DNA from: Lentilactobacillus senioris DSM 24302 = JCM 17472
Lineage (GTDB): Bacteria; Bacillota; Bacilli; Lactobacillales; Lactobacillaceae
Direction: 5' to 3'
Assembly: GCF_001436555.1 (NCBI RefSeq)
Contig: NZ_AYZR01000009.1
Location: forward strand, 124,001-188,000
Length of the DNA stretch: 64,000 bases
In this document: positions 1-64,000 of the stretch, in pieces
How positions within the stretch are numbered: the stretch's first letter is position 1
How the letters are laid out: every line of letters starts with the position of its first letter
Notes under the pieces: generated by a model
Told to the model about the DNA's origin: nothing
Seen by the model: only the letters and a program-made list of their open reading frames with translations
Databases searched by the model: none
Translations under genes and position numbers: made by a program

Positions 1-155
1 CTACTCACGGGACTCTCATCCGCAGTATGGTTAGCAAGTGGAATAAAGATATCAACGTGGCCGAATCTACTTTAAATGGTAGTGTCAGCAAGTTTGTCTG
101 GGACAATGGCCAAATGACCGTTGAGTACTTTAATAACGTTAGCGAAAACATTTAA
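1..155 (+). CDS. Histidine phosphatase family protein, C-terminal fragment
   Basis: The reading frame open at the window edge ends at TAA 153-155 and gives about 50 residues. It begins with THGTLIRSMV, which resembles the second catalytic histidine block (HG..IR) of phosphoglycerate-mutase-like histidine phosphatases. It continues into a beta-rich end (NGSVSKFVWDNGQMTVEYFN) that fits the last strands of that fold. The start and the RHG motif lie outside the window, so substrate and exact family are unknown. A terminator follows directly. The assignment rests on a short segment. Confidence 0.6.
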   Translation, partial: THGTLIRSMVSKWNKDINVAESTLNGSVSKFVWDNGQMTVEYFNNVSENI

Positions 156-163
156 TATTTAAC

Positions 164-197
164 TGACAGCGAGTGATTTATTCACTTCGCTGTTTTT
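164..197 (+). terminator. Intrinsic terminator after the histidine phosphatase gene
   Basis: An imperfect stem (ACAGCGAGTGA paired with TCACTTCGCTGT, one bulged base) is followed by TTTTTT. It starts nine bases after the upstream stop codon. Confidence 0.85.
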
Positions 198-222
198 TAA
201 TGCTTAAAAAACATCCATTGAG

Positions 223-250
223 TTCGGCACAATGTTAAACGTGCTATACT
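223..250 (+). promoter_or_regulatory. Extended -10 promoter of the leader ORF and hflX
   Basis: TGCTATACT at 242-250 is an extended -10 (TGn plus TATACT). The best -35 is weak (TTCGGC at 223-228, 16-base spacer). Transcription would start near 257, just before the first of two Shine-Dalgarno sequences. Confidence 0.6.
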
Positions 251-278
251 AGTAACACTAATCAAGGAGGTCAGACGA

Positions 279-332
279 ATGTCACAAATGAGAATCACTC
301 CAGTAATTATAAAACGAGTGACAAACTTATAG
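279..332 (+). CDS. 17-residue leader ORF upstream of hflX, a partial copy of the hflX start
   Basis: An ATG at 279 follows a perfect AAGGAGG at suitable spacing and opens 17 codons (MSQMRITPVIIKRVTNL) ending at TAG 330-332. The block from CAAGGAGG through ACTCCAGTAAT recurs 78 bases downstream as the Shine-Dalgarno and first codons of hflX (ITPVI here, LTPVI there). The two starts are in the same frame but separated by two stops. The short ORF is therefore probably a degenerate tandem duplication of the hflX translation start. Whether it is translated, or works as a regulatory leader, is inference. No terminator lies between it and hflX, so any control would act on translation. Confidence 0.5.
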   Translation: MSQMRITPVIIKRVTNL

Positions 333-356
333 CACCCATTCAAGGAGGACTAACGA

Positions 357-1634
357 ATGACAGAAGTAACCCTTACTCCAGTAATCACCATTGCATTGGA
401 TCTTAACTCACCGAACTTTACTTACGCGGTGGAAGAATTAAACAACTTAGTCGAAGCTAATAACATGGAAGTTGCCGAAACTTTAACCCAAAAACTTGAT
501 CGATCAGATCCCGCCACTTATTTTGGCAAGGGAAAAATCGAAGAACTTAAGGAATTGGTCATCGAAACCGGTGTTGATACCGTCATCGCTAACGACGAAC
601 TTTCTCCTAGTCAAATTCGAAACATTGAAAAAGCTATCGATGCCCGAATCATCGACCGAACCGGTTTGATCTTAGAAATTTTCGCTAACCGGGCTCAATC
701 TAAAGAGGCCAAACTCCAAGTCGAATTAGCTAAGTTAAAATACCAATTGCCTAGACTCCACACTAGTGCTAGCCAACGACTAGATCAGCAAACTGGTACC
801 AGTGCCGGCGGTGGATTTACCAACCGTGGTGCTGGTGAATCTCAATTAGAATTGAATCGCCGAACATTACAAAAACGAATTACCCACGTTCAAGAGGAAT
901 TAAAGGAAGCCCAAAAGGCCGATGAGACTAAACGGAAACAACGCGATCGCAGTGAACTACCCACTGTAGCGCTAGTTGGTTATACCAACGCTGGTAAGTC
1001 GACGATTATGAACGGCCTCATTAAGCTATTTGGCGAAAATGAAGAAAAACAGGTACTGGTTAAAAACATGTTATTTGCCACCCTGGATACTTCCGTACGT
1101 AAGTTAACGCTCCCCGATCAAAAGAGCTTCTTACTTAGTGATACGGTTGGGTTCGTTAGCCAATTGCCCCATCAATTAGTCCAGGCCTTCAAATCAACAC
1201 TGGCTGAAGCTGCTAATGCTGACTTGCTAGTCCAAGTAGTAGACTATTCTGATCCAGATTACCAATTGATGATGGAAACTACCGCTAAGACTTTAGCTGA
1301 AATTGGGATCGAAAACCGCCCAATGATTGTTGCTTTAAATAAGGCTGACCGAATTGAGGGTCCTTATCCCACCCGAGAAGGTAACGATTTGATTATGGCC
1401 GCTACAGACGAAACTTCCCTTCAGGAATTAACTTCAATGATCGTTGAACTAGCCTTTGATGATTATGAAACCAAGACGTTATTAATTCCGTTTAACCGGG
1501 GTGACGTAATTAGTTACCTCAACGATAATGCTAATGTTTTAAGCACTGAATACTTAGCTGAAGGCACCCAAGTTACCGTCGAATTAGGTGGTGCGGACCT
1601 TAACCGCTTTGATGATTTCTTAATCACTAACTAA
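357..1634 (+). CDS. hflX: GTPase HflX
   Basis: A 425-residue ribosome-associated GTPase. In studied bacteria HflX splits stalled or stressed 70S ribosomes. The N-terminal nucleotide-binding domain carries the glycine-rich segment with RGAGESQLE near 157-165 (family form RGPGETQLE), followed by a helical linker. The G domain has a P-loop GYTNAGKST at 208-216, DTVGF near 260 and NKAD near 328. Length matches the family. The start at 357 has AAGGAGG seven to eight bases upstream. It is preceded by a 17-codon ORF that resembles its own N-terminus and is followed by a strong terminator, so it appears to be monocistronic apart from that leader. Confidence 0.95.
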   Translation: MTEVTLTPVITIALDLNSPNFTYAVEELNNLVEANNMEVAETLTQKLDRSDPATYFGKGKIEELKELVIETGVDTVIANDELSPSQIRNIEKAIDARIIDRTGLILEIFANRAQSKEAKLQVELAKLKYQLPRLHTSASQRLDQQTGTSAGGGFTNRGAGESQLELNRRTLQKRITHVQEELKEAQKADETKRKQRDRSELPTVALVGYTNAGKSTIMNGLIKLFGENEEKQVLVKNMLFATLDTSVRKLTLPDQKSFLLSDTVGFVSQLPHQLVQAFKSTLAEAANADLLVQVVDYSDPDYQLMMETTAKTLAEIGIENRPMIVALNKADRIEGPYPTREGNDLIMAATDETSLQELTSMIVELAFDDYETKTLLIPFNRGDVISYLNDNANVLSTEYLAEGTQVTVELGGADLNRFDDFLITN

Positions 1635-1638
1635 CCAA

Positions 1639-1677
1639 AAAGTCTTTCATCCTAATTTGGATGAAAGACTTTTTTTA
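1639..1677. terminator. Bidirectional terminator between hflX and the gln operon
   Basis: A 14-bp perfect stem (AAAGTCTTTCATCC with its complement) around a 6-base loop, with T-runs on both strands. It sits between the convergent hflX and amino-acid permease genes. Confidence 0.9.
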
Positions 1678-1712
1678 TTTGTAATTCTTAAAACAGCTAG
1701 CGTTTAAGAATA

Positions 1713-2417
1713 TTAATTAGTCCCTACTTCACTAATGTCTTCTTCTACTACCGCTCCATTCCGTTGCAATCGTCGTTCAAAATAGTTAGATAACAATGAC
1801 AATGCGTAACAAACAACGAAATACATTACGGCTAGGGCGATAAACATCGGAATTGTATAGTTAGTATTTTGTCCGTAAATGATTTGCGCATGGTTCATCA
1901 AATCCGGAAGTACGATGATGGTTGCCAATGAAGTATCTTTTACTAAGGAAATAAATTGACTAACCAATGCTGGAATCATGTTCTGAATAGCTTGCGGCAC
2001 GATAATGTATCTTAACGTTTGCCAAAAAGTCAAGCCATTAGAGCGCGCCCCTTCCATCTGGCCGTCCGGAATCGATTCAATTCCAGCTCGAACAATTTCT
2101 GCAATCATCGCTGATTCAAAAATGGTTAGAGCAATAATTGCGGCCCAAAACGGAACTGGTTTAAATCCAATGTTTGGAAGGCCAAAATAAGTGAAGAACA
2201 TAATCAAAATCAACGGCAAATTACGAATGATATCGATCACAAACCCTAAAACGGCTGATAAAATCTTCACCCGTACGTAGCGAACAATTCCTAAAATCAT
2301 TCCAAAAATCGAACTAAGCACAATTGAAATGACGGATACTTGAACCGTTACCCACGCCCCCTCCATGAGGAAACGAATATTAATAAACGAATAGGCATTA
2401 ACTAAATTATCCCACAT
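1713..2417 (-). CDS. glnP: Glutamine-type ABC transporter, permease subunit 1
   Basis: A 234-residue HisM/GlnP-type inner-membrane permease with about five membrane segments. It has the EAA-loop signature for the ATPase (GARSNGLTFWQTLRYIIVPQAI, near 123-144). It is the last gene of a four-gene operon running leftwards (ATPase, binding protein, two permeases), 14 bases after its sister permease. The two permeases would form a heterodimer importing a polar amino acid. Glutamine is the usual substrate of GlnPHMQ-type systems, but glutamate or another amino acid is possible. The symbol follows operon architecture rather than a specific signature. Confidence 0.85.
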   Translation of the reverse strand: MWDNLVNAYSFINIRFLMEGAWVTVQVSVISIVLSSIFGMILGIVRYVRVKILSAVLGFVIDIIRNLPLILIMFFTYFGLPNIGFKPVPFWAAIIALTIFESAMIAEIVRAGIESIPDGQMEGARSNGLTFWQTLRYIIVPQAIQNMIPALVSQFISLVKDTSLATIIVLPDLMNHAQIIYGQNTNYTIPMFIALAVMYFVVCYALSLLSNYFERRLQRNGAVVEEDISEVGTN

Positions 2418-2431
2418 AAGCGTTTCCTCCT

Positions 2432-3070
2432 TTAAGATAACCGATGTTCCAAGTAACGCATGTAGTAGCTAAGTGGTAAGGTGATGATAAGATATAAAAC
2501 CCCGACACACATATAGGTACTCATACTTTGTAATGAATCAGAAGCAATGACGTTACCTTGGTACATCAAATCAAACCCGGCCACGAACGCTAACACCGAT
2601 GAGTTCTTAACTAAGTTAATAAACTGATTTCCCAATGGTGGTAATACATAACGAAAGGCTTGCGGTAAAATGATGTAGCGCATTGCTTGCCAGAAGGTTA
2701 AGCCGTTAGCTCGGGCCCCTTCCATCTGTCCAGTATCCACAGATTGAATTCCAGCCCGTACCGTTTCGGCAATAAACGCTGATGAATATAAAATCAACCC
2801 GATAGTCCCTGCCACAAATCCACTAATGTCTAATACATACATTGGAATTACTACGTAAAAGAACATGGTGATTACCAATAGTGGAATATTTCTAAAGAGT
2901 TCAATATAAGCTCTGGCGATTATCCGCAGCCACCGGATTGGTGTGGATTCTAAAATAGCAAATCCAGAACCAATGATTAAGGCGAAAATTAAAGCAATAA
3001 TACTACATAAGATGGTTTCACCAAATCCCCGGAGCAACGCATCACCATAGTTTTGAAAGATTTCAATCAT
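2432..3070 (-). CDS. glnM: Glutamine-type ABC transporter, permease subunit 2
   Basis: A 212-residue permease homologous to the downstream one. It shows the same EAA-loop wording (GARANGLTFWQAMRYIILPQAF) and about five hydrophobic segments. It overlaps the end of the binding-protein gene by four bases (ATGA), which implies translational coupling. It pairs with the other permease to form the channel of a polar-amino-acid importer. Confidence 0.85.
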   Translation of the reverse strand: MIEIFQNYGDALLRGFGETILCSIIALIFALIIGSGFAILESTPIRWLRIIARAYIELFRNIPLLVITMFFYVVIPMYVLDISGFVAGTIGLILYSSAFIAETVRAGIQSVDTGQMEGARANGLTFWQAMRYIILPQAFRYVLPPLGNQFINLVKNSSVLAFVAGFDLMYQGNVIASDSLQSMSTYMCVGVLYLIITLPLSYYMRYLEHRLS

Positions 3071-3900
3071 CTGCGCACCTCCTTGTAATCAAAGCCCTTT
3101 ACGTGCCCAAACCATTTATACAAAATTCGATTATATTCACCGGATTTTTCGATCTTAGTTAAGGCTTCATTAATCGCATCCCTGAGATTAGTTTGGCCTT
3201 TATTAACCGCAATTCCGTAAGGCTCTTTGGTAAACGTTCCGCCTACTACCGAGTAGCCAGGATTTTCTGCGGACATTCCGTACAAAATTCCGTTATCAGT
3301 AGTTAAGGCATCACCTTGGCCAGATTTAAGTGCGGTTAGTGCCTGAGAATAGTCAGATAATTGTAATAATTTAGCTTTAGGAGCAAACTTTTTAATGGTC
3401 TTCACGGAGTTAGATCCCACTACTCCTAAGATAGTTGAGTGGCTATTATTTAAATCATAAACATTTTTGACTTTGCTACCATTCTTTACCAAAATTGACT
3501 GGCCGGCATCAAAGTAAGAATTACTGAAGTCTACTTGTTTAGCTCGTTCAGGGGTGATAGTCATCGTAGCAATAATTGCATCGATGTTACCATTAGTTAA
3601 TAGCGGCATTCTAGTTTGGCTATTTACCTGAATAAATTCTGCTTTGCCATCCTTGCCCAAAATTTGCTTGGTTAATGCTTTAGCAATATCGATTTCAAAT
3701 CCTTTAATTTGGTTATCCTTTACGTCCATTAACCCAAACAATTTTGTATCTGCTTTTACTCCCCAAGTGATAGTTTGGCTTTGTTTGTCCTCTTCTAACA
3801 CATCTTGATTGGCTAGTGACTGACTTTTACACGCAGTTAATACAAACGCGAGGAAGAGCAATGCCAGGACCCCGCCTATTTTTTTCAGCTTGGTTTTCAT
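3067..3900 (-). CDS. glnH: Amino-acid ABC transporter substrate-binding lipoprotein
   Basis: 277 residues. A lipoprotein signal peptide ends in LTAC with the lipidated cysteine at residue 24. The mature part is a family-3 solute-binding domain: WGVKADTKLFG and GFEIDIAKAL near the start, TITPERAKQVDFSNSYFDAGQS in the middle, and the family-typical GIAVNKGQTNLRDAINEAL and GEYNRILYKWFG near the end. Tethered outside the membrane, it delivers the amino acid to the paired permeases. It lies 17 bases downstream of the ATPase gene. Confidence 0.9.
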   Translation of the reverse strand: MKTKLKKIGGVLALLFLAFVLTACKSQSLANQDVLEEDKQSQTITWGVKADTKLFGLMDVKDNQIKGFEIDIAKALTKQILGKDGKAEFIQVNSQTRMPLLTNGNIDAIIATMTITPERAKQVDFSNSYFDAGQSILVKNGSKVKNVYDLNNSHSTILGVVGSNSVKTIKKFAPKAKLLQLSDYSQALTALKSGQGDALTTDNGILYGMSAENPGYSVVGGTFTKEPYGIAVNKGQTNLRDAINEALTKIEKSGEYNRILYKWFGHVKGFDYKEVRR

Positions 3901-3917
3901 GGTATCCCTCCTCTCCC

Positions 3918-4658
3918 TTAGTGAGCGATGATGTTACTTAAGAAGCGTTTAGCTCGTTCATTCTTGGGTTCTCCCTTGAAGAATACGTCACTACTGTCAT
4001 CTTCTAAGATTTGGCCATCAGCCATAAAGACCACTCGGTTAGCCACTTCACGTGCAAATCCCATTTCGTGAGTCACCACAATCATGGTCATATCAGAATC
4101 CCTAGCAATATCTTTCATAACATTTAACACATCACCAATCATTTCAGGATCCAAAGCACTTGTTGGTTCGTCAAATAATAGGCATTTAGGCTTCATAGCT
4201 AGCGATCGAGCAATTGCGGCCCGTTGTTGTTGCCCACCTGATAGCTGTGCTGGAAATTTGTTGGCCTGACTGGTTAAACCTACTTTTTCCAGTAATTCAT
4301 TGGCAATTTGCTTGTTTTCCTTTTCATCTCGGTGCAACACAATTCGAGGAGCCAACATAATGTTTTCTAAAATGGTTTTATTAGCGTACAAATTAAAATG
4401 TTGAAACACCATTCCCACATCTTTACGGATTAAGTTAAGATTAGTTTTTTTACTAGCCAAATCATAACCGTTAACGATTAACTGGCCTGATTGAATTGAC
4501 TCTAATCCATTAATGGTCCGAATCAGAGTTGATTTTCCTGATCCTGATGGGCCAATAACCACTACCGTTTCGCCGGAATCAACCTTGAGATTGATATCCT
4601 TTAAAGCGTGAAAATCACCGAAATATTTCTGAACGTCTTTGAATTCTACCATTGCCAT
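3918..4658 (-). CDS. glnQ: Glutamine-type ABC transporter, ATP-binding protein
   Basis: 246 residues from the ATG at 4658 (MAMVEFKDVQKYF). The ABC ATPase motifs are Walker A GPSGSGKST, Q-loop, signature LSGGQQQRAAIARSLA, Walker B CLLFDEPTSALDPE and the H-loop THEMGFAR typical of polar-amino-acid importers. A longer reading frame runs back to 4748. I reject it because it would begin inside the -35 box of the operon promoter, while the chosen start has GGGAGG eight bases upstream. It is the first gene of the operon. Confidence 0.92.
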   Translation of the reverse strand: MAMVEFKDVQKYFGDFHALKDINLKVDSGETVVVIGPSGSGKSTLIRTINGLESIQSGQLIVNGYDLASKKTNLNLIRKDVGMVFQHFNLYANKTILENIMLAPRIVLHRDEKENKQIANELLEKVGLTSQANKFPAQLSGGQQQRAAIARSLAMKPKCLLFDEPTSALDPEMIGDVLNVMKDIARDSDMTMIVVTHEMGFAREVANRVVFMADGQILEDDSSDVFFKGEPKNERAKRFLSNIIAH

Positions 4659-4719
4659 GGCCGATCCCTCCCATATTCCTTGCCCTATATCTTGATGAGC
4701 AAAAAGTTTTCTTAAATTA

Positions 4720-4748
4720 ATATTATTGGAATACTTTTTCAGGGTCAA
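4720..4748 (-). promoter_or_regulatory. Promoter of the glutamine-type ABC operon
   Basis: On the minus strand TTGACC (4743-4748), a 17-base spacer and TAATAT (4720-4725) form a near-consensus sigma-A promoter. About 55 bases of untranslated leader precede the ATG at 4658. I see no riboswitch in that leader. Confidence 0.8.
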
Positions 4749-4812
4749 AATTGACGCTTGAATTTAATTTAATCAAAATCATAATTTGAGACGGATAGCT
4801 AAATTAAGGCAT

Positions 4813-4839
4813 AAAAAAAGAGCAACATTATCGTTGCTC
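4813..4839 (-). terminator. Terminator of the Ser/Asp-rich protein operon
   Basis: GAGCAAC / GTTGCTC stem followed by TTTTTTT on the minus strand. The TAA stop of the upstream gene (4828-4830) lies in the hairpin loop, so the last codons form part of the terminator. Confidence 0.85.
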
Positions 4840-5658
4840 ATTTTGTTCATTCTTTTGGTACGCTACTTGCACCGCCAATTGGTAATCTTGTTGATGTTCA
4901 AAAACTCCGGAGCGGCCTTTAATTTTATAAGGTCCCCCAACGATTACTACGTTAGCTAAGAAAAAATCTACCGCTAACTGATCGGCTGCTGATATAGACT
5001 GCAGCCCTATCTGCTTGATGGTTCCTAATGGCAGCACTTGAGCTTGATTGACCCCACCATAGATAACATACTTACCATTTTCGTGGCGTAACTCAAAGTA
5101 TGGAAGCATCATCCCAGGACCAATCGCATAAACTGGCTTACCGTCATTATGCTTTAACAGATTAGCAATCTGCGCATCATCTTGACCTTGATAGTCCGGA
5201 ACTAGTAGTTGTTGCTGCATCAATATCGCTACAATTGATTTCAAGTTTTCTTGATCAGTTGGAGTTGTATTTATCTTAGCTGGCAACAAGTGTTGTTGAT
5301 CAAACAACCCGTTGGCGGGAATATTGATCCCCGCATTTACCGGGGTAGCTTGTTTATTTTCCGGCTGGCGAGGATGCAAATGTAATTTTCGAGTTAACCA
5401 AGGCGAAATATCATATTTAAATTGCTTGTTAGTAAAATAGTAAAATAAATTACCAATAGCAAAATAGAATAATCCGATTGCCAATGCTAGAAAAAGCAAG
5501 CCTCGGGAATAATATTGATTTTTAAGTAACCGAATAGCTACATAGAAAAGATACCCATCACCTAACAAACCTAAAATAGTATAGATTCGACTCTTCACAG
5601 TGACGTTAATATTAAAGTAGCCTAGGTAGTGATTAACCATATCTAAAAAACTAAACAT
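4828..5658 (-). CDS. Conserved lactobacillar membrane protein of unknown function
   Basis: 276 residues. An N-terminal amphipathic stretch (MFSFLDMVNHYLGYFNINV) is followed by two membrane spans at about 25-45 and 53-76. A soluble C-terminal region of roughly 170 residues ends in a compact beta-rich part (YAIGPGMMLPYFELRHENGKYVIYGG). I do not recognise a catalytic motif. From memory it resembles the uncharacterised DUF6681-type lactobacillar proteins, which I cannot verify here. It is translated three bases after the Ser/Asp-rich gene. Its Shine-Dalgarno AAGGAGGG lies inside the last codons of that gene, so the two are coupled. Confidence 0.65.
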   Translation of the reverse strand: MFSFLDMVNHYLGYFNINVTVKSRIYTILGLLGDGYLFYVAIRLLKNQYYSRGLLFLALAIGLFYFAIGNLFYYFTNKQFKYDISPWLTRKLHLHPRQPENKQATPVNAGINIPANGLFDQQHLLPAKINTTPTDQENLKSIVAILMQQQLLVPDYQGQDDAQIANLLKHNDGKPVYAIGPGMMLPYFELRHENGKYVIYGGVNQAQVLPLGTIKQIGLQSISAADQLAVDFFLANVVIVGGPYKIKGRSGVFEHQQDYQLAVQVAYQKNEQNEQR

Positions 5659-5661
5659 TAA

Positions 5662-6324
5662 CTAGCTTCCCTCCTTTTCAGTGTCGACATCTGCAGATTG
5701 GGTCGCCGCCTTTGTCGTGGCAGCAGCCGTACCGCTTTGAGTTTCGGTGGCATTATTGGAGGATTTAGTGGTTGTGGAATCGGCATTAGCACTGGCATCA
5801 CCTGAAGTATCATTACTACCAGTATCAGAGTCATTGTTAGTCCCAGTAACATTGGAGTCACTACCACTGTTTTTAGAGGTACTAGAAGAATTGCTACCAG
5901 TACTAGAGTCATTAGTTTGGTCACTAGCACCAGCAGACGTTGATCCGTTATCACTAGAATCGCTAGTTTGATTACCGTCATTAACAGAGCTATCGCTACT
6001 ATCGTTAGTTGCCGGTGTGTCACTACTCTCTTTATCTGCTAAATCGGAGGATGCTTTTTTATCCGAACTACTATCTTTGTTAGTTGACTCATCCTTTTTC
6101 TCAGAATCGTCACTAGTATTAGTTTTTTTGTTATCCGAACTACTGGAGCTTGATTTTCCGTAAATAGCATCTGAAAGTTTCTTTTGGGCAGAGGTTTGTG
6201 ATGAGCGTGGAGCGCCTTCGTCAGTAGAAGTTGCGTTATTAACTACCACATTAGTTGCCCCAAGCGCCAAAGAAATCGATAAAATGGCAAACGGCGTTAA
6301 TAATGGGGGAATTCGATTGTCCAT
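5662..6324 (-). CDS. Membrane-anchored Ser/Asp/Thr-rich low-complexity protein
   Basis: 220 residues from the ATG at 6324 (MDNRIPPLLTPFAIL), chosen because GGAAGG lies seven bases upstream. The longer in-frame start at 6360 lacks one. A hydrophobic segment at about 6-27 acts as signal or anchor. The rest, about 190 residues, is almost only Ser, Asp, Asn, Thr, Gly, Ala and Lys, with runs such as SSSSSSD and SSDSSDNGSTS. There is no LPXTG sorting motif. Such a disordered, strongly acidic region suggests an extracellular stalk or wall-spanning linker, but the function is unknown. Overlapping frames in this repetitive stretch are shadows. Confidence 0.7.
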   Translation of the reverse strand: MDNRIPPLLTPFAILSISLALGATNVVVNNATSTDEGAPRSSQTSAQKKLSDAIYGKSSSSSSDNKKTNTSDDSEKKDESTNKDSSSDKKASSDLADKESSDTPATNDSSDSSVNDGNQTSDSSDNGSTSAGASDQTNDSSTGSNSSSTSKNSGSDSNVTGTNNDSDTGSNDTSGDASANADSTTTKSSNNATETQSGTAAATTKAATQSADVDTEKEGS

Positions 6325-6414
6325 TGAAGAACCTTCCTTCACAAAATTGATTAAGCCCAATTATGCCACAAATATATCAATAATCCGTAACAAAAAACTT
6401 AATTATTAGTTAAG

Positions 6415-6852
6415 TTATGACCGTTTAGCACAGTTCTCACATAACCCATAAATTGCAAAGGAATGACCTGAAATTTCACAATCCTTCAGTTGGTCTTGAA
6501 CCTCTTGACTAAGTGGACAAGCACTTAGTTCTCGAACCTTGCCACAACAACTACAAACAAAATGATGATGGTGTTCATGAGCAAAATCACACTGAAATTT
6601 AACGGCTGCTTGGTCACCTTGGACGTTGCGTTCTACGATTCCTAAATCAGCAAATTCTGCAATATTGCGGTAAATAGTATTATGGCTCATTTTGGGAAAG
6701 CTTTGTCGCATAAATTCGTCAATGCTAGTCACTTCTACATACTGATTAGTAGCAGTATTAATTAAATATGTCAGCATTGCTTTGCGCTGCTTGGTAATTT
6801 TAAAATGGTTGTCACGCAACACTTGAGTTGCGTTATCAATAACAGTTTTCAC
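6415..6852 (-). CDS. Fur-family metalloregulator, probably Zur-like
   Basis: 145 residues from a GTG at 6852, preceded by AGGGGG six to seven bases upstream. Longer in-frame starts lack a ribosome site. The winged helix occupies about 1-80 with the recognition element HNTIYRN at 57-63. The dimerisation domain has a His cluster HHHH at 94-97 and two CxxC pairs, C100/C103 and C138/C141, that would hold the structural zinc. The gene's own promoter carries a perfect GTAATnATTAC-core palindrome, which matches the core of Gram-positive Zur boxes better than Fur or PerR boxes. Hence a zinc-responsive repressor is the best guess. Manganese or iron sensing is not excluded. Confidence 0.75.
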   Translation of the reverse strand: MKTVIDNATQVLRDNHFKITKQRKAMLTYLINTATNQYVEVTSIDEFMRQSFPKMSHNTIYRNIAEFADLGIVERNVQGDQAAVKFQCDFAHEHHHHFVCSCCGKVRELSACPLSQEVQDQLKDCEISGHSFAIYGLCENCAKRS

Positions 6853-6876
6853 TTGAAGACCCCCTGTTACGTTAAA

Positions 6877-6905
6877 AGTAATCATTACTGTTAAGAAGTA
6901 TAGCA
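6877..6905 (-). promoter_or_regulatory. Promoter with Zur-box-like operator of the Fur-family gene
   Basis: On the minus strand an extended -10, TGCTATACT, occupies 6905-6897. A 13-bp perfect palindrome AGTAATnATTACT covers 6889-6877, i.e. about +1 to +13. A second copy of TTACTTTTAA lies just upstream of the -10. The position indicates autorepression by the encoded regulator. Confidence 0.6.
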
Positions 6906-6962
6906 TATTAAAAGTAAGACAGAAAGCCTGAAATCATTTTAGCCGCTGCTAAAAGTAGGCAT

Positions 6963-6989
6963 AAAAAAAGAAACCAACCACTGGTTTCA
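6963..6989 (-). terminator. Terminator of the antiporter-NUDIX-GMK operon
   Basis: GAAACCA / TGGTTTC stem plus seven T residues on the minus strand. The hairpin begins at the TGA stop of the kinase-like gene. Confidence 0.85.
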
Positions 6990-7553
6990 GTCTTTAATTT
7001 CTCTAGTTTCAGCAACCACTTGGTCCACCCGCATTTTGGTGGTTTCCCAATCAACGTTGTTGATTACGTGAGCCTTTCCCACCAATTCCTGAGGTAACTG
7101 TAAATCTCGTTGGTTTTCCGGGCTAACTAGTCTTTGTTTTATTAGTTCAGGGCTATCTCCGCGTTTTTCCATTCGGTCAGCTAACTCATTTAAGGCGGCT
7201 ACCTGCATATAAATAATCACCGCTTGATCGCCTAATTGATTGGCATAAGTAATTGCCCCTTTGGTATCTAAAACGATCACAGCGTCAGAAGATCCTTGCC
7301 AAGCGCGTTCAATCCCTTCATAAGAGGAACCATACTGATTATTAGAATATTGAACCTGCTCTAAATAGTGATTTTGCGCAAACGTGGCTGGATTTTCAAA
7401 ATAGTAATCTACTCCGTCCTGCTCGTTTTGGCGGGGAGCCCTAGTAGTATGAGTGATTACTTTACTCATATGATATTTTTGAATCAAATACCGTTGTACT
7501 GAAGTTTTACCACTTCCAGCAGCTCCGGTAATTACATATACTAATCGTTTCAA
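6987..7553 (-). CDS. Guanylate kinase-like protein
   Basis: 188 residues. The P-loop GAAGSGKT is at 10-17, followed by the guanylate-kinase-type TTRAPR (36-41) and DGVDYYF (46-52). It is shorter and more divergent than housekeeping Gmk. It is probably a paralogue acting on GMP or another nucleotide, or an NMP-kinase-fold protein of unknown substrate. It overlaps the NUDIX gene by four bases (translational coupling) and ends the three-gene operon. Confidence 0.75.
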   Translation of the reverse strand: MKRLVYVITGAAGSGKTSVQRYLIQKYHMSKVITHTTRAPRQNEQDGVDYYFENPATFAQNHYLEQVQYSNNQYGSSYEGIERAWQGSSDAVIVLDTKGAITYANQLGDQAVIIYMQVAALNELADRMEKRGDSPELIKQRLVSPENQRDLQLPQELVGKAHVINNVDWETTKMRVDQVVAETREIKD

Positions 7554-7984
7554 GAGCGAGCCTCAATTCCTTCTTTTGTTCGAATGTACTTATCAGCCAT
7601 CGCCAGTAGCTCCCGTAAATTATCATAGGTTAGCTGATGGCTGGCTTGTTCGTAGTCAAACCAAGCGTAGGAATGGATTTCTTCGTCTTGCTTCTTGATC
7701 ACAACCCCTTCAGGAACCCGACTAACAAAGAAATCGACTACCTTATGGTGACCGTTTTTCATGTCATATTCTACTCGTTCATGAAATCCATCATCGATTT
7801 CGGTATTTAGACTAGTTTCTTCAGCGATTTCTCTTACTGCCGTTTCTACCAAATTTTCATTAGCTTCCACGTGGCCTTTAGGAAGTCCCCAGAAATCATC
7901 AGTGGCGCTTTGCAGCAGCAAATATTCTAATTGCCCTTTATGGATTTGGTAAACAACAGCTCCACTTGCATATTCGGTTGTCAT
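7550..7984 (-). CDS. NUDIX hydrolase
   Basis: 144 residues. The NUDIX box runs from G37 to about L59 (G-x5-E-x7-REIAEET), with serine where the canonical motif has glycine near its end. The N-terminal ASGAVVYQI and WGLPKGHVE layout resembles the bis(5'-nucleosyl)-tetraphosphatase (Ap4A hydrolase) subgroup. Its role would be cleaning up dinucleoside polyphosphates or damaged nucleotides. It overlaps the antiporter gene upstream and the kinase-like gene downstream by four bases each. Confidence 0.85.
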   Translation of the reverse strand: MTTEYASGAVVYQIHKGQLEYLLLQSATDDFWGLPKGHVEANENLVETAVREIAEETSLNTEIDDGFHERVEYDMKNGHHKVVDFFVSRVPEGVVIKKQDEEIHSYAWFDYEQASHQLTYDNLRELLAMADKYIRTKEGIEARS

Positions 7985-9144
7985 GGTAGTTCATCCTCTC
8001 GTTTTTTAATTTGATTAATGGCCCATTTTAACATGAGCGGCGCTAAAATCGTGGTTAAAACAATGACGATAATTAGTTCTGAGTACAATTCCCGCTGTAA
8101 TAAATGTGCAGAAATTCCTAATTGAGCAATAATTAAAGCCATTTCGCCTCGTGAAATCATCCCAGTTCCAATTAGGCTAGCACTATGCCAGTTATCACCA
8201 GCTAGTTTGGCTCCAAGCGCCCCACCTAAGTACTTAGTTAAGAGAGCCGCTACCGTCATAATGACGATGAACCCGATGTGGCGACCAATACCGTCAAATT
8301 CCATCGCCATCCCAATGCTAACGAAAAAGATCGGAATAAAGAATGTGTTCCCCACCGGACCCACATTTTGGACTACTTCATGTTGGTACTTAGTCTGACC
8401 AACCGCTACTCCGGCAAAGAATGCTCCTACTACGGCACTTAATCCCACGGTGTCTGCTAACCAAGCCATTGCCAAACATAGAGATAACGAGGTAATGGCT
8501 ACTGCTCCTGGGACTGGAACCCGTTCAGCAAAATGCAGTAACCACGGCGCTAACCATTTGACTAAAACAACTACACCAACAAAATAAATTACTTGAATTA
8601 AGCTAGTAACTACTAAATTGGCGGATTCATTTCCAACACCGAAAGTACTGGTAAAAATGCTAACTAGAATAACGGCAATAATGTCGTCTACTACGGCCGC
8701 TCCTAAAATAGTGGCCCCTTCTTTAGTGCTTAAGTACTTAAATTCTCGTAACACCTCAACACTAATGGAAACCGAAGTAGCGGAAAAAATTACGCCCCAA
8801 AAAATCGAACGCTCAAATCCTTGGTGGTTTAACATCCCTAGGTAATAAAAAACCACCATCGGCAAAATCACTCCTAAGCCGGCCACCAATAGTGCCGGTC
8901 GGAAATATTTTTTTAGCTGGGTTAAGTCACTTTCAATTCCGGCCAAAAACATTAGGATAATTACCCCAATTTCTGATCCTGCCGTCATTAGCTCGCCATC
9001 ACTTATTAAGTGCAGCACACCAGGTCCTAAAATAACCCCAATTAGTAACTCACCAATCACCATTGGCATCTTAAATCGTTGACTAATCGCACCGGCCAAT
9101 AGCGTTGTAAATAAAATTAAAGCAATTTCTCCAATATAGTTCAA
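7981..9144 (-). CDS. Monovalent cation:proton antiporter, CPA2 family
   Basis: 387 residues with about 12 hydrophobic segments. The family's acidic pair lies in AAVVDDI (D153, D154) within a membrane helix. The N-terminal half carries the KMPMVIGELLIGVILGPG hairpin typical of CPA2/NapA-type exchangers. It would exchange Na+ or K+ for H+ at the membrane. It lacks a C-terminal RCK domain. It begins with TTG, with AAAGGGG eight bases upstream. It is the first gene of the operon with the NUDIX and GMK-like genes and is divergent from pepX. Confidence 0.88.
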   Translation of the reverse strand: MNYIGEIALILFTTLLAGAISQRFKMPMVIGELLIGVILGPGVLHLISDGELMTAGSEIGVIILMFLAGIESDLTQLKKYFRPALLVAGLGVILPMVVFYYLGMLNHQGFERSIFWGVIFSATSVSISVEVLREFKYLSTKEGATILGAAVVDDIIAVILVSIFTSTFGVGNESANLVVTSLIQVIYFVGVVVLVKWLAPWLLHFAERVPVPGAVAITSLSLCLAMAWLADTVGLSAVVGAFFAGVAVGQTKYQHEVVQNVGPVGNTFFIPIFFVSIGMAMEFDGIGRHIGFIVIMTVAALLTKYLGGALGAKLAGDNWHSASLIGTGMISRGEMALIIAQLGISAHLLQRELYSELIIVIVLTTILAPLMLKWAINQIKKREDELP

Positions 9145-9210
9145 AATGTGGGCCCCTTTCTTTGAAATTCAGTTAATTAAATTTTATCATGGTTTTAACC
9201 GGTAATCCAA

Positions 9211-9239
9211 TTCATACCGGATAAGTTCTGGAGTATAAT
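9211..9239 (+). promoter_or_regulatory. Promoter of pepX
   Basis: TTCATA at 9211-9216, a 17-base spacer and a perfect TATAAT at 9234-9239. Confidence 0.7.
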
Positions 9240-9283
9240 AAGATTATCAATTGATGCTTTTTAACACAGGAGGAACGCAACCG

Positions 9284-11719
9284 ATGAAGATTAACCAGTT
9301 TGCCATCATTGACACCGATCATGAACAGATTATCAAGGAATTAAAAATGATTCGCTTCTTATCACCTAGAGCCCTTAAAATGGCCGATCCAGTGATGTTA
9401 TGGCGAAACTTTTTGCTAAAGTTTTATATTGAGCACCAAGGTCGCGCCACTCGAATTGAAAAAGTAAAGGGCTTAATGGCTACCGATACCCAAGATGCTT
9501 ACGAATATACTACCAAGCACCGATCAGTATCTAAGCAAGCTTTTTATAACGTAGCTTTACAATTGCTAGGCTTTGAAGTTGACGAAGATTTTCATTTAAA
9601 TGCTCCCATTGCTGCTCTTGAAGAAATGGGCTTGCCAGTAGCACAAGTTGGCGATGAATTAAACGCCGACGACTTAATTGACGCTTGGTACCTACTGTTA
9701 AATACCCGTACTAAAAACGGCCAAAGTTTAATTGACTACCTAGCTAGTCAAGGTTACTATGCGCAATACTTTACCGATAACGTGTTACCCCAACCATTAT
9801 TTTTCAATGGTAAGGCCCAAGCTGTCTTTGACACTCGCCAATTAATCCACGATGTCGTTTACGTCGAAAGTGACTTAGATAGTGACCGGGACGGAAAACG
9901 GGATTTACTTAAGGTAGAAGTTTTACGGCCAGCAGAAACCGAACCTGATTTAGATAATAGTTTGACAGTTCCAGTAATTTACACCGCCAGTCCTTATAAC
10001 CAAGGTACTAACGACACTGCCGGCGAACAAATGATGCACCGGGTGAACCGGAGCTTAACTCCTAAACCAGCTTCTAAAATTACTAAAGAAGCCATCACCA
10101 CTTCATTTACTCTTCCTACTCCTCCCAAACCTAGAGAAGCCACAGGAACTACTTCCACTGCCGAAGAAACCTTTGCTCACACTTCTAGCTATACATTAAA
10201 CGACTACTTCTTAGCCCGTGGCTTTGCCGTCGTTTATGCAGCCGGGATCGGAACAAAAGGTTCAGATGGAATTCGAACTACTGGTTCTGAATTAGAAACC
10301 CTCTCTACCACAGCTATTATTGAATGGTTAACTGGCGATCGTCCAGCTTACACTAACAAAGTAGACGATATCCAAATTGATGCCTTCTGGTCTAATCACA
10401 ACGTGGCAATGACTGGGCGTTCTTACTTAGGAACCTTGGCTACCGCTGCTGCCACTACTGGTGTTAAGGGTCTCAAAACTGCGATCGTGGAAGCTGGTAT
10501 TTCTAACTGGTATGACTACTACCGTGAAAACGGCTTAGTAATCGCTCCGTTAGGCTTCCAAGGTGAAGATGCCGATGTCTTAGCAGAAGAAACTTTTAGT
10601 CGGCAAAAAATTGCTGGTAATTACCGTAAAGTACAAGGGGTTTGGGAAGACCAACTCGAACAAATTACCGATGGACAAGATCGTAGAACTGGTAACTACA
10701 ACACTTTCTGGGATCACCGCAATTACTTGAAGAACGTTAAAAACGTTAAGGCAGATATGTTTATCGTTCACGGTTTAAACGACTGGAACGTTAAAACTAG
10801 CCACGCCTTTAATCTCTGGAATGCCCTAAAAGACACTAAGGTTACCCAAAAACTAATCTTGCATCAGGGTAAACATATCTACATCAACAATTTCCGTTCG
10901 TTGGATTTCAACGAAATGATGAACCTCTGGCTGTCTAACAAGCTCTACGAAATCAATAACGGAGCTAACGAAGTTCTACCAGATACGTTAGTTCAAGATA
11001 ACGTCTCACCTGATACCTGGACCGAAGAAAATGATTGGGGTGGAGATCCAGAAATTCACCACACTCACTTAAACGACGGTACTTGGGGTCAAGCCGCCAT
11101 TGACGTAGAATCTTACAGTGATTACCTTAACAAAACCGAATTTGAATTATATTCTAACGATATTAAACAATGGGAAAAGGATATGATGGCTAACGAATCT
11201 CCACTGGAAAACAATCGGATTCGCTTGCTCACCCAACAAATTACCCAAGCCCACTACCTCGATGGTCAACCTAGTGTCGACCTTAAGATTAGTTCTAACG
11301 CTGAAGTTGGTATGGTCAGTGTTGCCTTGGTTGATTACGCGGAAGCTAAACGTTTAACCGAAGATCCCGTAGTCTTAAAAGCCAACGGTATCGATACTGG
11401 ATTCAGATGGCGCTTTGATGATTTAAAGGAATTCCAATTAGATTCTCACGTCACTCCTTATAAAGTAATTTCTATTGGTCACATGAATTTACAAAACCGA
11501 ACCAATGCTTACCAAAACGATGAACTTAAGCCTAATAAGTTCTATTCCGTTCATCTAAATCTCCAACCTAGCTTCTATCACTTACCTGCTGGGCATCGCT
11601 TAGGTTTAGTTATTTTTGGAACGGATATGGCTACCAGCATTCGCGGTAACCAAGATATCGAATACAAAGTTGACTTAACTAAGTCTCAACTAAATCTTCC
11701 TGTAAAAAAACACGTCTAA
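9284..11719 (+). CDS. pepX: Xaa-Pro dipeptidyl-peptidase PepX
   Basis: 811 residues from the ATG at 9284 (MKINQFAII), with AGGAGGAACGCAACCG in front. The longer frame at 9251 starts upstream of that ribosome site. This cytoplasmic serine peptidase (family S15) releases X-Pro dipeptides from peptides. The catalytic serine is S380 in GRSYLG, the acid D500 in HGLNDWNV and the histidine H531 in GKHIY. Their spacing matches known PepX enzymes. The N-terminal helical domain, alpha/beta-hydrolase core and C-terminal jelly-roll (PSFYHLPAGHRLGLVIFG) are all present. It works with the prolyl aminopeptidase gene that follows. Confidence 0.97.
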   Translation: MKINQFAIIDTDHEQIIKELKMIRFLSPRALKMADPVMLWRNFLLKFYIEHQGRATRIEKVKGLMATDTQDAYEYTTKHRSVSKQAFYNVALQLLGFEVDEDFHLNAPIAALEEMGLPVAQVGDELNADDLIDAWYLLLNTRTKNGQSLIDYLASQGYYAQYFTDNVLPQPLFFNGKAQAVFDTRQLIHDVVYVESDLDSDRDGKRDLLKVEVLRPAETEPDLDNSLTVPVIYTASPYNQGTNDTAGEQMMHRVNRSLTPKPASKITKEAITTSFTLPTPPKPREATGTTSTAEETFAHTSSYTLNDYFLARGFAVVYAAGIGTKGSDGIRTTGSELETLSTTAIIEWLTGDRPAYTNKVDDIQIDAFWSNHNVAMTGRSYLGTLATAAATTGVKGLKTAIVEAGISNWYDYYRENGLVIAPLGFQGEDADVLAEETFSRQKIAGNYRKVQGVWEDQLEQITDGQDRRTGNYNTFWDHRNYLKNVKNVKADMFIVHGLNDWNVKTSHAFNLWNALKDTKVTQKLILHQGKHIYINNFRSLDFNEMMNLWLSNKLYEINNGANEVLPDTLVQDNVSPDTWTEENDWGGDPEIHHTHLNDGTWGQAAIDVESYSDYLNKTEFELYSNDIKQWEKDMMANESPLENNRIRLLTQQITQAHYLDGQPSVDLKISSNAEVGMVSVALVDYAEAKRLTEDPVVLKANGIDTGFRWRFDDLKEFQLDSHVTPYKVISIGHMNLQNRTNAYQNDELKPNKFYSVHLNLQPSFYHLPAGHRLGLVIFGTDMATSIRGNQDIEYKVDLTKSQLNLPVKKHV

Positions 11720-11779
11720 CCATTTATCCTTAAATCGTGGTATTATGGAAATTAAAATTGTGAAGGGAGCATCTCGTAT

Positions 11780-12691
11780 ATGAAACAAGGTACTAAAATT
11801 ATCACCCTAGATAACGGTTATCATCTCTGGACCAACACACAAGGAACTGGTGAGATTCACTTACTAGCTATGCACGGTGGCCCTGGTGGAACCCATGAAT
11901 ACTGGGAAGATACTGCTAAGCAACTTGCAAAACAAGGTTTAAATGTCCAAGTGCACATGTACGACCAACTTGGTTCATGGTACTCAGACAGTCCTGACTT
12001 TAGCGATCCTAAGGTTGCTAATGATATTTTAAATTACGATTACTTCCTTGACGAAGTCGAAGAAGTCCGTCAAAAATTAGGTATTGATCAATTTTATTTG
12101 ATTGGCCAATCATGGGGTGGCGCTTTAGTTCAAATGTATGCTGCTAAATACGGCGATCATTTGAAAGGGGCAATTATTTCTTCAATGGTTGATCGAATCG
12201 ACGATTACACTGAAAATCTTAACAAGGTTCGTGAAGAAGCCCTCACCCCAGAACAATTAGCTTACATGAAAGAATGCGAAGCTAAAAATGATTACGATAA
12301 CGAAAAATACCAAGCTTGCGTTGATATTTTAAACAAAGGTTACATCGACCGGAAACAACCAGCTGCCATTTCTCATTTGGTTGACACTATGAACACCGAT
12401 GTTTACGGTGCCTTCCAAGGTGACAACGAATTTGTTGTGACTGGTAAGTTGAAGGACTGGAACTTTACTGATCGTTTGAAGGATATCAAAGTTCCTACTT
12501 TGGTTACCTTTGGAGAACACGAAACCATGCCAATTGCCACTGGTAAGCGGATGGCTGAAATGATTCCTAATGCCAAGTTTGTTTCCACTCCAAATGGTGG
12601 TCACCACCACATGATCGATAACGCTCCAGTTTATTACGATCATCTTGCTACTTTTATTAAAGAAGTAGAAGCGGGAACGTTTAATAAATAA
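11780..12691 (+). CDS. pepI: Proline iminopeptidase (prolyl aminopeptidase)
   Basis: 303 residues, an alpha/beta-hydrolase of family S33. The oxyanion segment MHGGPGG is near 31-37. The nucleophile is S111 in GQSWGG. The catalytic histidine probably lies in the GGHHHMIDN cluster near 273. It removes N-terminal proline from small peptides and complements PepX. The start has AAGGGAG upstream. It lies 60 bases after pepX, and no terminator separates them, so co-transcription is likely. A terminator follows. Lactobacillar orthologues are called PepI or PIP. Confidence 0.92.
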   Translation: MKQGTKIITLDNGYHLWTNTQGTGEIHLLAMHGGPGGTHEYWEDTAKQLAKQGLNVQVHMYDQLGSWYSDSPDFSDPKVANDILNYDYFLDEVEEVRQKLGIDQFYLIGQSWGGALVQMYAAKYGDHLKGAIISSMVDRIDDYTENLNKVREEALTPEQLAYMKECEAKNDYDNEKYQACVDILNKGYIDRKQPAAISHLVDTMNTDVYGAFQGDNEFVVTGKLKDWNFTDRLKDIKVPTLVTFGEHETMPIATGKRMAEMIPNAKFVSTPNGGHHHMIDNAPVYYDHLATFIKEVEAGTFNK

Positions 12692-12730
12692 GTGTGACAG
12701 GCTTCGGGAACTAACGAAGTTTAACCTAAA

Positions 12731-12775
12731 AAGCCGTGATAGTTCGATCGTTTAGATCGCTATTACGGTTTTTTA
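12731..12775 (+). terminator. Terminator after the prolyl aminopeptidase gene
   Basis: Outer arms CCGTGATAG (12734-12742) and CTATTACGG (12760-12768) pair with one wobble, the inner CGATC/GATCG arms extend the hairpin, and TTTTTT follows. Confidence 0.8.
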
Positions 12776-12846
12776 GTTAAAGTATAGTTAGTTGAAGTGC
12801 GGAACACGTTAAGTGTGAGCTGGATTCGATAAATTCACAGCATACT

Positions 12847-12880
12847 AAAAAGAGATAGCTTTCTAGCTATCTCTTTTTTT
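12847..12880. terminator. Terminator of asnA
   Basis: A 10-bp perfect stem AGAGATAGCT / AGCTATCTCT around TTCT, with an A-run on one side and a T-run on the other. It serves asnA on the minus strand and could also stop plus-strand read-through. Confidence 0.85.
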
Positions 12881-13886
12881 AGAGTAAATGAATTCCTGCT
12901 GCTTCACATTCATCAATCATTGCTTGGGGCCAAATACTAGCTTGCACTTCACCTACGTGCGCTTTACCTAGCAAGAGCATGCACACCCGAGACTGGCCAA
13001 TGCCGCCACCAATTGTGTACGGTAATTTGCCGTTCAACAAAGCTTGATGAAACGGAAATTGAATTCGATCTTCAGCATCGTAGAGCTTCAATTGTTTTAA
13101 TAAAGTCTCTTCATCCACTCGAACTCCCATACTAGAGATTTCAATGGCCCGTTGTAATGGTTCATACCAGAATAAAATATCCCCGTTTAACTCCCAGTTA
13201 TCATAATCTGGAGCTCGAAAATCATGCTTTTCACCAGATTTAAGGTAGCCACCAATTTGCATCAGAAAAACTGCACCTAACTCTTTGGTAATGGCATTTT
13301 CACGCTCTTTCGGGGTTTTATCTGGCCAACGGTCTTCCAATTCTTGCGTGGTAACAAAATGAATTTGATCTGGTAAGTGATGAACTGCGGCTGGATATTG
13401 ACTAGCTACTTCGCTTTCTACGTGTTTCATTACCTGAAAAATTTGTTCGACCGTTGCACGTAAGGTTTGCTCGTTAAGCTCATCTTTGGCAATTACCTTT
13501 TCCCAGTCCCACTGATCAACATAGATGGAGTGGAAGTTATCTAAATCTTCGTCTTTCCGAATTGCATTCATGTTAGTGTATAAACCTTCGTGCATTCCAA
13601 ATCCAAATCTGGCTAAAGCCATGCGTTTCCACTTGGCTAGGGAATGAACAATTTCAATTCGATGACCAGGCAACCCCACCATTGTGAAGTTAACCGGTGT
13701 TTCAGTACCGCTTAAATTATCGTTTAATCCAGTATCATGATCAACAAACATTGGTGCAGATAATCTGGATAAATTTAATTGCTTGCCAAATTCATTTTGA
13801 AATGTGTCGCGGATGAAGCGAATCGCCTCTTGGGTTTCACGTGGAGAAAGTTTAGCATCATAATCGGTGGGAATAACTACTGGCAT
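12879..13886 (-). CDS. asnA: Aspartate--ammonia ligase (asparagine synthetase A)
   Basis: 335 residues from the ATG at 13886 ([19 protein letters not shown]), preceded by AAAGGATC. The longer frame runs back through the T-box terminator and is rejected. It is a class-II-synthetase-like enzyme making asparagine from aspartate, ammonia and ATP. Recognisable are the SAPMFV segment, the [11 protein letters not shown] helix, [12 protein letters not shown] and the C-terminal [19 protein letters not shown] motif. Its length matches bacterial AsnA. Expression is controlled by the upstream T-box with an asparagine specifier. Confidence 0.96.
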
Positions 13887-13919
13887 AATATCAGATCCTT
13901 TTTTTAAATTTACAAAATA

Positions 13920-14178
13920 AAAAAGCCCCTCATCCCTTCTGACAAGGGACGAAAGACTTTTCGCGGTACCACCCAAGTTTCTTGCATACACAAGACACTC
14001 TAATACGTACTAACATACGCTCCGGTAGTAACGTTCCGACGACGTCAACACCTACTTTGCATTCGCATTTCAGTATGAAACTTAGAGAGTGTTATTCGAT
14101 TAAGCCGCAACTAAATGGGTTTTCACTAGTTCCCATCTCACTGATAGTGCCTGCCTAATGTACTTGTCTCTCATACGT
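13920..14178 (-). promoter_or_regulatory. T-box riboswitch (tRNA-Asn) controlling asnA
   Basis: The conserved T-box GGTGGTACCGCG lies at 13973-13962 on the minus strand. It is followed by a 15-bp terminator stem with wobble pairs (arms in 13920-13961) and a T-run. The base helix of stem I pairs GAGAG (14172-14168) with CTCTC (14089-14085). An AGTA S-turn lies on the 5' side and the codon AAC (14093-14091) on the 3' side, flanked by A, which is the expected specifier position. AAC reads asparagine, which fits the regulated gene. Uncharged tRNA-Asn would open the terminator. The rest of the 13887-14388 gap (14179-14388) holds only probable promoters. Confidence 0.93.
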
Positions 14179-14388
14179 TTTTATTTTGTTGAATATTATC
14201 TTATCATATTCCCATTTCATTGCAACCATTAAATTATAACTAATCTCATTTTATGATCGTTTCACTAATCAAGAGCCCTTTCCCTCTTACTAGTCGACAT
14301 TCATTTAGTTGAGCGTTTTATCCTACATTACTTTTAATTTGTTCTATACTTAGTTTAGTAGCATTATTTGTTTTAGGGGGAATTACAT

Positions 14389-15150
14389 ATGGAAAAAGCT
14401 GATTATCAAACTAGTTGGCTCAAATTATTTACTGTTTTCATTATCTTTATTGGTACTGTAGTAATTATTAGTCCATTATTTCCTAAAAATTGGGGCGTTA
14501 TAGGGGACTTAATTGCTCAAGAAATTGTAGTTGTTACTTTAACATTAATCATTAATCATCTGTGGGTTCAACAACCTCTTCACATTAAATCAGATGTTTC
14601 TGGTAAAAGCATTATCGCAGTAAGTATCATACCGCTAATTTTTATACTTGAAGCAATTCTCATAACTTTTAAGAATAATAATATTATTAATTTTAAAAGT
14701 GCAATTATTGTTGGGATTTGTGCTGGAATTACGGAAGAATTAATTTTTAGAGGAATTTTATTACCAGGATCATTAACCCATTTTAATGGTCATCGGGGAA
14801 TCTGGTATGCCGTTTTAATTTCTAGCGTTGCCTTCGGGATGGCTCATATGGTTAATCTTGCTGATCAACCACTTGAAGCAACTTTATTGCAAGGATCAAA
14901 CGCTTTTGCCGTTGGGTTAGTTTTAGCTGCCCTTTATCTACGAACTCGCAGTTTAATTTTACCAATGATACTTCATGGTACCAACGACTATATTTCCACT
15001 ATTGCTTCTCACGGTCACTTAGCAATGCATAACGAATCAGTTGCCCCATTTATCATTCTTTGGATTTTATACATCGTTATTACCATTTTCTTGCTTCGTA
15101 AAAGTAAAACTGAAGATGCTTACAAAATTACCCAAAAAAATTTATTTTAA
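14389..15150 (+). CDS. CPBP-family intramembrane metalloprotease
   Basis: 253 residues with about seven to eight membrane segments. The family motifs are EELIFRG in GITEELIFRGILLPG (near 118-132), the conserved FGMAH near 153-157 and the C-terminal HGTND (near 197-201). Relatives include CAAX prenyl proteases and bacteriocin self-immunity proteins, and the substrate here is unknown. GGGGG precedes the ATG. The gene and its small follower are visibly AT-richer than their neighbours, which may point to transfer. An isolated TATACT at 14345-14350 may be its -10 box. Confidence 0.85.
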   Translation: MEKADYQTSWLKLFTVFIIFIGTVVIISPLFPKNWGVIGDLIAQEIVVVTLTLIINHLWVQQPLHIKSDVSGKSIIAVSIIPLIFILEAILITFKNNNIINFKSAIIVGICAGITEELIFRGILLPGSLTHFNGHRGIWYAVLISSVAFGMAHMVNLADQPLEATLLQGSNAFAVGLVLAALYLRTRSLILPMILHGTNDYISTIASHGHLAMHNESVAPFIILWILYIVITIFLLRKSKTEDAYKITQKNLF

Positions 15151-15216
15151 TTTTACCCCAGATTTTTAAAAATAAACCGGTTATACTAGGGACAATTAAA
15201 TATTGGAGGCGGTAAC

Positions 15217-15423
15217 ATGAAAAAAAGAAACTTAACTTCCGACCAAAAACAAATGTTGGCCCCATTTGTAGCTTTTGAACTCACTGCTCTTTTCATAGCT
15301 TGGGCTGATATTATTAAGGCCCCTTCGTTTCGTCGAGGCAACCGAACTACCTGGTTACTTATTAGTTTAATTCAACCAATTGGTCCATGGTTGTACTTAA
15401 AATTTGGCAAGGCCAAAGCATAA
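15217..15423 (+). CDS. Small PLDc_N-like membrane protein
   Basis: 68 residues, start with TTGGAGG upstream. Two hydrophobic segments (LAPFVAFELTALFIAWADI and WLLISLIQPIGPWLYLKFG) enclose a short basic loop. This two-helix hairpin with IQPIGPWLYLKFGK resembles the phospholipase-D N-terminal (PLDc_N) domain, which also occurs alone in small proteins. Function unknown. A TATACT box at 15182-15187 suggests its own promoter, and a strong terminator follows. Confidence 0.65.
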   Translation: MKKRNLTSDQKQMLAPFVAFELTALFIAWADIIKAPSFRRGNRTTWLLISLIQPIGPWLYLKFGKAKA

Positions 15424-15424
15424 T

Positions 15425-15455
15425 AAAAAGACTTGGAATTTTTCCAAGTCTTTTT
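15425..15455. terminator. Bidirectional terminator
   Basis: A 14-bp perfect stem AAAAAGACTTGGAA and its complement, loop TTT, with T-runs on both strands. It lies between convergent genes. Confidence 0.9.
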
Positions 15456-15457
15456 AT

Positions 15458-17008
15458 TTACTCTGATTTTTTCAAGCTTAATTTTTCGACGTTTAAAATC
15501 TTATCTACAACTCCCTCGTAGAAGCCACTTTCATGACTAACCACGATCAGATTACCTTCAAATCGTTGCAAGGCCCGCTTCAAAGCTTCTTTGGTTTCTT
15601 CATCCAAATGGTTCGTTGGTTCATCCATGATCAAGAAGTTACTAGGCGTAAATTCCATCATTGCCAACTTCACCTTGGTTTGTTCACCACCAGATAGTTG
15701 ACCGATTGGTTTCATCGCATTTTCAGAATCCAACCCACACTGAGCCAACTTTGTCCGAATCGCCCGTTGTTGTAGCTTAGGAAAAGCATCAGCAATAATT
15801 GCCATGGGCGTCATAGCATCATTTTCCCAATCCAATTCTTGACTGAAGTAGTTGATTACCGCAGAAGGTGAAAATTCAGCACTCCCACCCTTAGATGGTA
15901 ATTTACCCAGGATGGTTTTAATCAATGTTGATTTACCAACTCCGTTAAAACCAGCAAACGCTACTTTTTCACCTAATGACATCGAAATCGTCACTGGTGC
16001 TAGCAACGGCTTATTATAACCAACCGACAATTCCTCTACCGTCAAGGCATTATGCGAGCCGGTATCTGCATAAGGAAAGTTAAATGAAGCCTGAATGTTA
16101 GTCGAAGGTGGATCAACCCGTTCCATTCTCGCCAGCTTCTTTTCCCGTGATTTAGCCATCGTGGATTTAGAACCGGCTTTATTTTTCCGAATGAAACGTT
16201 CTGCCTTTTCAATTTCAACCTGTTGCTTGTCGAATTGACGTTGTTGGAATTCTTCACGTTCTGCTCGTTGCCGCATAGCTTGTTTAAAACTCCCCCGGTA
16301 TTTGGTAATCTTGCCAAACGCCACGTTAATGATACAGTTGGTAATTTGTTCTAGGAAGTCATAATCATGAGAAACCACCATAACGGCACCTTGAAAACTA
16401 TTAAGATAATCAATTAACCACTCGATTTGAGCGGTATCTAAATAGTTTGTTGGTTCATCAAGTAAAATAACGTCCGGACTGGCCAAGATCATTTTCGCTA
16501 AAATGATCTTAGACCGTTGCCCCCCAGACATCTCACCGACCAGTTGATCTCGGCCGATACTATCTAATCCTAACCCGGTAATGGTCTGTTCGATTTCAGT
16601 GTCAATTTCATAAAAGCCGTGGGCGTCCAAATATTCTTGAGTTTGCCCCGCACGATCCAGATATTTTTCTTCACCTGTTTCGGCGTATTGATTATATAGT
16701 TCAGTTAATTGTTCATTTCGTTCAAATAAATCTGCATAAGCCGTTTGCAAAAATTGAGTCAAAGTTAAATCTTCTTCAATATCGGCATACTGATCCAAAT
16801 AACCAATTTTAATGTTTTTCTGCCAGTTGATCTGGCCCTTAAGTGGCAATTCGCTTCCGGTAATTATCTTAATCAACGTGGATTTACCAACTCCGTTTTG
16901 GCCCACAATTCCCATGTGGTCGCCAGCTTCTAGTTGAAATTCTGCGTCAGCATACAGATCCTTTTCTGCAAAGCTCATCGTTAAGTCTGATACTGTTAAT
17001 AATGGCAC
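15458..17008 (-). CDS. ABC-F family ATPase (YkpA/YbiT-like)
   Basis: 516 residues with two ABC domains and no membrane segments. The first Walker A is GQNGVGKST with signature MSGGQRSK and Walker B VILLDEPTNYLD. The second is GFNGVGKST, LSGGEQTK and FLIMDEPTNHLD. The inter-domain linker contains a charged helical pair (near 240-300). ABC-F proteins bind the ribosomal E site and adjust translation, and some protect against antibiotics. This one resembles the housekeeping YkpA/YbiT group rather than a resistance protein. The start is a GTG with GAGGG upstream. Confidence 0.88.
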   Translation of the reverse strand: MPLLTVSDLTMSFAEKDLYADAEFQLEAGDHMGIVGQNGVGKSTLIKIITGSELPLKGQINWQKNIKIGYLDQYADIEEDLTLTQFLQTAYADLFERNEQLTELYNQYAETGEEKYLDRAGQTQEYLDAHGFYEIDTEIEQTITGLGLDSIGRDQLVGEMSGGQRSKIILAKMILASPDVILLDEPTNYLDTAQIEWLIDYLNSFQGAVMVVSHDYDFLEQITNCIINVAFGKITKYRGSFKQAMRQRAEREEFQQRQFDKQQVEIEKAERFIRKNKAGSKSTMAKSREKKLARMERVDPPSTNIQASFNFPYADTGSHNALTVEELSVGYNKPLLAPVTISMSLGEKVAFAGFNGVGKSTLIKTILGKLPSKGGSAEFSPSAVINYFSQELDWENDAMTPMAIIADAFPKLQQRAIRTKLAQCGLDSENAMKPIGQLSGGEQTKVKLAMMEFTPSNFLIMDEPTNHLDEETKEALKRALQRFEGNLIVVSHESGFYEGVVDKILNVEKLSLKKSE

Positions 17009-17084
17009 TTTTTATCCCTCTCTATTCGTAAACATACATGTAAGCACGCTACACTGTTTTCAACGCCACGTCAAGTTAGAACCA

Positions 17085-17114
17085 TTCACAAACCTTTCCC
17101 AAAGAGTATATAAT
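17085..17114 (+). promoter_or_regulatory. Promoter of the VOC-CPBP pair
   Basis: TTCACA (17085-17090), an 18-base spacer and a perfect TATAAT (17109-17114). Confidence 0.7.
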
Positions 17115-17145
17115 GGAGTTTATTAAGCAAAAAGGATGAATTAAT

Positions 17146-17505
17146 ATGAATATTCGAGAAATTGAAGCTCTAAACCTACCTGTTTCTAACCTACAAGCTA
17201 GTCTCCGCTTTTACCATGAAGTCTTTGATCTGCCTATTTTAGAGCTGGCAGACGACGTTAAAGCTGCTCGTCTAGCCAAGCAATTATTGATTTTTAGTCC
17301 CCAAGAAGTTGTTAATCCGATTGAATTCAGTGTGGTAGCCAAAGATTCAGTGGCAGCTCTTGAGTCCCATTTAGCTAATTACGGCGTGGATATCAAGCAA
17401 CCCGCGCACACAGTCAAAGTAATGGGCCGAGACGCTACTGCTATTGTCGTAGCTGACTTAGACGATAATTTAATTACCATCAATACCTACGCGCAAAAGG
17501 GGTAA
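17146..17505 (+). CDS. VOC (glyoxalase/bleomycin-resistance fold) family protein
   Basis: 119 residues forming the paired beta-alpha-beta-beta-beta modules of the vicinal-oxygen-chelate superfamily. Seen here are LNLPVSNLQASLRFYHEVFDLPI at the N-terminus and a second module starting near 62 and ending in VVADLDDNLITINTYA. Metal ligands are not obvious enough to assign a reaction. It shares a promoter with the CPBP gene two bases downstream. Confidence 0.75.
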   Translation: MNIREIEALNLPVSNLQASLRFYHEVFDLPILELADDVKAARLAKQLLIFSPQEVVNPIEFSVVAKDSVAALESHLANYGVDIKQPAHTVKVMGRDATAIVVADLDDNLITINTYAQKG

Positions 17506-17507
17506 TT

Positions 17508-18179
17508 ATGCGATATCTCTTCTTAAAGGGTGGTCAAATTGTTAAATGGCTATTCTTTTTATTTATTTACCTACTATCGTCCACGTTAATTTCAATAGCT
17601 GGTGAATTTCCGAATCAGCCCGATCGAATGGCCCAGTTTTTGGGAATTGGACTAATTTCTAGTGCTATTTCTCTAGGCTTTATTGGCTGGCGTTACTGGG
17701 TCCAACTTCAAGCTAATAATCCACGTAATTTCGGTAAATATCCAATTACGTGGCAAAAAGTTAGTCGGTTATTTTTGCTGTTTGCCGCTATGTTAGTTTT
17801 GCAGTACATTTGGAGCTTACTGATCACCTTAGGAATTTTACAATTTCCTGCTAATCAGCAAGCGGTAGATGTCGCAGCTAATCAAATGCCGTTTTGGAAT
17901 AATTTATTTGCCGTTGCGGTGGCACCGTTCTTTGAGGAATTAATTTTTCGAGGAATTTTTCTAAACTATTTCTTCGCCAAAAATACAAAATGGAACAACT
18001 TCTTTGGTATTTTGGTTAGCGGCCTATTATTTGGGTTAGGTCACGAACCTAGTTTTGACTCGACGCTGCTAATGTACTCCGCAATGGGGTGGCTGTTAGG
18101 CTTGACCTACTTACGATTTAGAGACATTCGGTTTAACACCGCCTTACACATTATGAATAACTTGCTGACGGTAATTTAA
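17508..18179 (+). CDS. CPBP-family intramembrane metalloprotease, second copy
   Basis: 223 residues with about six membrane segments. The catalytic motifs are EELIFRG (near 144-150), GLGHE (near 181-185) and a C-terminal HIMNN. The sequence is distinct from the other CPBP protein in this window. Shine-Dalgarno AAAGGGG is inside the end of the VOC gene, so the two are co-translated. Substrate unknown. Confidence 0.83.
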   Translation: MRYLFLKGGQIVKWLFFLFIYLLSSTLISIAGEFPNQPDRMAQFLGIGLISSAISLGFIGWRYWVQLQANNPRNFGKYPITWQKVSRLFLLFAAMLVLQYIWSLLITLGILQFPANQQAVDVAANQMPFWNNLFAVAVAPFFEELIFRGIFLNYFFAKNTKWNNFFGILVSGLLFGLGHEPSFDSTLLMYSAMGWLLGLTYLRFRDIRFNTALHIMNNLLTVI

Positions 18180-18211
18180 AAAACGTCTCCTGTTTAACGG
18201 GAGGCGTTTTC
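18180..18211. terminator. Terminator shared by convergent CPBP and DUF2075 genes
   Basis: A 10-bp stem AAACGTCTCC / GGAGGCGTTT (one wobble) with an 8-base loop, flanked by T- and A-runs. Confidence 0.85.
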
Positions 18212-19372
18212 TTATTGGTTTAACCAATCTCTTAATTTAGGGTCATGAGCATACAAGTAAGTTCCCTTCACACCCCGCTTTAGTAGTACGTTCAGTGAAT
18301 TACGTAAAAGGGCTACTTTACTATTTTCATAGTCAGTTCCGCTTAAGTCTGCTCGATGTTTGAAAACCTCAACGTCTGTTGCTAACTCTGGATTAACCCC
18401 GAGGCGTTTATCAGCCGTTAAGTAAAATGGCGGTCCGATGATGATGCCAATGTAACTCAAATCAAATCCTTGAACGGTATAAATACTTCCCACCTCGTCA
18501 ATTGTTTGAGGCTGTTCCGCCCACGGGATACTCGTAAAGTTGTATTGATCCCAGGGCAACTTAAACTGCCCTTCAGTAATATAGTGTTTACCCCCATCTA
18601 AAGTGGAAGGATAACCAGAGGTGGCCGTAATTCTAGCCATACCAACTTCTTGGTTTCTGGCCACAATTTGTTGTCGCATTGCTTCAGCATCGTCATACAC
18701 CCGAAAATCATAATCGGTTGCTGGTAGCTCTATTGGCTTAATTATTTCACCACTGACAAAATCATTGAGCCAGTTCAATAATTCTACCGGTGCCTGCAAT
18801 CGAAACTGCTGCTGCAATTGCACCCACTGTTGTGGACGCTCACCAATTACTTGCTGAAGTTGCTTAGTCGTCCAATAGCTTTTAGTTTTTAATACCTGCT
18901 CCGGATCAAATACCAAGATGGTAACGTGACTTAGGTTAATAATATCAGCCAATTGGTTATTGCCGTAATAATTATTATAATGATCAGCCTTGCTTAACAG
19001 TAAATGGGCTTCGTCAATTACCGCTAAATCTACCTGTGTATTTTGCTTATGGGCTTTGTTGATAAACGTAGTCGGCCGTTCGAAGAATTTTTTTAGTAGT
19101 CCCGGGGTTGCTCCGGCAATTTGCCGATAAACTTTTAATAACTCCGGATGATTAACCAAAAAGCGTGGCGCTTCAACTTTTTGAGCCATTTGGGCGAAAA
19201 AGTGATTTAACAGTACACTTTTGCCGGTTCCTGCTTCACCTTGAAGCACAAAAACGGCGTGCTCAGGTTGAGTCATTGCCGTTTGGGTAAAAGTTATCAT
19301 TTGTTTTAGCGTCGTTTGTTGTTCAGCAGTTAACTCCGCATCGAATGTTAATGCCTGATATTCGTTATTCAT
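18212..19372 (-). CDS. DUF2075-family P-loop ATPase (schlafen-like helicase domain)
   Basis: 386 residues. Walker A GEAGTGKS lies near 45-52 and Walker B with DEAHLL near 118-123. A later VQGFDLSYIGIIIG segment is typical of DUF2075, whose helicase-like core is related to superfamily 1. The biological role is not established, although relatives turn up in defence and mobile contexts. The start overlaps the end of the esterase gene by eight bases, so it is the second gene of a two-gene operon. Confidence 0.8.
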   Translation of the reverse strand: MNNEYQALTFDAELTAEQQTTLKQMITFTQTAMTQPEHAVFVLQGEAGTGKSVLLNHFFAQMAQKVEAPRFLVNHPELLKVYRQIAGATPGLLKKFFERPTTFINKAHKQNTQVDLAVIDEAHLLLSKADHYNNYYGNNQLADIINLSHVTILVFDPEQVLKTKSYWTTKQLQQVIGERPQQWVQLQQQFRLQAPVELLNWLNDFVSGEIIKPIELPATDYDFRVYDDAEAMRQQIVARNQEVGMARITATSGYPSTLDGGKHYITEGQFKLPWDQYNFTSIPWAEQPQTIDEVGSIYTVQGFDLSYIGIIIGPPFYLTADKRLGVNPELATDVEVFKHRADLSGTDYENSKVALLRNSLNVLLKRGVKGTYLYAHDPKLRDWLNQ

Positions 19373-20084
19373 TAGTATAATGTTGCAACCAATTTAGTGC
19401 CATTTCAAACCAACTAGCAAATTCTGGATATACTTTTCCGGCGTTTTGATCCGCAACGTACTCGTTAGCCAAGGAAATGCCGTGCTTACCGGTGCTAAAT
19501 TCGTGCAATTCAAACGGTACGTGATTAGTAGCCAAAGTCTCAGAGTATGGACCAATGTGTTGGGTATAAGGCGTCACCGTATCATTAATAGAACCAAAGA
19601 TAAAGGTTGGTAAAGTTTGCTCTGTAACTAAGGCGTTCACATCTTCAGATTTGACGCCCATGCCCTCATCCAAGGTAGGCGCAATTACTGGGTAACCCAA
19701 TAAAACGTACTTCAAAGCGTTGTTAGCATGAGTAGAATATTCAGCAACTAACTGACCACCAGCAGAAAAACCTAACATACCTAGTTTATCGGTATCCACG
19801 TTAAGTTCTGCAGCATGGTCCACTACATATTGTACTGCAGCGGCTACCGTTGCTTTGCTGTCCGCATAGTTTTTATGATCACCAATAGGATAACGAATAA
19901 CAGCGGCTTGATAGCCTTTTGTCATAAAGCTCAACGCTACGCGCGCAGAGTCCTTGGCTTGAAATTGTTTGTAACCCCCACCAGGTACGATAAAAATTAG
20001 TGGTAATCGGTTTTCAGTATTGTTTAAGTATAAATCTAAGTATGTTGCTTGTTCGCGATTCAATTCGATTTCTGTATGTTGCAT
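19365..20084 (-). CDS. Alpha/beta-hydrolase (carboxylesterase-like)
   Basis: 239 residues. An oxyanion-type VPGGGY near 33-38 and the nucleophile serine in GFSAGG near 106-111 mark a BD-FAE/acetyl-esterase-like hydrolase. An aspartate in FGSINDTVTP (near 181) and a histidine in STGKHGIS (near 207) complete a plausible triad. Substrate unknown. GGAGGTGATTTC precedes the ATG. It is the first gene before the DUF2075 ATPase. Confidence 0.85.
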   Translation of the reverse strand: MQHTEIELNREQATYLDLYLNNTENRLPLIFIVPGGGYKQFQAKDSARVALSFMTKGYQAAVIRYPIGDHKNYADSKATVAAAVQYVVDHAAELNVDTDKLGMLGFSAGGQLVAEYSTHANNALKYVLLGYPVIAPTLDEGMGVKSEDVNALVTEQTLPTFIFGSINDTVTPYTQHIGPYSETLATNHVPFELHEFSTGKHGISLANEYVADQNAGKVYPEFASWFEMALNWLQHYTNE

Positions 20085-20176
20085 GAAATCACCTCCACGG
20101 TTAATGATAATGATTTAAGGAACCTAGTTCAAATAAAAATAAGCAATGATGCAATAGGAAAACTTGATAGTAAAAA

Positions 20177-20204
20177 GGAGTCGGCGGGAATCGAACCTGC
20201 GTCC
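20177..20204 (-). other. tmRNA/tRNA 3'-end-like remnant, possible attachment site
   Basis: On the minus strand 28 bases read GGACGCAGGTTCGATTC followed by CCGCCGACTCC. This is the T-arm and acceptor 3' strand expected for the end of a tmRNA. The rest of a tmRNA is absent because crcB coding sequence begins 15 bases upstream. The T-stem has an A-C mismatch, so the piece looks decayed. Such truncated copies are commonly left where an element integrated into ssrA. No integrase is in the window, so this is inference. Confidence 0.4.
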
Positions 20205-20218
20205 AGCGACATCACTAC

Positions 20219-20563
20219 CTAAATCTGTAACCCCAACCACAACAAACTCCAGCCCCCTACATAACTAATTACAAGGTAGGCAAGTAAGCGGCCCCAACTT
20301 CTAGCATTGATCAGCATCGCCGCTTCATTCATAAACGTCGAAAAAGTAGTGAAACCTCCCAAGGCTCCCACCCCTAGCAGTAACCAAATTGAATCGCCCC
20401 AACCTTGCGCTAGTAATAACCCCATCAAAAAACAGCCGAGTAAGTTAATCACCAATGTTGCTACCGGAAAGGTAATTAAGATGTACTTTTTGACCAAGTT
20501 AGAAATACCGTAGCGAGCGCTAGCCCCCACCATCGCACCGCCACCAACTAGTAATAGGTTCAT
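20219..20563 (-). CDS. crcB: Fluoride channel subunit CrcB/Fluc (copy 1)
   Basis: 114 residues, four membrane helices. Family signatures are GGGAMVGASARYG at the start, FPVATLVINLLGCFLMG and GALGGFTTFSTFMNEA, where the TTFSTF segment lines the fluoride path. The antiparallel dimer exports fluoride passively. Overlapping the second crcB by four bases suggests the two gene products form a heterodimer. It is the last gene of the operon. Confidence 0.93.
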   Translation of the reverse strand: MNLLLVGGGAMVGASARYGISNLVKKYILITFPVATLVINLLGCFLMGLLLAQGWGDSIWLLLGVGALGGFTTFSTFMNEAAMLINARSWGRLLAYLVISYVGGWSLLWLGLQI

Positions 20564-20946
20564 ACCGGTCGCCTCCGTTCTACTAATCGGCGGCTAAGCC
20601 AAATAGCGGCCCAACTAATTAGTAGGCCACCAAATAAGCTAATGCCATCATATATAAATGCTAACCCATACTGGTGGTGTAAAAACATTTGTAGTGTTTC
20701 GTTACTAAAGGTAGAAAAAGTGGTCATAGCGCCGACAAAACCAGTCCCCATACCTACCACTACGCTGCTAGGTAGCTTGCTAACTTCACCAACATAGTGA
20801 CTAATAAACGCTAACAAAAAACAGCCCACTAAATTCACCACTAAGGTAGCTACCGGAAAACCGTGCGTTGGAGCTAACCACAGGCTAATTCCATAGCGAG
20901 TGATGCCACCAAAAAAAGCAAAGCAGGCAACTGCTAAGTAATTCAT
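20560..20946 (-). CDS. crcB: Fluoride channel subunit CrcB/Fluc (copy 2)
   Basis: 128 residues with the same four-helix plan: GGITRYGISL, FPVATLVVNLVGCFLLAF and GFVGAMTTFSTFSNET. A short arginine-rich tail ends the protein. Its start overlaps the stop of the DUF190 gene by one base, and its end overlaps the next crcB. Paired crcB genes are usual in Gram-positives and give heterodimeric fluoride channels. Confidence 0.93.
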   Translation of the reverse strand: MNYLAVACFAFFGGITRYGISLWLAPTHGFPVATLVVNLVGCFLLAFISHYVGEVSKLPSSVVVGMGTGFVGAMTTFSTFSNETLQMFLHHQYGLAFIYDGISLFGGLLISWAAIWLSRRLVERRRPV

Positions 20947-21602
20947 TAATGTTTCTCTCCTTCATTTTTAATTACTAAACTAGCGCTAGTTTTAAATACC
21001 ACGCCCTCGGTAACTGCGGTTTCTAACTTCGGCAACAGAGTTTGAGCTTGTTGTTCGGTCATAAAAATATCAATCACCACCGGTACGTTTTTGCTAAATG
21101 AAAACTTGGGGCTATATTGTTTGTGTTCCTTACCAAAGCCTTTGATTCCCTTAGTCACCGAAACCCAATCAATTCCGGCTTCTTGCAACGTATTCAAGAC
21201 AACATCTAAATCAGCTTTGCCGTCACTTTGCTTAACGTTTTTCATAAAAATTTTGACATTCATGTAATCGCTAAGATTATTCTTCAATTTGTCATCCGCC
21301 TCCTCCGGTATCGTTGTAACTTCACCACGTTCCACCATCGATTTAATGGTTGGCAGCACTTGAACTAGTTGCTCATTGGGTAAGACGGCTTCTAAAATCA
21401 ATGGATCGTTATTAAAAGCAGAATCTTCTAAAACATTATCTTGGCGAGCTGTATAATCTGCTAACCCAGTCAAGCTTCTTCTGACCGTTAAGCCAGCCAC
21501 TTGTTTCTGCCATAAATATCTTTGGATTAGTGTTGCAACGTTTCCCGTCTGATTGTGCGACATTTCTGGCACTAAGACCCGTAATAACGTTCGATTAGCC
21601 AT
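20946..21602 (-). CDS. Tandem DUF190 protein of the fluoride operon
   Basis: 218 residues containing two ferredoxin-like DUF190 modules, at about 1-100 (YLWQKQVAGLTVRRSLTGLADY) and 110-212 (TLQEAGIDWVSVTKGIKGFG). DUF190 is a PII-like fold often encoded next to crcB, where it is suspected of modulating the channel. The fused two-module form and its first position in the operon are clear from sequence. The role is inferred from context. AAAGGGG lies upstream of the ATG at 21602. I see no fluoride riboswitch before it. Confidence 0.8.
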   Translation of the reverse strand: MANRTLLRVLVPEMSHNQTGNVATLIQRYLWQKQVAGLTVRRSLTGLADYTARQDNVLEDSAFNNDPLILEAVLPNEQLVQVLPTIKSMVERGEVTTIPEEADDKLKNNLSDYMNVKIFMKNVKQSDGKADLDVVLNTLQEAGIDWVSVTKGIKGFGKEHKQYSPKFSFSKNVPVVIDIFMTEQQAQTLLPKLETAVTEGVVFKTSASLVIKNEGEKH

Positions 21603-21631
21603 CTTAAATTCCCCTTTGTAAATATTTTTGG

Positions 21632-21661
21632 TTGACGAATGGTACCTAACTAGCTTAATAT
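21632..21661 (+). promoter_or_regulatory. Promoter of the trpXYZ-type operon leader
   Basis: TTGACG (21632-21637) and TAATAT (21656-21661) with an 18-base spacer (or TTAATA with 17). Transcription would begin about 25 bases before the leader ORF. Confidence 0.6.
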
Positions 21662-21693
21662 TAAAATATTCTCACACGAAAGGAAAGATTACT

Positions 21694-21735
21694 ATGACTA
21701 ATTGTTATGTACTTCAAACTTGGCAAAGCCGGTAA
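21694..21735 (+). CDS. 13-residue leader peptide of the trpXYZ-type operon
   Basis: The ORF reads MTNCYVLQTWQSR from an ATG at 21694, with GAAAGGAAAG upstream at normal spacing, and ends at TAA 21733-21735. It holds one Trp and one Tyr codon. The last two codons (AGC CGG, 21727-21732) are the sequence AGCCGG. That sequence can pair with CCGGCT in each of two downstream terminators, so ribosome position on this ORF could decide which structure forms. Translation and ligand sensing are not demonstrated. Confidence 0.55.
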   Translation: MTNCYVLQTWQSR

Positions 21736-21888
21736 CAAGTCACATCGATTCGGATGCGGCTTGATCTTGTTGCGATCAAAAACGCATCCGAGCCGGTAAT
21801 CTTTCACTAACTAAGGCTGGTCGGATGAAATCCGGCTGGCCGCTTTTTTTCGAGCAATTCCGCCACCGGCTGGATTGCTCGTTTTTTT
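21725..21888 (+). promoter_or_regulatory. Leader attenuator with two tandem terminators
   Basis: An 8-bp stem CGGATGCG / CGCATCCG (21751-21758 with 21783-21790) encloses a TGATC/GATCA stem. Terminator 1 spans 21815-21850 (GGCTGG and CGGAT arms, T7). Terminator 2 spans 21851-21888 (CGAGCAAT / ATTGCTCG, T7). AGCCGG occurs at 21727-21732 and 21791-21796, and its complement CCGGCT lies inside both terminators (21832-21837, 21866-21871). This permits exclusive folds. No T-box GGTGG element is present. This fills the 21603-21933 gap. Confidence 0.65.
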
Positions 21889-21933
21889 CGCTGAATTTTG
21901 ATCACCCACTTTGAAAAGAAAGAAGAAAAAACT

Positions 21934-22932
21934 ATGAAACGAATGTACGGCCTTATCATCATCCTACTAGTATTTTTAGGAGTAGCGTTTGTCAAAGAAC
22001 AACCCACTTCCTCTCAACAAATTAACAAAACTCCCACAGTTGGGATCTTACAGTTAATGTCTCACCCCGCCTTGGATGCCATTCATAAGGGAATCGTTGC
22101 CGGCCTAAAGGACGGCGGCTACACCGAAGGTAAGAACTTGAAGATTGATTTTCAAAACGCTGAAAATGATCAGAGTAACCTGAAAACCATGAGCACCAAG
22201 TTTGAAAATGAAGACACTGATATTTCAATTGGAATTGCTACCCCAGCGGCTCAGGCATTAGCCAACACTATCACTAATCGTCCGGTAATTTTAGGAGACG
22301 TTACCGATCCTAAGGGTGCTGGTTTGGTTCAAAATAATAAACGCCCAGGTGGCCACATCACTGGCGTTTCTGATCGAGCACCCCTTAAACAGCAACTAGG
22401 ATTAATCAAACAATTAATGCCTAAGCTCAAAACACTAGGCATCATTTACACCTCCAGCGATGATTCCGCCGTAGCCCAATACAAACAGTTCGTTCAAATG
22501 TGTCAAAAAGAGCACATCCAATATAAAGCCTACTCCATCACCAACTCTAATGACTTGAATCAAGTAGCTCAAAAAGCAGCTGGCTCAGTGGATGCGATTT
22601 ATGTTCCCACCGATAACACCATCGCCGGGGCTATGAGCACCCTATCCGCTGCCGCTGATCAACAAGGGATTCCGGTTTTCCCAGCTGTGGATACCATGGT
22701 GAAAAACGGGGGCCTAGCTACTTATAGTGTCGATCAATACCAAACCGGAGTGGCGATTGGTAAAATGACCGCCAAAATTTTAAAGGGTAAGGCTAATCCA
22801 GCCACCACACCCATCCAATTTGTCGACACCGGTAAACTGATTATCAACGAAAAGCAAGCCAAGAAGCTAGGTATTAATATTCCTGCTAACTTAATTCAAG
22901 AAGCCAAAACGAAGGGAGAACTAATCAAATGA
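21934..22932 (+). CDS. ABC transporter substrate-binding protein, TrpX-like
   Basis: 332 residues from the ATG at 21934 (MKRMYGLIIILLVFLG). The frame is open from 21898, but the upstream start would lie next to the terminator. A signal-anchor helix occupies about 4-21, without a lipobox cysteine. The mature part is an ABC_sub_bind (DUF534-type) domain: VGILQLMSHPALDAIHKGI, IGIATPAAQALAN, VTDPKGAGLV, YVPTDNT and QYQTGVAIGKMTAKIL. In streptococci and lactobacilli this family with a TrpY/Z pair is predicted to import tryptophan. Here the ligand is inferred. The end overlaps the permease start by four bases. Confidence 0.8.
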   Translation: MKRMYGLIIILLVFLGVAFVKEQPTSSQQINKTPTVGILQLMSHPALDAIHKGIVAGLKDGGYTEGKNLKIDFQNAENDQSNLKTMSTKFENEDTDISIGIATPAAQALANTITNRPVILGDVTDPKGAGLVQNNKRPGGHITGVSDRAPLKQQLGLIKQLMPKLKTLGIIYTSSDDSAVAQYKQFVQMCQKEHIQYKAYSITNSNDLNQVAQKAAGSVDAIYVPTDNTIAGAMSTLSAAADQQGIPVFPAVDTMVKNGGLATYSVDQYQTGVAIGKMTAKILKGKANPATTPIQFVDTGKLIINEKQAKKLGINIPANLIQEAKTKGELIK

Positions 22933-23819
22933 GTATAATCGTATCTGCAATCGGCCAAGGCCTCATTTGGGGCGTCATTGGGTTAGGCCTCTTCTTAACC
23001 TTTCGCATTCTAGACTTTCCGGATATGACCGTAGAAGGCACTTTCCCATTGGGGGCTGCGGTGTGTGCCGCTGCCGTTTCTCACGGGGTATCTCCCATTT
23101 TAGCTACCCTGTTAGCTTTTGGCGCCGGTACTTTAGCCGGCCTAGCTACTGGACTACTTTACACCAAGGGCAAAATTCCCATTTTATTAGCCGGAATCTT
23201 AGTAATGACCGCTACGTATTCTATTAATTTACGAATTATGGGCCGGGCTAACCTTTCCCTATACGGCAAACACACTCTATTCAATGGTCAGTTCCTAAAC
23301 TCATTACCACCATATTTTAATAGTGTGGTTTTGGGCTTAATCATCATCGCTATTATCACCGCCATCATTATTTACTTTCTCCAAACTAACCTTGGACAAG
23401 CTTTTATCGCCACTGGTGATAATCCAACCATGGCCAAATCTTTAGGTATCAGTACTGACAACATGCAAATCATGGGTGTCGGGGTTTCTAATGGTTTAAT
23501 TGCCTTAGGTGGCGCTTTAGTTGCCCAAAACAACGGTTTTGCCGACGTCAACATGGGAATCGGCGTGATCGTGGTGGCATTAGCTTCGATTATTATTGGC
23601 GAAGTGGTATTTGGAGAATTAACGATGAATCAACGCTTAATTGCTACTACCCTCGGGAGTATCCTTTATCGTTTCGTGATTTTAATTGTCTTAACCCTTG
23701 GCTTTAATGCTAATGATTTAAATTTGATTTCAGCTATCGTGTTAGCAATCTTTATGATGGTCCCAGCGATGGAAAGTCGCTTTAGACTTAGACACACGTT
23801 CTTAAAAGGGGGTAAGTAA
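22929..23819 (+). CDS. ABC transporter permease, TrpY-like
   Basis: 296 residues with about eight to nine membrane segments, a branched-chain-type (BPD_transp_2) permease. The start MSIIVSAIGQGLIWGVIGLGLFLTFR and the segment ATGDNPTMAKSLGI are typical of this group. It is translationally coupled to the binding protein (ATGA) and to the ATPase one base downstream. It forms the membrane channel of the probable tryptophan or amino-acid importer. Confidence 0.85.
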   Translation: MSIIVSAIGQGLIWGVIGLGLFLTFRILDFPDMTVEGTFPLGAAVCAAAVSHGVSPILATLLAFGAGTLAGLATGLLYTKGKIPILLAGILVMTATYSINLRIMGRANLSLYGKHTLFNGQFLNSLPPYFNSVVLGLIIIAIITAIIIYFLQTNLGQAFIATGDNPTMAKSLGISTDNMQIMGVGVSNGLIALGGALVAQNNGFADVNMGIGVIVVALASIIIGEVVFGELTMNQRLIATTLGSILYRFVILIVLTLGFNANDLNLISAIVLAIFMMVPAMESRFRLRHTFLKGGK

Positions 23820-23820
23820 A

Positions 23821-24594
23821 ATGACCACTCCATTACTAGAACTAAAAAACGTGGTGGTAACCGTAAATGCGGGAACCGCTGAAGAACTAAACATTATGGA
23901 TCACCTCAATTTAACCATTAATCAAGGCGACTTTATTACCGTCCTTGGGACCAACGGTGCTGGTAAATCTACTTTATTCAACGTTATCGGCGGCGATTTG
24001 CCAATTACTAGCGGTCAAATTTTGCTTAATGGCAAAGATATTTCCCACTTAAGCGTCGAAAAGCGGACCCGCTTTTTAAGTCGTGTTTTTCAAGATCCCA
24101 AGATGGGAACGGCTCCGCGAATGACGGTAGCAGAAAACTTACTGCTGGCCCAAAAACGGGGACAGCGAAGAACTCTCCTTCCTAGAAAGCTCAAGCAACA
24201 ACTACCTTCTTTTGAGGAACTAACGGCTACTATGCCTAACGATCTTCATGAGCGCCTAAATACTCCAACCGGTAAACTTTCTGGTGGCCAGCGCCAAGCC
24301 CTTAGCTTCTTAATGGCCACGGTGAAGCGGCCAGATATCTTATTGTTAGATGAACATACCGCTGCCTTAGATCCTAAAACCTCGACTGATTTAATGCGCA
24401 TCACCAACCAACGGATTACCGAAGAACGGCTTACTTGCTTAATGATTACTCACCACCTAACTGATGCCCTTCAATCTGGTAATCGGTTAATTGTATTAAG
24501 CCACGGCCAGATTGTCTTTGACGTCAACGGACAAGCTAAACAAGATTTAACCCAAGAACAGCTTTATGATTACTTTAGTGATTTAGCTGATTAA
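23821..24594 (+). CDS. ABC transporter ATP-binding protein, TrpZ-like
   Basis: 257 residues. Walker A GTNGAGKST (near 42-50), signature LSGGQRQALSFLMA, Walker B ILLLDEHTAALDPKT with histidine where most ABC proteins have proline in the DEP motif (the DEHTAALDP form is common in this subgroup), and H-loop THHLTDAL. Energises the upstream permease. Last gene of the operon, followed by a terminator. Confidence 0.88.
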   Translation: MTTPLLELKNVVVTVNAGTAEELNIMDHLNLTINQGDFITVLGTNGAGKSTLFNVIGGDLPITSGQILLNGKDISHLSVEKRTRFLSRVFQDPKMGTAPRMTVAENLLLAQKRGQRRTLLPRKLKQQLPSFEELTATMPNDLHERLNTPTGKLSGGQRQALSFLMATVKRPDILLLDEHTAALDPKTSTDLMRITNQRITEERLTCLMITHHLTDALQSGNRLIVLSHGQIVFDVNGQAKQDLTQEQLYDYFSDLAD

Positions 24595-24611
24595 TAAATA
24601 TTTTCTGAGCA

Positions 24612-24640
24612 AGACTGCCACCATTGGGCGGTCTTTTTTA
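24612..24640 (+). terminator. Terminator of the trpXYZ-type operon
   Basis: AGACTGCC / GGCGGTCT stem (one wobble), seven-base loop and a TTTTTT tract. Confidence 0.85.
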
Positions 24641-24664
24641 GTAATTTCATTGGTACTGCTTTCA

Positions 24665-24693
24665 TTGAACCCGTTGGGCACTATTGCTATAAT
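24665..24693 (+). promoter_or_regulatory. Promoter of the yfcC-pepV operon
   Basis: TTGAAC (24665-24670), a 17-base spacer and TATAAT (24688-24693) with a TGC extension. About 115 bases of AT-rich leader precede the gene, and I see no recognised riboswitch there. Confidence 0.8.
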
Positions 24694-24816
24694 GATTTTA
24701 ACAGGGAAAAATAATAAAAATTAATCTCATTATTATTTATTTTCTGCGAAAGTTCATCATTTCACCATATTTATTGTTTATAGTATGTATTAATAATTAG
24801 TAAAGGAAGTGACACC

Positions 24817-26334
24817 ATGCAAAATGATACTAAGAAAACCAAGAAGAAGTTTCAGATGCCTTCGGCGTACACAATCTTATTCTTGATTATTATTTTCGTT
24901 GCATTGCTCTCTTGGATTATTCCGGCGGGTTCTTATTCCACAGATAAGGCTGGCAACATTATCGCCCATACTTATAAGTCGGTTGCCTCTAACCCTCAGG
25001 GAATTTTAGACGTTTTCTCCGCTCCCATTTACGGAATGATTGGAAACGATAAAACTGACGGAGCTATTTCGATTTCGCTATTTATTTTAGTGATTGGTGG
25101 CTTTTTAGGAGTTGTCAATCAAACTAGAGCATTAGATGACGGAATTGCTTCAATTGTTACCCGCTTTAAGGGTCGTGAAAAATTGCTTATTCCTATTTTA
25201 ATGATCTTATTTGCAATTGGTGGTTCTACTTATGGGATGGCTGAAGAAACAATTGCCTTTTATCCCCTATTAATCCCAGTAATGATTAGCGTTGGGTTTG
25301 ATTCGCTAGTCGCAGTTGCCATTGCGCTAGTGGGTTCTCAAGTAGGTTGTTTAGCATCTACTGTTAATCCATTTGCCACCGGTGTAGCTTCACAATCCCT
25401 GAATATTTCTCCGGGTGATGGCTTACTATCACGGATCGTCCTATTAGTAATCTCCGTTGGAATTAGTATTGCTTATGTTTATCACTATGCTTCTCAAGTT
25501 GAAAAGGACCCCAAACGGTCTTACATTTACAACCAACGAGAAGATGATCTCAAGAGATTTGCGTTAGATACTAAAAATGTGGATCAAGAAGGCATGACTG
25601 GGCGCCAAAAGACCGTCTTAACTATCTTTGGTCTCACTTTCTTTATCATGATTTTAGGTTTAGTTCCTTGGGACAGTATTAATCCTAAGTGGACATTCTT
25701 TAACAACTTTGCTAAATGGCTACAAAACTTGCCAGTAATCGGCGATATCATCGGTTCCAATATTGTCCCATTTGGTTCCTGGTACTTTACCGAAATTACT
25801 ACCCTCTTCTTAATGGCTGCAGTGTTAGTAATGTTTATCTTTAAGATGAAAGAAGCTACTTTTATTGAATCATTCATGAACGGGATGAGCGACTTCTTGG
25901 GAGTTGCTATCATCGTTGCTGTTGCTCGTGGTATCCAAGTGGTTATGAACGACGGTAACATTACTGCCACCGTTCTTCACTGGGGTGAAACCGGTCTTTC
26001 CAACTTAGGGTCAGCATTATTTATTATCGTAACCTTCATTTTCTATATCCCAATGTCATTCTTAATTCCATCCACTTCTGGATTAGCAGCAGCTACGATG
26101 GGAATTATTGGACCAATGGGTAAGTTTGCTGGCGTTGATCCTAGCTTAGTAGTGACTGCTTATCAAAGTGCCTCAGGTTGGGTAAACTTGATTACTCCAA
26201 CTTCCGGGGTGGTTCTAGGAGCTTTAGCCATTGCTCACGTGAACATCACCGATTGGTGGAAGTTCATGTTTAAATTAATGATCTACTTATTTATTTCTAC
26301 GGTTGCCTTTCTAGCAATCATGACCTTTATCTAG
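24817..26334 (+). CDS. YfcC-family carrier (amino acid/peptide or dicarboxylate permease)
   Basis: 505 residues with about 12 to 13 membrane segments. The N-terminal segment SAYTILFLIIIFVALLSWIIPAGSY and the GSTYGMAEETIAFYPLLIPVM motif are characteristic of the YfcC group in the DcuC/arginine-ornithine-antiporter-like superfamily. The second half contains PSTSGLAAATMGIIGP and SGWVNLITPTSGVVLGALA. Substrate is not certain. It is co-transcribed with the dipeptidase gene pepV (20-base gap), which suggests uptake of dipeptides or exchange of the amino acids they release. GGAAGTG precedes the ATG. Confidence 0.82.
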   Translation: MQNDTKKTKKKFQMPSAYTILFLIIIFVALLSWIIPAGSYSTDKAGNIIAHTYKSVASNPQGILDVFSAPIYGMIGNDKTDGAISISLFILVIGGFLGVVNQTRALDDGIASIVTRFKGREKLLIPILMILFAIGGSTYGMAEETIAFYPLLIPVMISVGFDSLVAVAIALVGSQVGCLASTVNPFATGVASQSLNISPGDGLLSRIVLLVISVGISIAYVYHYASQVEKDPKRSYIYNQREDDLKRFALDTKNVDQEGMTGRQKTVLTIFGLTFFIMILGLVPWDSINPKWTFFNNFAKWLQNLPVIGDIIGSNIVPFGSWYFTEITTLFLMAAVLVMFIFKMKEATFIESFMNGMSDFLGVAIIVAVARGIQVVMNDGNITATVLHWGETGLSNLGSALFIIVTFIFYIPMSFLIPSTSGLAAATMGIIGPMGKFAGVDPSLVVTAYQSASGWVNLITPTSGVVLGALAIAHVNITDWWKFMFKLMIYLFISTVAFLAIMTFI

Positions 26335-26354
26335 ACGTTTAGGAGGCTTATCAA

Positions 26355-27704
26355 ATGGACAAAATTGTAACTGAAGAACAACAGCAACAAGCAATTGAAG
26401 CGTTAAAAAGAATGGTTCAACACCCATCTTATTTAGACCAAGATCATAGTGCCGCTGGGGCTCCGTTTGGTCCTGGGATTGCCGCTGCCTTAGACGAAAT
26501 TCTTGCTATTTGCCAAGAAATTGGCTTTAAAACCTACCGTGACCCAGCCGGTAATTATGGTTACGCTGAAATTGGTGAGGGCGACAAAATTTTCGGAATT
26601 ATTGGTCACGTTGACGTAGTGCCTGCAGGCGACGCCAGTGATTGGGACAGTGATCCTTATCAAGCTACCATTAAGGACGGTTATATCTATGGTCGGGGAA
26701 CTCAAGACGATAAAGGCCCTTCAATAGCAGCTATCTTTGCAGTTAAAGCCCTAATGGATGCTGGTTACCAATTTAACCACCGGATTCGGTTTATCTTTGG
26801 GACCGATGAAGAAAATCTCTGGCGTGGGATTGCCGTTTATAACCAAAAAGAAGCCCCAATTGATTTAGGAATTGCTCCCGATGCGGAATTTCCGTTAATC
26901 TATGCGGAAAAAGGCCTTGAAGAAGGTTACTTAACTGGTCCTGGTAGCTCAGAATTTACGTTGGAAATGCAAAATCCATTTAACGCTGTTCCTGCTAAGG
27001 CCAGCTATAACGGTCCTAAGTTAGCTGAAGTTAAAGATGCACTCACTAGGTACCACTTTGACTTTGTTGATAATGCTGACGGTGGGATTACGGTTACTGG
27101 TAAATCCGTCCACGCGATGAATGCACCAGAAGGAACTAACGCTGTCTTAAGATTAGCTATGGCATTAGACGAAGTCTTTCCATCTAAACCCCTAGATTTC
27201 ATTGGTAAGCTCTTCAAAGAAGATGCTACTGGCGAAAACGTTTTGGGCAAAGTAGCAGACGAACAATCTGGTCAACTAACCGCTAACATTTCTACTTTAA
27301 CTGTTAGTCCCCAAGAAACTAAGATGCAACTAGATATGCGAATCCCAGTAACTATCGATCGCGATGAGTTATTAGCTCAATTACGGACAGCAATCGCTCC
27401 GTATGAACTAGCTTATGAAACCTTCGATTATCTTGCTCCCCTATACGTCCCAACTGATAGCGAATTAGTCAAGACTTTGATGAGTACCTACGAAGAAATT
27501 ACTGGTGATCAAACTCAACCTCAAATTTCTGGTGGTGCTACTTATGCCAGAACTATGAACAACTGCGTGGCTTATGGAGCTATGTTACCTGGAGTTCCTG
27601 ATTTTATGCACCAAGTTAACGAAAATTGGGAACTAGCTAAGATGTTTGAAGCAATGGATATTTATGCCGAAGCTATCAAACGCCTTTGCACCACAACCAA
27701 ATAA
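26355..27704 (+). CDS. pepV: Dipeptidase PepV
   Basis: 449 residues, an M20-family cytoplasmic dipeptidase with broad specificity including carnosine-type dipeptides. Metal-site motifs are GHVDVVPAGD near 87-96, GRGTQDDKGP near 113-122, FGTDEEN near 149-155 and the C-terminal SGGATYARTMNN. The catalytic-domain lid region follows the family layout. AGGAGG precedes the start. It forms an operon with the YfcC-type carrier. Confidence 0.93.
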   Translation: MDKIVTEEQQQQAIEALKRMVQHPSYLDQDHSAAGAPFGPGIAAALDEILAICQEIGFKTYRDPAGNYGYAEIGEGDKIFGIIGHVDVVPAGDASDWDSDPYQATIKDGYIYGRGTQDDKGPSIAAIFAVKALMDAGYQFNHRIRFIFGTDEENLWRGIAVYNQKEAPIDLGIAPDAEFPLIYAEKGLEEGYLTGPGSSEFTLEMQNPFNAVPAKASYNGPKLAEVKDALTRYHFDFVDNADGGITVTGKSVHAMNAPEGTNAVLRLAMALDEVFPSKPLDFIGKLFKEDATGENVLGKVADEQSGQLTANISTLTVSPQETKMQLDMRIPVTIDRDELLAQLRTAIAPYELAYETFDYLAPLYVPTDSELVKTLMSTYEEITGDQTQPQISGGATYARTMNNCVAYGAMLPGVPDFMHQVNENWELAKMFEAMDIYAEAIKRLCTTTK

Positions 27705-27714
27705 TTATCAAAAT

Positions 27715-27749
27715 AAAAAAGGTGACTCTCTGCTAGAGTCACCTTTTTT
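27715..27749. terminator. Bidirectional terminator between pepV and the uracil permease
   Basis: A 15-bp perfect stem AAAAAAGGTGACTCT and its complement around a 5-base loop, T-runs on both strands. Confidence 0.92.
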
Positions 27750-29029
27750 ATTTTTCGCTAGCTGCTTCTTGAGGCATAATCAGGTTCAAAATAATAGCAA
27801 TAATGGTAGCTAGTGCCAGACCAGTAAATTGGAAACTCCCCAGCTGCAAGTATGCGTTTCCTACTCCGATTACTAAAGTGGTAGAAGCAATCATCAAGTT
27901 GCGTTTTTTCCCCAAATCAACATGGTGGTCAATCATCACTTGAATACCAGAGGTGGCAATCGTTCCAAATAGCAAGAAGCTAATTCCTCCGATGACGGGC
28001 AATGGCATTTGCATAATTAATACATTGAGCTTGTTTACAAAGGCAAACAACATGGCAAATACCGCGGCCCCCATCAAAACATAGACGCTGTGTACCTTGG
28101 TAATCGCCATTACGCCAATGTTTTCACCATAACTAGTAACTGCTGGTCCCCCAATTAACCCCGCTACTAGTGAAGCCACCCCGTCTCCAGCTAACGTTCG
28201 GTTAAGCCCAGGATCCTTGAAAAAATTTCGGTGGGTGAGTTCATCTAACACCATAATATGCCCCATATGTTCGGTCATCGTCACAAAGGCAATCGGAGTG
28301 ATGGTAATGATGGCGCCCCAATCAATTTTAAACGGATAAGAAAGTCCCGGTACTTCAAACGGTGGCAACTTAAACCAAGGTGCGACAGCTATGGCATGTA
28401 AATCAACGATTCCACAAGCAATCGAAATAAGATAGCCCCCCAACAATGCCAAGTAAGATTGGAATCAACCCAATCAAACCTTTAAACGCCATGTTAAAGA
28501 AGATCGCCAACCCCAGCGTAGCCAAAGCAATCAAGAAATAAGTAAGATCATAATGATTATTTTTCATCATTGCGTCAGTAGCAGCACTACCCGCCAGTGA
28601 CAGACCAATTACCATGACAATGGGTCCCACCACAATCGGTGGTAAAAGTTTATCTACCCAGTCTGCTCCTACTGCCCAGATAATTCCGGCTACAAGTAGA
28701 TAAACCAGGCCCACGCCGATTACCCCCTGAGCAATTCCTGGGTAGCCCGTGGTTTTCATCAAAGCCAACATTGGAGTAATAAACGCAAAGCTCGACCCCA
28801 TATAAGCGGGAATTTTACGTTGGGTAATCATAATATGTAACAGCGTTCCAATTCCTGATGAAAATAAGGCAATGCTAGGACTCAAACCCACCAACAAGGG
28901 AACAATCACCGTTGAACCAAACATGGAAAACATGTGCTGTAAGGACAATCCCGCCCATGCTAACGGACTAGGCTTATCGTGAATATCTAAAAGTGCTGAA
29001 TCGTCATGAAAATCAGAATTTTGTGCCAT
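27748..29029 (-). pseudogene. Uracil/xanthine permease split by a one-base frameshift
   Basis: Two overlapping frames together encode one NCS2 permease. Frame 1 (29029 leftward to 28403, 208 residues) ends in a foreign tail after ILLGIVGG. Frame 2 (28452 to 27748) continues with GGYLISIACGI and the family motifs ITPIAFVTMTEHMGH and GPAVTSYGENIGV. The break lies at six C (G on the coding strand) at 28436-28441. Removing one base restores about 426 continuous residues, the normal length for UraA/PyrP. A PyrR attenuator controls it. It may be a true mutation, a phase-variable tract or a sequencing error. The upstream part with its start and promoter looks intact. Confidence 0.85.
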
Positions 29030-29058
29030 ATTGTCACCCCACTAGTTTTTAACTAATC

Positions 29059-29155
29059 AAAAAGCGCCCGCTGCCAGTAAGCAGCGGACGCAGTACGGTG
29101 ATGATTACACTTTTCCCGTCTAACCGATTCGCAAAGATCTTACTGGCCTCTCTGG
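29059..29155 (-). promoter_or_regulatory. PyrR-binding attenuator of the uracil permease
   Basis: The minus-strand leader contains CCAGAGAGG (29155-29147), the PyrR recognition loop of the anti-antiterminator. It is followed by an 11-bp terminator hairpin (GCGTCCGCTGC with GCAGCGGGCGC, 29091-29064) and TTTTT. By analogy with Bacillus pyr operons, PyrR with UMP would favour termination when pyrimidines are plentiful. Confidence 0.88.
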
Positions 29156-29183
29156 ACCAAGTTAAAGATTAGTTATTGGAGTA

Positions 29184-29213
29184 AGTATAGTGAATCCGGT
29201 GATTAGCTGTCAA
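29184..29213 (-). promoter_or_regulatory. Promoter of the uracil permease gene
   Basis: Minus strand: perfect TTGACA (29213-29208), 18-base spacer, TATACT (29189-29184). Confidence 0.8.
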
Positions 29214-29305
29214 GGCTTTTAGTAAATTTTCGTCTTTATCCATTTTCTGGTATAATAACAATTACAGTAGTGTTTAAGTGTCATTGAAAAGTAAGGGATT
29301 AAAAA

Positions 29306-29929
29306 TTGAAAAATTCAGATGATAAACCTCAGTATAAGACCTATGACTTTAACACCGATGCACAACGTAAGGGCCAACATCGCAGAAAAACAACGAATTA
29401 TCTGCATGGTTGGTGGATCGGATTTCTAATCATTGCGATTGCTCTAGGAATCGTTTATGGTATTAACTTGTGGCAAAATCATGCCCATCCAGTAGCTAAT
29501 ACTGCAGTAGTCTCCCAAAAATCTAAACGCCAAATTGATAAAATTACGGCGGCTACCAAAAAAAGTGCAGATCGTGATGCGGCTGCTGATAAAGTCGAAC
29601 GATTCCGCGGTCAACTAAAAAAACAAAATAATGACGGCTTAACGAGCGAACAACGAACTAACTTACAAAAACAAATTGATCAAGAATCAAATCAAAGTGC
29701 TCAATCACAGGAACAGACGTTACTGGACAATACTCCTACTAAACAGGTACCTGAAAGTAAGGCTGCTCCAGTAACTGATCCATTTAGTCAAACGCATACT
29801 TTTAGTACGATTGCTGATGCCAAAAATTGGGCTAATGCTACTAAAACTGAATGGCTAAAAGCTGGTTATTCCGACTATACAATTACTGCTAATGGTCAGG
29901 GATACTACGTCTTGAGGTTTTTAAAATAA
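29306..29929 (+). CDS. Single-pass membrane protein of unknown function
   Basis: 207 residues from a TTG start with AAGGG upstream. A short basic cytoplasmic part is followed by one membrane helix at about 34-54. Then comes a long polar, Gln/Lys/Ser-rich, probably coiled or disordered region. A compact C-terminal segment of about 45 residues (TFSTIADAKNWANATKTE) ends in a beta-strand-like YYVLRFLK. That last part could be a small SPOR-like or wall-binding fold, but I do not recognise it. TATAAT at 29251-29256 is its likely -10 box, and a terminator follows. Confidence 0.6.
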   Translation: MKNSDDKPQYKTYDFNTDAQRKGQHRRKTTNYLHGWWIGFLIIAIALGIVYGINLWQNHAHPVANTAVVSQKSKRQIDKITAATKKSADRDAAADKVERFRGQLKKQNNDGLTSEQRTNLQKQIDQESNQSAQSQEQTLLDNTPTKQVPESKAAPVTDPFSQTHTFSTIADAKNWANATKTEWLKAGYSDYTITANGQGYYVLRFLK

Positions 29930-29931
29930 TT

Positions 29932-29974
29932 AAAAGATGGCTAGATACCTAATAGGTACCTGGTCATCTTTTTT
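29932..29974 (+). terminator. Terminator of the single-pass membrane protein gene
   Basis: AAAAGATG pairs with CATCTTTT, and an inner TACCT/AGGTA stem completes the hairpin before TTTTTT. Confidence 0.8.
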
Positions 29975-30071
29975 AGTTATTATTAGCTTAACCTTACTTT
30001 TTCAAGTTAAATATTAGAGCCCAGCCACAATCTGGATTATAATAGGATTAGATGTTAAGGAGGTACCTTAT

Positions 30072-30581
30072 ATGAAAATTCAAGTACCACTCGAAGCTGG
30101 CCAATTGGCCGATCGTTATTCCAAATATGCTACACCGGCTAATCAAATCGATAATACTCCCATTGTTTCTTTTCCAATTCATATCAGTGATACTCCTGAG
30201 AAAGCGAAAACTTTGGCGTTAACTTTACTAGATTGGGATGCAATCCCAGTTAGTGGCTTCCCTTGGATTCACTGGATTGCAGCTAACATTCCAGCAGAAG
30301 TCACTGATATTCCAGCTGACAATAGTCAAAATCCCCTAGTTTCAATGGTTCAGGGACGCAACAGCACTGCTGGTTCCCTAGTGGGAAATCAAAATCCAAT
30401 AACCGCCTTCCGTTATAACGGACCACAACCACCTAACAAGCCACACAATTACCGGTTAATGGTTTTTGCGCTCGATACTAGTTTGGATTTAGAAAATGGC
30501 TTCTGGTTAAATGAACTGCAGCACCAAATGCAGGGACATATTTTAGACACGGCTGAGTTTATTATTCCGGCTCGTAACTAA
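30072..30581 (+). CDS. YbhB/YbcL-type PEBP-family protein
   Basis: 169 residues of the Raf-kinase-inhibitor-like (phosphatidylethanolamine-binding protein) family in its bacterial form. Family signatures are SFPIHISDTPEKAKTLALTLLDWDAIP, WIHWIAANIP and the PPNKPHNYRLMVFALD strand. Bacterial members are soluble with unknown ligands. AAGGAGG lies before the ATG, and TATAAT at 30038-30043 is a likely -10. Confidence 0.88.
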   Translation: MKIQVPLEAGQLADRYSKYATPANQIDNTPIVSFPIHISDTPEKAKTLALTLLDWDAIPVSGFPWIHWIAANIPAEVTDIPADNSQNPLVSMVQGRNSTAGSLVGNQNPITAFRYNGPQPPNKPHNYRLMVFALDTSLDLENGFWLNELQHQMQGHILDTAEFIIPARN

Positions 30582-30652
30582 AATTTAAAATTTCAGAAAA
30601 ACTAAAGTTAGTGATATAATATACTTATTAATGAGTCCGGGAGGTTTTGCAA

Positions 30653-31132
30653 ATGAACACTCACTATTCCAATGTTTTAGTTCCCCTTGATGGATCAAAA
30701 CAGGCAGAAATGGCGCTACAAAAGGGTGCCAAAATTACTGTTACCAATAAAGGCCACCTTGATATTTTGATGGTTTTAAACACATCCCAATACGGATATA
30801 GCTATGGTGGCTTGGTAGATGGTGATGTTATTAACAATCTCGTTGATGACAGCACTGCTTATTTAAAGCAACAATTAGCTGACCTACAAAAGAAATATCC
30901 CGAACTAAATGCCGATATTCACATTCGGTTTGGTAATCCTAAAACCGTTATTAGTTTTGAATTTCCTAAGGACTACCATAGTGATCTAATCGTCATGGGA
31001 GCTACTGGAATGGGACGTTTGCAACGAGTCGTTGAAGGTTCTGTTACAGCATTTGTTAACCGTAACGCTACCTGTGATGTTATTGTAGTTCGTACTGATC
31101 TAAATAATGAACCAATCCAAAGTGCAAAATAA
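30653..31132 (+). CDS. Universal stress protein UspA family
   Basis: 159 residues from the ATG at 30653 (GGGAGG eight bases upstream). The TTG six bases earlier would sit too close to the ribosome site. One Usp domain starts with YSNVLVPLDGSKQAEMAL. The ATP-binding loop GATGMGRLQRVVEGSVTAFV fits the G2xG9x(S/T) pattern. It is cytoplasmic and linked to stress survival. An extended -10 TGATATAAT ends at 30620. A second UspA gene lies at 61511-61939. Confidence 0.9.
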   Translation: MNTHYSNVLVPLDGSKQAEMALQKGAKITVTNKGHLDILMVLNTSQYGYSYGGLVDGDVINNLVDDSTAYLKQQLADLQKKYPELNADIHIRFGNPKTVISFEFPKDYHSDLIVMGATGMGRLQRVVEGSVTAFVNRNATCDVIVVRTDLNNEPIQSAK

Positions 31133-31175
31133 AAGGGCAAGCAGATGATAACCGATCGTCTGTCTTGCCTTTTTT
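31133..31175 (+). terminator. Terminator of the UspA gene
   Basis: GGCAAGCAGA pairs with TCTG-T-CTTGCC (one bulge), followed by TTTTTT. Confidence 0.85.
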
Positions 31176-31265
31176 ACTAACGATAAGTCCAATTTCTTGC
31201 ACCTCTTGTAAAAGACGTTATCATAAACATAAGCCTTAAATTCGAATAGAAACGGAGTCCGTATT

Positions 31266-32132
31266 ATGAAATATGCTATCACGGGTGCCACTGGCCACTT
31301 TGGCCAACATGCTATTAACACCTTATTAACTAAAGTCAATGCCAGCGATGTCGTCGCCATTGTTAGAAACATTAGCAAGGCTCAAGAATTATTACCAGCT
31401 GAGGTTACTATTCGCCAAGCTGATTATACTGATCCAGAGCAATTAACTACTGCGTTAACCGGCGTAGACAAATTACTATTCATCTCCTCACAACCAGGAG
31501 CAGCCGTTCCCCGCTTACAACAACACCTTAACGTAGTCAATGCTGCAAAGGAAGCTGGAGTTAGCTTTATTGCCTACACCAGTTTTCCCCATGCTGATAA
31601 AGCCACTTCCCCACTTTCTGCCGATCATAAGGCTACGGAAGCTGCTATTGAGCAAACTGGTATTGCCCACAGTTTTTTAAGAAATAATTGGTACCTAGAA
31701 AATGAACTAGGATTAATTTTAGCCGTCAACGCAGGCAAACCATTTATCTACTCTGCTGGTGATGGTAAAGTAGGCTGGGCATTAGAACAAGACTATGCCG
31801 AAGCAGCTGCGCTAGTACTAACTACCGATAATCCTAAATCAGTATACGAATTTGCCGGTCCTAGTCACACCTTTTCAGAGCTAGGAGCTGTGGTGAGTGA
31901 ACAAGCCGCTAAAAACGCCCATGTTAGAAGCGTTTCGGATGCAGAATACGCTGACTATCTTAGATCTGAAGATCAACTAGATGACCAGTCCATCGCAACC
32001 ATCTTAGCTATTCAAGACTTAATTAGAGCTGGTGAATTATCAGAGGATACCAATGATTTGGCAACTGTGCTACAACGCCCCATCGCTTCTTTAGGTGAAA
32101 TGGTCAAGGACGTTATGAAAGAAGACCGCTAA
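31266..32132 (+). CDS. NAD(P)-binding oxidoreductase, NmrA/QOR2-like SDR
   Basis: 288 residues. The dinucleotide-binding motif TGATGHFGQ is at 6-14 of a Rossmann fold. The body (VDKLLFISSQPG, SFIAYTSFPHAD, GIAHSFLRNNWYLEN) is that of atypical NmrA-like/quinone oxidoreductase 2 (YtfG) proteins, which lack the classical SDR tyrosine. Probably an NADPH-dependent quinone or aldehyde reductase or a redox sensor. Monocistronic with its own terminator. Confidence 0.85.
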   Translation: MKYAITGATGHFGQHAINTLLTKVNASDVVAIVRNISKAQELLPAEVTIRQADYTDPEQLTTALTGVDKLLFISSQPGAAVPRLQQHLNVVNAAKEAGVSFIAYTSFPHADKATSPLSADHKATEAAIEQTGIAHSFLRNNWYLENELGLILAVNAGKPFIYSAGDGKVGWALEQDYAEAAALVLTTDNPKSVYEFAGPSHTFSELGAVVSEQAAKNAHVRSVSDAEYADYLRSEDQLDDQSIATILAIQDLIRAGELSEDTNDLATVLQRPIASLGEMVKDVMKEDR

Positions 32133-32136
32133 GCAC

Positions 32137-32168
32137 AAAGAGGAACTTGTTATTGAGTTCCTCTTTTT
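32137..32168 (+). terminator. Terminator of the NmrA-like gene
   Basis: AAAGAGGAAC pairs with GTTCCTCTTT, loop of ten bases, T-run. Confidence 0.88.
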
Positions 32169-32271
32169 ATTTTTAAGCATTATTTTCTCAGATTAGTTAT
32201 CTATGTAGTATATTGGACTAGAGGGTTATCATAACCTAATTATTAAAAATGGTTTGATTGGGGGAATCAAC

Positions 32272-32781
32272 ATGCAAGAACGAATGAATGGATTTGATCC
32301 GTTTGAATTAGTTATTGGGATTTTAAGTGTCATCGTTTCTATTATTAGCTTAAGAAATCCACTATCTACTTTCGGATCAGTTGTCATTATCGCCGGAATC
32401 GTATCAATTATTGTCGGGTTATACAAATTATTTAGTGTCAGACCTTACGCGGAAAGTAAAGGTTGGCTAACTTTTAACGCCATTTTAGATATTATTATCG
32501 GAGGATTGATGCTATTTAATAATGTCTTTGGCTTTTTATTCGTGGCCATCGCTTTTGCCATTATGTTTCTAACAGATTCTTTTACTACTTTATGGGCCGC
32601 TAGTTTTATTAAAGACGACAACCGCGGTCTATATATTTGGGATATTATTATTTCTATTTTAGGAATTATTTTGGGGATTTTCTTGTTACTTTCTCCAGCA
32701 TTATCAATGATTTCCTTATCGTTCATGATTGCCGTTTTGTTCATGACATTTGGAATTGAAATGATTGTTCATTCATTTTAA
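32272..32781 (+). CDS. DUF308/HdeD-like membrane protein
   Basis: 169 residues from the ATG at 32272, which has GGGGG seven bases upstream. The TTG at 32254 is less likely. Six hydrophobic segments in three repeated pairs (ELVIGILSVIVSIISL, VVIIAGIVSIIVGL, ILDIIIGGLMLF) match the DUF308/HdeD family, whose enterobacterial member is linked to acid resistance. The function in lactobacilli is unknown. Flanked by strong terminators on both sides. Confidence 0.75.
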   Translation: MQERMNGFDPFELVIGILSVIVSIISLRNPLSTFGSVVIIAGIVSIIVGLYKLFSVRPYAESKGWLTFNAILDIIIGGLMLFNNVFGFLFVAIAFAIMFLTDSFTTLWAASFIKDDNRGLYIWDIIISILGIILGIFLLLSPALSMISLSFMIAVLFMTFGIEMIVHSF

Positions 32782-32788
32782 GTTAAAC

Positions 32789-32824
32789 AAAAAGCTGGAA
32801 ACTAAATAGTTTCCAGCTTTTTTT
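32789..32824 (+). terminator. Terminator of the DUF308 gene
   Basis: AAAGCTGGAAAC and its perfect complement around TAAATA, followed by TTTTTTT. Confidence 0.9.
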
Positions 32825-32865
32825 AAATCACAACATAATTAGTTCTGATTTAGTGCCCCTGCCAA

Positions 32866-32937
32866 TGCGTCCCCCGAGAATCGAACTCGGATCATGAGGA
32901 CCGAAATCTCATGTGCTATCCATTACACTAAGGACGC
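32866..32937 (-). tRNA. tRNA-Arg (anticodon UCG)
   Basis: 72 bases fold as a standard cloverleaf on the minus strand: acceptor GCGTCCT / GGGACGC, D-stem GTGT / GCAC, anticodon stem TGAGA / CCTCA with loop TTTCGGT, four-base variable loop, T-arm CCGAG-TTCGATT-CTCGG, discriminator A. The anticodon TCG reads CGN arginine codons. The loop-closing A31-C39 pair is a mismatch. CCA is not encoded. Confidence 0.93.
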
Positions 32938-32986
32938 CTTACAAGGTCTATCATAGCAAATTAAATTCCAAATTTCAATTCACGAC

Positions 32987-33313
32987 TTATTGTTGCATTG
33001 CGATATTACCAGCTTGATCTTCTAAAAAGGTCAATAATTTATCAGCATCTGTATTAAAATCGGCCAAAAAGCTTTCGCCATTAGGTTTAATAACGTTAGA
33101 AATTTTGCCGGTCACCCCGATTACTTCTAGATTACCGTCGTTAAACCGTACTGTATCATAGTGGCCCTCTTCAGCGTAATCTAAATACCGTTGAAAGATT
33201 TCGGTTAAAACCGTTTGAAAAAATTGGTTTTCATCCGTTTCCGGTTCGTGGACTCGTTGTACAGCTAATGCCTCTTGAAATTCAATGGGGGTAGTTGGTA
33301 AATTTATTAACAT
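32987..33313 (-). CDS. Small conserved protein of unknown function
   Basis: 108 residues from the ATG at 33313 (MLINLPTTPIEFQ), preceded by GGGAG at seven bases. A longer open frame upstream has no ribosome site. The sequence is acidic and soluble: a helix FFQTVLTEIFQRYLDYAEEG, then strands YDTVRFNDGNLEVIGVTGKISNVI. No motif I recognise. It lies between tRNA-Arg and the divergent VanX-like gene. Confidence 0.6.
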   Translation of the reverse strand: MLINLPTTPIEFQEALAVQRVHEPETDENQFFQTVLTEIFQRYLDYAEEGHYDTVRFNDGNLEVIGVTGKISNVIKPNGESFLADFNTDADKLLTFLEDQAGNIAMQQ

Positions 33314-33444
33314 AATCAGTCTCCCTTCTTCTGTTACCATACTAACATTTTTAACTTTTTTTCGCTGATGACTTGCAATTATGACGCTAATAGTTGACGA
33401 TATAATTAAATTTAATTTACAGCCCACACCATCGGAGGACTATA

Positions 33445-34002
33445 ATGAATAATAAATTTAATCAAGGCTACCTAAACGTTAAAACTATTGCTCCAGATGT
33501 AATTGTGGATCTTCGTTATGCGACTACCAACAATTTCACTGGAAAAGTCATTTATGATTTTGATCAAGCAATTGCCAGAGAAGATACAGTACGGAAATTG
33601 GCAGTCGCTAGTGATAATTTAAAACGTCAAGGTTACCGAATCAAGATCTGGGATGCCTACCGTCCCGTTTATGCACAAAAACATTTATTTGAGGTTTATC
33701 CGGATCCTACTTGGGTAGCGGAGCCAGATCCCAACTTTAGTCATCAAAAAGGAGTTACATTTGATGTTACCCTCACCGACTTGGCTGGTAACGAGTTAGA
33801 AATGCCAACTGCCTTTGATGATTTTACGGCAGCCGCTAAACGGACTGCTCCTCGGACTCAACAAATTGACAAAAATTATCACATTCTCACCGACGCAATG
33901 GAAGCCGCTGGCTTTGTCGGTTACGAAAATGAATGGTGGGATTTTCGGGATGCTGATATGGATCAATTCGGTCCTAATCAGGTAGATCCCAAAGAATATT
34001 AA
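33445..34002 (+). CDS. D-alanyl-D-alanine dipeptidase, VanX/DdpX family (M15D)
   Basis: 185 residues. Family features are the substrate arginine in WDAYRPVYAQ (near 71-80), zinc ligands in SHQKGVTFDV (near 99-108: H100, D107) and the C-terminal NEWWDF. In characterised VanX the last motif is EWWH with the histidine as third zinc ligand. Here an aspartate follows WW, so metal binding may differ. The enzyme would hydrolyse D-Ala-D-Ala or related dipeptides and take part in wall turnover. A weak operon link to the FAD protein 16 bases downstream is likely. Confidence 0.85.
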   Translation: MNNKFNQGYLNVKTIAPDVIVDLRYATTNNFTGKVIYDFDQAIAREDTVRKLAVASDNLKRQGYRIKIWDAYRPVYAQKHLFEVYPDPTWVAEPDPNFSHQKGVTFDVTLTDLAGNELEMPTAFDDFTAAAKRTAPRTQQIDKNYHILTDAMEAAGFVGYENEWWDFRDADMDQFGPNQVDPKEY

Positions 34003-34018
34003 ATTAGGAGTATCTATA

Positions 34019-35896
34019 ATGAAAACTGCAATTATTGGCGCAGGACCTCGTGGGGTTTTGACCATCTCCGCTTTAATTAACCAATATAAAAACAGAACCG
34101 ATAAGGAACAGCCACTGACCATCGAATTATTTGATTCGTATCCGATTGGCGGCCGGGTTTGGAAACTTGATCAATGGCCAGGCTTAATTATGAACACCCC
34201 TGCTGATCAGGTTACTTTATTCACCGACGCCTCAGTCACTCTCTCCAGTCCGGTATTTGACGGTCCATCTTTATTCGAATGGGCTACTAGTGACTTAGCA
34301 ACTAATTACTTAACGGAAAATAAACTAGCTTCAGAATTAATTACCGCTGCTCAAAACTTGGGTCCTAAGGACTATGCTCCGCGAGCTTTGTTTGGCGCCT
34401 ACATTCAATGGTTTTATGCTCAATTACTATCGCAACTGCCATTTAACGTACACATTAACTTCCACCAAGAGCTAGTAGTTCGATTAGACCGTCTTAAAAA
34501 TAGTTCCATTACGCTAACTACCAGTGAACAAGAATACATGGTTGATTCCGTCACCATTAGTTTGGGTCAACAAGAGAATTACCTAACGGAAGCAGAACAA
34601 ACGTTGGCGCTGTACGCTAATGAACATAATTTAAGTTATACTCCCCCTACCAGTCCTGCAGACGTTGATTTAAGCAAAATCCCAGCTAATGAAAACGTAA
34701 TTGTACGGGGAATCGGACTATCATTTTTCGATTATGTTTCAGAATTAACACTGGGTCGAGGGGGTCACTACATGCAAAATAGTGATGGCACCCTAGTTTA
34801 CCAACCATCTGGACGAGAACCACGAATCATTGCCGGTTCTAAACGTAGCATTCCTTACTACCCTAAAGCAATTAGTCAAAAGGGATATGGCGAAAAAGTC
34901 CGTCCTAGCTTTTTAACAGAGGCAAATATCCAATCAGCCTTAGTTGACGGTCATCTACCTTATGATGAATTTATTAAATTATTACGCTTGGATATTGAGC
35001 TTGCTTACTATATGGCACTCATTGACACCCACTACCCTACTCAAAATGCTAGTCAGTTTAAAGCTGCTTTTATTCAAAACGAAAATCGTCAAGCTGTAGT
35101 TGCTGATTTTGGCATTTTACCAGGAGACGTCTGGAATTGGGATCGTATCATTCATCCAGTTGGTAACCAAGGCTCCGTTTCTACGGTGGAATACCAAAAT
35201 GAATTAATTAGTTGGATTGATTGGATTACTAACGATGCAGAATTAGGTTCTAAAACCGGACCCATCACTTCAGCATTAGAGTTACTTCGTGATTTTCGTG
35301 ACGTAATTCGTTCCATTATTAATCGGCGACTATTTACCGATGATGAATACGTTAACCGTTTCTTATCAAATTACAACTCTACCAACAACTTCTTATCCGT
35401 TGGACCACCAGCTTTACGAACAGCTCAGCTATCCGCATTAATGCGTTCTGGAATTGTTACAATTACCGCTCCAGATATGGAAATCGAAGGCCGTGACGGC
35501 CGCTTTGTAGCTATTACCCCTCGCAATAACGATGTCTTTGCGGCTGATATTGTTCTAGAGGCTCGAGTTCCTAAGCCATCAATTTTAACCACTTCTAACC
35601 CATTATTAGAAGACATGGTAAGTAATAACCTATTAAGTCCTACAACCATTATCCATGAAGGTAAAATTATGCCATTGCCGGCTGTCTCCGTAACCCAAAA
35701 TAGTGATCAAGTGGTAGCTGCAACCGGACAAGTTTTGCCCAACGTCTTTGTTTGGGGATTACAATTAGAAAGTCTTCGCTGGAGCACCACCTTAAGCCCC
35801 CGTCCGGGAGTTAACGACTTAAATCTACAAACCGCAGATTTTATCGCAGCTAAGTTACTTCACCTTATTCCCGCAGACGATGCAGAATTAATGTAA
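34019..35896 (+). CDS. FAD/NAD(P)-binding domain oxidoreductase-like protein
   Basis: 625 residues. The N-terminal dinucleotide fold IIGAGPRGVLTISALI (near 5-20) and DSYPIGGRVWK near 40 match the PF13454-type FAD/NAD(P)-binding family, whose members are long, cytoplasmic and uncharacterised. A central region (VIVRGIGLSFFDYVSELTLGRGG) forms the second nucleotide-binding part, and the C-terminus has PNVFVWGLQLE. The redox reaction is unknown. TAGGAG precedes the ATG. It sits 16 bases after the VanX-like gene and ends at a strong terminator. Confidence 0.8.
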   Translation: MKTAIIGAGPRGVLTISALINQYKNRTDKEQPLTIELFDSYPIGGRVWKLDQWPGLIMNTPADQVTLFTDASVTLSSPVFDGPSLFEWATSDLATNYLTENKLASELITAAQNLGPKDYAPRALFGAYIQWFYAQLLSQLPFNVHINFHQELVVRLDRLKNSSITLTTSEQEYMVDSVTISLGQQENYLTEAEQTLALYANEHNLSYTPPTSPADVDLSKIPANENVIVRGIGLSFFDYVSELTLGRGGHYMQNSDGTLVYQPSGREPRIIAGSKRSIPYYPKAISQKGYGEKVRPSFLTEANIQSALVDGHLPYDEFIKLLRLDIELAYYMALIDTHYPTQNASQFKAAFIQNENRQAVVADFGILPGDVWNWDRIIHPVGNQGSVSTVEYQNELISWIDWITNDAELGSKTGPITSALELLRDFRDVIRSIINRRLFTDDEYVNRFLSNYNSTNNFLSVGPPALRTAQLSALMRSGIVTITAPDMEIEGRDGRFVAITPRNNDVFAADIVLEARVPKPSILTTSNPLLEDMVSNNLLSPTTIIHEGKIMPLPAVSVTQNSDQVVAATGQVLPNVFVWGLQLESLRWSTTLSPRPGVNDLNLQTADFIAAKLLHLIPADDAELM

Positions 35897-35898
35897 TT

Positions 35899-35942
35899 AA
35901 AAAAGCACTTAAGAAGTCAATCTGATTTCTTAAGTGCTTTTA
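35899..35942. terminator. Bidirectional terminator after the FAD protein gene
   Basis: AAAAGCACTTAAGAA with its complement around ten loop bases. T-runs exist on both strands between convergent genes. Confidence 0.88.
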
Positions 35943-35956
35943 ATTACTCATTAGTC

Positions 35957-36583
35957 TTAGTTCTCTGTATTCATAAATGATTTATCCGGAATTCGAATTA
36001 AGCTAAAGCGATTAGCTTGGCGACCAGCGTGTAAGCCAATTCCGTTTAAGAACGTTTTCTTATAGGTGGTAGTTACCGTGCCCACCCAAGCTTTTTGATA
36101 GCGGATATCAAGATGATCTAATTGCTTTTGATCCCAATCGTAAGCTGAGGATTGAACATTAGTATTGTGTTTACCCATCACAATGGTAGCGTTCAAACTA
36201 TCAACGTGATACTTTTCTCCGTTAACTAGATAAGTATATTGTTGAATGGGCCGTTTGTTACCGGCATTTTTGACTTGAACGTAATAAGAGTGATCGCCAT
36301 CAGAATCAATTACTAACGGTTCAAATTGATACGACGTATTCACAGCTGATTTGCTTAACTGGTTGACGTCTTGAAAAAACGTTACCTTAGCCATTGCAAT
36401 GAAGGCTACCAAGAAGACGACTAACTCAAGCGTTGATTTTCCTAAATTCCGCCATGAGAAATTACGTTTTTCGGTAACAATCAGTTTAATCCGCCGAACT
36501 CGCATGTCATGAACCATCCAAATACCGTAAATTAAAACGATCGCCCATAACGCCATCCCGACCAAGTTCCAGGTTGACTTCAT
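35957..36583 (-). CDS. Two-helix membrane protein of unknown function
   Basis: 208 residues. Membrane helices are at about 5-23 and 50-70. A basic cytoplasmic loop (MRVRRIKLIVTEKRNFSWR) lies between them, and an extracellular beta-rich domain of about 130 residues follows (YYVQVKNAGNKRPIQQYTYLV, WVGTVTTTYKKTFLNGIGLHAG). From memory it resembles the uncharacterised LVIS_2131-type lactobacillar proteins, which I cannot verify here. AAAAGGAGAATT precedes the ATG. Confidence 0.6.
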   Translation of the reverse strand: MKSTWNLVGMALWAIVLIYGIWMVHDMRVRRIKLIVTEKRNFSWRNLGKSTLELVVFLVAFIAMAKVTFFQDVNQLSKSAVNTSYQFEPLVIDSDGDHSYYVQVKNAGNKRPIQQYTYLVNGEKYHVDSLNATIVMGKHNTNVQSSAYDWDQKQLDHLDIRYQKAWVGTVTTTYKKTFLNGIGLHAGRQANRFSLIRIPDKSFMNTEN

Positions 36584-36671
36584 AAATAAATTCTCCTTTT
36601 CCTTGTCAATAAGTCTAGTTTACACTATTTTAGAGTTAATTGAAAAATAAAGCAGATTGAAGGTGGATAAA

Positions 36672-37616
36672 GTGTGTACCAGCTTAACCTTAAGTAGTTT
36701 AGATCAACATCAATTTCTAGCCAGAACCATGGATGTTCCAGTGGCTGAAGACTGGCACGTAATTTTAATGAACCAACTAACATGGCAACCCGCATTAGCA
36801 ACCGAACGCTCCATCTCATTTCCATTTATCGGTGGGGGCCGTCAAGTAGCAAATCGCTTCGTAATGGCGGATGGAGTCAACTCGGCCGGACTAGCTTGTG
36901 CTGAATTACAATTTCCCATTCGGGCAGTCTATCAATCCAACCTTTCTACCACCAAATTAAACCTAACCCCTCAAGATTTGATTTTCTGGGTTCTTTTCGA
37001 ACACGATAGCGTCTCAGCAGTAGAAGCTGATTTAGCTAATATTGAATTAGTGGCTCGTCCTTGGCTAGTTGGCGATAAAATTTTTAGTTTTCACTGGATA
37101 ATTAGTGATAAAAATGGAGAATGCTTAATTATTGAGTCTACTAAGGATGGCCGGTTAGTTGTTAATTCGGAACTGGGCGTATTGACCAACTCTCCTGACT
37201 ATCCCACACACGTGGCTAATTTGACTACTGAATTAAATACCAATAATGGGTTAGCCGCCTTAAAGGCAAGCGCTAAACAACGAGTATTAGCTAATGAAAT
37301 TCCAACGGCAACTAATACCCCCACTACAAGGTTTTTATATGCAGCCATTGCTAAATTAGGAACCAGCCAACCACTTAATCATCACGAAGCTACTAACTGG
37401 TTATTTAACTTACTAGATCAAGTAGCTATTCCCTTTACAAATGATATGTTAGAGCATGCAAACTACAATTTTACTCATTATCAGTCTATTTGTGATACCA
37501 CCGAATTAACCTACCGATTCCGCTCCACGATGCCTAATGAGAAGCGGACGGTACTAAGATTTAATTTAACTCGGTTACTATCTCTTTATCCACACCAGAA
37601 CTTTCTTTTAAAGTAG
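36672..37616 (+). CDS. Choloylglycine hydrolase/penicillin V acylase-family Ntn hydrolase
   Basis: 314 residues from a GTG at 36672 with AAGGTGG upstream. This start places Cys directly after the initiator Met, as required for the autocatalytic N-terminal nucleophile. The TTG five codons earlier would block it. The active-site set reads C2, R18 and D21 (ARTMD), with asparagine in VLTNSPDY and a later arginine in TPTTRFLY. The enzyme cleaves linear amides. Members are bile-salt hydrolases, penicillin V acylases or N-acyl-homoserine-lactone acylases, and sequence reading alone does not fix the substrate. Its 3' end overlaps the convergent HAD gene by nine bases. Confidence 0.85.
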   Translation: MCTSLTLSSLDQHQFLARTMDVPVAEDWHVILMNQLTWQPALATERSISFPFIGGGRQVANRFVMADGVNSAGLACAELQFPIRAVYQSNLSTTKLNLTPQDLIFWVLFEHDSVSAVEADLANIELVARPWLVGDKIFSFHWIISDKNGECLIIESTKDGRLVVNSELGVLTNSPDYPTHVANLTTELNTNNGLAALKASAKQRVLANEIPTATNTPTTRFLYAAIAKLGTSQPLNHHEATNWLFNLLDQVAIPFTNDMLEHANYNFTHYQSICDTTELTYRFRSTMPNEKRTVLRFNLTRLLSLYPHQNFLLK

Positions 37617-38399
37617 GTGCTGAATAATGTGCTGAACACCGCCATGGTCATTATCCAGTGGGGTTACTTGAGAAATCCGAGTTAATAGATTTGGAGCAGC
37701 GTTTTTCATTGCCCATCCCTGCTTAGCGGCGGCTAGCATGGCATAATCATTATCGTTATCCCCAAATGCCACTAATTGATCAACGGTTAGCTGCCAATTA
37801 TCTAATAAGCGTTGAATTCCGGCTAACTTACTGATTCCTGGTAACATGATGTCAATTCCATTCATCCCACTCATGACGGCTTCTACTTGGTCACCGAATT
37901 GATTTAAAATGGCCTGCTTATATTCGAACACGTCCGCTTCTGGCCATGTTACGTCCAATTTATACGCTGGTTGATCAATGGTCATTAAGTCTGCCGCCTG
38001 TAAGTTCGCGTAAAAATAACGAGCCGCTAACAGGCGGTTACTGTCCTTGGGCTGATTAGAAAAAGTTTGGTCTGTTGTCACCACAATAATTGCTGCTTGC
38101 GGATATGTAGTTGTTAACCATCGAACTATTTCATGCCACAGTTTAGTTGGCAACAGTTGTTGGGAAATAGACTGGCCGGTTTCATTCACTACATGAGCGC
38201 CGTTGTTAGAAACGTAAGAAATCGGACCAATTACGTTAGCAAATAGTTGCTGTAAATGCTCATAATGATTACTACTAGCTACCACTAAATGATCGCCATT
38301 AGTCTTCATTTGGTCTAACAATTGTTGTACTAGCGGTTCGTCAAACCCACCTTGATCATTTAAAAAAGTCCCATCCATATCACTAGCAAAAACAGTCAT
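37608..38399 (-). CDS. Cof-type HAD-superfamily phosphatase
   Basis: 263 residues. Motif I DMDGTF carries nucleophile D7 and acid D9. Motif II is VVASS near 40-44, and motif III/IV the C-terminal VAFGDNDNDYAMLAAA. The C2B cap is present between them, so it belongs to the Cof/YwpJ group that dephosphorylates sugar phosphates or cofactors. Substrate unknown. The 3' end overlaps the amidase-like gene, an unusually tight convergent arrangement without a terminator between. Confidence 0.88.
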   Translation of the reverse strand: MTVFASDMDGTFLNDQGGFDEPLVQQLLDQMKTNGDHLVVASSNHYEHLQQLFANVIGPISYVSNNGAHVVNETGQSISQQLLPTKLWHEIVRWLTTTYPQAAIIVVTTDQTFSNQPKDSNRLLAARYFYANLQAADLMTIDQPAYKLDVTWPEADVFEYKQAILNQFGDQVEAVMSGMNGIDIMLPGISKLAGIQRLLDNWQLTVDQLVAFGDNDNDYAMLAAAKQGWAMKNAAPNLLTRISQVTPLDNDHGGVQHIIQHLL

Positions 38400-38493
38400 T
38401 TAGCATCCCTTCTTTCCACACCAGCATACAAGAAAAGCTTGTTTTTGACCAATAAGTAAATGGGCTAAACCTTATTCGTTAATTTAAATAATA

Positions 38494-38535
38494 AAAAAAC
38501 TCAGTTGCAGATTATTCATCTCCAACTGAGTTTTT
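38494..38535 (-). terminator. Terminator of the dacA-type gene
   Basis: AACTCAGTTG arms pair perfectly around a 15-base loop, followed by TTTTTTT on the minus strand. It separates the carboxypeptidase gene from the HAD gene. The rest of 38400-38598 shows nothing else. Confidence 0.85.
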
Positions 38536-38598
38536 GATTGTAATTATTGATTGGTGTTCTTCAAGTCAGCAATTACTAATTCTTGAAAGATTCAGTGT

Positions 38599-39762
38599 TT
38601 ACTTATACACATCCGCCGTCTTATAAACGTGCTTCATCAATGAATTAGTTTCGGTAAATTCGTTTTGATCATTTAAGACCACCGTAATTAACCGGTGCTT
38701 ACCCGCTTTTTGGGAAGTAGCTACCAAGCACAAGCCAGCGCGAGGAGTGTATCCCGTCTTCAATCCGTCTACATTTAGATCACTAGAGTAATACGTCTTC
38801 CCCTTCAGCAACCGATTAGCATTTGTCAATGTTTGGCCGTCGGTCTTCATTGAAGTTAGCTTAGATTGCTTCAACACATCTGGATAATCGTTAATCAGTT
38901 TACGTGCAATGGTAGCCAAATCCTTAGCAGATACTTCGTTCCCCGCAGTGTAACTACCACTTGCCCAGTAACCATAAGGACTTAAATCGTCATTTTCTAA
39001 TCCGGAAGCTGAAACAAACTTAGTTTTGCTGCTTAATCCCCAAGCGGCAGCTTGAGCATTCATCTTTTTGATAAATTTAGCGTTACTACCTGAAACCCAG
39101 CGTCCCAATGCGATGGCCGCATTATTAGATGATTCAATCAAGGCTGCATCGTACAATTGTTTAACGGTGTACTTATGTCCAGTCTTAAATTGAAATCCTC
39201 CAACGGCTGAGCTTAAGCCCATTGATCGTAATCCAGAACCAGCTACGGAAACTGTCTTGTTCCAAGCATTTTCTTTTTCAGCTTTTTGAACTGCTAAATA
39301 AATGGTCATTAGCTTACCAGTTGAGGCCACTAACCGTTGTGTATTGCCATTATGAGAAGCTAATACTTCTCCGGTTTTCGCATCCATAGCCAAATATGAC
39401 TTAGCATATTTTAACCCAAATGGTGATTTGCCCTTTGTTAGGTATTTATTCCACACCCAACCACCAATTCCGCTAGCACTCTTAGCGTAATAGAAAACCG
39501 CTTTCTTACTGCCGTTTTTCATCACCGCTTCTTTAGTAACGTAATATGTAGTGTAAGGATGGGTTTTAAGATTTACAATCTTTTTAGTGTGTGCTTGATT
39601 GTAAAAGGCCCCTGAATTGCTAGCTTTATGATAAGCCGCTTTAGTAACCTTCTTAATACTAACCGTTTTATAGGCTGCTTGAGAATTGACTTGGCTAACT
39701 GTAAAGCCACCAACTAAACCAAAAGTTACCGTTGCTAATAATTTGATCACTTGTTTTTTCAT
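38599..39762 (-). CDS. dacA: D-alanyl-D-alanine carboxypeptidase (DacA-type PBP5)
   Basis: 387 residues. A signal peptide (about 1-30) is followed by an SH3/GW-like wall-binding segment (about 35-110, ending GGWVWNKYL). The penicillin-binding peptidase domain comes next: S147-T-G-K150 (SxxK), SSN near 211-213 and KTG in DGLKTGYTPRAG near 337. It trims the terminal D-Ala from peptidoglycan stem peptides. The C-terminal membrane-anchoring domain of classical PBP5 is missing, and the N-terminal wall-binding module may replace it. Monocistronic. Confidence 0.9.
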   Translation of the reverse strand: MKKQVIKLLATVTFGLVGGFTVSQVNSQAAYKTVSIKKVTKAAYHKASNSGAFYNQAHTKKIVNLKTHPYTTYYVTKEAVMKNGSKKAVFYYAKSASGIGGWVWNKYLTKGKSPFGLKYAKSYLAMDAKTGEVLASHNGNTQRLVASTGKLMTIYLAVQKAEKENAWNKTVSVAGSGLRSMGLSSAVGGFQFKTGHKYTVKQLYDAALIESSNNAAIALGRWVSGSNAKFIKKMNAQAAAWGLSSKTKFVSASGLENDDLSPYGYWASGSYTAGNEVSAKDLATIARKLINDYPDVLKQSKLTSMKTDGQTLTNANRLLKGKTYYSSDLNVDGLKTGYTPRAGLCLVATSQKAGKHRLITVVLNDQNEFTETNSLMKHVYKTADVYK

Positions 39763-39881
39763 TTTCGTTTTCTCCTTTAACCTTATCTAAAATAGCATGG
39801 AAAAAGGCTAGCAACAATACTTCTGGCAATTCTGTAACTCAGATGTTGAAGTGTTAACCCATTTGTAATTTTGGAAATAAT

Positions 39882-39910
39882 TTGTCAGCTTTCCGTTTGT
39901 TGGTTATAAT
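39882..39910 (+). promoter_or_regulatory. Promoter of the ykoEDC operon
   Basis: TTGTCA (39882-39887), a 17-base spacer and perfect TATAAT (39905-39910), 11 bases before the riboswitch P1 stem. Confidence 0.8.
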
Positions 39911-39921
39911 ACAAGTATCAT

Positions 39922-40071
39922 ACAACTATCTGGGGTGCCTAACGGCTGAGAAACACCCATCGAACCTGATCTGGTTAGTACCAGCGAAGGGAGCATATTC
40001 CGTTGTATTCCGAATGGATAATAATGCTAGATGAAGTGGGCGCAGTTCGTTAACTCGGACTGCGCCTTTTT
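39922..40071 (+). promoter_or_regulatory. TPP riboswitch (THI element) with terminator
   Basis: P1 pairs ACAAC (39922-39926) with GTTGT (40002-40006). The conserved core has GGGGTGCC, CTGAGA and ACCC, then GAACCTGATCTGGTTAGTACC and AGCGAAGGGA. An expression-platform terminator (GGCGCAGTTCG / CGGACTGCGCC, T5) spans 40038-40071. TPP binding should turn the ykoEDC operon off. With the promoter, this accounts for the 39763-40104 gap. Confidence 0.96.
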
Positions 40072-40104
40072 GGTTGCATGAAATTTATTTTGGAGGTTGT
40101 TGTC

Positions 40105-40665
40105 ATGAAACAACAACGTTGGTCTTTACGTAATATCATTTTAATTGCTTTAATCGCAATTTTTTGCGGTTTGATTTTCTGGGGAGCAGGATTCTTATAC
40201 ACCGCCCTTACAGTTGCTTTGACACCTTTAGGAATGGCGCCCTATGCTAACGATATTTTAATGGGGCTGTGGTGCATGGCCGGTCCGCTAACCGGTTATA
40301 TCATCCGGATTCCAGGTTCTGCCTTTTTAGGTGAGTTCTTGGGCTCTGCAGTGGAGGTTTTTCTAGGTGGTCAATGGGGAGCTAGTGCGTTTATTTCTGG
40401 GTTGGTCCAAGGGATTGGTTCAGAACTTGGATTTACCTTAACTGGCTATAAACATTATGACTGGTTAGGTTTAAGTGCCTCAATTTTGTCTACTACCATT
40501 ATTACCTTCGCCTGGGATTGGTTCCGTAGTGGTTACAATCAATATGGAGCCTTAATGTTAATCGGTTTATTTGTGACCCGGTTAATTTCCACATTTGTAT
40601 TCGCAGGTTTATTAACCCGTTTAATCACTAATTTGTTAGATCGCAGTCAAGTGCTAAACCGCTAA
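40105..40665 (+). CDS. ykoE: ECF transporter S component YkoE (thiamine precursor)
   Basis: 186 residues from the ATG at 40105 (GGAGG eight bases upstream). The frame extends back to 40078 without a ribosome site. Six hydrophobic segments, with LYTALTVALTPLGMAPYANDILMGLWCMAGPL and FLGEFLGSAVEVFLGGQWGA typical of YkoE. It is the substrate-capturing subunit for hydroxymethylpyrimidine or thiamine, as shown by the TPP riboswitch upstream and the YkoD/YkoC energising genes downstream. Confidence 0.92.
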   Translation: MKQQRWSLRNIILIALIAIFCGLIFWGAGFLYTALTVALTPLGMAPYANDILMGLWCMAGPLTGYIIRIPGSAFLGEFLGSAVEVFLGGQWGASAFISGLVQGIGSELGFTLTGYKHYDWLGLSASILSTTIITFAWDWFRSGYNQYGALMLIGLFVTRLISTFVFAGLLTRLITNLLDRSQVLNR

Positions 40666-40677
40666 GTAGGTGCTAAA

Positions 40678-42108
40678 ATGACCCAAGTTACCCTTTCAGA
40701 TTTTTCATTTCAATACGCTAAAGCTGACCAACCAACTTTAAGCCACTTAAACCTTACCTTTCCTAGCGCTCAATTTAACCTGTTAATTGGTCCATCCGGA
40801 AGTGGCAAGACTACCTTATTAAAATTTATCGCTGGGTTGTATCCACAATTCATCGAGCAACCAGCCAGTGGCCAAATTTACTTTGACGACCAAGAAATCA
40901 ATTCACTAACCGCTATGGCAAAAAATCATTTGGTCGGTATGGTCTTTCAAAATCCCAACCAGCAATTCGCCATGGATACCGTCGAAAACGAACTCACCTT
41001 TGTGCTTGAGAATATGCAAGTAGCACCGGAGAAAATGAATAATTTAATCGATTACGCCCTGGATTTTTGCGGGGGAACATCACTAAAAAACAGATTATTA
41101 AACACCCTTTCCGGCGGTGAAAAACAACGAGTCGCTTTAGCCTGCATCGTGGCTATGGATCCAGCGGTAATCGTTTTGGATGAGCCCTTCGCCAGCATTG
41201 ACCCACATACTAGACAAGACTTAATTGAAAAACTCAAACAACTGCAATTACACCACCAGAAAACCATTATTTTAGCTGATCACGACTTAAGTGATTACGC
41301 TGACGTAGTTGATCAGGTGTTTGAACTCGATCCTCAAACCCACCAACTCAGTGAGTTAAACTCGCTGGAAACGCAACAACGATTCGAACGGTTCAACCAA
41401 AACATTAACGCTCACCAAGCCGTTTCATTGCCAAACGCTTCCTTGGTCAGTTGCCTAACCCTTAATCAATTCAGTTTGGCTCCCCATGGGGTAGAATTAA
41501 TTACACCCACCCAGTTTGATTTTTATCAAGGACAGACTACGTTGATCACTGGCGAAAACGGAATTGGTAAATCAACCCTTTTTGCAGCGTTAACCAACTT
41601 AATTAACTATCAAGGCAATATCACTTATTTAGACCATAATATTGCTAAGCTCAAGGCTAAATCATATGCTTTGGAAGTTAGTTTTCTCTTTCAAGACGCC
41701 GAAAACCAATTTTTATCTATTACAGTAGGTGAAGAATTAGCCTTAGCTAAAAAATATCGACGGCACTTTAAATATTCAGACGTGCAAATTCAAACGATGT
41801 TAGACCAATTAGGGTTGGCTGGCCGCGAAACCCAAGTGGTATATTCCCTGAGTGAGGGGCAAAAGAAAAAACTCCAAATCATTGTGATGCTTATTATGGC
41901 CAGTCCGGTACTCCTATTGGATGAGCCGCTGAAAGGTTTAGATCTTGCCTCAGTCAAAATTGTGGTAGAACTACTGCAACAAGCTAAACATCTCTTTAAC
42001 CAAACTCAAATTATCATCAGTCACCAACTTACTGGTTTAGCCCCATTAATCGATTTACACGTACTATTTAAAGACCACCAACTAACTTATCAGGAGGTGT
42101 TAGGATGA
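40678..42108 (+). CDS. ykoD: ECF transporter ATPase YkoD (two fused ABC domains)
   Basis: 476 residues. Domain 1 has Walker A GPSGSGKTT near 38-46, signature LSGGEKQRVALA and VIVLDEPFASIDP. Domain 2 has GENGIGKST near 293-301, signature LSEGQKKKLQI and [12 protein letters not shown]. It is the energising module of the thiamine-precursor importer. Both domains appear catalytically competent. It ends overlapping the permease gene by four bases. Confidence 0.93.
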   Translation: MTQVTLSDFSFQYAKADQPTLSHLNLTFPSAQFNLLIGPSGSGKTTLLKFIAGLYPQFIEQPASGQIYFDDQEINSLTAMAKNHLVGMVFQNPNQQFAMDTVENELTFVLENMQVAPEKMNNLIDYALDFCGGTSLKNRLLNTLSGGEKQRVALACIVAMDPAVIVLDEPFASIDPHTRQDLIEKLKQLQLHHQKTIILADHDLSDYADVVDQVFELDPQTHQLSELNSLETQQRFERFNQNINAHQAVSLPNASLVSCLTLNQFSLAPHGVELITPTQFDFYQGQTTLITGENGIGKSTLFAALTNLINYQGNITYLDHNIAKLKAKSYALEVSFLFQDAENQFLSITVGEELALAKKYRRHFKYSDVQIQTMLDQLGLAGRETQVVYSLSEGQKKKLQIIVMLIMASPVLLLDEPLKGLDLASVKIVVELLQQAKHLFNQTQIIISHQLTGLAPLIDLHVLFKDHQLTYQEVLG

Positions 42109-42773
42109 ACGCGGGTTTAAAATTGCTGCTAACCATTTGGATTGCCATTGAAATCTCATTTGTCACTAACCTAACTGTTAACTTAGTAGTTATTGGGGTC
42201 AGCTTGATCATTTTATTGTTCACTAAAATTAAATGGCAATCACTGTTTAAATTGTTTTTTTGGCCCTTATTTCCGGCTGCGGGACTTCTAGTTTCTCAAT
42301 TATTTTACGGTAACGGTGGACCGCTTTTCGCTTGGATTTTATTCACTCGGATTTACGCGTACGTTTTGGTGGGGGCCATCTTTACCGAAACTACTGACCT
42401 TACCACTTTAGCGTTAACCCTAGAACAGAATTTTCACCTCCCTGCCAAATTTGCTTACGGCGTGTTAGCTGCCTTTAATCTCTTACCAAAGATAGTAGAG
42501 CAAGTAAAAACCATTAAAACCGCTGGACTAATGCGCGGTGTAGTTCTACACTTTTGGTCCCCTCAGCTATACTTCAAAGCCATTTTGGCTTCAATCTCAT
42601 GGTCCGAAAACTTGGCAGAGGCAATGACTTCGCATGGCTTTGTTGAAGGTCAGCGTCGTAGTCACCGTTATCCTACCAGATTAAACTATCTTGATTGGGG
42701 ATTATTCATCGCAGTAATCATTGCGTTTCAGTTATTAATCTGGGTAGCAACTAATTCTCAAAGTCTTTTTTAA
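42105..42773 (+). CDS. ykoC: ECF transporter T component YkoC
   Basis: 222 residues, about five to six membrane segments. The cytoplasmic coupling-helix regions LLPKIVEQVKTIKTAGLMRGV and EAMTSHGFVEGQRRS carry the Ala-Arg-Gly-type motifs of CbiQ/EcfT proteins. Couples ATP hydrolysis by YkoD to substrate release from YkoE. ATGA overlap with ykoD indicates a single translational unit. Confidence 0.92.
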   Translation: MNAGLKLLLTIWIAIEISFVTNLTVNLVVIGVSLIILLFTKIKWQSLFKLFFWPLFPAAGLLVSQLFYGNGGPLFAWILFTRIYAYVLVGAIFTETTDLTTLALTLEQNFHLPAKFAYGVLAAFNLLPKIVEQVKTIKTAGLMRGVVLHFWSPQLYFKAILASISWSENLAEAMTSHGFVEGQRRSHRYPTRLNYLDWGLFIAVIIAFQLLIWVATNSQSLF

Positions 42774-42837
42774 CTGAATCTTCCATTTATTGGTATAATA
42801 ATATTAGAATTTAATGCTAATAATTGGAGGTAACAAC

Positions 42838-43020
42838 ATGAGTGATCATTTTAGTACCCTAGCCGAAGAGATTATCGACTTTCAAAAGAAACACGAATTA
42901 GCAGATACCCAACTCGCTTTTAACCTACACATGTCGGTAGAGCGACTTCACGATATTAAGTCAATGGAAGTTAAACCCACCGCGGAAGAAACAGCTAATA
43001 TCACTAGCTACGTGCGGTAA
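42838..43020 (+). CDS. Small HTH-like protein (LBP_cg2779-type)
   Basis: 60 residues from the ATG at 42838, with TTGGAGG upstream. A compact all-helical sequence with the layout of a minimal Xre-like helix-turn-helix: LADTQLAFNLHMSVERLHDIKSME. I recall the uncharacterised lactobacillar LBP_cg2779 family as very similar, but cannot check it. Extended -10 TGGTATAAT lies at 42791-42799. It is monocistronic with its own terminator. Confidence 0.7.
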   Translation: MSDHFSTLAEEIIDFQKKHELADTQLAFNLHMSVERLHDIKSMEVKPTAEETANITSYVR

Positions 43021-43025
43021 ATAAA

Positions 43026-43058
43026 AAGTCGTTCCCATAATGGGAGCGACTTATTTTT
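43026..43058. terminator. Bidirectional terminator
   Basis: AAGTCGTTCCC / GGGAGCGACTT (one wobble) around a five-base loop, T-rich on both strands. The stop of the minus-strand gene lies at its edge. Confidence 0.85.
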
Positions 43059-43416
43059 TATGCCGATTTTGTGCCTGAGCATTTTTTTGTCTTCTAATTT
43101 TGGCTCTTTGCTCTGTTTGAGCTTCCAAAGCCTGCTGTTTCTTTAAACGTTCCGCTTCAATTTTAACAGCTTTTAATTTTTGTTCCTCAGCTTTTTTGGC
43201 TTGGCGTTCTTCATGATAGCTCCATAATCCCACAAAAATGAGGGCTAAAATAATCGAAAATGGAAAGGTCCACCATTCAAAATACCGACCTTGTGGATAA
43301 ACTAACGGTCCAATCAAATTATATCCGGCCATGAATATCGTTAGTGCGCCAACAACCTCAAGGGTGTTTTTTAACCATTTAGGTAATTTTTTATGCGGTT
43401 TTTTATTATCAGCCAT
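43051..43416 (-). CDS. Small membrane protein with charged coiled-coil tail
   Basis: 121 residues. A basic N-terminus is followed by two membrane helices (about 17-38 and 48-67). A cytoplasmic tail of about 50 residues is almost only Lys, Glu, Ala, Gln and Arg (helical, coiled-coil-like, very basic at the end). No recognised domain. It lies 17 bases downstream of the Sm-like repeat protein gene and is probably in the same operon as the asparaginase. Confidence 0.6.
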   Translation of the reverse strand: MADNKKPHKKLPKWLKNTLEVVGALTIFMAGYNLIGPLVYPQGRYFEWWTFPFSIILALIFVGLWSYHEERQAKKAEEQKLKAVKIEAERLKKQQALEAQTEQRAKIRRQKNAQAQNRHKK

Positions 43417-43433
43417 GTTCTTCCCTTACACTT

Positions 43434-44576
43434 CTATAATCGAGCTAAATATGTTTTTAGGTATTCAAATGCCATCTCTACGATGGTTTCTAGTCCAATA
43501 TTTTTTTCCTGCACAATATCGTCATCCACGGTAGAGACGGTAAGCGTTGCGTTTTGTTTATTGATTCTTTTAATAACCCCGGTGATTGTACCAGCTTCTA
43601 GGGAGCGGAATCTAATCACAGCTTGGGTGCGCTGACTTTGACCAATAATCCGTAAAAAGTTATTATCATTAGCGTCAAATGCGCGATCAGCATTTAATAG
43701 TGGAGCAGCAAAACGGTGCCAACTCTTATTTTCAGCCACCACCGCTGCAATTACACTTAAATAATCACTGGTGGTGATAACTTGTTGGATATCGTCATAT
43801 CTGAACCAAACATAACCGCCGAACTGACCGTTACCGTCAACCATAGCCATGATCATTTCACTAGCGTTAGCCACCAAAAATTGGCCAATATAAAAATATT
43901 CTCGATTATTTTTAGGTTGGACGATTGCTAATTGCTGACTACTAACTAGTTCTTGCAATTGGCCCGGTAAATCTGTCAAAACTAATTGTTGCGGATCCAC
44001 ATGATTAGCAGGCACCATTTGAGATAACAATGGCGTCAGTGAGGCCATTTCTTGGCCACCAAACTCAATTCCTACTACCTCATCAGCTCTCAAAACTACC
44101 GTGCGTCGCTTTTGAAAATCATACTTATCAATTCGATCAACTAGAATCTGTTGGTCATCGAATTTTACAACCACACTTTCTTGGTACTGTTCATCTTTAC
44201 CAGCCCTAGTAGTAATTAGCATCGCTAACATTTGCTGGTTTTGCAATAATGTTAACAACGCCTGTGTTAGTTCCATTGCTGAAGGTAATAATAGTTCAGT
44301 TTCTTCATGATGTAATTTTTGTTTATCCGCAAATAAGATTAGTTTCTTCATATGATCCAAATCAAAACTATCAGTTTCGATAAAATCAACGATCACATTT
44401 TTTAATAACACGCCACCATCTCGGATGCCGTTATCATTATAAGTTTCTAAAATAAAGGCTTGGCTACCCACTCGTTTAACATAACCAGTATAAACTACTT
44501 CGTTATTTACCTGGTAAACGTTGATTAGCTTACGCCGCTTCTGGGCCTTTAATAATTGTTCCTTTAATTCACTCAA
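43434..44576 (-). CDS. Unknown protein with four tandem Sm/LSm-like modules
   Basis: 380 residues, soluble. Four successive segments share one layout, at about 5-80, 104-180, 206-278 and 306-378. Each has a short amphipathic helix (LLKAQKRRKLINV, LLTLLQNQQM, LQELVSSQQLA, LRIIGQSQRTQ), three to four strands with a central glycine turn (YTGYVKRVGSQAFILE; YIGQFLVANASEMIMAMVDGNG; ITGVIKRINKQNATLTV), and a closing strand with a helix ending Y/F-L-x-x-L/I. This is the strand order of Sm/Hfq folds. I know of no named family. It lies between the asparaginase gene (12 bases) and a small membrane-protein gene. RNA binding is inference. Confidence 0.6.
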   Translation of the reverse strand: MSELKEQLLKAQKRRKLINVYQVNNEVVYTGYVKRVGSQAFILETYNDNGIRDGGVLLKNVIVDFIETDSFDLDHMKKLILFADKQKLHHEETELLLPSAMELTQALLTLLQNQQMLAMLITTRAGKDEQYQESVVVKFDDQQILVDRIDKYDFQKRRTVVLRADEVVGIEFGGQEMASLTPLLSQMVPANHVDPQQLVLTDLPGQLQELVSSQQLAIVQPKNNREYFYIGQFLVANASEMIMAMVDGNGQFGGYVWFRYDDIQQVITTSDYLSVIAAVVAENKSWHRFAAPLLNADRAFDANDNNFLRIIGQSQRTQAVIRFRSLEAGTITGVIKRINKQNATLTVSTVDDDIVQEKNIGLETIVEMAFEYLKTYLARL

Positions 44577-44588
44577 ATAGTTACCGCC

Positions 44589-45563
44589 TTACGAAATGGC
44601 GTCACTAACGAAGTTAACTAGGTCAGCTCCCGTTTTACCGGCACTTAACCCAACTAATAACTTAATCCGGGCTTTAGGTCCGTTTAAGCCCCGACAGAAA
44701 GTGACTCCCATTTTCTTTAATTCAATTCCGCCACCTTCATAACCGTAAATATCTTGAGCTACCCCGTTGTAACAACGTGAGACCAAAACAATTGGAATAT
44801 CATTAGCTAATAATTTACTAATTCCATCTAACGTTTCAGGTGGGACATTACCAGCTCCAGTTCCTTCTAAGACCAAACCTTTAGTTTCTGGACGATCAAT
44901 GGCGTCAAATAAGAAACTGTCCATTCCTGCATAGGCTTCTAAGAGATAGACATTATCAATTACCTGATCAATATCGCAGACTTCAGATTGCACTAGTTCT
45001 TGGAAAAAGACCGCTTTATGTTCTACAATCAAACCAATTGGTCCAAACGTAGGAGTCCGGAAAGTATCCACATTTGTAGTGTGGGTTTTTGTAACATATC
45101 TTGCAGTATGAATTTCATCATTCATTACCACCAAAACACCCTTACCATACGCTTCTGCTGTAGCAGCTACCAACACGGCTGATTGAAAATTATACAGGCC
45201 ATCAGATCCAATTTGGTTAGAAGAACGCATCGCCCCGGTCATAACTACCGGAATCGTATTAGGCAGTGTAAGATCTAAGAAGTAAGCAGTCTCTTCCAAG
45301 GTATCGGTTCCGTGGGTTACTACCACGCCATCAATGCCCTCATCTTCTGCACGTTTAATGCGTTGCTTAATTTTAAGCATGTGCTTAGGCGTAATATGAG
45401 GTGATGGTAAGTTAAATACTTCTTCGTTAATTAATTCAATATCGTCATTAAGTGGCCCGGTTGCTGAAGCAATTGGGTTTGCACTGTTCGGAGTTACTTC
45501 TCCATTTTCATCTTGAGACATTGAAATGGTACCGCCAGTATGTAGCGCCAAAATTCGTTTCAT
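44589..45563 (-). CDS. ansA: L-asparaginase (type I-like)
   Basis: 324 residues. The first catalytic threonine lies in LHTGGTIS near 7-14, and the second active-site block is HGTDTLEETA at 84-93. A short GAMRSSNQIGSDGLYN segment and a C-terminal RCYNGVAQDIYGYEGGG follow the family. No signal peptide, so it is cytoplasmic. It hydrolyses asparagine to aspartate and ammonia, the reverse of the AsnA activity encoded at 12879-13886. First gene of a three-gene minus-strand unit. Confidence 0.92.
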   Translation of the reverse strand: MKRILALHTGGTISMSQDENGEVTPNSANPIASATGPLNDDIELINEEVFNLPSPHITPKHMLKIKQRIKRAEDEGIDGVVVTHGTDTLEETAYFLDLTLPNTIPVVMTGAMRSSNQIGSDGLYNFQSAVLVAATAEAYGKGVLVVMNDEIHTARYVTKTHTTNVDTFRTPTFGPIGLIVEHKAVFFQELVQSEVCDIDQVIDNVYLLEAYAGMDSFLFDAIDRPETKGLVLEGTGAGNVPPETLDGISKLLANDIPIVLVSRCYNGVAQDIYGYEGGGIELKKMGVTFCRGLNGPKARIKLLVGLSAGKTGADLVNFVSDAIS

Positions 45564-45655
45564 TTTTGGTTCCTCCGTTATTTATAATTCTCTCATTCTA
45601 TTGTACAGTTATCCGATTTTAATTTGAACCATATTTCACGAAAGAAGGAAGATTT

Positions 45656-46027
45656 ATGAATCAATCAGATCGTTTTTTTCAACCCCAAAATTCTAAAGAC
45701 GCCATGCGTCAGATCGAAAAACTGTTTAATCAATACAAAGACGCTCCGTTAACTAGTGAACTAATTACTTACCACCGTTCGTTAATGAGCCGACTACAAA
45801 CCGATATTTTAGCGGCTGCCAAACAAGAAGGGATTCCAGACCGTCTCGCTGCAAATCAATCCATGATAGACATCATGAACCATTGGCTCACCATTCGTTT
45901 AAGTGGTCAACCTTACAATGGTAAAATGAAAAGTTTCAAGTTTGTGGCCGATAATGCAACCCCCAAATTTAAACGGCGAGTATTAAAATCTAAAGGTGCA
46001 AGCAATCACCGATCTGCTAGGCATTAG
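45656..46027 (+). CDS. Conserved helical protein of unknown function
   Basis: 123 residues, start with AAGGAAG upstream. Mostly helical and soluble (DAMRQIEKLFNQYKDAPLTSELITYHRSLMSRLQTDILAAAKQ), with a strongly basic tail (KFKRRVLKSKG). No motif I recognise. It lies between the divergent asparaginase gene and potA and appears to have its own promoter. Confidence 0.55.
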   Translation: MNQSDRFFQPQNSKDAMRQIEKLFNQYKDAPLTSELITYHRSLMSRLQTDILAAAKQEGIPDRLAANQSMIDIMNHWLTIRLSGQPYNGKMKSFKFVADNATPKFKRRVLKSKGASNHRSARH

Positions 46028-46038
46028 CGGAGTTACAA

Positions 46039-46047
46039 TGCTATAAT
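46039..46047 (+). promoter_or_regulatory. Extended -10 promoter of potABCD
   Basis: TGCTATAAT at 46039-46047 is a textbook extended -10. No convincing -35 is present. The Shine-Dalgarno TTGGAGG for potA follows about 22 bases later. Confidence 0.65.
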
Positions 46048-46086
46048 TGAACTAATATTGGCTTAAAGATTGGAGGTTCGGTTCAC

Positions 46087-47196
46087 ATGAATCAACCCAT
46101 CATTGAATTAATTAATGTATCTAAAAAATACGGCGACCAAACCGTATTAAAAAATATTAACTTACAACTAAATCAGGGGGATTTTTATACCTTATTAGGC
46201 CCTTCTGGTTGTGGTAAAACCACCATCTTACAAATCATTGCTGGTTTTACCCAGTCAACCAGTGGTCAAGTGTTGTTTAACGGGAAACAAATTAACGATC
46301 TGCCTGCTAACCAACGCCAGCTGAACACGGTTTTTCAAGATTATGCCCTTTTTCCTAATATGTCGGTGTTCGATAATATTGCATACGGGCTTAAGATTCA
46401 TAAAACTCCCAAAGCAGAAATTGCTGACCGAGTTCATGAAGCTTTACATCTAGTTCAATTAGATGACTTTGGCGAACGGGAAATTGCCGAATTGTCCGGT
46501 GGTCAACGCCAACGAATCGCAATCGCTAGAGCGGTGGTCAACCGCCCTCAAGTTCTATTGCTAGATGAACCACTATCGGCGCTAGATGCCAAGTTGCGCA
46601 AAGACATGCAATATGAACTACGAGAATTACAGCAAAGTCTAGGAATCACTTTCTTATTTGTAACCCACGATCAAGAAGAGGCCCTAGCAATGAGTGATAA
46701 TATTTTCGTCATGAACAAAGGCGAAATTTTACAAGAAGGTGATCCGGTGGATATTTATGACGAACCGATCAACCACTTTGTGGCTAACTTCATCGGGGAA
46801 AGTAACATTATCCCTGGCAAAATGATTGCAGATTACCAAGTTGCATTTTTGGGACACCAATTTGAATGTTCCGACGCGGGGATACAACCTAACGAACCCG
46901 TAGAAGTAGTGATTCGCCCGGAAGACTTGGTTATCACCACTGCTGAAAAAGGTAAAATTCAAGTCAAAGTTGCTACCCAACTATTCCGTGGTGACCACTA
47001 CGAAATTATTGCTTTTGATCAGCAAGGTAACGAATGGCTAATCCACTCCACCAACGCCACTGAAGACGATGCCATAGTAGGATTACAATTTGGCCCCAAA
47101 GATATGCATGTCATGCGCTATAACGAAACCGAAGACACCTTTAATCACCGCCTAGAAAGCTATGAAGATGATGATAAGGAGTCTGATCATGACTAA
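46087..47196 (+). CDS. potA: Spermidine/putrescine ABC transporter ATPase PotA
   Basis: 369 residues. Walker [10 protein letters not shown] near 37-45, signature [14 protein letters not shown], Walker [18 protein letters not shown] and H-loop [13 protein letters not shown]. The C-terminal regulatory TOBE domain (about 240-350) includes VVIRPEDL. It powers polyamine import with PotB, PotC and PotD, encoded immediately downstream. Its last eight bases overlap potB. Confidence 0.94.
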
Positions 47197-48004
47197 ACAA
47201 CGAAAAGCAATTCTCTACGTTCCTTACTTGCTATGGCTATTGTTATTCGTGGTGGCACCAATGGCCTTGATTTTCTACTATTCTTTTTTCAACGTTGAAC
47301 ATCAATTTACCCTGGCAAATTACGCTAAGTTTTTTACCTCGGGTACATATCTCATGATGACGGTCAATTCTGTTTGGTACGCCCTTTTAATCACGGCAAT
47401 TACCTTAATAGTCAGCTATCCCACTGCCTGGTTCATTACCAAATTAAAGCACCGGGAACTGTGGATTTTGTTAGTCATCTTGCCTACCTGGATTAACTTA
47501 TTATTAAAAGCCTATGCTTTCATTGGCCTCTTTGGTCGGGGTGGCTTAGTTAATAGTGGTTTAGCCGCTTTAGGCTTGGGATATCATCAACTTTTATTTA
47601 CCAACACTAGTTTTATTTTGGTGGCGGCCTATATTCAAATTCCGTTCATGATCCTACCAATCTACAATTCGTTAACGGAAATTAGTGATTCTTACATTAA
47701 GGCCAGTTGGGATTTAGGCGCTACTAACCGACAAACCTTTTGGCACGTCATCTGGCCCCTTTCTATGCCCGGAGTAAAATCTGGCATTCAAATTGTCTTC
47801 ATTCCTTCACTCTCCCTCTTCATGATTTCGCGTTTAATTGGCGGAAACAAAATTATCACCTTAGGGACGGCGGTTGAGGAACACTTTTTAACCACGATGA
47901 ACTGGGGGATGGGATCTACCATTGGGGTCGTATTGATTATTTCGATGCTGATTGTGATGGCAGCCACCCGCAACCGGCGCCGTAAGGGGGGAACCTTCAA
48001 ATGA
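47189..48004 (+). CDS. potB: Spermidine/putrescine ABC transporter permease PotB
   Basis: 271 residues from the ATG at 47189 (AAGGAG seven bases upstream). The open frame from 47162 would start inside potA without a ribosome site. Six membrane segments. The EAA loop is [24 protein letters not shown]. Overlaps potA and potC, so the four pot genes form one coupled unit. Confidence 0.93.
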
Positions 48005-48807
48005 AAAAAAGTCTCTTACGTTGGCAAAATTGGTTTTTGATTATCGTTTTTGTCATTTTATACGCTCCCATCGTCTTTTTAATTGCTTATTCGTTTAGTA
48101 GCGGCACCACAATGGATCATTTTGGTCATTTAAGTGGCGTCCATTACATCGAATTACTTAGTGATAAACGAATGCTAGCCATTTTTTTGGATACCATTTT
48201 AATTGCTATTCTATCTTCAACGCTAGCAACTATCGTTGGAACCTTAGGAGCAATGGCCATTCATAACGCTAAACACCGACAAACTAAGCAAACCCTGCTT
48301 TCCTTTAACAGTGTCTTAATGGTCTCTCCCGACGTTATTATCGGGGCTAGCTTTTTAATTTTCTTTACGGCCTTACGAGTTCCATTAGGATTCTGGTCGG
48401 TCTTATTAAGCCATACCGCTTTTGAAATTCCCATTGTGGTCCTAATGATTCTTCCCCGACTAGGCGAAATGAGTTCTTCGTTAATAAATGCCTCGGCAGA
48501 TTTAGGGGCTTCTAATTGGCAAACCATGTCCCAAATTATTTTGCCGTTTATTTCTCCGGGGATTATTGCCGGATTTTTCATGGCAATTACCTACTCGCTT
48601 GATGATTTCGCCGTAACTTTCTTCGTAACCGGTAATGGCTTTACCACTCTATCAGTAGAAATTTATTCTAGAGCTCGGCAAGGAATTAGTCTAGAAATTA
48701 ATGCTCTTGCTGGCATCATGTTCATCTTCTCGTTAATTTTAGTAGTAGTTTATTACCTGATTGAAAATCGCAAGCCAACTAAACCCAAACGAATGGGGGC
48801 GCTTTAG
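48001..48807 (+). CDS. potC: Spermidine/putrescine ABC transporter permease PotC
   Basis: 268 residues, six membrane segments, EAA loop ASADLGASNWQTMSQIILPFISPG, followed by SLDDFAVTFF, which is typical of PotC. Heterodimer partner of PotB. Start overlaps the potB stop (ATGA). Confidence 0.94.
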   Translation: MKKSLLRWQNWFLIIVFVILYAPIVFLIAYSFSSGTTMDHFGHLSGVHYIELLSDKRMLAIFLDTILIAILSSTLATIVGTLGAMAIHNAKHRQTKQTLLSFNSVLMVSPDVIIGASFLIFFTALRVPLGFWSVLLSHTAFEIPIVVLMILPRLGEMSSSLINASADLGASNWQTMSQIILPFISPGIIAGFFMAITYSLDDFAVTFFVTGNGFTTLSVEIYSRARQGISLEINALAGIMFIFSLILVVVYYLIENRKPTKPKRMGAL

Positions 48808-48809
48808 CC

Positions 48810-49880
48810 TTGAAAAAAATTATAAGTGCCTTAATCTTAATGCTGTTAATTTGTTTAGGATTAGCCTATGGTAGCCACCAATTACAACAAGCTACTGGTG
48901 ACGGTGGCGATAAGGTTTTAAACCTTTATAACTGGGGCGATTATATTGATCCTAACTTATTAACCAAGTTTCAAAAAGAAACTGGCTACCACGTCAACGT
49001 CGAAACCTTCGACAGCAACGAAGCCATGTATACCAAGGTTAAGCAAGGTGGAACCAGCTATGATTTGACTATTCCTAGCGAATATATGGTTGAAAAAATG
49101 CGGGATGACCATTTATTGATTAAGCTTGATCACAGTAAGTTGACCGGTTTTGGCAACTACGGTAAGGACTACCTCAATAAAAGTTTTGATCCCCAGAACC
49201 AATATTCCCTGCCCTACTTTTGGGGAACGTTAGGCATTATTTATAACGACCAACTGATCAAAAAAAATAGTGTCACCCACTGGAACCAGTTATGGAATCC
49301 AAAATACAAAGATCAAATCATGTTAATTGATTCTGCTAGAGACATCATGGGACTCAGCCTAATTTCGCAAGGCCGTTCCGTAAACACCACTAATTCTAAA
49401 GAACTAGTGGCTGCTAAAGATAAATTAGATCGATTATCTCCCAACGTAAAAGCCATTGTGGCGGATGAAATTAAAATGTACATGGCCGAAGGTGAAGCCC
49501 CGCTAGCCGTTGATTGGTCCGGAGAAGCCCGGGAAATGATGGATCAAAATCCTCATTTACACTACGTGGTTCCTAAGGAAGGCAGCAACATGTGGTTTGA
49601 TAACTTAGTAATTCCCAAAACCGCTAAACATTTCAAAGCCATCTATGCCTTTTTGAACTTTATGAGTCAGCCGCAAAATGCCGCCCAAAATGCGGAGTAC
49701 ATCGGTTATTCGACTCCCAATACCGCCGCATATAAATTATTACCGACTAGCATCCGAAATGATAAAGCATTTTATCCACCAGAATCAGTCATTAAACACC
49801 TACAAGTATATAAAAATCTCAGCCAAGCCAAAGTCGAAGAATACAATGACCTTTACTTAGAATTTAAGATGCATAAGTAA
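48810..49880 (+). CDS. potD: Spermidine/putrescine-binding protein PotD
   Basis: 356 residues from a TTG start, two bases after potC. The N-terminal hydrophobic segment (about 3-22) has no lipobox cysteine at the right place, so the protein is probably held by an uncleaved signal anchor. The binding domain begins LNLYNWGDYIDPNLLTKFQKETG and contains YDLTIPSEYMVEKM, YFWGTLGIIYN and APLAVDWSGEA, the usual polyamine-binding-protein segments. Last gene of the pot operon. Confidence 0.92.
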   Translation: MKKIISALILMLLICLGLAYGSHQLQQATGDGGDKVLNLYNWGDYIDPNLLTKFQKETGYHVNVETFDSNEAMYTKVKQGGTSYDLTIPSEYMVEKMRDDHLLIKLDHSKLTGFGNYGKDYLNKSFDPQNQYSLPYFWGTLGIIYNDQLIKKNSVTHWNQLWNPKYKDQIMLIDSARDIMGLSLISQGRSVNTTNSKELVAAKDKLDRLSPNVKAIVADEIKMYMAEGEAPLAVDWSGEAREMMDQNPHLHYVVPKEGSNMWFDNLVIPKTAKHFKAIYAFLNFMSQPQNAAQNAEYIGYSTPNTAAYKLLPTSIRNDKAFYPPESVIKHLQVYKNLSQAKVEEYNDLYLEFKMHK

Positions 49881-49938
49881 GCTGATTGATTGCAGTTAAA
49901 GTCGAAAAAGCATTAAGATAAGAGTGAGGTGAATGAAT

Positions 49939-50274
49939 ATGGCAAATAAATCTAAAAAGCAACGCGAAGATATTATGATCGACATGAATGAATTTCTTAT
50001 AACCTACGCCGCTTCTATTCTAGGCAGTAACGAAAACGTTTCTCAAAGGGTTTACGATACCGCTAAAGAAGATCTCAACAGCTTAGATACCCTGTTTGAT
50101 GACGATGGTTTTGGTCGGCAAGAAAAATTCGTTGCCATTGGCGAAGGCTACCTTCGTGATAGTGAACAAATTAGTGGTGACCAGTTAATTGCAGAAACGG
50201 GAGTATTAACCCAAGACGCGTTGAACTATTTAGGCAATCATATCGACCAATTTGAACATTGGCGAACAGAATAA
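49939..50274 (+). CDS. Small acidic protein of unknown function
   Basis: 111 residues from the ATG at 49939 (GAGG nine bases upstream). The ATG six bases earlier is too close to the ribosome site. Mainly helical and acidic: MIDMNEFLITYAASILGSNENVSQRVYDTAKEDLNSLDTLFDDDGFG. No recognised motif. It follows potD by 58 bases and shares the terminator at 50276-50312. Confidence 0.6.
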   Translation: MANKSKKQREDIMIDMNEFLITYAASILGSNENVSQRVYDTAKEDLNSLDTLFDDDGFGRQEKFVAIGEGYLRDSEQISGDQLIAETGVLTQDALNYLGNHIDQFEHWRTE

Positions 50275-50275
50275 T

Positions 50276-50312
50276 AAAAAGGCCGGAAGTTATATGACTT
50301 CCGGCTTTTTTA
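50276..50312. terminator. Bidirectional terminator
   Basis: AAAAAGGCCGGAAGT pairs perfectly with ACTTCCGGCTTTTT around six bases. It lies between convergent genes. Confidence 0.9.
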
Positions 50313-50322
50313 TTGGCATTAA

Positions 50323-53043
50323 TTATGCCCCTAATTTATTCTTTTTAACTCGTAATTTAGCAATGTGTAACCGGGTTAATTTGACTACTTCGGTGACTGC
50401 TAAGACAATCAAGCCGCAAACAGTCGGTACCCACCAACCATAGTAGAAGTTAACGTCAGCAGTATGGAAAATCTCTTGCATAAATGGTACATAGATCAAG
50501 AAGGCCTGTAAGGCAATCAGGATCGCAATAATCACAAACGCAGCCTTATTTTCAAAGAAATGCTTGGAAAAAATAGGGTACGAATTGCGAATGTTAAACA
50601 AGTAGAAAATCTTACCAAAGATAATAATGTTAACGGTCATGGTACTTGCTAGGACTGGCGTTAGAACCCCTGAATTGACGAATCTGTCGAAGGTGAAAAT
50701 CCCTAATGACGCAATTAGAATTGAGACATAGGTAATTTCTACCACGTCAAATTTACTCAAAATCCCCTTCGTAACATCCCGAGGACCTCGAATCATGATT
50801 GAATCTTCAGCCGGCTCGAAAATAAAGGCAAACTGAATCGTCAACGCTGAAACAGTGTTTATCCACAGCAACTGAGTTGGGAATAATGGTAGTTCTTGAC
50901 CCATAATCATACTAATCAAGACCACTAATCCTTCAGCAAAACTGGTTGGTAATAGGAACCGAATAGTTTTTTGAATGTTATCAAAGACGTGTCGACCTTC
51001 TGCCACGGCGTCCACGATAGTAGTAAAACTATCGTTAACCAATACCATGTTAGCAGCTTCCTTAGCCACTTCGGTTCCTTTAATTCCCATGGCAATTCCG
51101 ATGTTAGCCTGCTTCAAGGCGGCCGCATCGTTAACCCCATCACCAGTCATCGCCACGATTTTAGCATTGGCTTGCTGAGCCCGCACAATTCTCAACTTAT
51201 TGGCTGGCGTGGTTCTGGCAAAGACGTTATACTTACCAATTACTTTAGTTAGCTCTTCATCAGATAGTTCGTCGATTTCAGGTCCGGTAATGGCATGAAT
51301 TGATTCCGCTAGACCCAATTGTTTAGCAATTGCAGTAGCGGTATCAGGGTGATCACCAGTAATCATATTGACTTGAACTCCAGCTCTCCGTAAGTTAGCG
51401 ATTGCTGGAATCACTTCTTCACGTGGTGGATCAATAATCCCAACCACCCCGCTCAACCGGATTGCAGCACTAATTTCATCTGGATTAATTTCATCAATTT
51501 GCTTGACCGGAACAGAGCCTAACGCTACTACTCGGAGCCCCTTACTACTTAATTCTTTCACCTTAGCTTGCCAACCAGTAACATCAAAGCTGGCATCGGC
51601 TTTTTTAACCATTTCAAAAATGGTATCAGGAGCCCCTTTAACCATTAATTCCCGTTGACCAGCGACGTCAACTAACCGCGCACTATAGCGGTAAGCCGAA
51701 TCAAACGGCAAGGAATCAATTTCATCAATATCAGGAGCATGCCCTTCTAATTTATGGTACAGCGTCGTTAACGCCCCATCGGTTGGTTCACCGGTAATAC
51801 TCCACTGATCATCTTGTTGCACTAGTTCAGCATCACTGGTTAAGCCAGCAATTTCAACTAGTTCGCTGAAATCACTATCGGCCCGCCAATCAGTTGGTTG
51901 ACCGTCTAATAAGACTTCGCCATCAACATTTCCGGTGTCAGTCGCAAAGCCCACACCACTAACAGTATAGTGATGTTTGGCAGTCACCACGTCGGTTACC
52001 GTCATTTCGTTTTTAGTTAATGTCCCGGTTTTGTCAGTATCAACAATATCCACGGCCCCCAAAGTTTCCACCGCTGGTAAGTTCTTAACGATGGCCCCTT
52101 TCTTGGTCATGGTTTGAACCCCACGGGCTAATACTACCGAAGTAGAAGCTGGCAATCCTTCAGGAATGGAACCAACTACCATAGTGATGATAGCGATCGT
52201 TAACGTCGGTAAACTATAGATCTTAGTAAATAACCCGGCGATAAACAGAACTACCGCTACTACCACGATAAATAATGACAAATTAACCCCCAGTCGGTTT
52301 AAGTTTTTCATCAATGGGGTAACTTGTTCCTTCACGTCTGAAACGTCTTGTTGGATTGAGCCAATTTCCGTATCCGTCCCAGTTTTAACAACGATTCCCA
52401 TCGCAGAACCCTGAGTCACGGCGGTAGAAGCATAAGCCATATTAGCTCGTTCTGCCAACGCTACTTTATCAGCATCAATTGGATCTTCGCCCTTTTCCAC
52501 AGAATTACTTTCACCAGTTAGGGTAGATTCTTGAATTCGGAGGTTATCAGCGGCAATCAACCGCAGATCGGCAGGCACCGCGTCCCCCGCCTCTAAATCA
52601 ACCAAATCACCAACTACTAAATCCTTAGCCGCCACTTCAATTTTATGGCCATCGCGCACTACAATGTTTTGGCTAACCAATAAATCTTGGATTTTGCTAA
52701 GGGCATTATCGGCTTGCCGTTCTTGAACGTAACCAATAATGGCGTTGGCCACGATTACGAACCCGATTACGGCCGCATCGGAATAGTGACGCATCACAAA
52801 CGTGATAATTGCCGCCGCAATTAAAATATAGGTAATCGCATTATTAAATTGGAGCAGGAATTGGAGCAACTTGCTCTTCTTAACCGTTGCCAATTCATTG
52901 GGACCGTTTTGACGTAACCGTCGTTCTGCTTCTTTGGAACTCAATCCATTTTCTGAATTCGTTTCAAACTGTTGTTCTAGTTCTGACGTTGATAAACGCC
53001 ATAACTGTTTATCCGGAGGAACCTTCTGTGCTTCTTTTGTCAT
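50323..53043 (-). CDS. P2-type cation-transporting ATPase (Ca2+-ATPase-like)
   Basis: 906 residues from the ATG at 53043. A GTG four codons earlier is the alternative. The domains in order are an N-terminal cation-ATPase segment (LSTSELEQQFETNSENGLSS), membrane pairs with the actuator TGES motif in ESTLTGESNSVEKGE, the M4 site PEGLPAS, the phosphorylation motif DKTGTLTK near 335, the KGAPD nucleotide site, TGDGVND and six C-terminal helices. The PEGLP site and length fit P2A/P2D ATPases that extrude Ca2+ or Na+. Ion specificity cannot be fixed by reading. Monocistronic. Confidence 0.88.
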   Translation of the reverse strand: MTKEAQKVPPDKQLWRLSTSELEQQFETNSENGLSSKEAERRLRQNGPNELATVKKSKLLQFLLQFNNAITYILIAAAIITFVMRHYSDAAVIGFVIVANAIIGYVQERQADNALSKIQDLLVSQNIVVRDGHKIEVAAKDLVVGDLVDLEAGDAVPADLRLIAADNLRIQESTLTGESNSVEKGEDPIDADKVALAERANMAYASTAVTQGSAMGIVVKTGTDTEIGSIQQDVSDVKEQVTPLMKNLNRLGVNLSLFIVVVAVVLFIAGLFTKIYSLPTLTIAIITMVVGSIPEGLPASTSVVLARGVQTMTKKGAIVKNLPAVETLGAVDIVDTDKTGTLTKNEMTVTDVVTAKHHYTVSGVGFATDTGNVDGEVLLDGQPTDWRADSDFSELVEIAGLTSDAELVQQDDQWSITGEPTDGALTTLYHKLEGHAPDIDEIDSLPFDSAYRYSARLVDVAGQRELMVKGAPDTIFEMVKKADASFDVTGWQAKVKELSSKGLRVVALGSVPVKQIDEINPDEISAAIRLSGVVGIIDPPREEVIPAIANLRRAGVQVNMITGDHPDTATAIAKQLGLAESIHAITGPEIDELSDEELTKVIGKYNVFARTTPANKLRIVRAQQANAKIVAMTGDGVNDAAALKQANIGIAMGIKGTEVAKEAANMVLVNDSFTTIVDAVAEGRHVFDNIQKTIRFLLPTSFAEGLVVLISMIMGQELPLFPTQLLWINTVSALTIQFAFIFEPAEDSIMIRGPRDVTKGILSKFDVVEITYVSILIASLGIFTFDRFVNSGVLTPVLASTMTVNIIIFGKIFYLFNIRNSYPIFSKHFFENKAAFVIIAILIALQAFLIYVPFMQEIFHTADVNFYYGWWVPTVCGLIVLAVTEVVKLTRLHIAKLRVKKNKLGA

Positions 53044-53118
53044 TTTTGCATTCACCTTTCTTAATTCAATGAGATTAATATTAATGATAAGGGATTAACT
53101 TAGCCACGTAAACTAAAA

Positions 53119-53328
53119 TCACTTCAATAAGCCCCAAACTTGTTTATTAATTTCATCGGCCAGGACACGAGTGATTAGTTGGATCAATTGTTCAACCATA
53201 TAGCTGTTAGCGTCAAACTCAACTTCTCGTTGATTAATTTTAGTAATCAGCATTTCATTGGTCTCAATTTGAATATTATATTGTTTAAAAATAGTTACAA
53301 TGTCTTGTAACTTAGCTGCCGTCATCAT
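53119..53328 (-). CDS. Small protein of unknown function
   Basis: 69 residues, AAAGGGG upstream of the start at 53328. Sequence MMTAAKLQDIVTIFKQYNI then a predicted beta hairpin and helix (MVEQLIQLITRVLADEINKQV). No recognised motif. It lies between the cation ATPase and the divergent helicase gene and may be co-transcribed with the ATPase. Confidence 0.5.
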   Translation of the reverse strand: MMTAAKLQDIVTIFKQYNIQIETNEMLITKINQREVEFDANSYMVEQLIQLITRVLADEINKQVWGLLK

Positions 53329-53399
53329 TTTTAACTGTCCCCTTTTTTGGTATTTACTTTATAGTATAATAGATGCCTAACTAAAAAGGAGTCTTAATC

Positions 53400-55763
53400 A
53401 TGCTCAGTCAAATTGGCGTGAGACAACTCGTGGAATTTCTGTTTCGCAGTGGGGACCTCAACGTCGCCGCAGGTAGCGATAACAGTATGCAAGCGGGGGG
53501 TCGCATCCACCGTAAAATTCAAAAAAGTTGGCCAGCAACTTACCAAGCAGAAGTGGCCCTTAGCACCACCATTGATTACTACGACGATCAATACGTAATT
53601 AGTGGCCGAGCTGATGGCATCGATACTGCCACTGACATCCCGTTGATTGAAGAAATCAAAACTTCGGATGTTTTATTTGCGGAACTGCCGGTTGGTACCT
53701 TAAACCTTTACTGGGCTCAAGCCAAAGTTTACGCCTACATGTACCTAGCTGAACATCCAGCAACTGATATCACCCTCCAGTTGACCTACGTCCAAACCCC
53801 GAACGAAGTTACCACCGTTACCCAACAAAAACTAACTAACGAAGAAGTTCAACAGTTTTTTACTGAGTTAGTCACAGAATATCAAAAATGGTTAAAATTA
53901 CGCCGAGAGTTAAATACTAATCGAGTTCAAACCGCTCAAGCGCTTCAATTTCCATTTGATCATTATCGCAAAGGCCAACACGAACTAGCGGTTTCAACGT
54001 ATAAATCCATCTTGTTAGAAATTCCACTATTAGTTGAGGCTCCTACTGGAACCGGGAAAACCATCTCGACTTTATTTCCAGCAGTCAAAGCAATGGGTGA
54101 ACAACTAATTGCTCGGGTCTTTTATTTGACTGCCAAGCAAAGTACCAGACGGGTCGCCGAACAGGCGTTGACCTTAATGACTGAACGCGGATTAAATCTT
54201 AAAGCCATCACCTTAACCGCTAAGGATAAGATTGTCCTGCCAGAAGAGACAGACTTAGCCCCAGAAGATAATCCCTACATGGTCGGTTATTATGACCGCA
54301 TCCGGCCTGCCATCATGGACATTGTTGAACACGAAACTTTGATTACCCGGGAGATCGTTCAGCAATATGCTCGCAAGCATATGGTGGATCCATTTGAGTA
54401 TTCACTAGATGTAAGCCTGTTTTGTGACGTAATCACCTGTGACTACAACTACTTATTTGATCCGCAAGTGCATCTCCAACGTTTTTTCACGGTACCTGAT
54501 AAGAATAACTGTTTTCTAGTGGATGAAGCCCATAACCTAGTAAAACGATCTCGGCAAATGTACTCTGCTGAAATCACTTCAGCGCCCATTTGGCCCCTAA
54601 TCAATCAGTTAAATGAAGCTCCAGGTGACAACCAAGCGTTAGTCAAGGCCCTAAAAGCCTTCAAACGGGCATTTCGTAAGTATGGACGCAGTGCCCGCGA
54701 AAGCGACGAACACCGACTGTTTCAAACCGCCGACGTTCCTAATTTTAATAAAGCCGTTGCTAAGTTTATAGATGCTGTGGCTGATTGGTTGCCTAAGCAG
54801 GATGGTGAATCTGATTGGCAAACCTTATTAGATTATTATTTTAATTGCCGCCGCTATCAGTTAATCAGTACTTTTTACCAACCCGAAAAATACCAGACTC
54901 AGGTAAGTTATGTAGACAAACAGTACCGTTTTCGCCAAATCTGTTTAGATCCAAGTGAACAAATTGCAGACAGCTTAGCGCTGGGGCGCAGTGCGATCTT
55001 GTTTTCTGCTACGTTAAGTCCCCTTACGTACTATCAACGCCTCTTTGGCCTTGCCGACCACAGCGGAGTACAAGCATTACCCTCTCCGTTTGATAGTCAA
55101 CGCCAACGAGTAATTATCGCTAGTCAAATTCAAACCACATATAAAAACCGACCTAACAGTATCCCCCAAATTTGTGACACCATTAATACCATGGTTCAGG
55201 CTAAACCCGGAAACTATTTAATCTTTTTCCCCTCGTTTAAATACCTAGACGAAGTGGCCACTGCTTTTGCCAACCAATTTCCTCACTTACAACTGATTCG
55301 GCAAACTCCCGCTATGAGTGATGATCAACGCCAAGCTTTTTTGGACGCTTTTAGCGACACGAAAACACCCAAAGTCGGTTTTGCGTTATTAGGGGGGCTG
55401 TTTTCAGAAGGAATTGATTTGCGAGGTACCCAATTAATTGGCGTCGGGATCGTTGGAGTGGGATTACCCCAACTAAACGCAGAAACGAATCTATTACGGG
55501 ATTATTTTGACGAACAAGTTGGCGACGGCTTTGCCTATGCCTACCAATTACCCGGTTTTAACAACGTGGCCCAGGCAGTTGGTCGCCTGATTCGTACTGA
55601 AACCGATGGCGGAATAGTAGTATTAATGGACCAACGGTTTAATACTCCTCGTTACCAACGATTATTTCCTAAGCATTGGTCTCAAATCAGTCGCACTATA
55701 AATAACAGCCAACTAGCTAACCAGCTAACAGATTTTTGGCGTGGTTTTACTAACAAAAAGTAA
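53400..55763 (+). CDS. Fusion of Cas4-like nuclease and XPD/DinG-family helicase, Fe-S cysteines absent
   Basis: 787 residues. The N-terminal part (about 1-165) has the PD-(D/E)xK layout: GGRIHRKI near 33-40, GRADGID 69-75 and EEIKTSD 84-90. The helicase core follows with Walker A APTGTGKT 214-221, DEAHNL 375-380 and later ILFSATLSPL and QAVGRLIRTETDGG. Homologues I remember carry four cysteines binding an Fe-S cluster between Walker A and DEAH. At the aligned places this protein has V279, L286, N291 and D330 with no gaps, so the cluster must be missing. It probably acts in DNA repair. TATAAT at 53365-53370 is the likely -10. Confidence 0.85.
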   Translation: MLSQIGVRQLVEFLFRSGDLNVAAGSDNSMQAGGRIHRKIQKSWPATYQAEVALSTTIDYYDDQYVISGRADGIDTATDIPLIEEIKTSDVLFAELPVGTLNLYWAQAKVYAYMYLAEHPATDITLQLTYVQTPNEVTTVTQQKLTNEEVQQFFTELVTEYQKWLKLRRELNTNRVQTAQALQFPFDHYRKGQHELAVSTYKSILLEIPLLVEAPTGTGKTISTLFPAVKAMGEQLIARVFYLTAKQSTRRVAEQALTLMTERGLNLKAITLTAKDKIVLPEETDLAPEDNPYMVGYYDRIRPAIMDIVEHETLITREIVQQYARKHMVDPFEYSLDVSLFCDVITCDYNYLFDPQVHLQRFFTVPDKNNCFLVDEAHNLVKRSRQMYSAEITSAPIWPLINQLNEAPGDNQALVKALKAFKRAFRKYGRSARESDEHRLFQTADVPNFNKAVAKFIDAVADWLPKQDGESDWQTLLDYYFNCRRYQLISTFYQPEKYQTQVSYVDKQYRFRQICLDPSEQIADSLALGRSAILFSATLSPLTYYQRLFGLADHSGVQALPSPFDSQRQRVIIASQIQTTYKNRPNSIPQICDTINTMVQAKPGNYLIFFPSFKYLDEVATAFANQFPHLQLIRQTPAMSDDQRQAFLDAFSDTKTPKVGFALLGGLFSEGIDLRGTQLIGVGIVGVGLPQLNAETNLLRDYFDEQVGDGFAYAYQLPGFNNVAQAVGRLIRTETDGGIVVLMDQRFNTPRYQRLFPKHWSQISRTINNSQLANQLTDFWRGFTNKK

Positions 55764-55774
55764 TATAATAAAAA

Positions 55775-55803
55775 TAACCAGAAAGGTTTCGGCCTTTCTG
55801 GTT
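55775..55803. terminator. Hairpin between convergent helicase and lactonase genes
   Basis: A perfect AACCAGAAAGG / CCTTTCTGGTT stem with loop TTTCGG. The T-rich stretch is modest on both strands, so termination may be partial. Confidence 0.7.
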
Positions 55804-55814
55804 ACTTAATTAAT

Positions 55815-56858
55815 TTATTTTCTAGGAGCGACACAAATACCTTCTGGGACCGCAAAGTCCTTTTGAATCAAGGTTAACTTACCAGTTTGAGCATCTCGTT
55901 CAAACAAGCTGGCATTACCACTATTTTGATGAGGAACGATTACGAAGCGTTCGTCGCTATTAAAATTGAAGTCTCTAGGAAAATCTCCTTCAGTAGCAAT
56001 TCGTTGTACCAAAGTAACCATTCCGTCCTCAGCAGTTTCAAAAACAGCAATGGTGTTGTTGCCCCGATTAGAGACGTAAACAAACCGACCATCACTAGAC
56101 ATACGAACTGCAGCGGCGCCATTATGAGCAGTCCAATCATCAGGAATAGTGGAGATAATTTGCTTAACGGCAAAGGTAGCGGCTTCTTCGTTGTATTCTA
56201 ATACCGCCAGGTTGCTACTTAATTCACCAACTAAGTAGGCTACACCCTTTTGGTTGTCAAAAGTAATATGACGAGGACCAAAGCCACTTTCCATTTCAAA
56301 TTCGGAAACTAAGGTCAACTTGCCATCGTCGGTGATGTCGTACAGGAACAATTTGTCGATTCCCAAATCAACTACCACTAACCGGCCGTCAGGAGTAACG
56401 TTGGCAAAGTGAGGATGGGGGCCATCTGCTTGTTCTGGGCGAGGACCAACCATTCCCTGATCAGTTTTACGATCGGTTAATTCTAAGCTTCCATCAGCTA
56501 AAATGCGATAGACACTAACCGTTCCCAAGTGGTAATTGGCAGTGTAAACCAACTGCCGTGGTTCATCAATCGCTAAGTAAGCCGGATTAGCACCAGGATC
56601 TAATTGTAGGTCAACCTGGTTAGCCGGAATTTGATCGTCTAAAACCAACACTCCTCCTTGAGCTTCATCGTTAGGCCCTAAGACTTTATCAACCGAATAG
56701 ATTCGGTGAGCGTCAGACTCAGCCAAATAAGTTGGATTAGTCGCTTCAGCAACCAGTTGCAAATTTTGCAATTGCTTGGCTTGCGTATCTAGCTCCAGTT
56801 GGTAAATTCCTTTACTAATAGAATGGGTATATGTACCGATTAAAAATTTTTCAATCAA
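55815..56858 (-). CDS. Lactonase-family beta-propeller protein (6-phosphogluconolactonase-like)
   Basis: 347 residues forming repeated propeller blades. It opens FLIGTYTHSISKGIYQLELD, and later blades include GPRPEQADGPHPHFANVTPDGRLVVVDLG, MESGFGPRHITFD and SSDGRFVYVSNRGNNTIAVFE. This is the lactonase family (PF10282) containing YbhE/Pgl 6-phosphogluconolactonase, which would serve the oxidative pentose phosphate route. The start is TTG with GGAGG nine bases upstream. Some members of the family have other lactone substrates. Confidence 0.88.
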   Translation of the reverse strand: MIEKFLIGTYTHSISKGIYQLELDTQAKQLQNLQLVAEATNPTYLAESDAHRIYSVDKVLGPNDEAQGGVLVLDDQIPANQVDLQLDPGANPAYLAIDEPRQLVYTANYHLGTVSVYRILADGSLELTDRKTDQGMVGPRPEQADGPHPHFANVTPDGRLVVVDLGIDKLFLYDITDDGKLTLVSEFEMESGFGPRHITFDNQKGVAYLVGELSSNLAVLEYNEEAATFAVKQIISTIPDDWTAHNGAAAVRMSSDGRFVYVSNRGNNTIAVFETAEDGMVTLVQRIATEGDFPRDFNFNSDERFVIVPHQNSGNASLFERDAQTGKLTLIQKDFAVPEGICVAPRK

Positions 56859-56950
56859 AACTATTCGCCTCCATTGCTAATTAACAACTTCATTATGCCA
56901 CAGCTGAAACGAAAACGATACCAAAAATACTCAGCTGAGAAAGGATTCCT

Positions 56951-57436
56951 ATGTCATCATTTGAACAACTCCATCCAGTATTAACCCCCCACTTTAAATT
57001 GGATTGGTTAACTAAATTTCCAGTCAAAGAAATTATTCACGAGTTCTCTCTTTCCCCAACCGCTCAAACAAACATTCAAATCCCCCAACAACCTTTAGAG
57101 GTAGTGGCGTTTGTTAATCATACTATGAGGCAAGTCATGGCTCAAAGAGAGCTAACCTGGGGATTTTCTACTCTAGCTGCCCCTACCTTTTTAGGTTTTA
57201 TCAGTATCCAAAATCCTCACGAAGAAGTTACTAACATTTCATTTTGGTATACTGATATTTCTACCGCTGCTTTCAGCGAAGTTTTCAACAGAACCGTTAC
57301 CTTTATCACCGACCATTTTGAATCCAAAATTATCCAGGTCCAGTTAAATACCGTTAACTCAGAATTAAGCACTTTATTTACTCAAGCAGGCTTCACTACG
57401 GTTAATGAGTTAACTTGGCAGCTTAAGTTAACTTAA
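56951..57436 (+). CDS. Degenerate GNAT-like (RimJ/RimL) acetyltransferase-fold protein
   Basis: 161 residues. The order of segments resembles RimJ/RimL-type GNAT proteins: WGFSTLAAPTFLGFISI, NISFWYTD, a helix AFSEVFNRTVTFITDHFE, IIQVQLNTVNSELSTLFTQAGF and a final NELTWQLKL strand. The pyrophosphate-binding R/Q-x-x-G-x-G/A loop is not recognisable, so catalysis is doubtful. The substrate is unknown. It lies just upstream of the PerR-like gene with its own start (AAAGGA). The two are separated by a promoter. Confidence 0.55.
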   Translation: MSSFEQLHPVLTPHFKLDWLTKFPVKEIIHEFSLSPTAQTNIQIPQQPLEVVAFVNHTMRQVMAQRELTWGFSTLAAPTFLGFISIQNPHEEVTNISFWYTDISTAAFSEVFNRTVTFITDHFESKIIQVQLNTVNSELSTLFTQAGFTTVNELTWQLKLT

Positions 57437-57440
57437 ACAT

Positions 57441-57477
57441 TTGCGTAATAATTTTAAAAAGACTAGAATGATTCTAA
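57441..57477 (+). promoter_or_regulatory. Promoter with PerR-box-like operator
   Basis: TTGCGT (57441-57446), 17-base spacer and TAGAAT (57464-57469) form the promoter. The -10 is the left arm of a perfect 13-bp palindrome TAGAATGATTCTA (57464-57476), which resembles PerR-type 7-1-7 operators. A repressor bound there would block its own gene. Confidence 0.6.
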
Positions 57478-57514
57478 TCAAGCTCGACTATTTTTGAAAG
57501 GAGGCTTCCGCCTA

Positions 57515-58003
57515 ATGACCGAGGAATCTGCTGCTCACACCCTAGCCGCCGTAATTACCAAGTTAAAATCTCGTAATATTCGAATTACCCCACAGCGAGA
57601 AGTCATTTTAAACTACCTAATCACTCACCATAATCATCCAGACGTAGAAACTATCTATCAAGGAATCGCAGATCAACTACCTAACCTAAGTGTCGCTACA
57701 GTTTATAACACTTTAAAATTGTTTATCGATAACGATATCGTTATTGAGCTGCCTAGCACTGATAAGGACGGTAGCCTTCACTATGACTTTTTTGGGGTTC
57801 CCCACTTTCACTCTATCTGTGAAAATTGTGGTAAGATTACCGATGTTTTTGCTGATGAATATGCTAGTATCAGTAAACAAGTCACTCAACTCACCAATCA
57901 GCAAACTGGTTATCTAGTTACCAGTAGTCATTTAGAAGTCTACGGATTATGCCCAGAATGTCAGCAAAAGCTCAATTCTGAAAATTTAGCTACAACTAAT
58001 TAG
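57515..58003 (+). CDS. perR: Fur-family peroxide-type repressor, PerR-like
   Basis: 162 residues from the ATG at 57515. GAAAGGAGG lies upstream, and an in-frame TTG before it is not needed. The winged helix covers about 1-85 (RITPQREVILNYL, recognition ATVYNTLKLF). The metal sites match PerR rather than Fur: H41 in HHNHPD, H97 and H99 in PHFHSICENC, and D110 in GKITDVF, where Fur has glutamate. Structural zinc is held by C102/C105 and C146/C149. PerR senses peroxide by iron-dependent histidine oxidation and represses antioxidant genes. The operator-like palindrome at its promoter suggests autoregulation. Confidence 0.8.
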   Translation: MTEESAAHTLAAVITKLKSRNIRITPQREVILNYLITHHNHPDVETIYQGIADQLPNLSVATVYNTLKLFIDNDIVIELPSTDKDGSLHYDFFGVPHFHSICENCGKITDVFADEYASISKQVTQLTNQQTGYLVTSSHLEVYGLCPECQQKLNSENLATTN

Positions 58004-58065
58004 CCGGATTATAGAAATGTTGCAATCTGTTATCAACATTTAACATGTTTGACACCTTAGCTAAT

Positions 58066-58109
58066 AAACCCACTAATGGCGCCGTTTTAGCACTGTTAGT
58101 GGGTTTTTT
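58066..58109 (+). terminator. Terminator of the PerR-like gene
   Basis: AAACCCACTAA pairs with TTAGTGGGTTT around 18 bases, followed by TTTTTT. Confidence 0.85.
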
Positions 58110-58216
58110 ACGGCTTGTTTTTCATTGCTAAATTGCGTAATATATCTTGCGTTAGAGGTATTTAAAAAACGACTAAAATTTATCATTTTAAAAGACATTT
58201 CTGGAGGAAACATCTA

Positions 58217-59464
58217 TTGAAAAAAGGGAGAATCATTACTAGTTTAGCTGCTTTAGGTTTTGCTACCGTTGCTATGTTCGGCTTCGGTCAAACAGCCAAT
58301 GCTAGTTCTAGTGCCGTTAATAACTACATTAAAAGTCACAACATTTCACACGCTAAGGTAACTTCATCAGTGTGGAGTGGCTTTCCTAAGAATAAATATC
58401 GTCACGGCAAGGGGAAGCCTGAAGGTGTTGTAGTTCATGAAACTGCTAATAATAGTTCCACTTTGTTTAACGAAGTGGCTTTCATGAAACGAAATTACCA
58501 AAACGCATTCGTACACACATTTGTTGACGCTAGTCGCATCGTTAACATTGCCAACACCAACTATCTCTCATGGGGAGCCGGTTATCCAGCCAATGCCCGC
58601 TACGTTCAATTTGAACAAGTCCGGGTTCATTCTAAGAGTGCTTTTGCCCATGAAGTTGCCAACGCTGCTTATTACACAGCCTATATTTTAGACAAATATA
58701 ACTTAAAGCCTAATGATGCTGCTTATGATGGTAAAGGTACTGTCTGGGCTCACTATTCAGTAGCCAAATTCTTAGGCGGCTCAAATCATAGTGATCCAGT
58801 TGAATACTATTCAGCTACCGGTAAAAAATATTTCGGTGCTAAATACACCATGGCGCAATTCTATACTTTAGTAAAAGAATATTATAATGATATCCACAGC
58901 ACTAGTGGTTCCATTAACGCTAACTCTAAGAAAAATGTTAAATATGCTAAAGTTAGTTATTCTGCCGGTTCTGGCAACGAAATTGCTAAATTAAGTAGCA
59001 AAAAGTCTAGCTACGTCCTTTATAACCATGTTAAAAACAGTCAAGCTAATGTGAAGAGTTACAAGTGGCCTAAAAATGCTAAAACCAACACCAAGGTTTA
59101 TGTAGATGCTGTCGGTAAGAAGTCTACTACTACTTGGTACCGAATTCGCTTCTCAGCTAGCACCAAGGCTAAACGTTACTGGGTATACAGTGGCGCTTTG
59201 AAGTTTGCCAATGTAAACTACACCGACTCAACTGCTAGAGTAACTGTTAAGTCTGGAATTAATGATAGTACTAGAAATCACGTCTTCAATTCCAGCTACC
59301 TATCCAAAAAAGTTACTAAATTAAGTAACATCGCCGGTCAAACTTTTAATGCCGATAAATTGGCTTCTATGACCGATCTAAATGGTAAGACAAAGAATTA
59401 CTACCGAATTAACGTTAACGGTAAGAGTCAATGGATCTACGCTAACCACGTAACCGTTGAATAA
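58217..59464 (+). CDS. Secreted N-acetylmuramoyl-L-alanine amidase with GW/SH3-type modules
   Basis: 415 residues from a TTG start with GGAGG nine bases upstream. The signal peptide ends at about ANA|S 29-30. The Amidase_2 domain occupies roughly 40-220: zinc ligands in VVHETANN (near 73-80), FVHTFVD and the C-terminal GSNHSDP. Two related C-terminal wall-binding modules follow, about 245-335 (VSYSAGSGNEI to YWVYSGALKF) and 335-415 (DSTARVTV to QWIYANHVTV). These lysine/tyrosine-rich repeats resemble those at the front of the DacA-type protein. Role: peptidoglycan hydrolysis in turnover or separation. The family also includes autolysins and bacteriocins. Confidence 0.88.
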   Translation: MKKGRIITSLAALGFATVAMFGFGQTANASSSAVNNYIKSHNISHAKVTSSVWSGFPKNKYRHGKGKPEGVVVHETANNSSTLFNEVAFMKRNYQNAFVHTFVDASRIVNIANTNYLSWGAGYPANARYVQFEQVRVHSKSAFAHEVANAAYYTAYILDKYNLKPNDAAYDGKGTVWAHYSVAKFLGGSNHSDPVEYYSATGKKYFGAKYTMAQFYTLVKEYYNDIHSTSGSINANSKKNVKYAKVSYSAGSGNEIAKLSSKKSSYVLYNHVKNSQANVKSYKWPKNAKTNTKVYVDAVGKKSTTTWYRIRFSASTKAKRYWVYSGALKFANVNYTDSTARVTVKSGINDSTRNHVFNSSYLSKKVTKLSNIAGQTFNADKLASMTDLNGKTKNYYRINVNGKSQWIYANHVTVE

Positions 59465-59465
59465 T

Positions 59466-59506
59466 AAAAAGGATTGAAACGAGAAATCATTTCAATCCTT
59501 TTTTTG
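59466..59506. terminator. Bidirectional terminator
   Basis: AAAAAGGATTGAAA with its complement around an 11-base loop, T7 on one side. It overlaps the end of the minus-strand YibE/F gene. Confidence 0.88.
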
Positions 59507-60262
59507 TTTAGTAACTACACTACTCCAATGCCTACTCATCAAATGGGCAGTAATTGGAATGGTTAAAATTACCCCTAATACTGCAATTAAAATAGCCATT
59601 AATTCTGTTGCAAATACTTTATCGTTAATAATTTCTCCTAGCGAATAATCTAATCCGGTTAACCAGATGAATAGTGCTAAAGAACTACCAAAGAAACCGA
59701 AAAATAGAGTATTCAATGCCGTTCCAATAATTTGGTGACCGATTTGAATACCGTCCTTAGTTAAGTCAATAGCACTAATTTGTGGATGTTGACTGGTAAT
59801 TTCATCTAATCCAGAAGCAATTGCAATCGCAGCCTCGCTAATAGCTCCCAGCGAGCTTAACAACGTAGTCACCATAGCTATCTGGGTAAAATTAATTCCA
59901 ATTAAGGTGGTTAACCCCTCTAGTTCCTCACTATCTTCTAGGCCAAATCCACCGACGGCAGCCCAATTACTAGTAATCACTATTACCACTATCAAAATGA
60001 CCATAACGATTAAAGAAGACCAAAATGCCATCATTGATGCTGTATCACTAGCACTACTCCAAAAAATAGTAATGGCTAATAAGACCACGCTAGCAACGAT
60101 TCCCACTGCTAACGGATTAAATTGAAACGAAATTAAAACAATGCTAAAAAATAATATTCCAAAATTAACTAACAAACTTAAAAAGCTGCTAATCCCTTGC
60201 TTACCTCCTACTGCAAGCATTAAAACCAATAACAGCAACCATAATCCGGTTATCGTTCCCAT
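59492..60262 (-). CDS. YibE/F-family membrane protein, short partner
   Basis: 256 residues, about seven hydrophobic segments. The family wording SSLGAISEAAIAIASGLDEITSQHPQISAIDLTKDGIQIGHQIIGTALNTLFFGFFG is clear. The YibE/F family is conserved in Gram-positives, with unknown transport function. It overlaps its longer partner by 13 bases (start of this gene inside the end of the other), so they are co-expressed and may form a complex. Confidence 0.85.
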   Translation of the reverse strand: MGTITGLWLLLLVLMLAVGGKQGISSFLSLLVNFGILFFSIVLISFQFNPLAVGIVASVVLLAITIFWSSASDTASMMAFWSSLIVMVILIVVIVITSNWAAVGGFGLEDSEELEGLTTLIGINFTQIAMVTTLLSSLGAISEAAIAIASGLDEITSQHPQISAIDLTKDGIQIGHQIIGTALNTLFFGFFGSSLALFIWLTGLDYSLGEIINDKVFATELMAILIAVLGVILTIPITAHLMSRHWSSVVTKQKKD

Positions 60263-61380
60263 TTTGATTGCTCCTTTCGATTTGGGGCTTTAATTCCCCA
60301 ACTAGCTAGTGTACTGGCCAACAACACCGTCAGGACAATTCCAATCGCACTAATTAAGCTCGACAACATCCCTAATGACATGTTCATTGAAAATGAATAG
60401 GCCCAGGTATTGCCGTTACACAAATAAATCAGCGTCATTGGTAACGTTTCCGCCATAAAAATAAAGAAAAGTACGTTAATTAAAGGTCCCATGATCGCCT
60501 GACCGATTTGGCGACCAGAATTAAATAATGCTCGCTTACTTAATTCTGGCCGTTCTTGCTTTAAAGCCACCAACGAAGCAATAATATCGGTAGCTACGTC
60601 CATTGCCGCTCCCAATACTCCGATAATTACCTCAGCTAAAAATAACGGCTTAGGTGGTTGGGTTACATACTCCATAGATTCATAATAAACTCCATGTGCT
60701 CCCGTTAAGGCAATTACTATTTCACTGAGTATAACCGCTAGGGCAGTGGCCCCCACTACCGCTAGCAAAGTAATCACCATTTGCCGGTTAATCCCAATTA
60801 CAAGCCCCAGAGTAATAACCGCAAAAATTACCGCTAGACTAACAAAAATTGGAAGCACCTGACCGCCATCTGTTTGTTTATTTAACTGTAGCGCTAAAAA
60901 GAAAAGTAGAGTATTAATTCCCATACTAACAATTGCGTTGATTCCACTTCCACCAAGGGTGACTAGTAAAGTAATCACAGCCAGGCATACTAGTAACCAA
61001 ATAACCTGATCTCGCTTACTTTCCTTAATAGTGGCTTTTAACTTGGGCTTGGTATGTAAAACCACAAAGACTTTTTGGCCGACGTGATAGCGTTGGTCTA
61101 AGGCCCGTGATTGAGAATAAGTATTTTCAATTGTTACTTTTTTGCCCTGCTGTACTCCATTAGTAATTTGCCCAGTAAGGATTTGTGTGCGTTGGGTATC
61201 CTGATTATTAAATTCATCGCTTACTTTTGAGGTATGGCCGTTAGTGACCCGTTTAATTTGGACGATTGGCTGAGAATATAAAAAGTCATCGTGCCCCACC
61301 AACCAAACACTAAACAATAACAGGGCCAAAATTAAGCCCCAATGGTACCACTTGATTCGCTTTATTCCTTTTGTTTGCAT
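60250..61380 (-). CDS. YibE/F-family membrane protein, long partner
   Basis: 376 residues. An N-terminal helix and an extracellular beta-rich domain (about 35-120, GQITNGVQQGKKVTIENTYSQSRALDQRYHVGQKVFVVL) precede about eight membrane segments. The family motif is GVLGAAMDVATDIIASL...GRQIGQAIMGPLINVLFFIF. Function unknown; probably a transporter or channel component. First gene of the pair. Confidence 0.86.
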   Translation of the reverse strand: MQTKGIKRIKWYHWGLILALLLFSVWLVGHDDFLYSQPIVQIKRVTNGHTSKVSDEFNNQDTQRTQILTGQITNGVQQGKKVTIENTYSQSRALDQRYHVGQKVFVVLHTKPKLKATIKESKRDQVIWLLVCLAVITLLVTLGGSGINAIVSMGINTLLFFLALQLNKQTDGGQVLPIFVSLAVIFAVITLGLVIGINRQMVITLLAVVGATALAVILSEIVIALTGAHGVYYESMEYVTQPPKPLFLAEVIIGVLGAAMDVATDIIASLVALKQERPELSKRALFNSGRQIGQAIMGPLINVLFFIFMAETLPMTLIYLCNGNTWAYSFSMNMSLGMLSSLISAIGIVLTVLLASTLASWGIKAPNRKEQSKWER

Positions 61381-61472
61381 GACTTGCCGGCTTCCGTTTC
61401 ATCTGAATTAATAGTCACCATTTTAGCACTTTCACTCGCTACCGAATCGCATTAGCTAAAACCTTAAGAAAC

Positions 61473-61498
61473 AAAAAAAGGCGGTGACCGCCTTTTTT
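61473..61498 (-). terminator. Terminator of the UspA gene, possibly bidirectional
   Basis: A nearly perfect palindrome AAAAAAGGCGGTGACCGCC with T6 on the other side. The minus-strand UspA gene ends 12 bases away. Confidence 0.85.
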
Positions 61499-61510
61499 CC
61501 ACTAATTAAT

Positions 61511-61939
61511 TTAATTTTCAACCACTAGTACGTTGGATTCAGAATGACGAACTACATACTCAGTTGTTGATCCTAAAAATGCTCTAGAAATTCCGCTCAT
61601 CCCTGATTTGCCCATCACGGTTAAATCTGTTTTCAACGTTACCGGCAACTTTTCAGCAATTTGAATTTTGGGAATCCCCACAACGTAGTGAGTTTCTACG
61701 GCTACACCGGCCACTTTAATTTCATCTTCAGCCTGTTGGAGGGTTTTATCAGCAGCTTTTTCAAATTGATCCATCACATCTTGTCCCAAGGTTACACCAT
61801 ACTGGATATAGCGTTGATCAGTAGCCACCATTACCACGTGCAATTTTGAATGGTGAATTTGAGCTAAAGCAATTGCTTCTTTGACAGCCTTTTCGGCATT
61901 TTCGCTACCATCGATCGGTACTAAAATATTCGCATACAT
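61511..61939 (-). CDS. Universal stress protein UspA family, second copy
   Basis: 142 residues from the ATG at 61939, which has GGAGGCGG upstream. A longer frame starts above the ribosome site. A Usp domain: YANILVPIDGSENAEKAVKEAI at the start and the ATP-loop GKSGMSGISRAFLGSTTEYVVRHSESNVLVVE at the end. Cytoplasmic stress protein. Monocistronic. It is divergent from the lipoprotein gene. Confidence 0.9.
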   Translation of the reverse strand: MYANILVPIDGSENAEKAVKEAIALAQIHHSKLHVVMVATDQRYIQYGVTLGQDVMDQFEKAADKTLQQAEDEIKVAGVAVETHYVVGIPKIQIAEKLPVTLKTDLTVMGKSGMSGISRAFLGSTTEYVVRHSESNVLVVEN

Positions 61940-62081
61940 ATTTTCCGCCTCCATTCTAGTCTTTGGCACTATTTTAGCACCTTCTTTTCCAGAACGGAAT
62001 TTAAATGATTACGCTCTAACCCTTATTTTATGATAGTATAGATGGTATCTTTTAACTAAATTAATGGAGCAAGTGTATATT

Positions 62082-62981
62082 ATGAAAGCATCTCGTTTAT
62101 TGATTCCCATTTTGGCACTGTCTGCAATTTTAACCGGTTGCGGTAACCAAAAACTAAGTACTACCAAAAGTAATTATCCAGTTACAGATATGGCCGCCAC
62201 TATTAAAGGCACGGTTAAGGACACCAACACCGTTAAGTACCAAATTGACGATGGTAAAACTCAGTCAGTAAAGGTTAATTCCGATAACTTCTTCTTCACG
62301 GTTCCTGCTAAACAAAAGAAACAAAACGTAACTATCAAGGCCGGAAGCCAAGAAAAGAAGATCACCGTAGGTTCACAAAATAAATTAGGCTCCTACAAGC
62401 AAGTAGCTAAAAAGTACAATACCCAATTAGTCCAAGCTAACTTACCTAAGAGTCTAATTACCAAGGCCCAAGCAGCGCAAAAGACTCAAAAAAGCACAGC
62501 CGCTAAATTAAAAGCATTAGCTAAATCAGATCCCCAAAAAGCAATGCAAGAACAACAAAAATTGGTGGCTGCCGGCAAACAATTACAAGCCGAAATGGCT
62601 ACTGCTAGCAAAGCCGCTGCCCAAAAGGTTAAAAACCAACAATTACCCGCCACTAGTGAAGGGCTAAAAACCAACGTTACTACTGATAACTATCAAATCA
62701 GAACTAACGTGGATAACGATGCCCTCCTAAGCGTGGGACTCATTATTCCTACCAGCCAACTCAAGACCACGGCCGGTCAAAAGAGTTTTGGAACCACTCT
62801 AGCTTTACTAGCCAATAGTACTGGGGCTGATGCTAAAAAAGTCCTCAAAGATTTTGGTAACCAAGTTAAAAAACAAAAAAATAACCAAAGTTCTACCCAA
62901 ACCCATACCATTACTAGCAATGGTGTCAATTTTAAAACCGCGGTTTCAGTAGAAAAAATCTATATTTTTATCACGAAGTAA
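62082..62981 (+). CDS. Lipoprotein of unknown function
   Basis: 299 residues from the ATG at 62082. A frame starting at 62064 is possible. The signal peptide has lipobox LTGC with the lipidated cysteine at residue 20. The mature region starts with a beta-rich module (about 40-100, ATIKGTVKDTNTVKYQIDDG) like an immunoglobulin-type adhesin fold. A long Ala/Lys/Gln-rich helical stretch (about 115-200) follows, then a C-terminal domain (NYQIRTNVDNDALLSVGLII). No enzyme motif recognised. Expected on the outer face of the membrane. Confidence 0.75.
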   Translation: MKASRLLIPILALSAILTGCGNQKLSTTKSNYPVTDMAATIKGTVKDTNTVKYQIDDGKTQSVKVNSDNFFFTVPAKQKKQNVTIKAGSQEKKITVGSQNKLGSYKQVAKKYNTQLVQANLPKSLITKAQAAQKTQKSTAAKLKALAKSDPQKAMQEQQKLVAAGKQLQAEMATASKAAAQKVKNQQLPATSEGLKTNVTTDNYQIRTNVDNDALLSVGLIIPTSQLKTTAGQKSFGTTLALLANSTGADAKKVLKDFGNQVKKQKNNQSSTQTHTITSNGVNFKTAVSVEKIYIFITK

Positions 62982-62988
62982 TTAATTT

Positions 62989-63029
62989 AAAGATAGCAAA
63001 GTATTTTTTAAACTTTGCTATCTTTTTTT
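62989..63029 (+). terminator. Terminator of the lipoprotein gene
   Basis: AAAGATAGCAAAG and its complement around an AT-rich loop, then TTTTTTT. Confidence 0.88.
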
Positions 63030-63110
63030 ATTCAACAATTAACTTTGCTTTTAAAAGCCTAGCTAAAGGCATATACTAGCTTAAATACTATTAATTAGGA
63101 GGGTCATTAC

Positions 63111-64000
63111 TTGACTGATACTAAAGATCAAATCAATTACTCAATGATTAAAGATGATTTATACCAGGCCGTTAACGGTGAGTGGCTAAAAACTGCAACG
63201 ATTCCTGCAGATCATGCCTCTGCCGGCGGCTTTATGGATTTAAATGACAATATCGATAAGGAATTAATGGCCGACTTTGCCGATCTTCAAAAGCACGCTA
63301 CTGACGCAGAAGGTCCCATGGCAGAATTTTTGAAATTGTATGCCCTGGCTGCTAATTTCCAAAAGCGAGATCAAGATGGCGCCGCTCCATTAAAGCCTCT
63401 CCTAAAACAAATCGAAGACCTCCCAGATATGGCTGCCTTAAACGCGCAGCTTAGTAACTGGGTTAAGATGGGATTACCACTACCATTTAATTTTGACGTG
63501 GATGCCGACATGAAAAACACCAGCGTCAACGCATTATTTGCTGGCGTTCCCGGGCTATTTTTACCTGATAAGACTTACTACGCCAAGGATAATCCGGCTA
63601 AAGATCAATTACTAACCGTCTTTAGCAACATGACCCAACAACTATTAGTAATGGCTGATTATAGTAGTGCTGAAGCAGAAGCTATCGTTAAGTCAGCTAT
63701 TCGCTTTGACGAAAACATTGCGCCGCACGTTAAGTCAGCGGAAGAATCTGCTGATTATAGTAAGATGTACAACCCAATGCCATTCAGTGAATTTGCTCAA
63801 AGCACTAGTGAATTAGATCTAACCGCATTAGCTAAAGATTTATTCGACCAAGTCCCTGAACAAATTATTGTTACTGAACCTGCTTATTATCAAGCTTTAG
63901 CCGGTATTATGAATCTAGAAACCTTCGATGATATGAAGAACTGGATGTTAGTCAAAACCATTAACGCCTACTCCAGTTATCTATCAGAAGAATTTCGGCA
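63111..64000 (+). CDS. pepO: Endopeptidase PepO (M13/neprilysin family), 5' part
   Basis: The frame opens with TTG at 63111, with AGGAGGG seven bases upstream, and stays open to the window edge (about 296 codons). It matches the N-terminal domain of M13 oligopeptidases: INYSMIKDDLYQAVNGEWLKTATIPADHASAGGFMDLNDNI, then LPLPFNFDVDADMKN and AGVPGLFLPDKTYY. The zinc site HExxH lies beyond the window. Cytoplasmic, no signal peptide, as in lactobacillar PepO. It degrades mid-length peptides. TATACT at 63072-63077 may be its -10 box. Confidence 0.93.
   Translation, partial: MTDTKDQINYSMIKDDLYQAVNGEWLKTATIPADHASAGGFMDLNDNIDKELMADFADLQKHATDAEGPMAEFLKLYALAANFQKRDQDGAAPLKPLLKQIEDLPDMAALNAQLSNWVKMGLPLPFNFDVDADMKNTSVNALFAGVPGLFLPDKTYYAKDNPAKDQLLTVFSNMTQQLLVMADYSSAEAEAIVKSAIRFDENIAPHVKSAEESADYSKMYNPMPFSEFAQSTSELDLTALAKDLFDQVPEQIIVTEPAYYQALAGIMNLETFDDMKNWMLVKTINAYSSYLSEEFR

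Follow-up and report, generated by a model that had tools for sequence, protein, structure and literature searches.

A candidate ribosome-mediated attenuator upstream of trpXYZ in Lentilactobacillus senioris and its likely kinship with the RF04312 trpB motif

Within the 64,000-nucleotide stretch of Lentilactobacillus senioris DNA analyzed here (the window), genes for a substrate-binding protein, a permease and an ATPase follow a leader rich in structural elements (Table 1). The product of the first gene, trpX, scored above the NF041285 cut-off, in agreement with an earlier sequence-only reading that had proposed a TrpXYZ-type transporter at this position. The Shine-Dalgarno (SD) sequence, 13-codon ORF, long hairpin and two terminators which that reading listed before the binding-protein gene were all found as claimed. 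The promoter that it named is also there, with 9 of 12 consensus matches; shuffled sequence gives 0.9 sites of this grade on average, so the site is weak as sole evidence. To this list were added three helices, i.e., helix A, which pairs the leader start with a downstream strand, helix 1:2 and helix 3:4. A pattern scan for terminators listed T1 and not T2, because the loop of T2 is longer than the scan allows; in a near-identical L. senioris locus (L024; L numbers denote loci), whose permease is identical to that of the window's trpX operon, T2 has a folding energy of -16.0 kcal/mol. No trpB gene scored above the cut-off in the strain's own genome (best match 31 bits versus 392), and the strain therefore probably depends on imported Trp. 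Positions 20219-21602 on the minus strand hold a divergent gene with DUF190 and P-II matches, followed by a CRCB gene and a second look-alike (by eye).

Table 1. Elements of the trpX leader and operon in window coordinates; OFF and ON refer to the two helix sets described in the text.
Element	Position	Strand	Remarks
Promoter-like TTGACG-N18-TAATAT	21632..21661	+	9/12 consensus matches; weak alone
Shine-Dalgarno AAAGGA of leader ORF	21679..21684	+	
Helix A, 5' strand, SD-proximal	21683..21692	+	partner 21796-21805, 10 Watson-Crick pairs; hides leader start region
Leader ORF MTNCYVLQTWQSR, then stop	21694..21735	+	sensor UGG 21721-21723; stop UAA 21733-21735
Helix B, 5' strand, in leader codons	21728..21732	+	partner 21793-21797, one G-U
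Segment 1, immediately 3' of stop codon	21736..21746	+	partner 21753-21763, 10/11 pairs
Segment 2	21750..21763	+	21750-21758 with segment 3 (outer stem of hairpin 2:3, 9 bp, all nine Watson-Crick); 21753-21763 with segment 1
Segment 3	21783..21793	+	OFF: 21783-21791 with segment 2, 9/9 pairs
Segment 3 in ON	21786-21793	+	partner segment 4 at 21819-21826, 7/8 pairs
3' strands of helices B and A	21793..21805	+	21796-21797 common to both here
T1 (segments 4:5) and U tract	21815..21850	+	21815-21826 with 21830-21841, 12 pairs; U tract 21844-21850
T2 and U tract	21851..21888	+	21851-21858 with 21874-21881, 8-bp outer stem; U tract 21882-21888
RF04312 'trpB ncRNA motif' match, sub-threshold	21747..21852	+	33.8 bits, gathering 59
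trpX, tryptophan ABC transporter substrate-binding protein	21934..22932	+	NCBIfam NF041285, 470.8 bits, cut-off 390
Permease, trpX operon	22929..23819	+	BPD_transp_2; trpY by position
ATPase, trpX operon	23821..24594	+	ABC_tran; trpZ by position

A scan of named genomes for relatives of the permease returned 273 stretches, of which the best 80 were kept, 79 of these with DNA upstream of trpX. A short leader ORF enters UGG in frame in all 79 of these relatives from the best 80 of 273. The Trp codon and its frame are kept across relatives, in support of the leader ORF proposed earlier: an ATG with an SD-like motif is open into UGG in 75 of the 79 loci in frame 0, versus 1 and 0 of 79 in the other frames. 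For the alignment A1, 68 of 102 loci with a leader were used, 34 being removed as more than 96% alike; L070, whose contig starts inside trpX, was left out. The leader search pattern, which was designed after the sequences had been read and gave a single match in 77 of 79 loci, contained TGGC, so that the invariance of UGG (68/68) is partly built in. As picked, ATG and UGG are 7-14 codons apart, the value of 7 (L102) being due to a mis-picked start, and the stop follows UGG after 3 to 8 codons (9 to 24 nt). The leaders carry one Trp codon (53 of 68) or two (15 of 68). Around W, N at -3 and S at -1 each occur in 36 of 68 leaders and Q follows W in 65 of 68; the Ser at -1 is encoded by both AGT and TCN codons. 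In L099, L096 and similar loci the stop codon comes four residues later (peptides ending WQSRPFRL and WQSRHCGL), which places segment 1 inside the coding region with the spacing from UGG unchanged.

Results from a model-free helix scan of the 68 leaders in A1 showed T2, 2:3, 3:4, 4:5, B, 1:2 and A as the top seven helices. They form two sets, which exclude one another (barring pseudoknots) because 3:4 uses segment 3 of 2:3 and crosses A, B and 4:5. The OFF set (A, B, 2:3, 4:5 and T2) was paired in 87.0% of cells, compared with 30-41% in slid-partner controls, with two-sided changes in 29 of 37 pairs and 0 of 500 shuffles on all five measures; these and the following shuffle counts are not probabilities, because the rows of A1 are related by descent. 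With T2 left out, the OFF set was paired in 86.6% of cells, with two-sided changes in 21 of 29 pairs and at most 3 of 500 shuffles. The ON set (1:2, 3:4 and T2) was paired in 87.9% of cells (slid controls 27-42%), with two-sided changes in 17 of 22 pairs; without T2, these values were 87.4% (slid controls 23-43%) and 9 of 14, and 0 of 500 shuffles reached the covariation score, while two of the five measures were reached by 17 and 37 of 500. Helices A and 1:2 were paired in 77.6% and 77.7% of cells, respectively, figures that we count against the reading. RNAalifold on A1 returned 2:3, part of 3:4 and a small UGG hairpin (16 pairs), i.e., neither full set.

The sequence-only reading had placed the switch in a pairing of AGCCGG, at the end of the leader ORF, with CCGGCT inside both terminators. 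These motifs are present (AGCCGG at 21727 and 21791, CCGGCT at 21832 and 21866), but exact complementarity occurs in only 3 of 68 leaders for T1 and in 1 of the 63 in which T2 was found. This candidate was rejected as not conserved; the leader GCCGG pairs instead in helix B, with the strand adjoining segment 3, where 5 of 6 pairs have two-sided changes. Thus, the idea of mutually exclusive pairing set by the ribosome survives in the conserved, exclusive and suitably placed helices, and the AGCCGG:CCGGCT pairing is not among them; the original observation is real, and its interpretation was right in kind and wrong in the pairing.

The front edge of a translating ribosome lies about 13 nt past the first base of its A-site codon. 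Counted from the first base of UGG, the core of segment 1 starts at 13-18 nt in all 68 leaders, and its end falls within -3 to +9 nt of the stop codon even though the UGG-to-stop distance varies from 9 to 24 nt. Segment 1 should consequently remain accessible while UGG occupies the ribosomal A site, and be covered once the ribosome is at the stop codon. We propose, with a probability of roughly 0.9, that the leader regulates trpXYZ as a ribosome-mediated transcription attenuator, with charged tRNA-Trp as the signal sensed. As RNA polymerase makes the leader, segment 1, just after the stop codon, would pair with segment 2. When Trp-tRNA is scarce, the ribosome would stop on UGG, its front edge not quite reaching segment 1, so that 1:2 persists, segment 3 is free for segment 4, T1 (4:5) is blocked and transcription continues (ON); in this state, segment 5 could pair with the 5' arm of T2. 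When Trp-tRNA is plentiful, a ribosome at the stop codon would cover segment 1, upon which 2:3, 4:5 and T2 would form and transcription would terminate (OFF). Once the ribosome has been released, or where translation does not occur, helices A and B would hide the leader start and hold segment 3, giving a default OFF state. Direct comparison shows the leader ORF with its reading frame, the covarying helices, their spacing in the present leaders and the match between codons and genes in homologues; the order of events, the kinetics, the default-OFF step through helices A and B and the response to Trp are inferred. Of the earlier proposal of a ribosome-dependent attenuator rather than a T-box, the conserved in-frame ORF and the exclusive helices stand, and the AGCCGG:CCGGCT pairing does not.

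Stepwise folds, in which the ribosome was placed on UGG or at the stop codon and 1:2 was retained, differed between the two positions as expected. At the end of segment 4, 3:4 was present in 64 of 68 leaders with the ribosome on UGG versus 30 of 68 with it at the stop codon; at the end of segment 5, these counts were 24 and 0 of 68. T1 formed in 42 of 68 versus 66 of 68. Even with 1:2 held, 42 of 68 leaders, L024 included, therefore have 4:5 prevailing over 3:4 by the end of segment 5. Equilibrium folds with ribosome masks did not reproduce the switch: 2:3 beat 1:2 whatever the ribosome position, and the mean probability of 3:4 with the ribosome on UGG was 0.03-0.15. Folding under alternative constraints, which had been put forward as a check, thus gave the expected difference in stepwise folds at segment 4 and partly at segment 5, and did not show the switch at equilibrium. 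Because both the equilibrium folds and those at the end of segment 5 favor 2:3 and 4:5, the switch would have to be kinetic, a race during transcription. Pairing of segments 1 and 2 had a median energy of -13.7 kcal/mol, compared with -4.5 kcal/mol when segment 1 was shuffled; 1:2 formed in 68 of 68 leaders, but at least 5 pairs also formed in 903 of 1360 shuffles, which makes this a weak test.

T1 has a U-rich tail in only 25 of 68 leaders and hence is not a terminator everywhere. Two terminators in series, which had been noted as unusual, proved to be a conserved layout among the RF04312 matches described below: a second terminator-like hairpin lies within 110 nt in 101 of 122 matches with Trp leaders, compared with 0 of 168 shuffled stretches, and also in 20 of 26 with Phe/Tyr leaders, 2 of 3 with Leu leaders, 0 of 8 with His leaders and 0 of 9 with no ORF. 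Segment 5 and the 5' arm of T2 paired better than shuffled controls (p<=0.05) in 31 of 63 leaders; this was not so in L024 (p 0.22). In L025 and L028, from L. kisonensis and L. rapi, T2 and trpX are separated by roughly 250 additional bases that contain a repeated hairpin-like element.

A permissive Rfam scan of the leader gave a match to RF04312, the trpB motif, with an E value of 0.003-0.004, aligned to model positions 1-107. The leader is homologous to RF04312 and yet no formal member, because its score is below the gathering threshold; matches before trpX-like genes range from 74 bits down to the 33.8 bits found here. Narunsky et al. published this class in 2024 as a strong riboswitch candidate (SRC-39-1) with more than 900 representatives, found mostly before an uncharacterised ABC transporter and sometimes before trpB, and they allow that a protein factor or a classic attenuator might be involved, as set out in the available sections of their paper (PMC11109978). 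The likeness to the present leader extends to the hairpin (2:3 corresponds to P1), an antiterminator in the right shoulder of P1, a terminator with a U run (T1) and the position in the 5' UTR of an amino-acid ABC transporter or trpB (here trpX); those sections of the source make no mention of a leader ORF, a second terminator or helices of the 1:2 or start-hiding kind (PMC11109978). The name RF04312 was absent from the literature within reach of our search, which excluded most subscription papers and supplements. At E<=0.001, RF04312 was found in 20 of 60 relatives and in 0 of 24 genomes of the strain's own genus; at wider ranks it was found in 159 of 295 genomes (order), 19 of 398 (class) and 4 of 398 (phylum). 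R1, a model that we built from 45 of the 68 leaders and that starts one codon before UGG, had matches at E<=0.01 in 155 of the 201 genomes of the family; in the strain's own genome it matched a single place.

Since the RF04312 model does not span the ORF, its matches provide a test of the attenuator reading. We took 139 matches and 29 from one family of another class, i.e., 168 among those listed; they were not de-duplicated, and they partly overlap A1 (e.g., L117 is the same genus-level locus as L064). A narrow rule for SD sequence, start codon and position, applied to the 139, gave leaders with Trp (119), Phe/Tyr (8), His (1) or other codons (6; in three of these, L113, L225 and L229, Trp lies further up) and 5 with none. 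A slightly wider rule, applied to all 168, gave Trp 122, Phe/Tyr 26, His 8, Leu 3 and none 9. A leader ORF was thus found by rule in 159 of 168 matches (one spurious) and by eye in one more, L301, which is 'none' by rule though its peptide is Phe-rich. The spurious case is L241, whose Phe/Tyr label is an edge artefact and whose protein groups among the TrpX proteins with Trp leaders. The remaining eight (L131, L132, L133, L137, L138, L166, L170 and L178) score 38-48 bits, have no fitting ORF and precede unrelated genes or none that was found; we take them as chance hits, which are still in the denominators. When the ORF rule was applied at shifted places around the first 99 loci, it gave Trp in 16 of 769 and Phe/Tyr in 7 of 769 cases, and on shuffles 42 of 1980 and 19 of 1980, respectively.

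The sensor codons follow the downstream genes. A TrpX-like gene lies downstream of 120 of the 139 matches, and in the TrpX-like cluster (121 of the 168) 114 leaders have Trp and 7 Phe/Tyr, one of the latter being the spurious L241. All five trpB genes (4 scanned) have Trp leaders and all eight hisS/hisZ-like genes have His leaders. The 16 genes for NSS-type transporters have Phe/Tyr leaders in 12 cases and Leu in 3, with 1 none by rule; the three Leu-leader proteins apparently form their own type, by eye. Phe/Tyr leaders also precede three of three TrpY-like permeases (named by eye), three of three LIVCS-type (BrnQ-type) genes and, as a Tyr/Phe leader, one locus with aroE and then DAHP synthase. 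The genome of L169 has two copies about 3 kb apart, one with Trp in front of a TrpX-like gene and one with Tyr/Phe in front of aroE. Two loci with Trp leaders (L104 and L126) have no long ORF in the stretch covered. Family scans covered 3 of the 8 His-leader genes (L127, L296 and L304), 3 of the 16 NSS-type genes (L136, L298 and L305) and 1 of the 3 LIVCS-type genes (L299); the hisS, hisZ and LIVCS matches were below curated cut-offs, and several proteins were cut to 260 residues. In a tree of 130 TrpX-type proteins, made by a quick method and with long branches flagged, five rows with Phe/Tyr leaders stand together on one side of a branch (SH-aLRT of 100), opposite the rows with Trp leaders, and these five paralogues score 269-384 on the TrpX equivalog, whose cut-off is 390. 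Altogether, the UGG before trpX and the codons that follow genes in homologues point to Trp as the amino acid sensed at the present locus, where the sequence-only reading had named Trp or another amino acid. As side observations, the Phe/Tyr leaders of the LIVCS-type genes (L299, L306 and L311) are odd, since this family is named for branched-chain amino acids, and they hint at an aromatic substrate for that LIVCS/BrnQ subgroup; furthermore, 439 nt on from the best-scoring RF04312 match (L139, 86.6 bits, Trp leader) lies an ORF that resembles a group II intron reverse transcriptase, by eye.

A further variant came from second R1 matches in three genomes of one genus of the family (four loci), where the peptides end in IRLRSR before the stop codon. 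The Trp copy of the same genus ends in ARWQSR, and in the Arg-rich copies CGC CTG CGA replaces CGT TGG CAA. These copies precede a family-3 binding protein (three loci) or an OppA-like protein (one locus), and the one family-3 protein scanned had as its best match the Lys/Arg/Orn type TIGR01096, at 112 bits and below the cut-off. The signal for these copies is probably Arg; Leu is also present in the peptide.

These results bear on whether the element might instead be a metabolite-binding riboswitch with an incidental ORF, as the ranking of the trpB motif among strong riboswitch candidates would have it (PMC11109978). We regard this as very improbable: the ORF is kept in frame and is present in 38 of 38 examined RF04312 loci with at least 59 bits, all with Trp; its codons follow the downstream gene; A1 shows conserved alternative helices, with no separate conserved core seen; and the authors themselves allow a classic attenuator in the available part of their text (PMC11109978).

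Among the homologues, pairing of the 1:2 type exceeded that of shuffles (p<=0.05) for Trp leaders in 109 of 122 cases, for Phe/Tyr in 25 of 25, for His in 7 of 8 and for Leu in 3 of 3. Counted from the first sensor codon of the peptide's end, the core of segment 1 starts at 13 nt or more in 114 of 122 leaders with Trp, in all 25 with Phe/Tyr, in all 3 with Leu and in only 4 of 8 with His; counted from the last sensor codon, it does so in 42 of 122, 0 of 25, 0 of 3 and 0 of 8, respectively. The spacing rule fails at the last codon, and stalls at later sensor codons would therefore cover segment 1. The homologue spacing thus fits a stall at the first sensor codon, and does so poorly for His.

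Stalling might also come about in another way. Arrest peptides of the TnaC type halt the ribosome by way of the nascent chain in response to free Trp, and the partly conserved residues before W (N at -3, S at -1) and the near-constant W-Q would suit such a peptide. However, homologous leaders carry runs of Phe/Tyr, His or Leu codons or an Arg-rich end, as tRNA sensing predicts, the bases that encode WQSR also form helix B, and an importer should be on at low rather than high Trp. An arrest peptide is accordingly very improbable here.

In the E. coli trp attenuator the parity is opposite, i.e., stalling there does not keep 1:2, whereas here it would keep 1:2 and thereby the antiterminator 3:4. 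Proteobacterial attenuators, as described in the accessible text of PMC9413887, have leader codons for the regulated amino acid, and the ribosome selects terminator or antiterminator; both features are common to the trp and his attenuators of that phylum and to the present leader, which differs in its start-hiding helix, tandem terminators and often single sensor codon. For the Bacillus cereus group, Peptostreptococcaceae and Erysipelotrichales, the same text describes proposed his leaders whose peptides carry three to five His codons; these resemble the present class in having leader peptides with His codons before his genes, but are described there by lineage and for his genes (PMC9413887).

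It is likely, judging from the comparisons above, that RF04312, rather than being a riboswitch, makes up the 3' half of a modular ribosome-mediated attenuator, a single homologous unit present in the Lactobacillales and in at least one family of another class in the same phylum. Its sensor codons would have been exchanged (Trp, Phe/Tyr, His, Leu and probably Arg), which would let a single scaffold act before importer genes, genes of aromatic biosynthesis, trpB and hisS/hisZ-like genes. The result would be a counterpart to the T-box that works through translation, has a helix hiding the start of its own leader and often has tandem terminators. This offers an identity for a published RNA class of more than 900 members for which a ligand had so far been lacking in the text available (PMC11109978), and it turns the hunt for a ligand into a question of codon exchange. 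It also suggests that Firmicutes can reuse one scaffold for leader-peptide attenuation, much as they do with the T-box, and leader codons would let the substrates of poorly known transporters (TrpX paralogues, NSS and LIVCS types) be guessed.

A leader under TRAP control would carry a run of (G/U)AG repeats. The T-box is the other system that the sequence-only reading had considered, without seeing its motif at this locus, and its absence was borne out: RF00230 had no match before trpX at the gathering threshold or in a permissive scan to E 10, and none before trpX in 20 relatives scanned, where the single T-box found lies elsewhere on the other strand. T-box identity was therefore rejected. 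In Streptococcus suis, the available text of PMC9382623 assigns trpXYZ to a T-box riboswitch with tRNA-Trp as signal and control at the level of transcription; the transporter, the signal (as proposed here) and the level of control are alike, whereas that T-box senses tRNA by direct contact and needs no translation. A divergent T-box or other direct sensor of tRNA-Trp, with UGGC pairing to the tRNA 3' end, would account for the nearly invariant UGGC at the sensor site, and the S. suis trpX T-box has a UGG specifier and a UGGC T-box sequence (PMC9382623). The UGGC of the present leaders, however, sits in a frame that is kept open and is missing from the Phe/Tyr, His and Leu peptides, and there are no T-box matches of the kind just described, which leaves direct tRNA sensing as the least probable of the explanations weighed. 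Elsewhere in the window, a T-box above the gathering score lies at 13942-14184 (minus strand), followed by an ORF at 12879-13991 that resembles asparagine synthetase AsnA by eye, and a TPP riboswitch at 39921-40010 is followed by an ECF membrane component and a double ATPase (by eye; 40078-42108).
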